Source: Nitrospirota bacterium (lineage in GTDB: Bacteria; Nitrospirota; Nitrospiria; SBBL01; JAADHI01). Taken from it: DNA of 40,527 nucleotides. Each line of letters begins with the position of its first letter. Position 1 is the first letter of the stretch. The stretch is taken from contig JAJDBT010000088.1 of the NCBI GenBank assembly GCA_029261215.1, positions 1-40,527 of the forward strand, read 5' to 3'. This document shows, one piece after another, positions 1-40,527 of this stretch. Under the pieces are notes generated by a model. The model made no database searches, was not told the DNA's origin, and saw only the letters and a program-made list of their open reading frames with translations. Position numbers and translations under genes: made by a program.

Positions 1-111
1 AAAATGATTAAAGTACGAAGTCGAGGCTTCAGGAACAAAGAGCGATTCTCAAATGCCATTTACTTTCATCTGGGGGGACTTGATCTCTACCCCAAGGAGG
101 TACTCCGATGA
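1..111 (+). pseudogene. C-terminal fragment of an unknown ORF, possibly transposase-like
   Basis: A frame is open from the window edge to a TGA at 109-111 and overlaps the pyk start codon. The readable end contains GFRNKERFSNAIYFHLGGLD, which resembles the tail of some DDE transposases (a GFRN-x-x-x-F element near the C terminus is common in ISL3-like enzymes). That family resemblance is from memory and weak. Thirty-six open codons are not significant by length, and the pyk ribosome site (AAGGAGG) is embedded in the same frame, so this could be chance. If it is a real gene, pyk has no private intergenic promoter and must be transcribed from inside or upstream of it. Confidence 0.3.
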
Positions 112-1550
112 TGTTTACCCACTCGATCAGGGGAAGAGCCACAAAAATTATCGCAACTTTTGGCCCCGCGATCAGTTCACCCGAAATTCTGGGTCGCTTA
201 ATTAAGGCCGGCGTCAACGTCATTCGACTCAATTTTTCTCACGGCACTCAAAAAAGTCATGGCGAGACCATTCAACTCGTTCGGAAAATTTCGGAACAAC
301 AGGGCGCTCACATCGCGATATTGCAGGATTTACAAGGCCCAAAAGTTCGAATCGGACCTTTAAAAGAGCCTGCCTACACCCTCAAAAAAAATGCATACTT
401 TCGACTACTCAAGGACATGAAACCCGGCACTGAATCGGCCGCGTCTATTGACTATCCTCATTTGCATAAAAAGGTCGCTCCCAATGATGCCATCTTAATT
501 AACGACGGGAACATCATATTAAAAGTGCTTCGGATTCAAAAAGAAGAGATTATTTGCCGTGTGATAGAAGGCGGCGTTTTATCGGCCAATAAAGGAGTCA
601 ATGTCCCCGGTAAAGACCTCGGCTTCCCCGCATTGACACAAAAAGATCGAAAAGACCTTGCTTTTGGATTATCTCAGCAAGTGGATTATATTGGCCTTTC
701 AATGGTACGCACAGCCCAGGACATTATCTCGCTTAAAAAAATAATTCATCAAGCCGGGAAAAAGATACCCGTTATTGCCAAACTGGAACAAGCCAAAGCC
801 ATTGAACAGTTAGAGGAAATTATGACCGTTGCCGATGGCGTAATGGTCGCTCGCGGCGACCTTGGGGTAGAAATCCCCCTGGAACAAGTGCCGCTGCTTC
901 AGAAAAAAATTATCAGGATGGCCAATGAGGCCTGCATCCCCGTCATTACAGCAACACAAATGCTGGAATCCATGATTGAAAATACCCGACCTACCCGGGC
1001 CGAAGCCTCAGATGTCGCAAATGCGATTTTGGACGGGACCGATGCCGTGATGCTTTCGGGAGAAACGGCTTCCGGGAAATACCCGGTACGTTCGGTTGTG
1101 GTAATGATGCGCATCATTACCACAACCGAAAAAGCGCTTCACAGCAACAAGCCGCTTTATCAAAAAGGCCTATCAATTCCTGAGGCGGTCAGCCAAGCCG
1201 CCTGCCACCTGGCCACTCAGATGAACGCCAAAGCCATCGTGACTTCGACGCTTTCTGGCGGATCGGCATTACGGCTTTCGAAATATCGGCCCGCCTTTCC
1301 TATCTTTGCATTTACGCCATTTCCCGAGGTCGCAAAACGCATGAATCTGTACTGGGGGGTTTACCCGCACAACATGTCCATGCTTGGAGAAACCGAGGAT
1401 CTTTTTGAAGCGATGATTCAACGCATACGGGCTGAAGGCCTCGCAAAAAAAGGGGAGCTGATTGTTATGGTGTCACAATCCCCCAGGCATCAAGACAAAA
1501 AAGAAAAACATCCGCCTACAGACCTGATTAAAGTCCACCAAATGCAATGA
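108..1550 (+). CDS. pyk: Pyruvate kinase
   Basis: Cytoplasmic glycolytic enzyme converting phosphoenolpyruvate and ADP to pyruvate and ATP. At 480 residues it has normal bacterial length. Visible family motifs are RLNFSHG near residue 41, QDLQGPKVRIG near 73, the metal/PEP-binding VMVARGDLGVEIP near 246, and TATQMLESM-IENTRPTRAE near 281 followed by LDGTDAVMLSGETASGKYP. A C-terminal regulatory domain follows (residues about 350-470). The ATG at 108 is preceded by a perfect AAGGAGG; a second ATG follows directly at 111, so the true initiator may be either. Codons for residues 328-341 form a 40-bp perfect palindrome, listed separately. A bidirectional terminator lies downstream, shared with the convergent cold-shock gene. 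Confidence 0.97.
   Translation: MMFTHSIRGRATKIIATFGPAISSPEILGRLIKAGVNVIRLNFSHGTQKSHGETIQLVRKISEQQGAHIAILQDLQGPKVRIGPLKEPAYTLKKNAYFRLLKDMKPGTESAASIDYPHLHKKVAPNDAILINDGNIILKVLRIQKEEIICRVIEGGVLSANKGVNVPGKDLGFPALTQKDRKDLAFGLSQQVDYIGLSMVRTAQDIISLKKIIHQAGKKIPVIAKLEQAKAIEQLEEIMTVADGVMVARGDLGVEIPLEQVPLLQKKIIRMANEACIPVITATQMLESMIENTRPTRAEASDVANAILDGTDAVMLSGETASGKYPVRSVVVMMRIITTTEKALHSNKPLYQKGLSIPEAVSQAACHLATQMNAKAIVTSTLSGGSALRLSKYRPAFPIFAFTPFPEVAKRMNLYWGVYPHNMSMLGETEDLFEAMIQRIRAEGLAKKGELIVMVSQSPRHQDKKEKHPPTDLIKVHQMQ
1091..1130. repeat. 40-bp perfect palindrome inside pyk
   Basis: The left arm TTCGGTTGTGGTAATGATGC at 1091-1110 is followed without any spacer by its exact reverse complement at 1111-1130. 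It encodes residues VVVMMRIITTTE of pyruvate kinase on the plus strand, and nearly the same peptide on the minus strand. The reading frame and local protein length are not disturbed, so it is not a simple insertion. It could form a cruciform in DNA or a long hairpin in the pyk mRNA. Confidence 0.97.
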
Positions 1551-1616
1551 TTTTTCAGGGGCATCGACAGACTGTCCGAGTGAGTGAAAACCAAGGGACT
1601 GTTCTTCATTTTCAGA

Positions 1617-1658
1617 CAAAAAAAATCCCCAAGCATTACGGACTTGAGGATTTTTTTT
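1617..1658. terminator. Bidirectional intrinsic terminator between pyk and the cold-shock gene
   Basis: Arms AATCCCCAAG (1624-1633) and CTTGAGGATT (1643-1652) pair with one mismatch around a 9-nt loop. There is an A-run before the first arm and a run of T after the second, so it can terminate transcripts from both convergent genes. Confidence 0.8.
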
Positions 1659-1673
1659 GCCTTGTTGTAAAAA

Positions 1674-1874
1674 CTAGGCTTTTACAACATTAGCCGCTTG
1701 TGGTCCTTTTTCGCCAGAACTCACTTCAAATTCGACTTCTTCGCCTTCTTCAAGAGATTTAAATCCTTCTCCCTGAATTGCCGAAAAATGAACGAAGATA
1801 TCATCGCCATTTTCTTGTGTGATAAATCCGTACCCTTTGCTGGCATTGAACCACTTGACACGACCTTTAACCAT
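1674..1874 (-). CDS. Cold-shock protein, CspA family
   Basis: A 66-residue single cold-shock domain that binds single-stranded RNA/DNA and acts as an RNA chaperone. RNP1 (KGYGFI, about residues 13-18) and RNP2 (DIFVHF, about residues 25-30) are intact, and the start [18 protein letters not shown] is typical. AGGAGG lies 8 nt upstream of the ATG. The gene has a near-consensus sigma-70 promoter 160 bases upstream, giving a long leader as in many csp genes, and a 13-codon leader ORF overlaps its start. Whether it is cold-induced cannot be read from sequence; the long leader is compatible with post-transcriptional control. Confidence 0.95.
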
Positions 1875-1908
1875 TTCTTAAATCCTCCTGTTTACGGGTA
1901 TTACTCAT
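1867..1908 (-). CDS. 13-codon leader ORF overlapping the csp start
   Basis: On the minus strand the sequence AGAGGAAAGTT precedes an ATG at 1908 that opens [13 protein letters not shown] and stops with TAA at 1867-1869. The stop lies inside csp codons 2-3, out of frame with the csp ATG at 1874, and the csp ribosome site (AGGAGG) is within the leader ORF codons CAG GAG GAT. The arrangement fits translational coupling or occlusion. It is too short for any coding statistic, so reality rests on the good Shine-Dalgarno and the geometry. Confidence 0.4.
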
Positions 1909-2034
1909 AACTTTCCTCTGGTTTCCCATGAGGGATAACTACTCGTAGAGGTCTTCCAATCGCACAAACATTGATGTTAAACAAAAACGATACCCATGAC
2001 GTCATTGAAACGAATCATATTCGCACGTAGCGCC

Positions 2035-2063
2035 AATATAATTATTAACGAAATAGGTGTCAA
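2035..2063 (-). promoter_or_regulatory. Sigma-70 promoter of the cold-shock gene
   Basis: On the minus strand TTGACA (2063-2058) is separated by exactly 17 bp from TATATT (2040-2035). Transcription would start near 2028, leaving about 154 nt of untranslated leader before the csp ATG. This is one of the best promoter matches in the window. Confidence 0.8.
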
Positions 2064-2073
2064 GTATTATGAA

Positions 2074-2093
2074 AAAGCCCATATGGGGGCTTT
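2074..2093 (-). terminator. Weak intrinsic terminator after the kinase gene
   Basis: AAAGCCC (2074-2080) and GGGCTTT (2087-2093) pair around a 6-nt loop. On the minus strand the hairpin is followed by a short U-run (CTTTTTC). It lies 147 bp beyond the kinase stop codon and directly before the csp promoter. The rest of 1909-2240 shows no gene. Confidence 0.5.
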
Positions 2094-2240
2094 AATAGTG
2101 ACTGAAGACGCCCTGTCAGACAACCAACAAATATAAAAAAGGCAATGGAACAAAACCTGATTATTGGGGTGAGGCCAAGAAAAATATGGATACCGCACAA
2201 AAAGAAAACCGGACCGAAAGACGGAGAGCATTTCTGTATT

Positions 2241-4658
2241 TCAAGTTAAGGCTGGAACCTCGGAAAGAGAGGAAAGGGCTTCAAGCAAAGATTGAACGGA
2301 TTGAAAACGTTTTTCGCGTTCTTTTTCAATACATTTTAATACGATTTGATCCAGCGCGGGCGGCAGATCGGGAACCACCATTCTGGGCGGCGTCGGTGGG
2401 GTGTGAAGATGCTGATAATAAATATCGCCTTTTGTAAAAGGGGGACGTCCTGTCACCATGCGATAAAAGGTGCATCCAAGTGAATAGACATCCGAGAGTG
2501 TATCAACTTTTTCTCCCACAATTTGCTCAGGGGACATGTAAAGTGGAGTCCCTTTGATCGATGTTTTTTCTTTCATCGTATCAGTCAGCATCTTCGCTAA
2601 ACCAAAATCCATGATTTTGACCGTTCTGTCTTTGAGCAACATGACATTTGCAGGTTTTAAATCCCGGTGAATGACGTTGCGTTGATGTGCATAATTGACG
2701 CCTCGGCAGATTGATTTCATGATCTCAACCCGTTCTCTTAGCGGCGAGCGGTATCGTTCGAGGTACTGTTTTAAACTAATCCCGTCAATAAATTCCATGG
2801 TAATGTAGATATCATCCCCATTTTTACCCGTGTCAAAGATCGTCACAATATTAGGGTGATTCAAGGCCGCCGCGATGCGGGCTTCCTGCAAAAAACTTTT
2901 AAGCACCGCTGCATTTTCCCGAATCGATTGAGGCAGGATTTTATATGCAACAGATCGTTTCAAAACAGCGTCTTGCGCGAGAAAAACGACACCCATCCCT
3001 CCCTGGCCAATCTTTCGGATCATTTTATAGCGGGGCTGAATGTTGGCACTTTGAGAATGATTGAGTTGCGGAGCGGAGACTTCAGCAGAATCCAGGGCCT
3101 TTTGAACTTCGTGTAAGGCTTTTTTAAGACGGGTACTCCGTTGCTTCACATCTTTATAATTGTAATTATTTCTTAAGATAAAATCATACAGTGAATCCGC
3201 TTCCTCGAAATCCTTTTCAGACTCCTGCAATACCGCCTGGCGATAATAGATTTCTATATTTTTAGGCGTAATGGATTTCCTCGAAACCACTTTTTGAAAA
3301 CAGTCTTTTGCAGCCGGAATCATTCGTCGTTCAATCAGCAAGTCCCCCAGGAGCAGGGTCGCGGTAAAAAAGCCCTCTGAATCAGGATCGACCTTCTGCA
3401 AATACGAAATACATTGATCAATATCACCACCCTCTTTAAACAACAACGCAGCGGCATAATAATCTCCGATAAGTTCCTGAACCTTTGCCGCACGGTCATA
3501 CTGCTTTAATTGAACATACAAGTCTGAGGCTTCTGTGAGACGACCCGCCCTTTCAAAAGATTTTGCGGCCGCTTCAATGTTGCCCACAGAAAGAAAGAGG
3601 TCGGCCGAACGATGGTAGTCTCCCGCCTGCTGATACATCTCCCCCGCCGATGCTTTATCACCCACTTTTTCGTACATTTCTGCGGACTCGACCCAACTTT
3701 CGCCTTCGCTGTAGGCCTTGGCCGCGAGGACAAAATCGCCATCTTCTTGATGCCGCTTCGCCATAATCCAATGACCTCGTTTTGGGTCACCCATCGCATT
3801 GTACAATTTCGCGGCCTTTTCAAAACTTTTGGCAGAGAGATAAAACTGAGCGGCTTTTTCCATATTTCCAGCTTGCACAGCGGCATCGGCGGCCTGTTCA
3901 AAAAAATCTCCGGCTGCAAAAATCTCCATGGCCTTCTTATATTGTTTCATTTTGATATAGAGCACACCACTCTCATGCGCAGCCTGGCGGATTTGATGTA
4001 ATTTTTCAGGACTTTGGTTCGAAGAGAGCACTTTTTGTTTCAGGAAAAAAGCTTCAAACTTTTCAGCGGACCGCTCATAGTCTTCAGAAAGTTTGTACAG
4101 TTGTGCGGACTTTAATTGCTTTCCAAAGTTTTCATATTGACTCGCGGCTTTTTTATATTCCCGACCTTTTTCATACATCTCCGCTGCGAGCAAGTTTTTG
4201 TGACAAGCCAGATAACATTCGGCAGCCTGAAGGTAATCTCCGCCACGCTGATACATCAGTGCAGATTTTTCGGAATCCCCGGAAAGACTGTAGAATTGCG
4301 CGGCATCATCCCATTGTTTTAGTTTTTCATAGACGCGGCCGACTTGCTGAAATGCCCTTGCAGACTTGTAAGATGCAATCGCTTGCTGATAATTCTGCGC
4401 CTGCTCATAAAGCTCTCCGGCCAAAAACGGGTCGTGAGATTTTGCAGCGTGCTCTGCTTCGCGAAAACTGTTATGCGAATCGCCAGGCGTCATCACACGA
4501 TATTTTTTGAATAAGGTGTAGCCCCAAATGAGCATAAAGAACAAAAACCCGTAGGCAATCAGGGACATTGTGGAGAGCGCTAAAACATAATCTAGGGCCA
4601 TTACAGCCAAATCACTCAACAGAGGAAGTATTTTTTCTGACCAGGCAGGAAGATTCAT
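2241..4658 (-). CDS. Membrane-anchored Ser/Thr protein kinase with a long helical repeat region
   Basis: An 805-residue protein. Residues about 15-50 hold one or two hydrophobic segments ending in LFKKY, so the N terminus is probably membrane-anchored with the rest cytoplasmic. About residues 70-430 consist of short TPR-like helical repeats recurring roughly every 20 residues with A-x-x-Y-E-x-A-x-D-Y/F character. A Hanks-type kinase domain occupies roughly 540-800, with IGQGGMG glycine loop, VAYK lysine, HRDLKPANVM catalytic loop, DFGLAK and SPEQ motifs, so all catalytic residues are present. The start ATG overlaps the stop of the upstream FHA gene by 4 bp (ATGA), indicating translational coupling. 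Inference: the repeats gather stress or scaffold signals, and the FHA partner reads phospho-threonine output. Substrates are unknown. Confidence 0.9.
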   Translation of the reverse strand: MNLPAWSEKILPLLSDLAVMALDYVLALSTMSLIAYGFLFFMLIWGYTLFKKYRVMTPGDSHNSFREAEHAAKSHDPFLAGELYEQAQNYQQAIASYKSARAFQQVGRVYEKLKQWDDAAQFYSLSGDSEKSALMYQRGGDYLQAAECYLACHKNLLAAEMYEKGREYKKAASQYENFGKQLKSAQLYKLSEDYERSAEKFEAFFLKQKVLSSNQSPEKLHQIRQAAHESGVLYIKMKQYKKAMEIFAAGDFFEQAADAAVQAGNMEKAAQFYLSAKSFEKAAKLYNAMGDPKRGHWIMAKRHQEDGDFVLAAKAYSEGESWVESAEMYEKVGDKASAGEMYQQAGDYHRSADLFLSVGNIEAAAKSFERAGRLTEASDLYVQLKQYDRAAKVQELIGDYYAAALLFKEGGDIDQCISYLQKVDPDSEGFFTATLLLGDLLIERRMIPAAKDCFQKVVSRKSITPKNIEIYYRQAVLQESEKDFEEADSLYDFILRNNYNYKDVKQRSTRLKKALHEVQKALDSAEVSAPQLNHSQSANIQPRYKMIRKIGQGGMGVVFLAQDAVLKRSVAYKILPQSIRENAAVLKSFLQEARIAAALNHPNIVTIFDTGKNGDDIYITMEFIDGISLKQYLERYRSPLRERVEIMKSICRGVNYAHQRNVIHRDLKPANVMLLKDRTVKIMDFGLAKMLTDTMKEKTSIKGTPLYMSPEQIVGEKVDTLSDVYSLGCTFYRMVTGRPPFTKGDIYYQHLHTPPTPPRMVVPDLPPALDQIVLKCIEKEREKRFQSVQSLLEALSSLSEVPALT

Positions 4659-5689
4659 GATGCAGGGACAACCTTGAGACGGATGTCGCCTAATCGAATT
4701 TCATCGTTCAGGGAAAGCCTTTTTTCCTTCTCTTTACTGTCATTCACAAAAAGTCCGTTGGTGCTCTGATGGTCACGTATAAATAAACCGGAAGGCGTCC
4801 ATTCCAGTTCTGCATGCACACGCGAAATTTGGGGATCGTTGAGCTGAACGTCCACATTCCCTCGGCCAAGCTTCACTGCTTCTTTGGAAACCCGAATTAA
4901 AAACCCCGCACGACTTCCCGTAAGCACTTCAACCCATAGCGTCGAGGCATTATTTTTTTCGGGAGAACCGACGGCTTTGCCTTCAGAAAGCAAGTCCAAA
5001 GGGACTGGCGTCGCATCATCTTCATCCAACAAGGGTCCATCATCTTCTTTTTGCCCGGCATTATCCGAAAAATGCTTCATTGCGTACTCGCTGTCACGAG
5101 CGGCATGGACATCTGCACCATCATAAAGTTCAATCCGGGTCAGACCGTCTTTAGAAAAAACCTTGGTGAGCTGATTTTCTTCCGAATCGGCACCACGATC
5201 CATGTCTTCAAGGTAGGCATCGCGTAAAATCCCTCCTATGAAATAAAAGAGATTCATCTGTTTTTTATTTTTAAGGGTAAGGACTGCTTCTTTCTTATTT
5301 CTCGATAGATGACTTAAAAGACGCTTAAGATCCACCAATTCGCTGGTTAAGACGAACCTCGGACTGGCCTGTGCCATCATCAAAAGAGACTTAAAAAACA
5401 CAGGGCTTACGCGGTAGAGGTCAAGCACACCCTCCATTTGATCTGTTTCTCTAAAATAATCTGAAAAAAGAAGTGGTTTTAGACGATCTTCGGCAAGACG
5501 GTAGAGTGCATAACATTCATCTTCTAAAATGAAGTGAAGAAACTGCTGTTCCTGCCCATCCAAAAACAAGATCGCCGTACTAAGTCCTTCTTTTTGTTTA
5601 ATTTTATTAAGGACTGGCTTAATCGAATCAGAGGACTTGAACACAACAGAGAAGACTCTTTCCTCTTTATAAATAAGCGACTTGAACAC
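4655..5689 (-). CDS. FHA-domain protein coupled to the kinase
   Basis: A 344-residue cytoplasmic protein. Its C-terminal 90 residues form an FHA phospho-threonine-binding domain, with LGRG, ISRVHAEL and STNGLFVND motifs. The N-terminal 200 residues match nothing I recognise; they have a mixed alpha/beta look followed by an acidic linker (about residues 205-240). The GTG at 5689 has no ribosome site before it, and the candidate promoter would start the message almost exactly at this codon. A later GTG at codon 16 is a possible alternative start. The gene overlaps the kinase start by 4 bp, so the two are co-expressed and very likely act together. Confidence 0.85.
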   Translation of the reverse strand: MFKSLIYKEERVFSVVFKSSDSIKPVLNKIKQKEGLSTAILFLDGQEQQFLHFILEDECYALYRLAEDRLKPLLFSDYFRETDQMEGVLDLYRVSPVFFKSLLMMAQASPRFVLTSELVDLKRLLSHLSRNKKEAVLTLKNKKQMNLFYFIGGILRDAYLEDMDRGADSEENQLTKVFSKDGLTRIELYDGADVHAARDSEYAMKHFSDNAGQKEDDGPLLDEDDATPVPLDLLSEGKAVGSPEKNNASTLWVEVLTGSRAGFLIRVSKEAVKLGRGNVDVQLNDPQISRVHAELEWTPSGLFIRDHQSTNGLFVNDSKEKEKRLSLNDEIRLGDIRLKVVPAS

Positions 5690-5696
5690 ATCATAA

Positions 5697-5725
5697 AGTC
5701 TATTTTATAAGTGATTTCTTGTCAA
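5697..5725 (-). promoter_or_regulatory. Candidate promoter of the FHA-kinase operon
   Basis: On the minus strand TTGACA (5725-5720), a 17-bp spacer and TAGACT (5702-5697) make a plausible sigma-70 promoter. The predicted start near 5690 is within a base or two of the annotated GTG, implying a leaderless message. Confidence 0.5.
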
Positions 5726-5845
5726 ACAAAGGGGTCAGGAAAACGAGCTCTTTTGATATACATTCATTTAAAAATAAAGAAGCGGAATAAGAGCAGGATG
5801 AGCAGAAAACAACGCCGTTTGTGAGGCGGAGGCCCCTGGAAGGAT

Positions 5846-6307
5846 TTAATTATCTGTTACATCGTTCCCAAAACGGGCAGAGAGGTATCGCGCCGCTTTT
5901 TCCAGGATCGATCGCTCACTGTTATGGGTCAGCATATCCAATCCTCTCTGAAGGGGAACCCAGCGGGCCTCATCTACTTCCCCATCATGGTCATCGACAC
6001 TGCCATTTAAGTATTCGAGCAAATAAAAATGAACGGTCTTGAAAATTTTGACTTCTTCTTGTCTTGAATAGAACCAATATTGAATATGATCGATCTTTTC
6101 CAGAATTTTCCCATTGGTTCCGGTTTCTTCCCGAACCTCTCTTAAAGCAGTTTCAGGCAAGGTCTCCCCTTGCTCGACCGAACCCTTCGGAAGGCACCAG
6201 ATCAACTTCCCCCTCAAGTTATGATGGCAGATCAGGATAACTCTGAGTTCATCTTCCTCAACTTTATAAACAACCCCGCCAGATGAGGTGTGTTTCTTTG
6301 TTTTCAT
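5846..6307 (-). CDS. Nudix hydrolase
   Basis: A 153-residue cytoplasmic hydrolase of nucleoside-diphosphate-linked compounds. The complete Nudix box is visible at about residues 42-64 (GSVEQGETLPETALREVREE then TG), matching GX5EX7REUXEEXGU with all metal-binding glutamates. Flanking features such as SSGGVVY near the N terminus and the late ARW resemble the bis(5'-nucleosyl)-tetraphosphatase / general house-cleaning branch, but the substrate cannot be set from sequence. It stands alone, with spacers of about 150-180 bp on either side. Confidence 0.9.
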   Translation of the reverse strand: MKTKKHTSSGGVVYKVEEDELRVILICHHNLRGKLIWCLPKGSVEQGETLPETALREVREETGTNGKILEKIDHIQYWFYSRQEEVKIFKTVHFYLLEYLNGSVDDHDGEVDEARWVPLQRGLDMLTHNSERSILEKAARYLSARFGNDVTDN

Positions 6308-6489
6308 GATTAAAAGTCCATTGTACTGACATCGAAAACAATAAAATCATCCTTTAATTCGAGTCTAATCAAGGGGAATAGTATCATTTATGCAAAAAAA
6401 TGAACAGGGGTTTTTAGCGGGGCGATGAACCTAAAGGCGTCATAACGCACTCACACAAAAAATGATACCCACCCGCGTGCTGGAAATGC

Positions 6490-7560
6490 TCAGGTTTCCG
6501 GTGAGATCCAGCGGGAAAGTTTATTCCGTAACAAAAAATCAACCAGAATAAGCGCCATCATCGCTTCCGCAATCGGCACCGCACGAATACCCACGCAGGG
6601 GTCATGACGTCCCTTCGTCACAATTGTGGCAGGTTCATTATGAATATCAACGGTTTCTTGCTCAATGGATATGGAAGAGGTTGGTTTTAAAGCCAAGCGG
6701 ACAACCACATCATCCCCGTTGGAAATCCCCCCTAAAATACCTCCAGCATGATTCGACCGAAAACCCGTTGGCGTAATCGGATCGCAATTTTCACTGCCTT
6801 TCAATGACACCACCCGAAATCCATCACCAATTTCCACGCCTTTGACGGCATTGATCGACATCATCCCGCCCGCCAAAATGGCATCCAGTTTGTCAAAAAC
6901 CGGCTCGCCAAGTCCTGCGGGAACCCCCTTCGCCACCACTTCAACTTCGGCGCCAATAGAGTCATGCTCAGACTGCGCCTGACGGATAACACCTTCCATT
7001 TCAGAAACGGCATTGGCATCGGGACAAAACAACATGTTTTGGTTAATTTGATTCAAGTCGATCTGCTTGATTTTGACCGGCCCCACTTGTGTCACATAGC
7101 CAAAGATTTCAATTCCTTCCGCCGCCAAAACCTTTCTCGCGATTGCTCCCGCAGCAACCCGCGAAACCGTTTCACGTGCAGAGGATCGCCCGCCTCCTCG
7201 ATAATCACGAAAACCGTATTTTTTAAAATACGTGTAATCCGCATGGCCCGGTCGAAAAAGGTCTTTAATTGTCCCGTAATCGCGCGACCGTTGATCTTCA
7301 TTATGGATCACAAAACCAATAGGTGTGCCAGTGCTCTTTCCCTCAAAAACACCTGAAAGAATCTGTACACTATCGGATTCTTTTCGTTGCGTCTGCAATC
7401 GATTTTGGCCGGGACGACGGCGGTCAAGATCTTTTTGAAGGTCGGCTTCTGAAAGAGGCAGGCCCGCAGGACAGCCATCCACAATGCCGCCAAGAGCCAC
7501 GCCATGACTCTCCCCAAAAGAGGTGAGCCGAAAAACTTGCCCGAATGTATTTCCTGCCAT
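6490..7560 (-). CDS. aroC: Chorismate synthase
   Basis: Last enzyme of the shikimate pathway, converting 5-enolpyruvylshikimate-3-phosphate to chorismate with reduced FMN. The protein is about 356 residues, normal for the family. Visible motifs include [20 protein letters not shown] at the N terminus, RRPGQN, the [12 protein letters not shown] region, [13 protein letters not shown], and [19 protein letters not shown] near the C terminus. The MAGN methionine at 7560 is the conserved family start; another in-frame ATG two codons upstream (7566) is possible. A redoxin gene lies 45 bp upstream on the same strand, without an obvious functional link. Confidence 0.97.
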
Positions 7561-7605
7561 AATCAACCTAGTTCATTCGTTCGTTTGGGTTGGGAAGCAA
7601 ATGAG

Positions 7606-8154
7606 TTAGACTTTCGCCCATTTAATCGTACAACCAAGGGCATGCGTCTCAGGCGCCTTTAGGGGTTTTCCGGACAAAACGGCGTCAATGGCGTCGCGTA
7701 AATCATGCGAACGGGCCTGGGCTGCGTCCTGCCAATGATCATCAATCCGGCCGGTATATTTCAGTCGTCGTTCACGATCCAGCAAAAAAACTTCAGGGGT
7801 ATAATGTGCACCATAGGCATCGGCGACGGACTGGCTTTCATCTCGCAAATAAGGGAAATTGAATGCTTTTTCCTCGGCGCGGAGCATCATCTTTGAAAAA
7901 TCATCTTCCGGATAATGAGTCGTCTCATTTGAATTGATGGCCCCCAACGCAACCTTTTTTTCAAGATAGTCTTTCTGAATTGCGATAAGGCGATCTTCAT
8001 AGGCCTGGGCATAGGGACAATGATTGCAGGTAAAAATCACAATCAATATACGATCATTCTTAAAGTGCGCCAGTGTATACGATTGCCCATCCACTCCCGG
8101 CAGATTAAAATCCGGGGCCTTTGCCCCAATGGCTAAGCGGCCTGAATCCTTCAT
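7606..8154 (-). CDS. Thioredoxin-like / AhpC-TSA-type redoxin
   Basis: A 182-residue cytoplasmic thiol-redox protein of the redoxin branch of the thioredoxin superfamily. A CNHCP active-site motif sits at residues 43-47 after the strand RILIVIFTC, and APDFNLPGVDG near the N terminus is the usual AhpC/TSA opening. EVFLLD and the later YTGRIDD are typical of the group often called peroxiredoxin-like or thiol-disulfide isomerase. I chose the ATG at 8154, 8 bp after the FmdE-like stop; an upstream in-frame start at 8187 would overlap that gene. The peroxidatic context of true peroxiredoxins (P-x-x-x-T/S-x-x-C) is not seen, so reductase or isomerase activity is more likely. Confidence 0.88.
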   Translation of the reverse strand: MKDSGRLAIGAKAPDFNLPGVDGQSYTLAHFKNDRILIVIFTCNHCPYAQAYEDRLIAIQKDYLEKKVALGAINSNETTHYPEDDFSKMMLRAEEKAFNFPYLRDESQSVADAYGAHYTPEVFLLDRERRLKYTGRIDDHWQDAAQARSHDLRDAIDAVLSGKPLKAPETHALGCTIKWAKV

Positions 8155-8162
8155 GTGTTCTC

Positions 8163-8756
8163 TTAGGCCGCCTTTACAGCCAAACATTCCTTGCAGAGCC
8201 TTTGCCCCGCTGTTTCAGTCAGTAAAGCTTCATTGACATACTCACCACATTTGCCACAGGCCGCAGCCGGGTATTTGCCTGCGATTTTGGGTGCGGGAAG
8301 CACCAGACGTGTCACCGTAAAAAGTTCGGCCTCCGGCGCGGCCAGGATTTGATCAATCGTTTCTTTTGTCATTTTTTCCAGGGCATGTTTTTCCGCTTCG
8401 GTGGCATCAGGTTTTTTCACCGCTTTTCGAAGGGCCCGAAATTCGGTGTGATCAAAGGTGTCCCAGTAATGGCAATATGCACGGACACTGTTACCCGTTT
8501 TTGTATTTTGCAAAATATACACCGGTTTGCCCACCTGGGTTAAAATCAGGTTTCGTTTTCCAAAGGTACATCCGGTAATCTCCTGAATCGCGTCTAGGGC
8601 GCAAGTCTCGTTACCCACAAGGGCAACGACTTCTTTCATGTTTTTCAGTTCCTCGCCCATTTCCTGCACCAGAAGTTCTGCAGCGCGATACCCAATGGCA
8701 ATATCGAGACAAAGATGCCGGTGAAAATCGACCGCATCCTGAAATACCTTTTCCAT
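8163..8756 (-). CDS. FmdE-family protein (formylmethanofuran dehydrogenase subunit E-like)
   Basis: A 197-residue soluble protein. The N-terminal FmdE fold is recognised from residues 11-30 (FHRHLCLDIAIGYRAAELL), ETCALDAIQEITGCTFGKRN and later YCHYWD. A C-terminal zinc ribbon has C167-x2-C170 and C188-x2-C191. In better-known members the first motif reads HGHxCPG; here it is HRHLCLD, so the histidine-cysteine pair remains but the glycine and proline are changed. Such proteins occur widely outside methanogens with unknown roles, often linked to metal or molybdenum cofactors. AGGAGG sits 9 nt before the ATG. It forms a two-gene unit with the redoxin downstream. Confidence 0.85.
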   Translation of the reverse strand: MEKVFQDAVDFHRHLCLDIAIGYRAAELLVQEMGEELKNMKEVVALVGNETCALDAIQEITGCTFGKRNLILTQVGKPVYILQNTKTGNSVRAYCHYWDTFDHTEFRALRKAVKKPDATEAEKHALEKMTKETIDQILAAPEAELFTVTRLVLPAPKIAGKYPAAACGKCGEYVNEALLTETAGQRLCKECLAVKAA

Positions 8757-8928
8757 AAATGAATCCTCCTGAATGAGATGAAACAGAGAAATTTGGCGTG
8801 ATCATACCACAAGCCGCCGGGAGAATGAAATCGCATTCAAGCCCTTAAAATGGGCAATGTCTGAGCATTTATCGAGACCCGCGTTGATCTTGGCTTGCTT
8901 CTAAGGTTGTTGTGATGAAATATGGGAT

Positions 8929-8954
8929 GAGTGATTGAGCCACTTGAATCACTC
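8929..8954. other. Hairpin just after the stop at 8954
   Basis: GAGTGATT (8929-8936) and AATCACTC (8947-8954) pair perfectly around a 10-nt loop and touch the stop codon of the minus-strand gene. No U-run follows on either strand, so this is not a convincing intrinsic terminator; it may be an mRNA 3' stabiliser. The rest of 8757-8953 shows nothing I can name. Confidence 0.45.
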
Positions 8955-9406
8955 TAGTCGTGGATCGAATAGATGTACTTCTGATTGACATAAACAATGT
9001 GTTCATTTTGAAAGAGTCTGAAAAAAGTAATGGGTTGATTCACATAATCTTTTACACGACCAAACTTCTCATGATTGATCGAAACAAACATATCGCCCTC
9101 AATCGCCCCGCCGATTTCCATTTTAAGGGCGATTGAGAAACCACTGCCACCCCACATGGACTCGTCCAATTCTCGTTCCAGGACAGTTTTAGCCTGAACA
9201 ACATGAGTGAGGTTTAACAGAAAGATGCCTTTTTCTGTTTTGACAGGAATAAAGTGATCCCTGTCATTGAGAAGCTCACCCAAATTCTGAGGTCCTGCTT
9301 GCCCCTCTTCAGATAAACTCAGAAAAACTTCCCCATCCACCTGACTGCCATCGGTTAGATGAAACGAAACCTTTCGAACCTTTTTTTCAATTTTGAATTG
9401 ATTCAC
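8954..9406 (-). CDS. Unknown protein with two tandem copies of a small beta-rich domain
   Basis: About 150 residues, cytoplasmic, with no signal peptide. I do not recognise the family by name. The two halves look alike: VSFHLTDGSQVDGEVFLSLS...LLNDRDHFIPV...GIFLLNLTHVV and IALKMEIGGAIEGDMFVSIN...VKDYVNQPITFFRL...HIVYVNQKYIYSI. This suggests internal duplication of a domain of about 65 residues. I placed the start at the GTG at 9406, which has AAGGAT 7-8 nt upstream; a TTG at 9490 lacks a ribosome site. An AU-rich hairpin covers this ribosome site (listed separately). Confidence 0.7.
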   Translation of the reverse strand: MNQFKIEKKVRKVSFHLTDGSQVDGEVFLSLSEEGQAGPQNLGELLNDRDHFIPVKTEKGIFLLNLTHVVQAKTVLERELDESMWGGSGFSIALKMEIGGAIEGDMFVSINHEKFGRVKDYVNQPITFFRLFQNEHIVYVNQKYIYSIHD

Positions 9407-9407
9407 A

Positions 9408-9448
9408 AAAAATATCCTTAACGAGTTTTGTTGAATAAGGATGTTTTT
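9408..9448 (-). promoter_or_regulatory. AU-rich hairpin over the ribosome site of the gene ending at 8954
   Basis: AAAAATATCCTTA (9408-9420) and TAAGGATGTTTTT (9436-9448) are inverted repeats with one mismatch and a 15-nt loop. In the minus-strand mRNA the arm carrying the Shine-Dalgarno AAGGA is paired, two bases before the GTG start. The stem has only two G-C pairs, so it should melt easily, like an RNA thermometer or a protein- or RNA-opened switch. Confidence 0.5.
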
Positions 9449-9620
9449 CAAAATGAAACCGTCATCGCTGGAATACTTCAAATACAGCAATCAAAGCATT
9501 TCGTGCGAACAGAGACGGGACGCATCTGAAAAAATCAAACCCACAAAAGCTTACCAGAAATCATCTGATTCGCAAGACAGGACGCCCCCCCCAAACCACC
9601 CGGCACCAGACAAAATGCTC

Positions 9621-9664
9621 AAAAAAAACCGTACTTGCGTGTCCATGACAAGCAAGTACGGTTT
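9621..9664 (-). terminator. Strong intrinsic terminator after the radical SAM fusion gene
   Basis: AAACCGTACTTGC (9626-9638) and GCAAGTACGGTTT (9652-9664) form a perfect 13-bp stem with a 13-nt loop. On the minus strand it is followed by eight U, 26 bp beyond the stop at 9691. The remaining bases of 9407-9690 contain no gene. Confidence 0.9.
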
Positions 9665-9690
9665 GGGATCAAAGACAATACGTCTTGAAA

Positions 9691-12189
9691 CTAACAACAA
9701 TTCCCATCCACACGACAAGAATCCCCCTCTTTCGGGGCATTCTCGACAAGCACATTCTTTCCCGAAGTCACCACAAAAAAAGGCTGGTAAGGCGCTTTTT
9801 GAAGTTTCGCTGCCGTATCGGTACACACTGCTACCGCTTGGTCTCTCGGAAACAAATGGCCTTCTTCATCCAAAACAGCCTGCATCGGGCCCAGGTAGGT
9901 GGCGTATTGTCCGACATAGTCGCACCCTGTTTTTTTCTCAAATTTATACCCCTGAACCACCACAGAGAAAAATTGATATCCCTCCACCTCTCGCCAAAGG
10001 GTGCGCTTTAAAATAGACAGACCATAAAAACCGGCCTGCTCCATTTTTGAAAGATATTCCGCCTCCGTCAATGCACCGGAAACACACTCGCCCCAAAGAC
10101 GCGGATTCGCACGCATGCCCTGCGGCACCGGTTTTTCAGAGATTGTATCCGACACCACCACACGGCCAAAATCTTTCAAAATCCGCCAGATTTCAACAAA
10201 GACCTGTTTTTTATCCGGGGAAAGATTAATCACGCAATTGGAAGTCACCACATCCGCAAATTGATCGGGCAGCGGAATCTCTTCCAAATAGCCCCTTTTA
10301 AATTCCACATTGTCAAAACCAAGATGCTTTACGACTTTTTCTTTCGCCAGATGAGCCTCACGCAGCATTTGGTCGGTCATGTCGATGCCCACGATTCGTC
10401 CAGTCGGACCCACCTGTTTTGCCGCGATAAAACAGTCAATTCCGCCGCCCGAACCGAGATCCACCATCGTTTCGCCTTTCGTCAACCCGGCAAGGCCCAC
10501 CGGACTGCCGCAGCCATACGAAATATCCAGAACTTCCTGTGGGATATGCTCGCTGTCTTCCAAAGGATAGGATTCGGGACAACACAGCGCAGGCTGGGGT
10601 TTGTCCGCCGCACCACCATAAAAATCACTCACCACACGCCGGGAATGATCCAAATCCACAGACAAAACACACACGGAGCGGGAAAGGGCAACTTCAAACC
10701 CTCCAATCGACCGTGCACCCGTTGCCACATCATCCAAAACAGCCCCTTCTCCCATCGAGGCAAAAACAATGGGACGGTCATAACCCGAGGCATTTTTTTG
10801 CCTCGCTTTACTTTCGGCCACATTGAACAATGTTTCTAAAATCCACTTTTCATAAAATGCGGAATAGGGATCTTCACCCATAAATTGACCGCTATACAGA
10901 TAGCTGTGTTCGATATCGCCGCCGCCACAAAGATATTTGAGATAACAATCCTTGCACTTTGTTTTTTTCTGAACCGTGCCCTTACGGATTTCCTTTGCCA
11001 AAGCGGCCGTGCGCCAAATGGCTTCAAGGGGTTTTTCATCGGGGTTTCCCATTTTTAGTTCGGGAATGCCCGCCAGAGCGGCGGAGGGATAAACTTGCCC
11101 GTCCGCATAGATGCACAGCGACTCATAGGCCGCATTGGAAAGATCAATCTTCACCCCGGAAGGCCCCATCAACTGCCCCAGCAAAGTATCAAAATTATCA
11201 AAGGTAATTCCCGCCTGAGCGGTAAGTTCTTTTGTTTTTTTAAAAGCCTCAAACAATGCGGGAATCGCTGGGGACTCCAGGCTTTCGGTTCCGACTGCGC
11301 GGCCCCGGTGATGGCTGAGCAAAAAATGAAGGTTTTTAATCCCCAACGAAGAAGCCAGCTTCACCATATCCGGCAAATGGGCCACATTCGCGCGGTTCAC
11401 CACGGTTGTCAGGGTCGGTGAAAAACCCAGACTGATCACCTCTTTAATGCCATGGACGCTTGCATCAAATGTTCCATTGCCGCGAATGGGGTTGTTGATT
11501 TCTGCTGTTGGGCCGTCAAGACTGATTTGTAATTGAATCTGGTCAGGTGCGTAGGTCGCCAGGCGTTTGAGGTGCGCTCCTCGAAACAACATGCCATTGG
11601 TCAAAATAATCAATTCAGGTTTTATTGTGTCCGTACCGGCCAAAATATGATCGATCAGCACAAAAATATCCTCCCGTAAAAAAGGCTCTCCCCCGGTGAT
11701 AAAAAAACGGGAAACGCCCAGGGCCAAAGCCTGATCAATCATGCGCAGCCAAAAAGCCGTGTCTCCTCCCTTTTCTCCACTGGGAGAAGAATTGACCAGA
11801 CAATGTTCACAGGAAAGGTTGCAGGCATTGGTCACGTGAAGCCATAACTCCGTCATATGATCCAGACGAAGCGCCTCTGAACGACCGGGATAAGGCGCAC
11901 GAAGGATGGGAGCGGTTGAAATAAATCCTGTTCGTAAGGCTTCTTGGAAAAAAGTCTGGCAGTGCAGCCATCCAGCCGCCCAATCGACTTTTTCAAACTG
12001 GCAGTACAACCGCACAATTTCTGAAAAATCCCGTTTCCCATCGACCCATCGCATTAAGGCCGCGCCACGCATATCCGTGCTGATCCAATGCGGTGCTTCG
12101 GGATCAATCAGCACATTGAGGTTCTTTTGAGTCATCTCTTGGTATAAGGGGGAAAAAAACCGTGTGTCTTTCTTTATGGTGTCTGTCAT
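9691..12189 (-). CDS. Radical SAM-SPASM protein fused to an ArsM-type methyltransferase
   Basis: An 832-residue cytoplasmic two-enzyme fusion. Residues 1-100 resemble a PqqD-like precursor-binding domain. The radical SAM core begins at 118 with the [4Fe-4S] triad C123, C127, C130 (CNLSCEHC), TGGEP at 165-169 and SLDGP at 223-227. An auxiliary SPASM-like cluster region has C359, C412, C415 and C421. From about 535 there is an arsenite S-adenosylmethionine methyltransferase domain: CC at 536-537, YGCG with C560, DLGSGGGIDCFIAA, SNCVINLSPDK with C652, and GECVSGAL with C702. The positions of C560, C652 and C702 match the three catalytic thiolates known for ArsM. The ArsM-like C-terminal extension ends in a Cys-Cys pair (831-832). 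Inference: an arsenical or other thiophile is methylated and then modified by radical chemistry. The true substrate is unknown, and peptide maturation remains possible given the PqqD-like and SPASM parts. Confidence 0.9.
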   Translation of the reverse strand: MTDTIKKDTRFFSPLYQEMTQKNLNVLIDPEAPHWISTDMRGAALMRWVDGKRDFSEIVRLYCQFEKVDWAAGWLHCQTFFQEALRTGFISTAPILRAPYPGRSEALRLDHMTELWLHVTNACNLSCEHCLVNSSPSGEKGGDTAFWLRMIDQALALGVSRFFITGGEPFLREDIFVLIDHILAGTDTIKPELIILTNGMLFRGAHLKRLATYAPDQIQLQISLDGPTAEINNPIRGNGTFDASVHGIKEVISLGFSPTLTTVVNRANVAHLPDMVKLASSLGIKNLHFLLSHHRGRAVGTESLESPAIPALFEAFKKTKELTAQAGITFDNFDTLLGQLMGPSGVKIDLSNAAYESLCIYADGQVYPSAALAGIPELKMGNPDEKPLEAIWRTAALAKEIRKGTVQKKTKCKDCYLKYLCGGGDIEHSYLYSGQFMGEDPYSAFYEKWILETLFNVAESKARQKNASGYDRPIVFASMGEGAVLDDVATGARSIGGFEVALSRSVCVLSVDLDHSRRVVSDFYGGAADKPQPALCCPESYPLEDSEHIPQEVLDISYGCGSPVGLAGLTKGETMVDLGSGGGIDCFIAAKQVGPTGRIVGIDMTDQMLREAHLAKEKVVKHLGFDNVEFKRGYLEEIPLPDQFADVVTSNCVINLSPDKKQVFVEIWRILKDFGRVVVSDTISEKPVPQGMRANPRLWGECVSGALTEAEYLSKMEQAGFYGLSILKRTLWREVEGYQFFSVVVQGYKFEKKTGCDYVGQYATYLGPMQAVLDEEGHLFPRDQAVAVCTDTAAKLQKAPYQPFFVVTSGKNVLVENAPKEGDSCRVDGNCC

Positions 12190-12329
12190 TGAGTCCGCTC
12201 CGTCTTAAATGATTCAAACCACCGCTTCACTTTCTTTAAATAGATGTATATATGAGCCTGGATAAAATCGATGTAGCCTGTCCTACGTTTTAACCCTATT
12301 TCAAAACCAGCGTGACGAAAGTAAGATCC

Positions 12330-12354
12330 CGTGAGTATATCAAATTGATTCACG
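12330..12354. promoter_or_regulatory. Possible operator between the fusion gene and the Crp/Fnr gene
   Basis: The divergent spacer contains CGTGA (12330-12334) and TCACG (12350-12354) flanking the 11-base palindrome ATCAAATTGAT (12339-12349). Crp/Fnr proteins bind GTGA..TCAC or TTGAT..ATCAA dyads, but usual spacers are shorter and in the other order, so the match is imperfect. Position and symmetry are the only support. Confidence 0.3.
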
Positions 12355-12409
12355 CGAAGGCACCCGCCCTTTATTGCTTTCTAAAAAATCTTACCCTATG
12401 ATGCCTTTC

Positions 12410-13111
12410 ATGGAGGAAAAAAGTAAACTCTGGTATTTAAAAAAGATTAACTTGTTTACGGGCATGTCTTCAGAAGAGATGGAGACACTCGCGCAAAAAA
12501 CGCGTATGGAATCCGTTAGTAAAAAAACACCCATTTTTTTCCCGGGCGATCCCAGCCAGCAGGTCTACCTTCTAAAAGAAGGCCGGGTCAAAATCTCCCG
12601 TATTTCAGAGGAAGGGCGTGAAGTGACCATCGCGCTTCTTGCGCCGGGAGAAATATTCGGCGAACTTGAAGTCCTAGGGGACGCGCCTCGCGATACCCTG
12701 GCCGAAGCACTTGATGACAGCAAAATTTGCGTTGTCAAAAAAGACCTCTTTCTGGACATGGTCAGTAAAAAACCCGAGTTTTCATTTCGCTTGACCAAAT
12801 TGATTGGATTCAGAATGCGTAAAATTGAAAACCGGGTGGAAGACCTGGTTTTCAAGGACGTTCCTGCCCGGCTGGCACGACTGCTGCTGGATTTGGCCAA
12901 AGATTACGGGAAAGAAAGCCCGGACGGCATTTTTTTGCAAATCAAACTCACGCATCAGGAAATGGCCAATCTCATCGGTTCCATTCGTGAAACAGTCAGC
13001 GCCATTTTGGGCGATTTCAAACGGGAAGGCTGGATCAGTTTCGAGGGGAGAAAGATCATCCTCCTCAAGCCGGAACGCCTAAAAAAACGCACCGAATCGG
13101 TCTTTTCTTAA
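12410..13111 (+). CDS. Crp/Fnr-family transcriptional regulator
   Basis: About 233 residues. A cyclic-nucleotide-binding-type beta barrel fills residues about 10-125 (FFPGDPSQQVYLLKEGRVKI, GEIFGELEVLGD), then a dimer helix, then a winged helix-turn-helix with LTHQEMANLIGSIRETVSAI, whose RETVS recognition helix matches Crp-type readers. There is a single cysteine, so it cannot hold an Fnr-type iron-sulfur cluster. The ligand is unknown. The start is uncertain: ATGs at 12398, 12401 and 12410 all lack a clear ribosome site, and I used the last because the protein opens there as family members do. It is divergent from the radical SAM-ArsM fusion across a spacer of about 220 bp, which makes that gene a natural target. 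Confidence 0.92.
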   Translation: MEEKSKLWYLKKINLFTGMSSEEMETLAQKTRMESVSKKTPIFFPGDPSQQVYLLKEGRVKISRISEEGREVTIALLAPGEIFGELEVLGDAPRDTLAEALDDSKICVVKKDLFLDMVSKKPEFSFRLTKLIGFRMRKIENRVEDLVFKDVPARLARLLLDLAKDYGKESPDGIFLQIKLTHQEMANLIGSIRETVSAILGDFKREGWISFEGRKIILLKPERLKKRTESVFS

Positions 13112-13199
13112 TCTTTTTACAAAGACCTTACGCTTCAATATCGTATTCTTTGTAGTCTCGCCCACATTTTTCTCAAAGCATTTCCCGTATTTTTAAAAC

Positions 13200-13448
13200 A
13201 TGCTAACTCTGGAAGTGTATCTCTCATCCAATTGCCTTTCGGCCCCTGCCGCAAAGACGGTCGCAGAACAGGCAGTTAAAAAGATCGAGCAAGTCCATCT
13301 CGTTTTTCGGGATGAAGAAAAAGACCATGACCGTGCTGCATCCATCGGACTGTTTATTTTTCCGGCTTTTGTCATTGGCACTGAAATTTTAACAATTGGA
13401 CTTCCTTCTTTAGAGGACTTGGTCCTGATGTTGAAAAATAAACTTTGA
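13200..13448 (+). CDS. Small thioredoxin-fold-like protein
   Basis: 82 residues, no signal peptide. The opening LEVYLSSNCLSAP, the following helix and the late FPAFVIGTEIL with its near-cis-proline context fit a minimal thioredoxin/glutaredoxin fold. Only one cysteine is present (residue 9), so a CxxC disulfide mechanism is not possible; a mono-thiol or structural role is more likely. There is no clear ribosome site before the ATG. It sits between the Crp/Fnr gene and the His-rich exported protein on the same strand with short gaps, so the three may be one transcript. Confidence 0.7.
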   Translation: MLTLEVYLSSNCLSAPAAKTVAEQAVKKIEQVHLVFRDEEKDHDRAASIGLFIFPAFVIGTEILTIGLPSLEDLVLMLKNKL

Positions 13449-13492
13449 GCACCCTAACAGAAAGAACCACCCATCAAACAGGAGGACGACCC

Positions 13493-13999
13493 GTGAATTT
13501 CAAAACGATCATTTTTTTAGGTACATTCATAACAGCGACACTCATCGGACATGGCATGAGTCACGCTGGAGAACAACACCAGGCCTCTGATAAAGCCCTG
13601 CATGCCATTGGGGTCAAAGTTGGCCACCTTTTTAACTTTGAGCCTTTTGACCCGCCCCTTAAAAACCACCTTTGGATGAAAACGGATTCTGACAAGATGA
13701 CCTTCTTTCATTTCGCCAATCCCGCTTCAGATGCCGAGAATAAACTTTTGTTTATGGGAGACGCGATTAAAGGCCGCTTCTGTGCAGAAGATCAGCCGAA
13801 GGGCGGAAAGACCGGATATGTCCATTTTCATAGTTCCCAAAAAGCAGACGGGCATCAACACGGCCACGGCGGAGAAAAAGGGCAGGATGGCTACTGGCTG
13901 CGGCATATTGCCCTAGGTGAATTTGAAATGATGAAAATCCAGTTTAAACCCGGCGTTGCTCATAATTTTAAAGCCACTCCGGCACCTTCGTGTAAATAG
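13493..13999 (+). CDS. Exported histidine-rich protein of unknown function
   Basis: 168 residues with a signal peptide (VNFKTIIFLGTFITATLIGH, then cleavage near SHAGEQ), so periplasmic. The GTG at 13493 has GGAGG 7 nt upstream, better than any in-frame ATG. The mature part has an aromatic block near LFNFEPFDPPLKNHLWMKTD, then FCAEDQPKGGKTGYVHFHSS, then a flexible His-Gly stretch (GHQHGHGG), and ends in a lone Cys. The histidines suggest metal binding, which is inference. I recognise no named family. A strong terminator follows, closing the Crp/Fnr-thioredoxin-fold-exported protein unit. Confidence 0.75.
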   Translation: MNFKTIIFLGTFITATLIGHGMSHAGEQHQASDKALHAIGVKVGHLFNFEPFDPPLKNHLWMKTDSDKMTFFHFANPASDAENKLLFMGDAIKGRFCAEDQPKGGKTGYVHFHSSQKADGHQHGHGGEKGQDGYWLRHIALGEFEMMKIQFKPGVAHNFKATPAPSCK

Positions 14000-14020
14000 T
14001 TTTTAAAGACACACATTTTG

Positions 14021-14068
14021 AAATCCCCCCTCTGGGGAAGCCTTTTCCAAAAAACCAGAGGGGGATTT
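14021..14068 (+). terminator. Intrinsic terminator after the His-rich protein gene
   Basis: AAATCCCCCCTCTGG (14021-14035) pairs with CCAGAGGGGGATTT (14055-14068) with one bulged base, giving a GC-rich stem of 14 bp and a loop of about 19 nt, followed by a short T-stretch. Confidence 0.75.
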
Positions 14069-14132
14069 TAGTGCCCTTTAAGTTCTCTGCCTTTTCCTTT
14101 TCACAGCAAGAATATCCAACGCTTTGTCATAC

Positions 14133-14161
14133 TTGAATTTTCTCTGATATTCTCTTATCCT
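14133..14161 (+). promoter_or_regulatory. Possible promoter of glgC
   Basis: TTGAAT (14133-14138), 17 bp, then TATCCT (14156-14161) gives a fair sigma-70 match about 40 bp before the glgC start. The Shine-Dalgarno of glgC is weak (AAGGGATATA). Confidence 0.4.
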
Positions 14162-14203
14162 ATACACGTCCAGTATCGAGATACTTCTATTTTAAGGGAT
14201 ATA

Positions 14204-15442
14204 ATGAGCCTCTCTGAAAAAACCATCACCATTATTCTTGCCGGCGGAGTCGGCTCCCGGCTTCACCCGCTCACAGCCGAACGCGCAAAACCCGCAGTCC
14301 CTTTTGGCGGCATTTACCGCATTATTGATTTTGCCTTATCCAATTGTCTTCACTCCGGCCTACGTCAAATATTAGTACTCACCCAATACAAATCGCACTC
14401 CATGAATAAACACCTTCGAGACGGCTGGTCTATCTTCAACCCTGAAATTGGAGAATTCATTACAGCCATTCCGGCCCAGAAACAAACCGGAGAAGATTGG
14501 TACACCGGCACAGCGGACGCCATCTATCAAAACCGTGCCCTCATCGAAAGAAGTGATGCCAAATACACCTTGATTCTTGCGGGTGATCACATCTATCGAA
14601 TGGATTACATTGAAATGCTGAAGGATCACATCAGCCGAAAAAGAGATGTGACTGTGGCCTGCATGCCGGTTCCCGTTCAAGAAGCCTCTGCCTTTGGTAT
14701 TGTAGAAATCGATGAACACATGCTCATTCGGAGATTTCATGAAAAAGAACCCCAGCCACCCACGATACCGGGACAGCCCGAATCTGCTCTGGCTTCGATG
14801 GGAATCTATATTTTTAATACTGCCACCTTGCTGGAAGTCGTACAGCAGGATCATTCTGTAGTCTCTTCCGCCCATGACTTTGGCCGAAATATCTTTCCAT
14901 CACTCATGAATTCAGATTTTACAGTGGGCGCTTATCGGTTTGGAGAAAAGATCGGACGGGTCACACAGGATTACTACTGGCGCGATGTGGGAACGGTTGA
15001 CGCCTATTATCAGGCCAATATGGATTTACTCGAACCCGTCCCCCCCATTGATCTTTATCAAAAAGACTGGCTTATCCGCACTTATCACGGCCAATTTCCG
15101 TCGGCCCGCATGGTGCCTTCGGCTTCGGGTGAAGTCGGGTTCGTCGAAAATGCCTCTCTTGCCGGGGGCGACGTCATCATTGGCGCACGGGTCATTCGGT
15201 CTATTCTTTCTCATGATGTGCGTGTAGAGTCCCACGCCTTGGTGGAAGGCTCTATCTTGTTTGATGGTGTCCGTGTCGGTGCCGGAGCGCGGATTCGACG
15301 GTGTATTGTGGATAAGGAAGTCGCGATTCCACCCGGAGCCAACATTGGATGGAATCGCGAATTGGATGAGCAGCGATTTTCCGTTTCAGAAAACGGGATT
15401 GTTGTGGTCACCAAAGGCTACAAATTCCAGAACGAAACCTGA
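14204..15442 (+). CDS. glgC: Glucose-1-phosphate adenylyltransferase
   Basis: A cytoplasmic enzyme making ADP-glucose from glucose-1-phosphate and ATP, the committed step of bacterial glycogen synthesis. At 412 residues it has normal length. The N-terminal nucleotidyltransferase motif is AGGVGSRLHPLTAERAKPAV (residues 13-32), followed by PFGGIYRIIDFALSNC, GTADAIYQN, LAGDHIYRMDY and YWRDVGTVDAYY. A left-handed beta-helix of hexapeptide repeats is visible from about residue 320 (GDVIIGARVIRSILSHDVRV...ILFDGVRVGAGARI). No other glycogen gene is in the window. Confidence 0.96.
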   Translation: MSLSEKTITIILAGGVGSRLHPLTAERAKPAVPFGGIYRIIDFALSNCLHSGLRQILVLTQYKSHSMNKHLRDGWSIFNPEIGEFITAIPAQKQTGEDWYTGTADAIYQNRALIERSDAKYTLILAGDHIYRMDYIEMLKDHISRKRDVTVACMPVPVQEASAFGIVEIDEHMLIRRFHEKEPQPPTIPGQPESALASMGIYIFNTATLLEVVQQDHSVVSSAHDFGRNIFPSLMNSDFTVGAYRFGEKIGRVTQDYYWRDVGTVDAYYQANMDLLEPVPPIDLYQKDWLIRTYHGQFPSARMVPSASGEVGFVENASLAGGDVIIGARVIRSILSHDVRVESHALVEGSILFDGVRVGAGARIRRCIVDKEVAIPPGANIGWNRELDEQRFSVSENGIVVVTKGYKFQNET

Positions 15443-15458
15443 GGCAATTCCAAAAATA

Positions 15459-16061
15459 TTATTTTACGCGGACAATCTCCACGGATTCCATGACAACAGG
15501 CGTTTCCGGCCGGTCTCTGCGGTCACGCGCAACACGGGAAATTTTTCGAACGATATCCTGTCCTTCAAAGACCTGACCAAAAATCGTATGCCGGTTATTC
15601 AAATGATCCGTCGCGCCCTCTGTAATAAAAAACTGGCTGCCATTGGTATTCGGTCCCGAGTTCGCCATCGCCAAACGTCCGGGGCGATCGAATTTTAAAG
15701 AAGAATCAAATTCATCCTCAAACTGGTAGCCCGGACCGCCCATGCCGGAACCCATCGGATCGCCGCCCTGGATCATAAAACCCGGAATCACCCGATGAAA
15801 AATAAGCCCATTGTAAAGGGGTTTTTTCACTTTTTCCTTTGATTTTGGATCAGACCATTCTTTTGTTCCCTCTGCAAGCCCCACAAAGTTTCCAACTGTT
15901 TTAGGGGCTTCTTTTTCAAAAAGTTGTATGGTGATCTTGCCCTCGGTGGTATTGAAGATTGCGTAGAGTCCGGTCGGTAATTTTTTTTCATCGGCGGACG
16001 CATCCGCAATAAAAGTCATCATGATGATAGAAACAGCCAGAAATACGTTCAAATAGGTCAT
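15459..16061 (-). CDS. Exported cyclophilin-type peptidyl-prolyl isomerase
   Basis: A 200-residue isomerase that speeds proline cis/trans conversion in folding proteins. The N terminus (MTYLNVFLAVSIIMMTFIAD, then ASADEKK) is a signal peptide, placing it in the periplasm. Cyclophilin motifs are intact: FHRVIPGFMIQGGDP with the catalytic Arg, GRLAMANSGPNTNGSQFFIT and HTIFGQV. It converges on glgC with only 16 bp between stop codons, and no terminator hairpin is visible there. Confidence 0.95.
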   Translation of the reverse strand: MTYLNVFLAVSIIMMTFIADASADEKKLPTGLYAIFNTTEGKITIQLFEKEAPKTVGNFVGLAEGTKEWSDPKSKEKVKKPLYNGLIFHRVIPGFMIQGGDPMGSGMGGPGYQFEDEFDSSLKFDRPGRLAMANSGPNTNGSQFFITEGATDHLNNRHTIFGQVFEGQDIVRKISRVARDRRDRPETPVVMESVEIVRVK

Positions 16062-16196
16062 TGCTCTTTTCTCCTCGACGTTAATGCACTTATAAAAATG
16101 ATCACTCGAATCATTTTTCCAGGATATTACTATAAGAAGCCGATGATGGCAAATTGCACTTATCCCTTTAGAAAGGGACTAAAGCAGCCCATTGTC

Positions 16197-16224
16197 TTGA
16201 CGGCTCTAGCCTTTCAGGTAGACT
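16197..16224 (+). promoter_or_regulatory. Possible promoter of the cupredoxin-porin-PstS-chemoreceptor cassette
   Basis: TTGACG (16197-16202), 16 bp, and TAGACT (16219-16224). An inverted repeat TCCCTTT/AAAGGGA (16163-16178, 2-nt centre) lies just upstream and could be an operator. The rest of 16062-16359 has no gene. Confidence 0.35.
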
Positions 16225-16359
16225 TAAAAATCATACATAAGGCAAAAGGGCATTATTGAAATCACAATCCATATCCCGCAACGACTTTAGTTTCGATGGA
16301 AATAACCGATAAGAGAGACAGACAAAAACAATACGGCTGCATTGGAACCTAAAACATTG

Positions 16360-17181
16360 ATGCATTTAGATTTTTACAAAATTAAACCCTGCACATTATT
16401 CACAACGATGTTTCTCAGTTTCTCAATTCAGGTCTTTGTCCCCTCGTTGGTTTTTTCTTATGAAGCGATTTCAGGGATAGAGGGGGAGAGTGTTCGCGGG
16501 GTGGTGCGATGGAGCGATGAAGTTATTCCGGAGAAACACCTCCATATCGTCATGAAAAACCCTGATTTTTGTGGCAAGACTTTCCTCGACGACGCCTTGA
16601 CAATATCCCCCGAAAACAAGGGCATGGAGAACGTCATGGTTTTCCTTGAGGATATTCAGAGTGGTAGGGAGCCGGGAGAGCGTCAGGTCAATATCATCAA
16701 AAAATGCCGTTTCAGTCCCAGGGTGATGGGCGCCGTCAAAAATGCGCTGATCGGGTTCCGGCATGATGATTTTATTACCCACAATATTCATCTCTTTCGC
16801 ATGGACAACAATGCAACGATATTTAATGTCGGCCTCCCCATTCACAGGTGGCAGCAGGTCGTCACACGAAAAAACCTGCGAACGGGACTTTTCAAAATGG
16901 AATGTGACATTCACAGCCATATGAACGGCGTGATCGTCTCGTTAGCGCATGATTATTATGCAAATACAAACGCGGACGGGCAGTTTGAAATAAAGGACAT
17001 TCCGCCCGGAAAATATCATCTGGTCGCCCTTCAGGGTGGGTACACCATTCAAAACCCGAATCAACAAGGGGAAGCGGGGTTTCGACCGATTTATGAAAAA
17101 CCGCATCGTATTGTGAAAGAGATCGAAATCAAAAAAGGGGAAACAACAGAGGTCGATTTTGAGTTCAATCTAAAAAATTAA
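16360..17181 (+). CDS. Exported protein with cupredoxin-like copper motif and carboxypeptidase-regulatory-like domain
   Basis: About 273 residues, exported (hydrophobic LFTTMFLSFSIQVFVPSLVF then SYEA). The central part resembles cupredoxin-like proteins of the methylamine-utilization (MauL) type. Near residue 185 the run CDIHSHM carries Cys, His and Met in the spacing used by mononuclear type-1 copper sites. A C-terminal carboxypeptidase regulatory-like beta sandwich follows, ANTNADGQFEIKDIPPGKYH. A CGKTF cysteine near residue 74 is also present. The ATG at 16360 was chosen over a TTG at 16342; neither has a good ribosome site. It leads a four-gene same-strand series with gaps of 40-52 bp. 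Electron transfer or metal sensing in the periplasm is inference. Confidence 0.72.
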   Translation: MHLDFYKIKPCTLFTTMFLSFSIQVFVPSLVFSYEAISGIEGESVRGVVRWSDEVIPEKHLHIVMKNPDFCGKTFLDDALTISPENKGMENVMVFLEDIQSGREPGERQVNIIKKCRFSPRVMGAVKNALIGFRHDDFITHNIHLFRMDNNATIFNVGLPIHRWQQVVTRKNLRTGLFKMECDIHSHMNGVIVSLAHDYYANTNADGQFEIKDIPPGKYHLVALQGGYTIQNPNQQGEAGFRPIYEKPHRIVKEIEIKKGETTEVDFEFNLKN

Positions 17182-17221
17182 TTCGAATGTGATCACTGTT
17201 TTTAAAGGGAGGAGTTTTTTC

Positions 17222-18412
17222 ATGCTGATTAAACGAATATCAATATTGCTCGTCGGTTTTCTGTTGTTATCGACGGCACAGCTCGCCATCGCCGCCAACA
17301 TAGAAGTTTCAGGGTTTGGAGACTTATCCTACGGCTACCTATGGGACGGGCCCGCCAATGAGGGCGATGCCGCCCTCTACAAATCAGACGGCATCGCCCC
17401 TTTTCCGCTCAGTCAGAATGACGGATTCGGGAACGTCGGGATTGACTTTACCATCCTGGCCGAGCTAACCGACCGTCTCACAGCGCTCAGCGAACTGAAC
17501 ATTCAACTCGACCGGGGAGGCACCAGCGATGTGGGTCTCGATCTTGAGCGCGCTTACATTGATTACCGGATCAATAATCGCTTCAATCTTCAGGTCGGTT
17601 CATTCTTTACGCCCATCGGTTTTCATAACCGGACCCTGTACAGCCGCGCCTGGCTGATGACCTCGATTCAAATTCCAGATTTTGACGAAGAAGAACTCGG
17701 CCTGGTTCCCACACATTCCACCGGAATCCATGCCTACGGCAATCTGACAAACTGGGGAACCCATTCTTTTAATTACGCCGTGTCTCTTGCAAACTCCAGA
17801 GGACGGGATCCAAAAACCTTGATCCTCAACAGGGATGAAGGTGCTCGAAAAACAGTCACAGGACTACTCGAATGGGTTCTTCCGACCCATAGAGATTTTA
17901 GAATCGGCCTCAGCGGCTGGCTGGCCGAAATCAATACATTTAAAGTCGGTCCGGCGATCGGAGACACAGCCAACATCAGCACCGCCGAACCGGTTAAATT
18001 GGAAGAAATCGGCTTTAACCCCTACCTTGTGTTGTACAGCAAACATTACAATCTAATTCTGGAGTACGTCTCCCTAAGACAAAACGACAAAAAGGGGAAC
18101 CTGACGGGCAGTCCATTTGAGTTTGAAGCCTTTATTGGGGAATTCTCGTTGAACCTCATGGATGACAAGGTGCATCCCTACGTACGATATGATTTTACAG
18201 ACCTTCCCGGGACAGGGGGCCCCTACCTCACCCTTCGAGAAGATGAAGACGGAAACCTGACACGAAAATATGTGCCGGAATTTAAAGCCGTCATGTTTGG
18301 CGTGGCTTATGACTTATTCGCCCTGAACCGAATTAAGGCCGAAGTGATCCACAATTTTGATGGCCCACGAGCGAATTACGGATTTACCATTCAGAGCGCT
18401 TACGCATTTTAA
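17222..18412 (+). CDS. Outer-membrane porin-like beta-barrel protein
   Basis: 396 residues with a clear signal peptide (MLIKRISILLVGFLLLSTAQ, cleavage after AIAA). The mature protein shows alternating aromatic/polar strands (SGFGDLSYGYLWDG, RFNLQVGSFFTPIGFHNRTL, HPYVRYDFTD) and ends in the aromatic AYAF, the usual BAM-recognised C terminus. The phrase LNIQLDRGG-x-x-x-VGLDLERAYIDYRI is like phosphate-selective (OprP/OprO-type) or FAIM-like porins. GGGAGGAG precedes the ATG by 8 nt. The next gene encodes a small PstS-like protein, which favours an anion substrate such as phosphate or an analogue; that is inference. Confidence 0.82.
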   Translation: MLIKRISILLVGFLLLSTAQLAIAANIEVSGFGDLSYGYLWDGPANEGDAALYKSDGIAPFPLSQNDGFGNVGIDFTILAELTDRLTALSELNIQLDRGGTSDVGLDLERAYIDYRINNRFNLQVGSFFTPIGFHNRTLYSRAWLMTSIQIPDFDEEELGLVPTHSTGIHAYGNLTNWGTHSFNYAVSLANSRGRDPKTLILNRDEGARKTVTGLLEWVLPTHRDFRIGLSGWLAEINTFKVGPAIGDTANISTAEPVKLEEIGFNPYLVLYSKHYNLILEYVSLRQNDKKGNLTGSPFEFEAFIGEFSLNLMDDKVHPYVRYDFTDLPGTGGPYLTLREDEDGNLTRKYVPEFKAVMFGVAYDLFALNRIKAEVIHNFDGPRANYGFTIQSAYAF

Positions 18413-18451
18413 GTATCGGACAATCACCTAGAAGGGAGAAAAAATAACGCC

Positions 18452-18904
18452 ATGAAATTCATCACCCTTATAAAGTGTTCACTCACTGTAATTCTATTAG
18501 GAATGCCGCTTACAGCAGTCGCCGGAGAACTCGCGATTATCGTCAATTCGGAGAACACCGTTGGTAATCTGGATCAGAACGACATCAAAAAATATCTACT
18601 AAAAGAAAACCTGTCCTGGCCCAATGGCGCGAAAGTCCGTTCTGTTGACCGAAAAGGCTCACCGCCTGAACGCAAAGTTTTCTTGAAAGAAATCGCACAG
18701 ATGTCTCCTGAAAATTTAGAAAAATACTGGGTCAGCAAGCGATACGAAAAAGGCATTCCTGTTCCCCCAAGACTGGGGGGCGATCAGCAGATTATCGAAT
18801 ATGTCCAGTCTTTTGAGGGAGCCATCAGCTATGTCAACGCAAGCAGCATCGGCGAGGCCCAACGCGCCACGATTAAAATCGTCGGGACAGTCCCTATGCC
18901 GTGA
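18452..18904 (+). CDS. Small periplasmic PstS-like substrate-binding protein
   Basis: 150 residues: signal peptide (to about residue 24, AVAGE) and one lobe-like domain with the pattern of short phosphate ABC-transporter binding proteins (LAIIVNSENTVGNLDQNDIK, KVRSVDRKGSPPERKVFLKE, then YVQSFEGAISYVNASS). It is about half the length of transport-type PstS and no ABC permease or ATPase genes are nearby, so it more likely senses a ligand than feeds a transporter. The chemoreceptor gene directly downstream is a natural partner. Confidence 0.8.
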   Translation: MKFITLIKCSLTVILLGMPLTAVAGELAIIVNSENTVGNLDQNDIKKYLLKENLSWPNGAKVRSVDRKGSPPERKVFLKEIAQMSPENLEKYWVSKRYEKGIPVPPRLGGDQQIIEYVQSFEGAISYVNASSIGEAQRATIKIVGTVPMP

Positions 18905-18956
18905 GGGCGGGACGGCAATACGCTTATTTCCATAAACAAAGCAACTTGAGGTGAAG

Positions 18957-20960
18957 ATGTTATTCCGTTTTCGGGAAATGAAGATTCAGAACAAACTGCT
19001 CTGCAGCGCTGCGGTCAGTATTTTCGCAATTGCAGTGGTCTGGTTTTTGATTTCTAAAATCATATCCGCTTCTGACGACACATTCAAAAATGCAGAAAAA
19101 GCACTTGAAGTCACAAATGCCGTTGGCAATACTTCTGCAGCCCTTCAGCTCATTTCAGAACCGGTGACGGGTGTTTTGCACAACTGGAATGTCCTGGAAG
19201 CCCACAAAGGTTTTGAAGTCCGCTTTACGCATTATCAGGAAGAACTTTCACACCTCAAAATCCTGCTAGAAAATGAACAAGATCCCAACATTAGGGGTCA
19301 TATCAAAACAACAGAAGAAAACGCCTTAAAACTTAAGGAACTCTCCTTAAGGGTTTTTAAACTCGCTGATAAAAAAGTTACCGCGGACGGGGAAGGGAAA
19401 ATGTTTGCAGCACAGGCCGCGATGGAAACGGCCACTGGCCATATTGTTGAAATGACCCACGTCAGTGTCGCGGCTTTAAATGCCATGAAAAATACGGAAA
19501 CAATCCTGATCGAAAAGACAAAGACCCTCTTTGCCCTAAGCCTTAAAAACAACAAACAATTCTCTCTTTTTTCCATTGTCATACTTTTGGTGGGTGTCCT
19601 CATTACGACCTTGGTGAGTTTTATTATCGCCAGGTCCGTCTCCCTGCCCGTTAAAAACCTTCAAGAGGCCGTTTACGCTATTTCACAGGGAAATCTGGAT
19701 TATAAAATAGCAACAAAGAGTTATGGAGAAATTGGAGATCTGACAAAAGGCGTAACCTTCATGATCGAAGGGCTCAAATTGGGTGAAAAACATAAAAGTG
19801 AAATGGCCAGGATTTCGGCCATGATAGAAAATGCCACCGGTAATTTTATGTTTGCCGATAACGACCTCAATATCACCTATATGAATCCCGCCTCAAAACG
19901 CACCCTGACGCAAATAGAGAACCTGCTGCCCTGCAGTGCCAGTCAATTTATCGGGAAAACCATCGGAGATCTCACTGCCAACTCTAAAGGAGTCAGAGAA
20001 ATACTCTCTGACGAAAAAAAGCTGCCTTACCTAGGGACAATTTCCCTTAAAGACGAGATCATCGGTTTCACTGCCAGCGCCATTTACGACCACAATAACG
20101 CAAGAATTGGCACGATGGCCAACTGGGCACTGATCACAGAAAAACACAGGATCAAAACGTCTCTCGAAGAGACAACATCTTCCCTTAATTCGGCATCATC
20201 CGAACTTGAAATCGCCAGTAATGAAATGCGGATAACCGCAGAAGAAACCACCCGCCAGGCCATGACGGTGGCAACGATTAGTGAGCAAACAAACCAGAAC
20301 GTGCATTCAGTCGCAAGCGCTGCCGAAGAAATGTCTGCGACGGTCAGTGAAATCTCTAGAAACATGGAAGAGGCACATAGAATCTCAAGTAACGCCGTTC
20401 AAAAAGCCCACTTGATGAATGAGATGATTATGAAACTCGATCAATCAAACCAAGAAATTAACAAGGTCATCAAGGTGATTAACAGCATTGCTGATCAAAC
20501 CAACCTGCTTGCACTGAACGCGACAATTGAGGCTGCCCGTGCGGGAGAAGCAGGCAAAGGGTTTGCCGTGGTCGCAAATGAAGTCAAGGAGCTTGCGAAA
20601 GGAACCTCCAACGCGACAAATGAAATCCGTGAACAAATTCACGCAATACAGAGCAATACAAAAGATGCCATTCAAGCGATTGCTGAAATTACGGGGATTA
20701 TCAACTCAAATAACGAGATCGCCTCAACAATCGCCTCTGCGATGGTTGAGCAGTCCACAACCACAACCATGATTAGCCAGAACATGACAGAAGTCGCCAA
20801 GGGGACTGAAGAAGTTACACGTGATATCGGTGACATTCTCTCTGCTACCAGAGGCACCACCAGCGCCGCAGACCATATTCAAGAGTCTTCCAAAAATCTC
20901 ACATCAATGGCTTCACGCTTGGCAGGCCTGATTGATGATCATCGCACATCTAAAACCTGA
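18957..20960 (+). CDS. Methyl-accepting chemotaxis protein with HAMP and PAS domains
   Basis: A 667-residue inner-membrane receptor. TM1 is at about residues 14-36, then a periplasmic helical domain of about 165 residues, TM2 at about 203-228, HAMP ([20 protein letters not shown]), a PAS-like segment at about 285-400, and the signalling hairpin with the tip [20 protein letters not shown] followed by [17 protein letters not shown]. It signals to CheA/CheW, whose genes are not in the window. I used the ATG at 18957 with GAGG 6 nt upstream rather than the overlapping GTG at 18951. As the last gene of the cassette, it could receive input from the PstS-like protein. Confidence 0.93.
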
Positions 20961-20968
20961 AGCCTGAC

Positions 20969-21427
20969 TTACGATTGTTCATTCTGACCTGCTTTTTCTA
21001 TCTCTGCATCAAGCGCTTTTAAAAATTCCAGAATGTTCCGGGCATTCTGTCCAAGGTCTCCCTTGCCGACACGAGACGACGAACGGACATCTAAACCGCT
21101 CCCTCCGTCTTCGGCAGCACGAACCGAAATCACCACGTCATCTACAAATTTAAAGAGACGGGTCTGTCGCTCCGCATGAATCTCGCCTTTTTCAAGATCC
21201 TGCTCAACAATCTTCCAGCGAGGCAAGGATTTAACCGCCTCCAATACCGTGTTGAAAAGCAGACCCGACGCAAGAGGATAACGCCGGGAACGTAGCGCGG
21301 GATCGATATGGGCCGAGCTTGTTTCAGCACGGTTTTTTGTGAGTCCTTCACAGCCGAACAAAATCATCGTCATCACCATGAAAATAAGAAGAAAGGGAAC
21401 ATTTTGCCAGGAACGTTGAAATATCAT
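20969..21427 (-). CDS. DUF1499-family lipoprotein
   Basis: About 152 residues. Starting at the ATG at 21427 (GGAG 5 nt upstream) the N terminus is a lipoprotein signal, LLIFMVMTMILFGCEG, with the acylated Cys in the lipobox. The mature part fits DUF1499: RRYPLASGLLFNTVLEAVKS, VDDVVISVRAAEDG and DVRSSSRVGKGDLGQNARNI. Function of the family is unknown. The start codon is only 15 bp from the divergent tmk start, so promoters must lie inside the neighbouring coding regions, and its stop converges within 8 bp of the chemoreceptor stop. Confidence 0.82.
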   Translation of the reverse strand: MIFQRSWQNVPFLLIFMVMTMILFGCEGLTKNRAETSSAHIDPALRSRRYPLASGLLFNTVLEAVKSLPRWKIVEQDLEKGEIHAERQTRLFKFVDDVVISVRAAEDGGSGLDVRSSSRVGKGDLGQNARNILEFLKALDAEIEKAGQNEQS

Positions 21428-21442
21428 CTGAGCTCCTTTAAT

Positions 21443-22081
21443 ATGACGCACGTGTACCCAGGGCATTTTATCACATTCGAAGGCGGAGAAGGCAGCGGGA
21501 AAACCACCCAGCTTGCACTGCTCGCAGATACCCTGCGGGGCTTGGGCTTCCCCGTGCTCCAAACCCGTGAACCGGGCGGAACCGCACTGGGGGATGCCAT
21601 CAGGGCTTTGATTTTAAACGGCTCTAAGGATGATCCGGATATCGACCCGAAAACCGAGCTGTTTCTTTATCTCGCAAGCCGTTCCCAGCATGTCACAGAA
21701 GTGATTCAACCGGCTTTAACCGCAGGAAAAATCGTACTGTGTGACCGCTTTACGGATGCCACCCTTGCCTATCAGGGCGATGGCCGCAAACTTCCGAAAG
21801 AGGCCATAGAACAAATGACACATTTTGCCTCATACGGACTCGTACCCGAATTAACTTTTTTTCTGGATTTGGATGTTCAAACCGGCTTGGCCCGATTGAA
21901 AGGCCGTGAAGAAATTAATCGTATGGATCAGGAAACCTTTCAATTTCACAATGCCGTTTATCAGGGCTATCACAGCCTTGCCAGGGCAAACCCGAAACGC
22001 ATCGTGATCATTGACGCCTCTGGCACCATTGATGCCATTGCTTTAAAAATACAAGGACACATAAATGCCTTCCTTTCATGA
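21443..22081 (+). CDS. tmk: Thymidylate kinase
   Basis: A 212-residue cytoplasmic enzyme phosphorylating dTMP to dTDP. The P-loop FEGGEGSGKTTQ is at residues 12-23, the TREPGG motif near 41, and DRFTDATLAYQG in the substrate region near 99. The lid region follows (LKGREEINRMD). The ATG at 21443 has no good ribosome site and is 15 bp from a divergent gene; a GTG a few codons later is possible. The coding end overlaps holB by 17 bp, a widespread arrangement. Confidence 0.95.
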   Translation: MTHVYPGHFITFEGGEGSGKTTQLALLADTLRGLGFPVLQTREPGGTALGDAIRALILNGSKDDPDIDPKTELFLYLASRSQHVTEVIQPALTAGKIVLCDRFTDATLAYQGDGRKLPKEAIEQMTHFASYGLVPELTFFLDLDVQTGLARLKGREEINRMDQETFQFHNAVYQGYHSLARANPKRIVIIDASGTIDAIALKIQGHINAFLS

Positions 22082-23069
22082 TCTCGTGGCTCAAGGCCGC
22101 GCGATCAGTATGTTACAGTCGTTTTTGAAAAAAAAAGAGTACCCGCAGTCGCTTATTTTTGAAGGAGAAAGCGGCGTCGGAAAACGGCAGGCTGCTGAGG
22201 TTTTTGCACAACTGATCCTGTGCGAGTCCGGCTTGCCCAAGACGCATACGCCTTGCGGCACCTGTCTCTCCTGTCAAAAAATACAGAATCAAAACCACCC
22301 AGACCTTGTCGTCATTGCACCAGAGGCCAATACCATCAAGATTGAGCAAATCCGAGCGCTTCAACAAAAGCTTGTTTACAAGCCTGTCAGCGGATTAAAA
22401 AAAATCATTCTCATTGATCCGGCCGAAAAGATGAATGCCTCAGCCGCAAACGGCTTGCTCAAAACACTGGAAGAACCTCCGCCCTACGCCATGCTGATCT
22501 TGATCAGCGCCGAGGGAGGATCACTTTTACCCACAATCCGGTCACGATGCCAAACCCTCCAGTTTCATCCACTCTCATTTTCTCAAATCAAGGATATTTT
22601 AATCCGCGAAAACAACTGGAGTGCGGATGATGCGCATCTCCTAACGGCAACCGCATTCGGACGACTGCGAGTGGCAAGGGAGATGGATCTTGCCACAGCG
22701 CGCGAGGTCGATCAAAAAAGGCATGCTCTGATTTCAAGTGCCGATCTTTTTGAAACAGCCGCCAATTTTTCAGGCGACCGCGCAAGTCTTGAGACCGCCC
22801 TGCTTTATTTGATGCATTGGTTTCGGGATGGACTGGTTTTAAAATCACTCCAGAATCAAAACCAATCTAGGCCTGACGCGCTTTTTTTCTCTTGGCGCTT
22901 TGATGAAATCAGGGCCTGGAGCGCGTCCTGGGATGCCTCTGAACTGTGCACTGTCCTCTCGGATTTACAGACGATTTATAACGCACAAACCCGTAATGTG
23001 AATCGCCCTCTTTCCTTGGAAACCCTTCTGTTAAGAATCAGAAAAACGCCGTCAACGCTCATCCATTAA
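22065..23069 (+). CDS. holB: DNA polymerase III delta' subunit
   Basis: A 334-residue clamp-loader subunit. It shows a P-loop-like GESGVGKRQ at about residues 30-38, a four-cysteine zinc site (C50, C60, C63, C66: CESGLPKTHTPCGTCLSCQ) and the SRC motif (TIRSRCQTL) in sensor position. Length and C-terminal collar region are typical. It overlaps the end of tmk, so the two are translated together. Confidence 0.93.
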   Translation: MPSFHDLVAQGRAISMLQSFLKKKEYPQSLIFEGESGVGKRQAAEVFAQLILCESGLPKTHTPCGTCLSCQKIQNQNHPDLVVIAPEANTIKIEQIRALQQKLVYKPVSGLKKIILIDPAEKMNASAANGLLKTLEEPPPYAMLILISAEGGSLLPTIRSRCQTLQFHPLSFSQIKDILIRENNWSADDAHLLTATAFGRLRVAREMDLATAREVDQKRHALISSADLFETAANFSGDRASLETALLYLMHWFRDGLVLKSLQNQNQSRPDALFFSWRFDEIRAWSASWDASELCTVLSDLQTIYNAQTRNVNRPLSLETLLLRIRKTPSTLIH

Positions 23070-23203
23070 AAGAATCCGCTTCCCGAAGTTCTGTGGACTA
23101 ACACTTCACAAGCAAACGCCGTGGACAGCCTCCCGGTTGTCGGTTAAACTTAAATCAGGGGTTGTTCTCAATCATTTAAATTTGAATAAATCGGGGGGTT
23201 CAA

Positions 23204-23329
23204 ATGGATTTCAGTATCTTCGAAGCAGCATCTCTTCTGGCAATTTTTGCATTTATGATTACATTCTCGGTGAATACCAAAAAGGAACCTGTAAAAAAAC
23301 GCTCAAAAATCGATAAAGACCCGCGATAG
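23204..23329 (+). CDS. 41-residue single-pass membrane protein
   Basis: A short ORF beginning MDFSIFEAASLLAIFAFMIT, with one transmembrane helix (about residues 5-23) and a basic tail (KKEPVKKRSK). A GGGGGG stretch sits 6 nt before the ATG as a ribosome site. The shape resembles small respiratory subunits such as CcoQ, but no oxidase gene is nearby, so the resemblance is only of form. It stands between holB and the TIG-like gene. Confidence 0.5.
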   Translation: MDFSIFEAASLLAIFAFMITFSVNTKKEPVKKRSKIDKDPR

Positions 23330-23497
23330 TTTTTTAAGAATTTGATCAAATTCCGTTTCGGATCACTTTTAATCATCGTCATGTCACCTGTTTACGTCGA
23401 GTCCTCGCCTTGTACGCAAAGGTTCACGTACGCGACAAAATCGATTTCCCCAATCTTCTGCATGAAACCCGCTGATCGTAATGGATTCCTGAAAACA

Positions 23498-23526
23498 TTG
23501 ACATCTTTCTGAAATTTCCTTATACC
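23498..23526 (+). promoter_or_regulatory. Sigma-70 promoter of the TIG-like exported protein gene
   Basis: Consensus TTGACA (23498-23503), 17-bp spacer, TATACC (23521-23526), giving a leader of about 85 nt before the ATG at 23620. The rest of 23330-23619 shows no gene. Confidence 0.6.
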
Positions 23527-23619
23527 TCCTTTTAAAAATCAATCCCTTACAAAAACAAATCACTCAGGCGGTTTCAGAAAAACCGATCCGGCTGCCATCA
23601 CGTTTCAAAGGAGGCGCTT

Positions 23620-24549
23620 ATGCACACCACAAGACGCTTATGTACACTCGTTCTTCTCATTCTTTTTTCGCCCGCTCTCGCGCACGCAGCCCTTTCTATC
23701 CACAAGATCAATGAAGTGGTCGAAGGACTCCCGCTGACCATTACCGGAGAAAATTTCGGAGAAAAAACATCAGATTCATTTATTGAATTCGAATTTAAAA
23801 ACCAGAAAATTAAAGGAGGGGTGCTTTCATGGCGACAGGATGAGATCCGCGTACTCGGCCCGGTATTTCCTTCTGAATACGAAGGCGGAGAAATCACAAT
23901 TACCGTATCAATGGGTAATGCGACGGATCAACGCGCGACGACCACTGCGCCATTCAAGGTTTTTTCCAACAAACTGACCTCCGAAATCATCGCTCTTAAA
24001 AAAGAGGGTTTTTCGGACCGTTTCATTATGAATCAATACGACAAAAAAATCTCTGAAATGGGATTAAGAGACGATACCCTAGACAGCTTTGATATTAAAA
24101 AGCTCAATGAAGCAAACCTAAGTGAAGACCTGATTGCAAATATGTCAAGACATCGCCAATATCTCACCATCGGGATTTCCGGTATTTGGCTCGGTGATAC
24201 AAGAGACATTGTGACCAGTCCCATGATCCGTATTTTTATCTCTCCAAGAAGCTATTTTGATCCGCGAAAACCTTTTTGGAGCAAAGGATGGGGGAGTTTC
24301 GGACCGACCGATCTGAAAAGATATGACTTGAATCTCGGATATACAAGCAAAACATCGACAGACAGCGGCGCTGAAAGAAAAAATTATTTGCTACTTGGGC
24401 TTTCTTTTGAATTGAATCGTGCTGCACTTTTAAACTTCGGAGTGGCTTTTGTTCCCGGAGACATCGCAGGGGATCAGACCCAACCTTATTTTGGAATTAC
24501 CATGGATTCAAATCTACTCAAAGACATCGGGATACTGGACAAAGGCTAG
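23620..24549 (+). CDS. Exported protein with an N-terminal TIG/IPT-like domain
   Basis: 309 residues, signal peptide (MHTTRRLCTLVLLILFSPAL, cleavage near AHAA). Residues about 25-120 look like an IPT/TIG immunoglobulin-like fold (GLPLTITGENFGEKTSDSFI, VSMGNATDQRATTTAPFKVF). A helical middle contains LTSEIIALKKEGFSDRFI, the short repeat element seen in proteins with a 'lks-eiialkk-G-s-d-ii' motif. The C-terminal part (YLTIGISGIWLGD, NYLLLGLSFELNRAALLNFG) has beta-barrel-like strands. AAAGGAGG precedes the ATG. Role unknown; surface or outer-membrane placement is inferred. Confidence 0.65.
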   Translation: MHTTRRLCTLVLLILFSPALAHAALSIHKINEVVEGLPLTITGENFGEKTSDSFIEFEFKNQKIKGGVLSWRQDEIRVLGPVFPSEYEGGEITITVSMGNATDQRATTTAPFKVFSNKLTSEIIALKKEGFSDRFIMNQYDKKISEMGLRDDTLDSFDIKKLNEANLSEDLIANMSRHRQYLTIGISGIWLGDTRDIVTSPMIRIFISPRSYFDPRKPFWSKGWGSFGPTDLKRYDLNLGYTSKTSTDSGAERKNYLLLGLSFELNRAALLNFGVAFVPGDIAGDQTQPYFGITMDSNLLKDIGILDKG

Positions 24550-24642
24550 GGACGCGACAAGGCAATCCCCTGCACGCAAGTGAGATCAATCACCACTTTT
24601 CTTCTTTCCTGGACTCATGTACACTCATAGGAGGGGCCGGTC

Positions 24643-24750
24643 ATGATCATCTCACAAATACCAAATCTCGTGCATGTCGCCAGTTCACTGGCACCCATGC
24701 TCGTCTTTTTACTTTTTTTTGTTATTATTTCATTTCTCAAAAAAAAGTAA
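24643..24750 (+). CDS. 35-residue hydrophobic membrane peptide
   Basis: MIISQIPNLVHVASSLAPML then a run of hydrophobic residues ending in FLKKK. One transmembrane helix with a basic tail. A perfect AGGAGG lies 8 nt before the ATG, stronger than for most genes here, so translation is likely. It ends 4 bp from the stop of the convergent aminotransferase gene. No family recognised. Confidence 0.55.
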   Translation: MIISQIPNLVHVASSLAPMLVFLLFFVIISFLKKK

Positions 24751-24754
24751 GTGC

Positions 24755-26089
24755 TTACCCACGTTTTTGTTCAACCTCGCTTAAAACCGTTTCAAAAATG
24801 TCCAGTCCCGCGTCGGCTTCTTTTTGAGTCAGTACCAGCGGCGGCATAAACCGAATCGTATTTTGCCCGCAGCCTAAAATTAAAAGCCCTTTTTGAAAAC
24901 AACCTTGGATAATCCGGGCACGCTCTTCAATGGCCATCTCTTTGCTTTCCCGATCCTTCACCAGCTCAATGCCAATCATCAAGCCCATGCCGCGCACATC
25001 ACCCATGAGTGGATGACTTCCCTGCATGTTTCGAAGGCGATCCAGGAGATAGTTTCCGATTTTTTCTGCATTTTGTATCAATCCATTTTCAAGCAATTCG
25101 AGTGTCGCGAGGGCGGCCTCACAGGCAATGGGATTGCCGCCGAAGGTGTTGGCATGTGAACCCGATTCCCAGGAGTCCATCACCTGACTTTTCGCCACGA
25201 TTGCCCCGAGCGGCAAGCCGGATGCAATGCCTTTGGCAAGGGTCATGATATCGGGAACAACACCAAAATGCTCCGAGGCAAACATCTTCCCCGTTCGCCC
25301 GATACCACTCTGAACCTCGTCAACAACCATCAGAATGCCGTACGATTTCGCCAATTGCGCCAGTCGTTTCAAAAAATCTTTTGGCGGAACGATGTAGCCC
25401 CCTTCACCTTGAATCGCTTCAACAAAAATCGCCGCGACCTCTTCCCCAGGGACAAGATGTTTAAAAGCCGTTTCCTGTATCCACTCCAAGGTAAAATCAA
25501 CCGTTTGCTCTGCCGACAAACCTGCGGGTGGACGATAAGGGTTTGGATAAGGGGCGTGAATCACGCTAGATAACAAGGGAGCAAATCCTTTTTTATGGAG
25601 CGTCTTGCTGCCCGTCAGAGCCAGCGCACCCATGGTTCTGCCGTGGAATGCCCCTGTAAATGCAATATAATACGGCCTTTTTGTCGCATATCGTGCAAGC
25701 TTCATTGCGGCCTCAACAGACTCAGCCCCCGAATTTGTAAAAAACACCTTTTTTTTCATCCGACCCGGAGCAAGACGGCACAGAGCCTCCGCCAAAAGCA
25801 CTTCGGATGGATAATAAAAATCAGTTCCCGACATGTGGATCAATTTTTTTGCCTGATTACAGATGGCTTTCACGACTTTGGGGTGGCAATGCCCCGTCGC
25901 AGTGACCGCAATGCCAGAAGTGAAGTCGAGATATTCAAATCCATCCACATCAGTCATTCGACAGCCTTTTGCCGAATCCACAACAAGCGGATAGGCGCGT
26001 GTCACGGATTTTGAGATGACGCAATGATCCCGCTTCACCCACTTTTTCGCTTCAGGCCCCGGTCGATTCCTTGATTTCTTGGATTTCAC
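24755..26089 (-). CDS. Class III PLP-dependent aminotransferase (4-aminobutyrate / ornithine type)
   Basis: A 444-residue cytoplasmic enzyme. Recognised from [56 protein letters not shown] and the PLP lysine in [13 protein letters not shown], then [20 protein letters not shown]. The start is the GTG at 26089, with AGGAGG 5 nt upstream. The subfamily (GABA, acetylornithine, putrescine or the archaeal-type broad amino-acid racemase group) cannot be fixed, but the agmatinase gene 30 bp upstream on the same strand suggests a role in breakdown of putrescine-derived amino compounds. Confidence 0.9.
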
Positions 26090-26119
26090 GCACACCTCCT
26101 TTACAAGCCGCTTGGGTTG

Positions 26120-27067
26120 TCATAATAAGGTTGTTCGTTCTTTTCTCTCTTTTTTACGAAGGACGAGGCCAAAAAGTTCCGTGATCACGCGAAGCGCGGC
26201 AAAACTGGTGATATCCGACACATCCAAAGGCGGGGCCACTTCGACCAGGTCTGCTCCGATGATGGACAGTCGATCCAGGCTCCGAATCAGGGTAATCAAA
26301 TCCCGTGTCGTCAATCCTCCGGCATCGGGAATCCCTGTGCCGGGGGCATACGCAGGGTCAAGCACATCAATATCGATCGAAAGGTACACATTGGACAAGC
26401 CTGAAAATGCCGTCACGATTTCTTCGGCAATCGGACGGATACCGCGTTCCGCAACTTCATAGGCCGGGTACATTTTCATCTGATGTTCCTGAATAAAACG
26501 CAGTCCCGCCGGTTCGATGCAACGTGTACCCAGTAAAATCGTGTGCTGAGGGGAAAACTGCTCGCACCCCATTGTTCGGCGCAGAGGACAGGCGTTGGAA
26601 TAGGGCGAGCCCTGAAAATGCTCACTCAAGTCTGTATGAGCGTCGATAAAAAGCATCGCAATCTTCTCCGTCGCGTGCCGGCTGTAGGCCTCATGAACCG
26701 GAATCACAACGGAATGATCTCCACCCAGGGTCAAAAGAAAGGAAGATTGAATTTGCTCTGCGACTTTTTGTACGATTTTTGGATGGGCGGCTACAAAATC
26801 TCCGCCAAAGTCGAAATTACCTTCATCCCGAATAACAAGAGAACTGAGATTTTCGCCTGTTTCAAGCACAGCCGGGATTTCAGAAGACAGAAACCGAATC
26901 CGGTCTGGCCCTTCAGCGGCCCCCGGACGAAAACAAGCCGCGCCGTCATAGGCCAGTCCTAAAATTTTAAGGTCTGGAAAATCGGCCTCTGGACGATTCA
27001 AGCCCGCCCAGCGAAGGGTTCCCTTTGCTGCGAGGTTCTGTTTTACTTCGCCTTCAAAAAGCGGCAT
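26120..27067 (-). CDS. speB: Agmatinase (ureohydrolase family)
   Basis: 315 residues. Releases urea from agmatine to give putrescine, using two Mn2+ ions. The ligand motifs are GGDHSVVIP, FIDAHTDLSEH and SIDIDVLDPAYAPGTGIPDA, matching the ureohydrolase signatures, and the last one favours agmatinase over arginase. The ATG at 27067 has GGGAGG 6 nt upstream and is better than the upstream ATG at 27088. The downstream aminotransferase is probably co-transcribed. No arginine decarboxylase is in the window, so formiminoglutamase-like or other guanidino substrates are not excluded. Confidence 0.88.
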   Translation of the reverse strand: MPLFEGEVKQNLAAKGTLRWAGLNRPEADFPDLKILGLAYDGAACFRPGAAEGPDRIRFLSSEIPAVLETGENLSSLVIRDEGNFDFGGDFVAAHPKIVQKVAEQIQSSFLLTLGGDHSVVIPVHEAYSRHATEKIAMLFIDAHTDLSEHFQGSPYSNACPLRRTMGCEQFSPQHTILLGTRCIEPAGLRFIQEHQMKMYPAYEVAERGIRPIAEEIVTAFSGLSNVYLSIDIDVLDPAYAPGTGIPDAGGLTTRDLITLIRSLDRLSIIGADLVEVAPPLDVSDITSFAALRVITELFGLVLRKKERKERTTLL

Positions 27068-27187
27068 ACGACACCCTCCCCTTTTCATTATACCATTTGA
27101 ATTTTGGCACGAAAAAACGAAGGGGTCTCGGAGAAAACAAACTTCGGATGATTTTTAGGGGAAATCCGGTGGAGATAGGGACAGGTT

Positions 27188-27574
27188 TTACAAAATACCA
27201 ATGCCCCGTTTACCAAAAGAAAACGCGTCAATTGCAGCAACAATAAACACAATATTATTAAACACCCAGGATTTGGCGGAATAATTGGCGGTCATATACG
27301 CGAAGACCGCGACAACGATATACAGAAAACCTCTCATATATTCCCGAACATATAACTGACCCAAACCTGCAAAAATCAATGAAAACACGCCCGCAACAAT
27401 TCCCCGCTTTAACCCTTTGGGTTGAGGGCACGCAAGGAAAAAAATGCAAATGAATACCACCACAAGCCATTTCCAGGCCAAAGGCATGAGTTGAGGCAGC
27501 TTCAAAAAAAAGATTGAAAAGGCGATCACCACAGCGACCCTGTGCCAGGGCGGCCTCACAAAGGATTTAAACAT
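27188..27574 (-). CDS. Small multi-pass membrane protein
   Basis: 128 residues with four or so hydrophobic helices (about residues 10-30, 33-49, 57-75, 80-95, 105-118). The phrase FAGLGQLYVREYMRGFLYIV is like the G-x-G-Q-x-Y element of several small TM2-type or DUF-named membrane proteins. Its ATG overlaps the stop region of the amino-acid dehydrogenase gene by 8 bp, so they are coupled. Function unknown. Confidence 0.75.
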   Translation of the reverse strand: MFKSFVRPPWHRVAVVIAFSIFFLKLPQLMPLAWKWLVVVFICIFFLACPQPKGLKRGIVAGVFSLIFAGLGQLYVREYMRGFLYIVVAVFAYMTANYSAKSWVFNNIVFIVAAIDAFSFGKRGIGIL

Positions 27575-28619
27575 GCTTTCCCTTCTTAAGCCGTCTTTCC
27601 GCTAAAGATTCTGCGGCCTTCGCGGTGGAGATCGATTCTGTTTTGGACAAGGCAAAAACCATCTTCATGCGGTCATAAATTTTTGCAATCTTTTCATAGG
27701 CACGCGGCTGATCATAACCCGATAACTCTTCTGCGATATTAATCAATCCTCCCGCATTTAAAACATAGTCCGGCGCATACAGAATATCACGGCTGCTAAG
27801 TTCATCAACCACGCTCATCTCTTTCAGTTGATTGTTGGCCGCACCGGCAATAATTCTGCAGGCAAAACTTTTAATACTTCTCGAATTAATGATCCCGCCC
27901 AAGGCACAAGGCGCAAAAATATCACACTCGGCCCGGTAGACCTCATGCCCGTGAATGGGGTCCGCGCCGTAAAGACGAATCGCATGGGCGACCCGCTCCG
28001 GATCCATATCTGAAACGTAAAGCGACGCCCCTGCTTCGTGAAGCAGTTTGGCCAGGGCGCTTCCCACCTTTCCCATCCCCTGAATCGCGACCCGTTTCCC
28101 GGTGAATGAAGCGTTTCCGTACACTTCTTCGAGGCAGGCTTTCATCCCGCAAAAAACACCATAGGCTGTGGCTGGCGAGGGATCCCCGCTGCCGCCTTTT
28201 TCGAGGGAAAATCCGGAGACATGGGGTGTGCTTTCCCGGATCACTTCAATGTCTCCAAGCGAAATGCCGACATCTTCAGCGACAATATAACGGCCATTCA
28301 AAGAATCGATCTGTTTCGCAAAAGCGTCCAAGAGCGCTCTCGATTTATTTTTCCGGGGATCGCCCCAAATCACGCTTTTCCCGCCACCCAGCGGCAAATC
28401 ACTCACAGCCGCCTTGTAAGTCATGGCCCTCGAAAGTCTCAAGACATCGGATAAGGCCTCATTAAAAGAAGCATAGGGCCACATTCGACATCCACCCAAT
28501 GCCGGGCCCAAGCTTGTATTATGTATGGCAATGAGGGCCTGAAGCCCGGATGAGGCGTCTGAGCAAACCACGAGCTGCTCGTGTCCCTCCGCTTTAATCT
28601 GATCAAATAAATTCGTCAT
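27567..28619 (-). CDS. Leucine dehydrogenase-like Glu/Leu/Phe/Val dehydrogenase
   Basis: 350 residues, cytoplasmic. NAD-dependent reversible oxidative deamination of branched-chain or related amino acids. The catalytic lysine region is AVSDLPLGGGKSVIWG, the NAD-binding motif is GMGKVGSALAKLLHEAGA, and CALGGIIN closes the site. Length fits the leucine/valine dehydrogenase group rather than glutamate dehydrogenase. The start is the ATG at 28619 with GGTGAG 6 nt upstream. With the aminotransferase and agmatinase downstream, the region looks devoted to amino-acid nitrogen release. Confidence 0.9.
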   Translation of the reverse strand: MTNLFDQIKAEGHEQLVVCSDASSGLQALIAIHNTSLGPALGGCRMWPYASFNEALSDVLRLSRAMTYKAAVSDLPLGGGKSVIWGDPRKNKSRALLDAFAKQIDSLNGRYIVAEDVGISLGDIEVIRESTPHVSGFSLEKGGSGDPSPATAYGVFCGMKACLEEVYGNASFTGKRVAIQGMGKVGSALAKLLHEAGASLYVSDMDPERVAHAIRLYGADPIHGHEVYRAECDIFAPCALGGIINSRSIKSFACRIIAGAANNQLKEMSVVDELSSRDILYAPDYVLNAGGLINIAEELSGYDQPRAYEKIAKIYDRMKMVFALSKTESISTAKAAESLAERRLKKGKHV

Positions 28620-28761
28620 TTTTATCTCACCCTGTCTGGGATTAGAAAACATACATGGCCAAAGGCATCGGGCATCATATCACATCAAAGACTTCAATCC
28701 GTTTTTTTTGAGTGAAGAGATCGGAAAAAGGATAGGAAACGATGCGGCACTTCCCCTGTCA

Positions 28762-29739
28762 TTAAAGCAAATGTGTGCCTGTTGAATCAGGCTCTTTTTC
28801 CGCTTCAAGTTGAATCGCGGCATGTCCGATTTTAAATTGCTGGCAAAGCAGAAAGTTGATCTTTTTCAATAGCGGAGCCGTTTCACTAAGGGGCATGTTA
28901 CGAATGGCCACATGCGCGGACAGGGCATACATCCCTGAAGTCAGCGTCCACACATGAACGTCGTGCATGTCACGGACTTCGTCGAAGACTTTAATCGCAT
29001 CAATCACGTGGACTGGATCAATCTCTTTTGGCGTGGCTTCAAGTAGAATATCAATCGCATCCCGGATCAATCCAACAGCCCAATACAAAATAAGGACGGA
29101 AATCAATACGCCTAAAACCGGATCAATCCACAACCAGCCCGTCATTGCAATCAAGGCGGCACCCGCCACAACTCCCACGGAGGCAAAGGTGTCCCCGGCA
29201 AGATGAAGGATGGCCGAACTGGTATTAATATCCTTTCGATCTGCGCCTTTTAATAAAAAGACAGTTACAAGGTTGGTCACAAGCCCTATCACGGCCACAA
29301 ACATCATCTCTGTCGTGGCAATCGACTCTGGGGCATAAAAACGCTGATACGCTTCGTAGAGAATCCAAAGGGTAATGATAAACAGGACAAAACCATTGAG
29401 CAGCGCGGCAAGGATTTCAAGACGATAGAAACCGAAAGATTTTTCAGCAGTGGCGGGCCGACTGGAAAATGTCATGGCCAGGAAACTGACAAGGAGGGCC
29501 AGGAGGTGCGTCAGCATGTGGCCAGCATCGGAAAGCAGGGCAAGGCTGTTTGTGAAAACGCCGCCTACAATCTCAAAAACCATCACAACTCCGGTTAAAC
29601 CCATCGCCCAATAAAACTTACGCGAATCAATTGAACCGGTGTGTATGGAATGGGCATCGCCTAAGTGGCAAAGATCCAAGTCACAGCTGGGTGCATGAAG
29701 ATGAAGGGTTTCTTCATTTTCGGAGTGCGTGTGCCCCAT
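28762..29739 (-). CDS. Cation diffusion facilitator metal exporter (CzcD/ZitB type)
   Basis: 325 residues, six transmembrane helices and a C-terminal cytoplasmic domain (VIDAIKVFDEVRDMHDVHVW). It exports divalent metal such as Zn2+ or Cd2+ by proton exchange. The N terminus is His/Cys-rich (MGHTHSENEETLHLHAPSCD). The transport site is built from TM2 and TM5 motifs: TM5 has HLAGD (HxxxD) as usual, while TM2 reads SDAGHMLTH, so the position that is often Asp is His. The next gene upstream encodes a two-helix membrane protein 3 bp away. Confidence 0.93.
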   Translation of the reverse strand: MGHTHSENEETLHLHAPSCDLDLCHLGDAHSIHTGSIDSRKFYWAMGLTGVVMVFEIVGGVFTNSLALLSDAGHMLTHLLALLVSFLAMTFSSRPATAEKSFGFYRLEILAALLNGFVLFIITLWILYEAYQRFYAPESIATTEMMFVAVIGLVTNLVTVFLLKGADRKDINTSSAILHLAGDTFASVGVVAGAALIAMTGWLWIDPVLGVLISVLILYWAVGLIRDAIDILLEATPKEIDPVHVIDAIKVFDEVRDMHDVHVWTLTSGMYALSAHVAIRNMPLSETAPLLKKINFLLCQQFKIGHAAIQLEAEKEPDSTGTHLL

Positions 29740-29742
29740 AGA

Positions 29743-29952
29743 CTACCTTTTTTTAAACCAGATTCCCTTCATCCCTCTCCATGAGAAAAAAAGAACGCCC
29801 CCTAAAAGGACAAAGGTCACCACGAGTGTGAGCGACCGGGCTGAGTCATGGAATGTAACAGAAAAATAGAGAAGCACCACGAGCAAGCACTGGCCGATGA
29901 GTAAATCACCAAACCGTCTCCCTTTTTCCTTTTTGCTTAACACATTTGGCAT
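29743..29952 (-). CDS. Small two-helix membrane protein upstream of the CDF gene
   Basis: 69 residues: basic start (MPNVLSKKEKGRRFGDL), two hydrophobic segments (about 17-36 and 42-58) and a basic end (GIWFKKR). AAGGGG is upstream of the ATG. The stop is 3 bp from the start of the metal exporter, so they are co-translated. No family recognised. Confidence 0.65.
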   Translation of the reverse strand: MPNVLSKKEKGRRFGDLLIGQCLLVVLLYFSVTFHDSARSLTLVVTFVLLGGVLFFSWRGMKGIWFKKR

Positions 29953-30004
29953 CTGCCAGCCCCTTTCTTCATGAGTTTAATCAAACCTTTCGCGTGATTT
30001 GACC

Positions 30005-30283
30005 TCAAAGCCCTTTTTTTTTCATCTCTTCACGGTAAATTTTATCGTAAAGAATGTCCCAGTCAGCAGTTCCCTCGACAATTTTTCGGGTGTATGAACT
30101 TAGTTTCTTCTTTACGAGGTGGTGAACCGTTCCCTCCATCACCATCGCATCTGCAAAAGTGACTTTGATGGATTTTAAAATATCTTTACGGTTCCCCTTA
30201 CATGTAATACCCGTATCTTTTTCAAGCGCATTTTGTACCAAATGGGACAGGTGGGTGATTTTTTCTTCACTTAATATCGACAT
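30005..30283 (-). CDS. DUF507 family protein (second of pair)
   Basis: 92 residues, helical and charged. It fits the DUF507 family together with the upstream gene: MSILSEEKITHLSHLVQNAL start, then an end in YDKIYREEMKKKGL that resembles the C-terminal half. AGGAAA precedes the ATG. Function of the family is unknown; pairs of adjacent DUF507 genes occur in several deep-branching bacterial phyla, which is recollection rather than a search. Confidence 0.75.
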   Translation of the reverse strand: MSILSEEKITHLSHLVQNALEKDTGITCKGNRKDILKSIKVTFADAMVMEGTVHHLVKKKLSSYTRKIVEGTADWDILYDKIYREEMKKKGL

Positions 30284-30294
30284 GGGTTTCCTGC

Positions 30295-30576
30295 CTAGAT
30301 AATAATATTTCGATCTCGGACCAACTGTTTTTTGATCATCAAAAAAAGCGCATGACGATCAATCTGCTCGCCCTTCATTTGGGCTTCATATTTCTTCATC
30401 ATCTGCTCCACTTCCCGATTGAGATGATCCTCGACCTCAAGTTCCTTCGCAATCACTCCTGCAACCAAGGAAACAATCGCTTCTTTTTTTTGAACCGATT
30501 CGATTAAGTTTTGATCTAAAAGCACAGTGGCCAAACGTAAGGAAATCGCATCCACACGGGCTTTGGAAAGTCTCAT
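30295..30576 (-). CDS. DUF507 family protein (first of pair)
   Basis: 93 residues, starting MRLSKARVDAISLRLATVLL, the typical DUF507 opening; the end IKKQLVRDRNIII matches as well. It lies 11 bp upstream of its paralogue and ends with hydrophobic residues. No signal or membrane segment. Role unknown. Confidence 0.82.
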   Translation of the reverse strand: MRLSKARVDAISLRLATVLLDQNLIESVQKKEAIVSLVAGVIAKELEVEDHLNREVEQMMKKYEAQMKGEQIDRHALFLMIKKQLVRDRNIII

Positions 30577-30717
30577 GTGGCTAGAATAACAAAGGGCTAA
30601 AGGGCTGTCAATAAAGCGAAATATCTCTAAAATGCAACTTGATTTTTATGGAGAGGATTAAAAAACATTACCCTTTAATACACGGCTCATTCTACAAAGA
30701 CGAAACAAAGACGCCCG

Positions 30718-31197
30718 TTAAGAAAGATCGATCAGAACGATTTCGGCATCCAGAAAATGTTCCAGAAAATGACCCGCCTTTTTCCCGGAAACCCGATACG
30801 ATCCCTGGACAATGACTTTATCGCCTGGCCGTATTTTTTGAACCTGGAGACTAATCACCTCCAAAGAAGGTTTATCAGAAATGGTTCCAGCTCCATCTTC
30901 GATAAGGTGGATTTCAAGATAAGGCATTCCCAAACGTCCTCGCTTTAAAAAAATAGATTGAATCCGGCCCGATACAACAATCCGACGGCCATCGTATCGG
31001 TCTTCATTTTCCACAACCTCCCTGATTGAAACACTCAGGGGAAGCGCTTTAGGGCGGCTTTTAGCGAAAAGACCCGGCAAGGAGCCGGAGAGACTCAGGA
31101 TCAAAAACACCACAGCCCATCTCGCGCCAGTACGCCCGAGGCCGGAATAAAACGCTCTTTTAAAAATGCGGGGGGCTTTGTTATAATCAAAAGACAT
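30718..31197 (-). CDS. Exported or anchored OB-fold-like protein
   Basis: About 159 residues. A basic start and hydrophobic WAVVFLILSLSGSLPGLFA suggest a signal anchor. The rest looks like a nucleic-acid-type OB fold used extracytoplasmically: VVENEDRYDGRRIVVSGRIQ, then LEIHLIEDG and RPGDKVIVQGSYRVSG. A GTG at 31209 is an alternative start. It is divergent from the exported protein at 31287. No partner identified. Confidence 0.6.
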   Translation of the reverse strand: MSFDYNKAPRIFKRAFYSGLGRTGARWAVVFLILSLSGSLPGLFAKSRPKALPLSVSIREVVENEDRYDGRRIVVSGRIQSIFLKRGRLGMPYLEIHLIEDGAGTISDKPSLEVISLQVQKIRPGDKVIVQGSYRVSGKKAGHFLEHFLDAEIVLIDLS

Positions 31198-31286
31198 CTT
31201 AAAATTCACTCACAAAAATAATGCGTGATCTGGACTGAGCCTACACCATATCTTTTGAGAGCACAATACGACACAAGGAGAACACT

Positions 31287-31856
31287 TTGAAAAAAAGACT
31301 GATTGTAAAGACAATACTGATAACCCTGGCCCTCGTCTCTCTCACTGGCATTTTCACACAAGGCAGCCAGGCAGAGTCTCCTCTTGAAAAGGGAGAACAA
31401 CACTTTAAAACCCCTGAAGGACCGATGATTCCCGTATCACGAGAAGAAATCAAGGTTGAACTTTTCCTGATGAAAGAGAAAAAGAAAGACGATAAATTTC
31501 TTAAAGGACTTTTTAAAGAAGAGAAAATTGACCGCGTAATGATTCAATATTTCCGGGCAGGCAATCCGCCTAAAAATATCGTGCTGGGCAGACGCATTCC
31601 TGCCGATGTGGGGCGGATGATGATTGAACTTGCCATTCACTACAACAACGGCATCACCCATCTCGTACCCGAATTTCGCTTTTACGACCACTATGCCGCA
31701 TTTGGGAACTCTTCTTTTGACATACAGGCACAGGTTCCCATCAGCACGGAAGATCTGAATAGATTACGTGACCCCTCGCTTTCCGATGAAGATTTTCATG
31801 TGCTTTTCCGTTCACTCACCGGAGAAGACAAAGGGGTCATCAGCTACATCGACTAA
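31287..31856 (+). CDS. Exported protein of unknown function
   Basis: 189 residues. TTG start with GGAG 8 nt upstream. Signal peptide (KKRLIVKTILITLALVSLTG, cleavage near SQA-ES). The mature part is hydrophilic with a Lys-rich section (LMKEKKKDDKFLKGLFKEEK) followed by beta/aromatic segments (VPEFRFYDHYAAFGNSSFDI). No cysteines and no recognised family. Its stop codon overlaps the stop of the convergent cytochrome c gene. Confidence 0.7.
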   Translation: MKKRLIVKTILITLALVSLTGIFTQGSQAESPLEKGEQHFKTPEGPMIPVSREEIKVELFLMKEKKKDDKFLKGLFKEEKIDRVMIQYFRAGNPPKNIVLGRRIPADVGRMMIELAIHYNNGITHLVPEFRFYDHYAAFGNSSFDIQAQVPISTEDLNRLRDPSLSDEDFHVLFRSLTGEDKGVISYID

Positions 31857-32203
31857 CTCGGGAGCTTTTTAAGCCAGTCGATGATTTGAAGCACCTCATC
31901 TTCTTTTAAAAGTCCATCAAAAGGGGGCATGCCCCCCCGGCCCTTGATCACGGTTTCGACAAATTCTTCCGAGGAAGCATTTTTGACATAATCCAAGAGC
32001 TTGGGGGCGCTCATTCCACCGCCGCCCAATGCCCCGTGACAGCCGGAACACTTGACGTTAACGATTTTATTGCCCTGAAAAATTTGACCACCCACATCAT
32101 CCGGAAACGGGTTTTCCTTTTTTTCACACCCTGTCACATTCAGCATTAAAAATACAGCCGCCACAGTGAATTTTAACAACACATTCCGGTTTTTTTTATC
32201 CAT
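31853..32203 (-). CDS. Cytochrome c-type lipoprotein
   Basis: 116 residues. Lipoprotein signal with lipobox near VTGCEKK, then one c-type heme site CSGCH (residues about 54-58) and a distal Met candidate in GRGGMPPFDG, the normal class I layout. Mature sequence begins ENPFPDDVGGQIFQG, closely parallel to the second cytochrome upstream. Electron carrier on the outer face of the inner membrane or inner face of the outer membrane. Last gene of a three-gene minus-strand unit; its partner in electron transfer is unknown. Confidence 0.9.
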   Translation of the reverse strand: MDKKNRNVLLKFTVAAVFLMLNVTGCEKKENPFPDDVGGQIFQGNKIVNVKCSGCHGALGGGGMSAPKLLDYVKNASSEEFVETVIKGRGGMPPFDGLLKEDEVLQIIDWLKKLPS

Positions 32204-32237
32204 TCGTTACATCCTCTCTATTGAAAATAAAATGTGA

Positions 32238-33608
32238 TTACGGCAATAACGCCGCAGGCACAACATACGTAATGTCACATCCCTTTGTTTCCAAAAGACT
32301 TTGATCCGGGGCATAGGCTGGCAGCTGATTCAGGCAGGCATCGACATTTTGAACCAATTGAATATAACGTTCACTCTCAATATTTCCAAAGTGGTATATA
32401 AAAACAGCTTCGGAAAGACCTTCCGGCAAATTCTTTATTTCGGGAAAAAACTGATCCTCCCCCCGATGCTGAGAGAGCCAGGCCTGAATATAACGGGCAG
32501 TCGATTTGTTGGTCGCAACCTCGGAAAATCTCACCCCTGCCCGATCGGCCGCAAGATCCACAAAACTAAACCCGCTGCCCCCTTCTCCGGCATCCAGGAG
32601 TTCTTTAAATTCTCCGATGGCATGGGTCACGCCACTTTCTGAAGCAATTTGCAGGACGGCCGATATTAGAAAATGTAAGCGCAGATCGACTCGGCCCGCT
32701 AAAACGACGACGTCATCCAGTCGAGGTTCCTGTTTCATTTTAGCCGTCCGTACCGGCCCTGTCAGCTGCTCAACACGCCAGCTTCCCAGGTAAATCCCCA
32801 AGGCTAAAATGGCGGCACGATTTTCAATAACGGGGTCTCCCCCACGATCCATCGCCATTTGGAACAGCTGGCTCGTAAAATAGGACAGAGACACCGTTTG
32901 GTCCGACGGCACTTCTTTTCCCATTTGGATGAGTGCAGCGTAATAATGCCGCATATCTTTCGGATTCCCCAAAAGTGCGACTTCATCCCGAATAAGCCTT
33001 ACCCGGCTTTTCATTTTTTGAACCAACTGCGGCATGTTTGAAATCGGTTTTAAATGCACGTCAATTTGCCCTTTTTTGAGCGCTACGGCATCAACCGCCC
33101 CAAGCAAGGGCCCCCCTTCATTTTTTCCAAAAAGAAGGTCGAGTCCGATTTCAGCCAGGAAGCGTACGACGACTTCCGGCAAAAACAGATCGCCAATCGT
33201 CGCACGCGCCACCCGAAAACCAGATGTCGAGGGAAGAAGATTTAGACGGAAATTTAAATAATTTCCGACGATATTGTTTGGAATTTCCAGCGTCCCTTCC
33301 AGTTCAAATAATTCAGGAGAAATCACCGAGACAGCAGATGCCCTGGGAATAGAACGATGTCCCACCGTAAAAAGCGCATTTAAATCCGCTTCTGTTACGG
33401 AAAGGACATGTGCCTTTTCGGTATTTTCAAGTAAATCCTTGGCGACTTGTCTCGCAAAACGACCCGTTCGAACCGCATCACCTGTCCGGACAATTTGCGC
33501 ATCAAACACAAGTGGCTTTTTCTCAAGCGCAAGAAAAACCATCACCAGAGGCATAAGAACAAAAACGATAAGACCGCTCCAGAGCAAGATCCGGATCACA
33601 CGCTTCAT
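32238..33608 (-). CDS. Large membrane-anchored protein of unknown function between two cytochromes
   Basis: 456 residues. The ATG at 33608 overlaps the upstream cytochrome c stop by 4 bp (ATGA). N-terminal anchor VIRILLWSGLIVFVLMPLVM, then an extracytoplasmic body. There is no heme motif; Cys occur only near the C terminus (VDACLN, KGCDI), possibly a disulfide. An early beta-rich part (EGTLEIPNNIVGNYLNFRLN) precedes a mostly helical part. I do not recognise the family. Being sandwiched between two paralogous cytochrome c lipoproteins suggests a periplasmic redox or assembly function. Confidence 0.7.
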   Translation of the reverse strand: MKRVIRILLWSGLIVFVLMPLVMVFLALEKKPLVFDAQIVRTGDAVRTGRFARQVAKDLLENTEKAHVLSVTEADLNALFTVGHRSIPRASAVSVISPELFELEGTLEIPNNIVGNYLNFRLNLLPSTSGFRVARATIGDLFLPEVVVRFLAEIGLDLLFGKNEGGPLLGAVDAVALKKGQIDVHLKPISNMPQLVQKMKSRVRLIRDEVALLGNPKDMRHYYAALIQMGKEVPSDQTVSLSYFTSQLFQMAMDRGGDPVIENRAAILALGIYLGSWRVEQLTGPVRTAKMKQEPRLDDVVVLAGRVDLRLHFLISAVLQIASESGVTHAIGEFKELLDAGEGGSGFSFVDLAADRAGVRFSEVATNKSTARYIQAWLSQHRGEDQFFPEIKNLPEGLSEAVFIYHFGNIESERYIQLVQNVDACLNQLPAYAPDQSLLETKGCDITYVVPAALLP

Positions 33609-33976
33609 TCTGTTACCCGAACGCGGGAAGCCAGCTCCAGCCATTCCATCATCTGGCGTATTTCACCTTCACTCAACATTTTATTATAGGCTGGCATAAT
33701 GCCCGCCCGTCCATAGATGACCGCACTGGAGAACGCTTTGTACGATAGGGTGCGTCCCGATTTCACCAGAGGAGGCGCATGACGGCCTCCCTCGCCCAGC
33801 CACCCGTGGCAACCATGACACTTAATATCCATACGCATCTTCCCTTGATAAATTTTTCCACCGGGATGATCCGGGTAGGGCGTTTTCTTCTCCTGACAGC
33901 CTGCCTCCAAAAACAGGGTCAGCAAGAGAAGAGTCCCGATCACATTTCGAAGTCTCACAAAAATCATTGGCTTCAT
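33605..33976 (-). CDS. Cytochrome c-type lipoprotein, paralogue of the downstream one
   Basis: About 123 residues. Lipobox LTLFLEAGC, mature start QEKKTPYPDHPGGKIYQG, heme site CHGCH and a possible axial Met in GRAGIMPAYNKM. It shares the P-Y/F-P-D-x-x-GG-x-I-x-QG opening with the cytochrome at 31853, pointing to duplication. Start ATG at 33976 (33967 possible); no strong ribosome site is visible. It leads the three-gene unit. Confidence 0.87.
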   Translation of the reverse strand: MKPMIFVRLRNVIGTLLLLTLFLEAGCQEKKTPYPDHPGGKIYQGKMRMDIKCHGCHGWLGEGGRHAPPLVKSGRTLSYKAFSSAVIYGRAGIMPAYNKMLSEGEIRQMMEWLELASRVRVTE

Positions 33977-34134
33977 TTTACAGTTATGACTACCGGAAGA
34001 ACAAGTGAGATCATCTCCTTGGGATAATCGCGCATTGCGTCCCCCATAGCGAGACCCGCCCAATTCACACGAAAAAACACCGATTCTAAAAAATGACTTG
34101 CGCGAAGGCTTTAAAAACGGCAAGATCTCAGGCG

Positions 34135-34962
34135 ATGATTAACCTCGTTGCGGCATTCATTCACGAAGCCCGTCCACTCATTGAGCACCACCGCCTGTTC
34201 CCCTTAAAGGGAAAACATCCCTATCCTCTCTACGAAAATGATCAATTTATGCTTGTTCTTTCAGGAATGGGAAAACTCGCATCCGCCGCAGCCACGGCTT
34301 ATCTCCAGGGACTGACCCTGAATCGAGGCGCTGTCGCATGGCTCAATTTCGGTCTGGCGGGGCATCAGTCTTTTGAGGTAGGCCAAGGTTTTATCGCGCA
34401 TCGTATTTTAGATCAAGGTTCCGAGCAATGTTATTATCCGCCCCGTATTTTTCCATTTCCCTGCCCGACCAGCGACTTGATCACCGTGGAAAAACCGGAA
34501 CGTCGCTACGAAATGCCCAGCGGGTATGACATGGAAGCCAGTGGTTTTTTCAAAACAGCGCTCCGCACCAGCACCCTTGAACTCATCCATTCTTACAAGG
34601 TCGTTTCAGACAACCCTCAGCATCCTATTGAGGTCGACACAAAAGCCTCCGTCATTCGTTTAATGTCCAGCCGCATTGAGGAGATGAATGCCGTGCTCTC
34701 AATATTACTCAAGGCCGTCAGTGATTACCGAAAAACATATGCCTCCAGTGACAATCTTGATCGCATCCTGGAGAAATGGCATTTTACCGCCACACAGCAA
34801 GCACAACTCACGGCCCTTCTCAAGCGTTGGCAAGCCCTCCATCGAAAGGGCCCCTTGTCTTCATTGCACCTTGAAGACTATTCGCAGGCCAGGGCCTTTT
34901 TGGCAGATCTGCTCCGGCGGCTCGACGCACACCAGCTCGTCATTGAAACATCTTCTGATTAA
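34135..34962 (+). CDS. Nucleoside phosphorylase-like protein
   Basis: About 275 residues in the purine nucleoside phosphorylase / MTA-SAH nucleosidase superfamily. Seen: LSGMGKLASAAATAYL near the N terminus (phosphate/nucleoside pocket), WLNFGLAGHQSFEVGQGFIA, and YDMEASGFFKTAL, the signature of the nucleoside site with DMEA in place of the usual DMES/DMEG. After the catalytic domain there is a helical tail (about residues 200-275) not typical of the family. The ATG at 34135 was used because a start at 34093 overlaps the antisense region before the cytochrome genes. Substrate unknown. Confidence 0.78.
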   Translation: MINLVAAFIHEARPLIEHHRLFPLKGKHPYPLYENDQFMLVLSGMGKLASAAATAYLQGLTLNRGAVAWLNFGLAGHQSFEVGQGFIAHRILDQGSEQCYYPPRIFPFPCPTSDLITVEKPERRYEMPSGYDMEASGFFKTALRTSTLELIHSYKVVSDNPQHPIEVDTKASVIRLMSSRIEEMNAVLSILLKAVSDYRKTYASSDNLDRILEKWHFTATQQAQLTALLKRWQALHRKGPLSSLHLEDYSQARAFLADLLRRLDAHQLVIETSSD

Positions 34963-34971
34963 ACACTCTTT

Positions 34972-36381
34972 TTAAATTGGGTCTTCTGTGGGCGCTTTAA
35001 TCCCCAGAACTTTCATTTTTCGATAGAGATGGGTTCTTTCAATTTGCAGCGCTTCGGCAGTCAAGGGAATATTCCATTCATTCGCTTCCAATTCCCTCAA
35101 TATATGTGCTTTTTCAAAAGAGCTTCTGGCTTCCTTAAGCGGTATCGACGCACCCGCATCCGTTTCATCTGTTTTTTGATCCGGAAATTCAGATGACTTC
35201 CCCCCAAAGTCGGGGGCCGCCTCCTTAATAAACTCTGGCAGGTCATGAGACGAAATAATCGGCGTGGGGGCCATAATCAACAATCGTTCGGCAATATTCT
35301 TCAATTCCCGCACATTCCCCGGCCACTCATAATGTTTCAACAAATCGAAGGCCTCGGCCGTCAAGCGTTTGGGCCTTATCCCCTGCTCCTCTGAAACTTC
35401 CTTGATAAAATAAGAAATGAGCAAGGAAATATCATCAATCCGTTCCCGCAAGGGCGGGGCATGCAAAGGAATAACATTCAAGCGGTAATAAAGGTCATCC
35501 CGAAAACGTCCGGCCTTGATTTCCGTTGGCAGGTCTTTGTTGGAAGCTGCAATGACCCGCACATCGACATGCACCCGTTCATGGCCGCCAACCCGCATAA
35601 ACGCTTGTTCCTGTAATGCCCTTAACACTTTCGCCTGCGTCGCCAGAGTCATGTCGCCAATTTCATCCAGAAAAAGCGTCCCGCCGGAAGCCAGCTCGAA
35701 CTGCCCTTTTTTCCGTTGAGCAGCCCCGGTAAAGGCCCCTTTTTCATAACCAAAGAGTTCGCTTTCGATCAGGTTTTCAGGGATGGCCGCACAATTGACC
35801 TCTAAAAACGCGGCGTTCCGTCTCGGACTCTCGGCATGGATCGTCCGTGCGATCAGCTCTTTTCCCGTCCCATTTTCACCCGAAATGAGCACCCGGCTAT
35901 GAGAGGGCGCGGCGAGACGGATCTGCTCTTTCAAGCGGAGAATCGCACGGCTGGCCCCGACCATTTCATATTTCTTCGCGACCAAGCGTTTCAACGATCG
36001 GTTTTCTTCCTGTAGTCGAAACTCGTTTAAGGCATGTTTGACCATGAGCACGACTTTTTCAAGCGAGAGCGGTTTTTCAATATAATCGTACGCCCCCAGT
36101 TTAATGGATTTTACGGCAGTCTCAATGGAGCCGTGTCCTGACATCATAATCACAATCAAATCAGGAATGAAGGTCTTGAGACGCTGCAAGGTTTCAATGC
36201 CATCCGGCTCAGGCATCCAGATATCGAGCAAGACAAGTGCAGGCGGCTTGGCCTGCACCATTGGAATCACTTCCAGGCCACTTCCGGCCGTCTGGACCTC
36301 ATACCCTTCATCGGCAAGAATGCCTGACAGTGTGGACAAAATGGCCGGTTCATCATCAACAATAAGAATCGTTTCAGACAT
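34972..36381 (-). CDS. ntrX: Sigma-54-dependent response regulator (NtrX-like)
   Basis: 469 residues. Receiver domain with the DD pair (IVDDE), phospho-acceptor in VLLDIWMPEPDG and Lys in IEKPLSLEKV. AAA+ domain with Walker A GENGTGKE, the sigma-54-contacting GAFTGA loop and LFLDEIGDMT. A C-terminal Fis-type HTH (IPLTAEALQIERTHLYRKMK) ends the protein. It activates sigma-54 promoters when phosphorylated by the adjacent NtrY-like kinase, whose stop is 8 bp upstream. AGGAAG precedes the ATG. Confidence 0.95.
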   Translation of the reverse strand: MSETILIVDDEPAILSTLSGILADEGYEVQTAGSGLEVIPMVQAKPPALVLLDIWMPEPDGIETLQRLKTFIPDLIVIMMSGHGSIETAVKSIKLGAYDYIEKPLSLEKVVLMVKHALNEFRLQEENRSLKRLVAKKYEMVGASRAILRLKEQIRLAAPSHSRVLISGENGTGKELIARTIHAESPRRNAAFLEVNCAAIPENLIESELFGYEKGAFTGAAQRKKGQFELASGGTLFLDEIGDMTLATQAKVLRALQEQAFMRVGGHERVHVDVRVIAASNKDLPTEIKAGRFRDDLYYRLNVIPLHAPPLRERIDDISLLISYFIKEVSEEQGIRPKRLTAEAFDLLKHYEWPGNVRELKNIAERLLIMAPTPIISSHDLPEFIKEAAPDFGGKSSEFPDQKTDETDAGASIPLKEARSSFEKAHILRELEANEWNIPLTAEALQIERTHLYRKMKVLGIKAPTEDPI

Positions 36382-36389
36382 GTGCTTCC

Positions 36390-38621
36390 TTATACAGAAA
36401 ATTCAATGGTGACACTCGTTCCTTTCGGATGTCTCGGAGCCACGCGAATTTGGGCATTATGGTCTGTGGCAATACGATTGACAATCGCCAAACCCAATCC
36501 AGTCCCGGTTTTTGAACGTGAAAAATAGGGAAGAAACAGCTTGTCCAGATCTTCAGGAGCAATTCCGATCCCCTCGTCGGCCACTTCAACCCGAACCTTT
36601 TTTTGAATCGGGTCACAGCTTGTCCCTAAAAAGAGGGTTCCATGTCCCTGCATGGCCTCAACCGCGTTTTCAAACAGGTTTAAAAAAAGACGTTTAATCT
36701 GGCCGCGATCCAAATTCATTGCAGGGACTGTCGGGTCCAGATTTGCCTGAATCTTAATGTCCCTATGTCCGGATTGATAAAGAGAAATCACCTCTTTTAA
36801 AATCGGCGAAATTTCCTGCAATATGCACCGGGGCGGCGGCATTCGGGCAAAATCGGAAAACTCATCCACAAGGGTTTTCAGCCCATGCACCTCGTTAATG
36901 ACAATTTGCGTCGATTCGTCGAAGATCCGGTCAAAATCTTTTGAACCTTCAAAATATTTTTTACGAAGTCGTTCCGTCGAAAGCTGAATCGGGGTAAGGG
37001 GATTTCGGATTTCATGCGCAATACGACGCGCGACCTCTTGCCAGGTCGCCAGTTTTTGGGCACGGATCAACTCCGTTAAGTCATCAAAAACAATCACATA
37101 CCCCAAAAAATGCCGTTCTGATCCATGCAACACTGAAAGCACCATCCGCAAATTTGAAAACTTTTTCTGAATCTCCAGAACCACTTCCTCTTCAAGAGAC
37201 TCTTTGCCGCTTTCCTGAATATTTTGAAGCGGCCGTGTCAGCGCCTTCATGCCCCGTTTTGAAAAAAAATCGATATAATCCGCTTGTATGGCTTCTTCGG
37301 CTTTCACTTCTAAAATGCGCTCTGCAGAAGGATTAAACGTCGTAATGATTCCTTTTTCATTCACAGAAATCACACCTGCTGCGATATTGGTTAAAACACC
37401 CTCTAATTCTCTGTTTGAAGCCACCAGAGAATGCGTCGCTTCAACCACCTTTTTTTGCCCCTCTTTCAGGTCGGTGGTCATTTTATTAAAAGAATCCACC
37501 AAAACGCCCAGCTCATCAGTCGCACGCACATCAATCTGAAAGTTCAAATCGCCCTGGGCAATGGCCTGTGTCCCTTCCGCCAATTTTTGAATCGGGACGG
37601 TAATGTTTTTCGCCAGGTACAAACCAAACCAGGTCGCGGAAAAAATAATCAGAAACACAATAATTAAAAAGGAAAGAATGTAGCTCCCTTTGATCGGGTT
37701 TTTAAAGGCCTTAAGCTGTTTGTATTCCTCGACTGATTTTTTAATCCCTTCCATTTTTCCGACCAGAAGAGACGGGATCATATGATCCACCACCAGAATC
37801 ACATCCCCCCGATTCCGTTTTTTGAGTGCCAGGATCCCCCTCACCAAGTCCCCTTGAGGAGTGGATTGGATGGAAATCACAGGTTTCAGGCCCTTTGCTC
37901 CTGGGCTTTGCTCACTTTTTTCCAAAGCCAGCCTCAAGGTTTCTTCACTTGGCCGCTCGAAATCGTGAACTGGTTCGGGGCCGTCCTCGATGGTTTCAGC
38001 CATCGGTTGTAACTGGGAAGTAAAAAGATAAATATTATGGAGCCGGTGCTCTTCTTTTCGGTCTTGCAGGTAGTCTGTTAATCCCGCATTTGAGCCCCTC
38101 AACAGCCTGCTGCTTAACAGCCGTTTTCCAATTTGATCGGCGACGGCGGCGACATCCTCTTCCGTTTCCTGATAATAGTCCTGCGCCACTTCAAGCGACT
38201 GATCGAGCGATTTTTCGACCTGTATCGAAAACCAGTTTTCAATACTGCTCGTCAGCAAACCGCTCGCAACAACAAACAACAAAATAGAAGGAATCATGGA
38301 AAGGCCAATGAGACCTGCAATCAGCTTGCTCCTCAAACTCGACTTATTGGGTTCCAGCCTGCGCTCGAAATAAAGCTTGATCAGGTTTCTCGAAAGCAGC
38401 AAGACGAGCAGGATCGCCAGCGTGATATTCAGGTTGACCATGGTGACCACCAGAATATTCGTCGAAAAAAGCGAAGGACGATCTATGCCTTGAAAGATCA
38501 GCAGGGTCAATGAAACCGACAGCGTCAGAAAAAGTGCGGTAATCCAGACAGGGCGAAATGTCGCCTGGCCCCGGATTTTCTTTTTTTGCCCATCGGAATG
38601 CGGTTGAAGCGAGGTTTCCAA
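36390..38621 (-). CDS. ntrY: NtrY-like sensor histidine kinase
   Basis: 743 residues. Four hydrophobic segments (about residues 26-47, 55-80, 97-120 and 300-323), with an extracytoplasmic loop of about 180 residues between the last two. Then HAMP (NITVPIQKLAEGTQAIAQGD), PAS (LEGVLTNIAAGVISVNEKGI), HisKA with phospho-acceptor ARRIAHEIRNPLTPIQLS and HATPase with NAVEAM, DEGIGIAPEDL and TGTGLGLAIV. Starts with a TTG; ribosome site AAGGAAGGG is rather far upstream. It is the middle gene of the DUF4390-kinase-regulator operon; the signal is unknown. Confidence 0.94.
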   Translation of the reverse strand: METSLQPHSDGQKKKIRGQATFRPVWITALFLTLSVSLTLLIFQGIDRPSLFSTNILVVTMVNLNITLAILLVLLLSRNLIKLYFERRLEPNKSSLRSKLIAGLIGLSMIPSILLFVVASGLLTSSIENWFSIQVEKSLDQSLEVAQDYYQETEEDVAAVADQIGKRLLSSRLLRGSNAGLTDYLQDRKEEHRLHNIYLFTSQLQPMAETIEDGPEPVHDFERPSEETLRLALEKSEQSPGAKGLKPVISIQSTPQGDLVRGILALKKRNRGDVILVVDHMIPSLLVGKMEGIKKSVEEYKQLKAFKNPIKGSYILSFLIIVFLIIFSATWFGLYLAKNITVPIQKLAEGTQAIAQGDLNFQIDVRATDELGVLVDSFNKMTTDLKEGQKKVVEATHSLVASNRELEGVLTNIAAGVISVNEKGIITTFNPSAERILEVKAEEAIQADYIDFFSKRGMKALTRPLQNIQESGKESLEEEVVLEIQKKFSNLRMVLSVLHGSERHFLGYVIVFDDLTELIRAQKLATWQEVARRIAHEIRNPLTPIQLSTERLRKKYFEGSKDFDRIFDESTQIVINEVHGLKTLVDEFSDFARMPPPRCILQEISPILKEVISLYQSGHRDIKIQANLDPTVPAMNLDRGQIKRLFLNLFENAVEAMQGHGTLFLGTSCDPIQKKVRVEVADEGIGIAPEDLDKLFLPYFSRSKTGTGLGLAIVNRIATDHNAQIRVAPRHPKGTSVTIEFSV

Positions 38622-38666
38622 ATGAATTTTACCCTTCCTTCATCATCAAAATAGAACAGGCAAAAA

Positions 38667-39305
38667 CTATTTTCCACCAGAGAAGGAGATCGGCGGGGAG
38701 TTTGCCCAAGGCGTATCAATTTCAAGAAAAGGGATAAAAAAGAGGAAATAGTCCAGATAGAACGGGGGTTTTGCCGCCTGCATTTGTGACTGCACACTCA
38801 CAAAATAACGTTCTCCTTTTTTTAGCGGCGCGAGTGCAGCAATGCGCACATGATTCACCTGAGTCACCATTTCCTTCATGGCTTTAAATTCATTGAACTG
38901 CTTTTCAAGCGAAGTGCCATTACTCGATTCTGTTACCGCGTAAATCTTTTTTAAGGTGTCGTACTTCACTGTATAACGGATGGTTTTGGAAAGAATTTCT
39001 TCATCAAACCAGTTTTTTTCTTTTCTTTTGAGTACAAGGTAATAATAAAAGTGCTTGGGAATCCCGTTTTGAATATCGTCAATGATTTCCTTTCGAAAAC
39101 CACCCGTGAGTTTGGCCGAGACATACACCTCCTGATCAACAGTCTCCACCGTGACATTTTCAATCCGTTCGCCTTTCGCCTGCGCTTCGGAGAGCGAGGC
39201 AAAGAGGGAAGCAACACACAGTAGCAAAACAAACAAACCATGCTTCAAAATACCGCCATACTTTAGAGATTTTTTTAAAATATCAACCGTCCGTAACCTG
39301 ATCAT
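38667..39305 (-). CDS. DUF4390 family exported protein
   Basis: About 212 residues from the ATG at 39305. Signal peptide (GILKHGLFVLLLCVASLFAS, cleavage near SLSEAQA), then the DUF4390 body: IENVTVETVDQEVYVSAKLT, FYYYLVLKRKEKNWFDEEIL, and YLDYFLFFIPFLEIDTPWAN near the end, as is characteristic. DUF4390 genes usually precede NtrYX-type two-component genes, as here (gap 45 bp to the kinase), suggesting the protein modulates the sensor. Upstream in-frame codons reach 39506 but show no family similarity, and the start is not certain. Confidence 0.85.
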   Translation of the reverse strand: MIRLRTVDILKKSLKYGGILKHGLFVLLLCVASLFASLSEAQAKGERIENVTVETVDQEVYVSAKLTGGFRKEIIDDIQNGIPKHFYYYLVLKRKEKNWFDEEILSKTIRYTVKYDTLKKIYAVTESSNGTSLEKQFNEFKAMKEMVTQVNHVRIAALAPLKKGERYFVSVQSQMQAAKPPFYLDYFLFFIPFLEIDTPWANSPPISFSGGK

Positions 39306-39309
39306 CCAC

Positions 39310-39360
39310 CCCGAACGAAGGGAGGAAAGTAAATATAACGCTTCTCCCGAACGCAGAGAG
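39310..39360. repeat. Pair of direct repeats upstream of the DUF4390-ntrYX operon
   Basis: CCCGAACGAAGGGAG (39310-39324) and CCCGAACGCAGAGAG (39346-39360) are direct repeats differing at two positions and 36 bp apart, just upstream of the chosen start. They may be regulator binding sites or remnants of an interspersed repeat. Confidence 0.5.
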
Positions 39361-39486
39361 CAAACTTGTGGCATTTTAGCATTAATCAAAAGTGTAGTCC
39401 ATGTAGGTTCCGCTTGTGAAAAAAAGGATAGAACCGGCGTTTTGAAGTGTGTGCATTCAGATCGACCGACCCATTTTGCTATCTGT

Positions 39487-39522
39487 CCACCGATAAATGG
39501 AGGCATTTAACGGTGGATTTTT
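39487..39522 (+). terminator. Strong plus-strand terminator without an obvious gene
   Basis: CCACCG-A-TAAATG (39487-39499) and CATTTA-A-CGGTGG (39504-39516) form two 6-bp stems separated by an A-A mismatch around a GAGG loop, followed by ATTTTT. No plus-strand gene precedes it within the DUF4390 leader region, so it would end an antisense or small RNA. Between 39523 and 39948 I see no gene, but there are short palindromes (TTTTCCGGAAAA near 39630) and two copies of AAACCGCTTCTA (39645 and 39881). Confidence 0.6.
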
Positions 39523-39725
39523 CACAACTTTAGGCCCTAAAACGCTCCTTCTCTCCTGATGCACGCAAAAACGATAAAGGCCAAGCGCATCGGGCCTTCA
39601 CTTGTTTCCGAATTTCGGGAAGTTTTCTTTTTTCCGGAAAACATAAACCGCTTCTATCACGTTTTTTTATGATAAACCTTTTTAATTTACAAACTTCAAA
39701 ACAAGCCCTCACTCTCCCTTAACTT

Positions 39726-39741
39726 GGGCCCTAAACTTGCT
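39726..39741 (+). promoter_or_regulatory. Possible sigma-54 promoter before the GAF regulator gene
   Basis: GGGCCCTAAACTTGCT has GG at 39727-39728 and GC at 39739-39740, exactly 10 bp apart, with TTGCT as in the -12 element. The -24 side deviates (GGGCCC for TGGCAC). It would give a leader of about 195 nt to the ATG at 39949. Confidence 0.3.
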
Positions 39742-39948
39742 CTTACCTTAAAACGGGACAAGACCCATTGACCTGTCTTGAGACTGGAATGATCCGAGTG
39801 ATATCACGGGAAACAGCAGGAATCTGATGTTCCCAAAACAAAAACACCCTTTATAAAAGAACCAGACACTTCGCCCGACAAAACCGCTTCTACCGCAGGA
39901 TTTCTAGCTGCTGGGGAAAGCCGAACGCCAGGAACCAAGGAGGACATC

Positions 39949-40527
39949 ATGTGGGAAAAAGTAAGCACTCATATTAAAATGGATCAAAAAGCACTTCTGC
40001 TGAATCAACAACAGCAAGACAATGCACATCAATACGGCTTAAGTCTGGGACTTCGTCCTGACGCCAACAAACTCACGGATCGGCTAAACGGCGCTGCGCT
40101 TTGCCGTTTCCTCGAAAGATACGCGCCTGCGGCCACCGCCGCGAAACACCTGTTTCCACACGTGCATACAATGCTGCCTGACCCGACTTGCGCATTCGTC
40201 CTGACAGACGCAGAAGGACGCATTATCCACCTCTTCTCGTCCCCGGAACTAATGGCCCGCTGTGCAGAAAAGGGGATCCTCCCCGGAACCTCTCTTTCAG
40301 AGGAGGCCTGCGGCATCAATGCGGTTTCCGTGGCACTTCAGAATCGAAAGGCAAGCATCGTCAAAGGAAAACAACATTTCACCCACCTTTTTCACGACTG
40401 GTACTGCATTGCCGCGCCCATCTTTGACACAAAAGAAAGACTCATGGGCTGCATCGATTTTTCAAGCGGCCATAAAGGGGACCTCGACGAGAAGCTGCCA
40501 TTCGTCACGATGCTGGCTGAAAAATTT
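39949..40527 (+). CDS. GAF-domain regulator, AcoR type (5' part, runs off the window)
   Basis: 193 codons without stop reach the window edge. A perfect AAGGAGG lies 7 nt before the ATG. The readable part is the sensory region of AcoR-like sigma-54 activators: a variable N terminus, then FVLTDAEGRIIHLFSS, GTSLSEEACGINAVSVALQN and HLFHDWYCIAAPIFDTKERL with MGCIDFSSGHKG. These match the conserved G-T-N-A-I-G-x-A-L and H-x-W-x-C-S-x-A-P-I motifs of that GAF group. Whether an AAA+ and HTH domain follow cannot be seen; a GAF-only or kinase protein is possible. The ligand is unknown. Confidence 0.8.
   Translation, partial: MWEKVSTHIKMDQKALLLNQQQQDNAHQYGLSLGLRPDANKLTDRLNGAALCRFLERYAPAATAAKHLFPHVHTMLPDPTCAFVLTDAEGRIIHLFSSPELMARCAEKGILPGTSLSEEACGINAVSVALQNRKASIVKGKQHFTHLFHDWYCIAAPIFDTKERLMGCIDFSSGHKGDLDEKLPFVTMLAEKF

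Follow-up and report, generated by a model that had tools for sequence, protein, structure and literature searches.

One review (PMC12159101) cites just two radical SAM enzymes for the formation of C-As bonds: ArsS, which attaches an adenosyl group to arsenic on the way to arsenosugars, and ArsL, which transfers an aminocarboxypropyl radical (see also PMC8552651). The ArsL of Burkholderia gladioli is a separate protein of 428 aa (PMC8552651). ArsM has been found joined to another protein in the arsM-SelD fusion of Naegleria gruberi (PMC5552862). In the open-licence literature searched, no description of a radical SAM-ArsM fusion was found, and NCBIfam has no model for such a family among the matches listed.

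The window, the whole stretch of 40,527 nucleotides of Nitrospirota DNA analysed here, encodes such a fusion as a single frame of 832 aa that is free of internal stops. Pfam places Radical_SAM at residues 119-278 (68 bits), SPASM at 355-416 (28 bits), and Methyltransf_31 at 570-720 (103 bits). The gene, its parts, and the divergent regulator are as follows.

9691..12189, minus strand: fusion gene, made up of a PqqD/RRE-like domain, radical SAM core, SPASM-derived region, linker, and ArsM (frame, Pfam, NCBIfam, alignment)
11905..12150, minus strand: PqqD/RRE-like domain, residues 14-95 (PF05402 in family members; predicted fold similar to the CteB RRE)
11356..11835, minus strand: radical SAM core, residues 119-278 (PF04055, 68 bits; a genome search gives identical coordinates)
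11800..11823, minus strand: CX3CX2C [4Fe-4S] motif C123/C127/C130, CNLSCEHC (49/49 aligned proteins)
10861..11139, minus strand: degenerate SPASM region, residues 351-443 (Pfam, alignment)
10669..10671, minus strand: linker cysteine C507, CVLS (49/49, all fused and split copies aligned)
9760..10632, minus strand: ArsM half, residues 520-810, with C-terminal domain (PDB 4fr0/4kw7, E 3e-37; Z 28 to CmArsM; tree)
10579..10584, minus strand: C536-C537, where ArsM has its fourth As-site Cys (CrArsM alignment; C537 in 47/47 fusions)
10510..10512, minus strand: C560, equivalent to CmArsM C72 (alignment; 47/47 fusions)
10234..10236, minus strand: C652, equivalent to CmArsM C174 (alignment; 47/47 fusions)
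10084..10086, minus strand: C702, equivalent to CmArsM C224 (alignment; 47/47 fusions)
9694..9699, minus strand: terminal Cys-Cys (34/49 aligned; common to clade relatives and Nitrospira ArsM)
12374..13111, plus strand: Crp/Fnr-type regulator, divergent from the fusion (PF00027, PF13545)

The fusion is real, and neither chance nor artefact, because its whole architecture recurs in 47 aligned full-length proteins, which come from six phyla or more. Most hosts are uncultured members of Nitrospirota, Acidobacteriota, Elusimicrobiota, Omnitrophota, Planctomycetota, and Desulfobacterota. The other aligned proteins are 37-75% identical to the window's; full-length relatives in its genus, family, and near lineages are at 61-76% identity, and those from Nitrospirota at large, Elusimicrobiota, Omnitrophota, Acidobacteriota, an anammox planctomycete, and Desulfobacterota at 37-51%. 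We distinguish type A (34 aligned proteins, the window's included) from type B (families f36, f43, and f45). In family f17 the radical half stands alone as a protein of about 480 aa that stops right after the CVLSV linker and has a shortened PqqD-like domain, and the separate ArsM of about 320 aa is 52-55% identical to the window's ArsM half. Across the 49 aligned proteins (47 fusions and two split radical halves), C123, C127, C130, H293/G296/R297, GGG422-424, and C507 are invariant, as are C537, C560, C652, and C702 across the 47 fusions. A plasmid search returned separate ArsM or radical SAM matches only, none spanning 80% of the query. Apparent free-standing halves at G009:C118, G040:C147, G030:C165, and G021:C3/C15 were rejected as fragments because these copies stop at contig ends. 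One genome (G023) holds three fusion paralogues (L054, L055, L056), each with a PiT transporter beside it. A shorter radical SAM-ArsM fusion of 623 aa in a member of the Planctomycetota (L041:5971-7842) is without the PqqD-like domain and has a different SPASM-like region; it adjoins an AhbD/NirJ-like radical SAM gene, and its ArsM half clusters with unfused ArsM proteins, those of G020 and f17.

By tree position, cysteines, and fold, the methyltransferase half is a true ArsM. Residues 509-811 match CmArsM, CrArsM, and human AS3MT in the PDB. The earlier note, made from the window's sequence, had claimed a full ArsM with catalytic C560, C652, and C702, and these do align with C72, C174, and C224 of CmArsM; the terminal Cys-Cys it described is likewise present (...DGNCC). 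C536 aligns with the cysteine in the 'TSACTAA' segment of CrArsM. The best NCBIfam model, the arsenite methyltransferase PRK11873, scores 231 bits, under its cut-off of 263. A Nitrospira ArsM encoded beside ArsS also falls short at 234 bits, so this cut-off excludes the present ArsM branch at large. The type A halves form one clade (98/96) in an 89-row ArsM tree, adjoining the f17 ArsM inside the ArsM assemblage; CmArsM, CrArsM, and AS3MT are nested among ArsM rows, and other methyltransferases lie outside at 96/90. In a thinned tree, four outgroup rows separate at 100/100. A position outside ArsM, which the earlier note had named as evidence against its reading, was thus looked for, and the half falls inside. 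The type A and type B halves lay apart in the first tree, and two independent fusions were considered; the idea was dropped, as the AU test does not reject a single clade (p 0.34). A search of the window's genome at E 1e-25 found no ArsM besides the fusion. Judged from sequence, an arsenic methylation step carried out by the fusion appears well supported.

The radical half is not ArsS. Its CNLSCEHC motif, read earlier as that of a radical SAM enzyme, is indeed the C123/C127/C130 triad of a PF04055 core. On this side NCBIfam returns several SPASM families with no clear winner (Rv1681, AhbD, NirJ2, mycofactocin, and peptide maturases), and the PDB matches are PqqE and CteB. The ArsS model TIGR04167, with a family cut-off of 300 bits, has no match in the window's genome (G000) at E 1e-20, and the fused relatives G263 and G318 match it with 75-79 bits in the core only. 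The 12 ArsS rows of the radical SAM tree group by themselves on a long branch (100/100), and type A, type B, and f17 all lie apart from them. A reading of this half as an ArsS relative is thus not supported. For the PqqD-like N terminus of the earlier note, PF05402 gives a weak 14 bits when the window protein is taken singly; in the family it is matched by 18 of 22 members (best E 4.7e-11), and the predicted fold there resembles the CteB RRE. AlphaFold2, run on the family alignment, gave a model with pLDDT 87.4 and pTM 0.86. Predicted residues 14-461, RRE included, superpose on CteB (5wgg) with Z 31.0 over 415 aligned residues (rmsd 4.3) and on TigE (8vpo) with Z 26. From the CteB match, the N-terminal half would have the build of an RRE-bearing peptide maturase. 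Predicted residues 533-811 superpose on CmArsM with Z 27.8 and an rmsd of 6.8, from which the ArsM sub-domains are probably shifted relative to each other in the model.

The SPASM region is degenerate rather than intact. Of the seven canonical cysteines that serve two auxiliary clusters, the window protein has only C412, C415, and C421. All four SPASM-like cysteines first listed (359, 412, 415, and 421) are present, and the last three are canonical ligands; C359 is an extra conserved cysteine and not a canonical ligand. The ligands of auxiliary cluster I are replaced by S351, S369, and D425, and S443 stands in place of the last (fourth) ligand of cluster II, with ligands assigned to cluster I or II as in anSME. 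Throughout type A the cluster I ligands are lost (Ser, Ala, or Gly at 351, Ser or Thr at 369, Asp at 425), and cluster II has four cysteines, has Ser at 443 as in the window, or is wholly lost. The last state is found in 10/34, and all 10 proteins without the 412/415/421 triplet are also without C443. Type B keeps all seven cysteines. A B12-binding radical SAM gene follows the fusion at 13/14 type B loci, and the type B product probably differs from that of type A. The type B loci L081-L086, L089-L092, and L094-L096 mostly show a Cys-Cys near the N-terminus, and ArsS is often in the same genome.

Among 58 Nitrospiria relatives, the fusion is present in 22 (some as contig-end fragments), ArsS in 35, both in 2, and neither in 3. 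Of the 22 fusion genomes, 20 thus lack ArsS, and of the 36 genomes with no fusion, 33 have it. This exclusion, tested within Nitrospirota, has a Fisher p of 2e-10 by genome and 1e-4 by genus with no phylogeny correction, values that overstate it because the taxa are not independent. A larger sample of the phylum includes 16 fusion genomes from the class, and among the matches listed none of them is in the ArsS set. Strict replacement of ArsS by the fusion was rejected as too strong because G014, G015, and several f36 genomes carry both. One f36 genome (G170; L117, L123, L125, L126) has five ArsS-family genes besides the fusion. The glycosyltransferase family TIGR04282 is present in 17/20 fusion-only, 33/33 ArsS-only, and 0/3 neither genomes; TIGR04283 is in 57/58, and its presence alone is uninformative. 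The 'arsenosugar' label of both families is an NCBI annotation with no assay behind the name. In the window's genome ArsS is absent and Acr3 was not found; TIGR04283 is on contig C79 and TIGR04282 on C108. There (G000:C108:9565-10787; L152:6554-8370), TIGR04282 is followed directly by a 373-aa HemW-like radical SAM gene, a pair also seen in G001 and G007.

At the window's own locus, the neighbours are chorismate synthase, a redoxin, FmdE, a weakly DUF6812-like protein, and the Crp/Fnr regulator, with no arsenic or sugar genes among them. Other family members (L047, L049, L050, L075) have a comparable regulator upstream in divergent orientation, and it is possible that the Crp/Fnr-type protein regulates the fusion. 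Accessory genes near 38 type A fusion loci include VTT (12), PiT (10), FAD oxidoreductase (9), TIGR04282 (5), TIGR04283 (5), and DUF3047 (4); those near 29 ArsS loci include PiT (6), VTT (4), FAD oxidoreductase (4), DUF3047 (4), TIGR04283 (3), and TIGR04282 (1). The order fusion-TIGR04282-VTT-TIGR04283 occurs in a row at L037, and PiT-ArsM-ArsS-TIGR04283-DUF3047-VTT at L151. TIGR04282 lies within 6 kb of the fusion at 5/38 loci against about 0.4% expected (binomial p about 5e-7), where the expectation assumes one TIGR04282 per genome of about 3 Mb, with the copy number from Nitrospiria, and the loci are not all independent. In f17 the radical half lies beside TIGR04282 and the ArsM beside VTT-TIGR04283, with no ArsS. 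Elsewhere in the window, a TPR-serine/threonine kinase gene adjoins one for an FHA-domain protein (2241-5689, minus strand), likely a signalling pair, and clustered class III aminotransferase, arginase-family, and glutamate dehydrogenase-like genes (24755-28652, minus strand) suggest arginine/ornithine breakdown.

From context and distribution, the simplest account is that the type A fusion performs both the ArsM and the ArsS steps, as a one-chain organoarsenical synthase, and we put the probability of this reading at about 0.5. Comparison with relatives suggests that it builds arsenic sugars in bacteria without the usual two-enzyme version. The link to complex organoarsenicals drawn in the earlier note has gained support from the arsM-arsS-like neighbours of relatives, the near-exclusion with ArsS, and the split f17 genes beside glycosyltransferases labelled for arsenosugars. 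The tree position and CmArsM fold of the ArsM half, the retention of TIGR04282, and the fusion's standing as sole ArsM in the window's genome speak for the same reading. Against it stand the window locus without arsenic or sugar neighbours, the failure to find Acr3 in the genome, a radical half far from ArsS in sequence, the PqqD/RRE domain and CteB-like fold as marks of peptide-modifying enzymes, the genomes that carry both fusion and ArsS, and the near ubiquity in the class of two glycosyltransferase families whose pathway is only a label.

In the proposed mechanism, the ArsM half would bind As(III) at C560/C652/C702, with C536/C537, and use SAM to methylate it as far as dimethylarsenite. 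The resulting trivalent methylarsenical would then move on to the radical half, with the invariant C507 perhaps handing it over. A second SAM would be cleaved there by the C123/C127/C130 cluster to give a SAM-derived radical, most likely 5'-deoxyadenosyl, which by analogy with ArsS could form the C-As bond. The adenosyl-arsenical may feed the TIGR04282/TIGR04283 glycosyltransferases encoded on other contigs of the window's genome. That the radical step acts on arsenic is something we infer from gene context alone. Erosion of the auxiliary clusters agrees better with a one-cluster reaction than with a SPASM enzyme that acts on peptides. We hold more tentatively, at somewhat short of even odds, that this is a second, independently evolved route to arsenosugar-type organoarsenicals. 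On this view, an RRE-radical SAM-SPASM enzyme descended from peptide maturases was taken over for C-As bond formation and lost its auxiliary clusters, and its fusion to ArsM brought methylation and adenosylation into one polypeptide.

Alternatively, the radical half may modify a ribosomal peptide bound by the PqqD/RRE domain, a kind of chemistry that the earlier note had left room for, with the ArsM half methylating peptide-bound arsenic, as an arsenic-handling RiPP enzyme. The predicted superposition on CteB and TigE, the PF05402 matches across the family, and the peptide maturases among the nearest radical SAM family models are all consistent with such an enzyme. However, cluster I ligands are lost throughout the window's clade, cluster II is wholly lost in part of it, the separate f17 radical half has a shortened PqqD-like domain, and a family-wide search within 3 kb found no conserved small ORF between genes near the fusion save one thioredoxin-like ORF of 82 aa in three close relatives. 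We consider this alternative unlikely. Clusters of 'conserved small ORFs' around the fusion were mostly shadow frames of big genes and were gone after filtering. The 82-aa ORF, common to the window (13200-13445, plus strand) and two close relatives, has no Pfam match and is flanked by the Crp regulator and a small exported protein.

An ArsL-like transfer is quite unlikely. ArsM partners a radical SAM enzyme in arsinothricin synthesis too (PMC8552651), and the arsinothricin ArsM is the second-best NCBIfam model of the ArsM half (184 bits, cut-off 500), but the genes beside the fusion in relatives are those glycosyltransferases and transporters that also occur at arsM-arsS loci, and no arsQ-like permease is among the annotated neighbours. 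The substrate may instead be another thiophile (Se, Sb, or Te) or some small organic compound, in which case the ArsM fold would have been put to a new use. The lack of an Acr3 match in the genome, and an arsenic role predicted here from sequence, leave some room for this, although all ArsM As-binding cysteines are kept in 47/47 fusions and the relatives share the gene context of arsM-arsS, which makes it quite unlikely as well. That the halves act on unrelated substrates and are joined for co-expression only is highly improbable. The f17 halves, as separate genes at distinct loci, speak for it, but both adjoin glycosyltransferases with the same pathway label, and the full-length fusion is kept across phyla.

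If the one-chain synthase is real, it would be a third radical SAM family for C-As bonds, from another branch of the superfamily, and arsenosugar-type synthesis would extend to lineages missed by ArsS-based annotation. It would also offer a single-protein system for testing the order of methylation and radical alkylation, and would represent a peptide-maturase scaffold that moved to an inorganic substrate while losing its auxiliary clusters.

Compared with known systems, the fusion resembles arsM-SelD and the ArsM-AhpD (NF041537) and ArsM-DUF2284 (NF041536) selenoproteins in having ArsM joined to another domain; unlike them, by description, it has a radical SAM domain. It shares the predicted RRE, radical SAM, and SPASM fold of CteB and TigE, but its auxiliary cluster ligands are eroded, ArsM is fused to it, and no conserved precursor gene was found within 3 kb. 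The pairing of a radical SAM enzyme with ArsM is also that of ArsL/ArsM in arsinothricin synthesis, here in one chain. Fold, SAM motif, As-site cysteines, C-terminal domain, and tree position are those of ArsM (CmArsM 4fr0, CrArsM 5evj, AS3MT 8xt7, PRK11873), although this half sits behind a 510-residue radical SAM module and stays under the PRK11873 cut-off. With ArsS (TIGR04167), it shares the radical SAM triad, partnership with ArsM, the accessory neighbours seen in relatives, and the near-exclusion in Nitrospiria, and it differs from ArsS in its RRE-like domain and SPASM-derived region, its separate branch in the tree, and an ArsM carried in the same chain.
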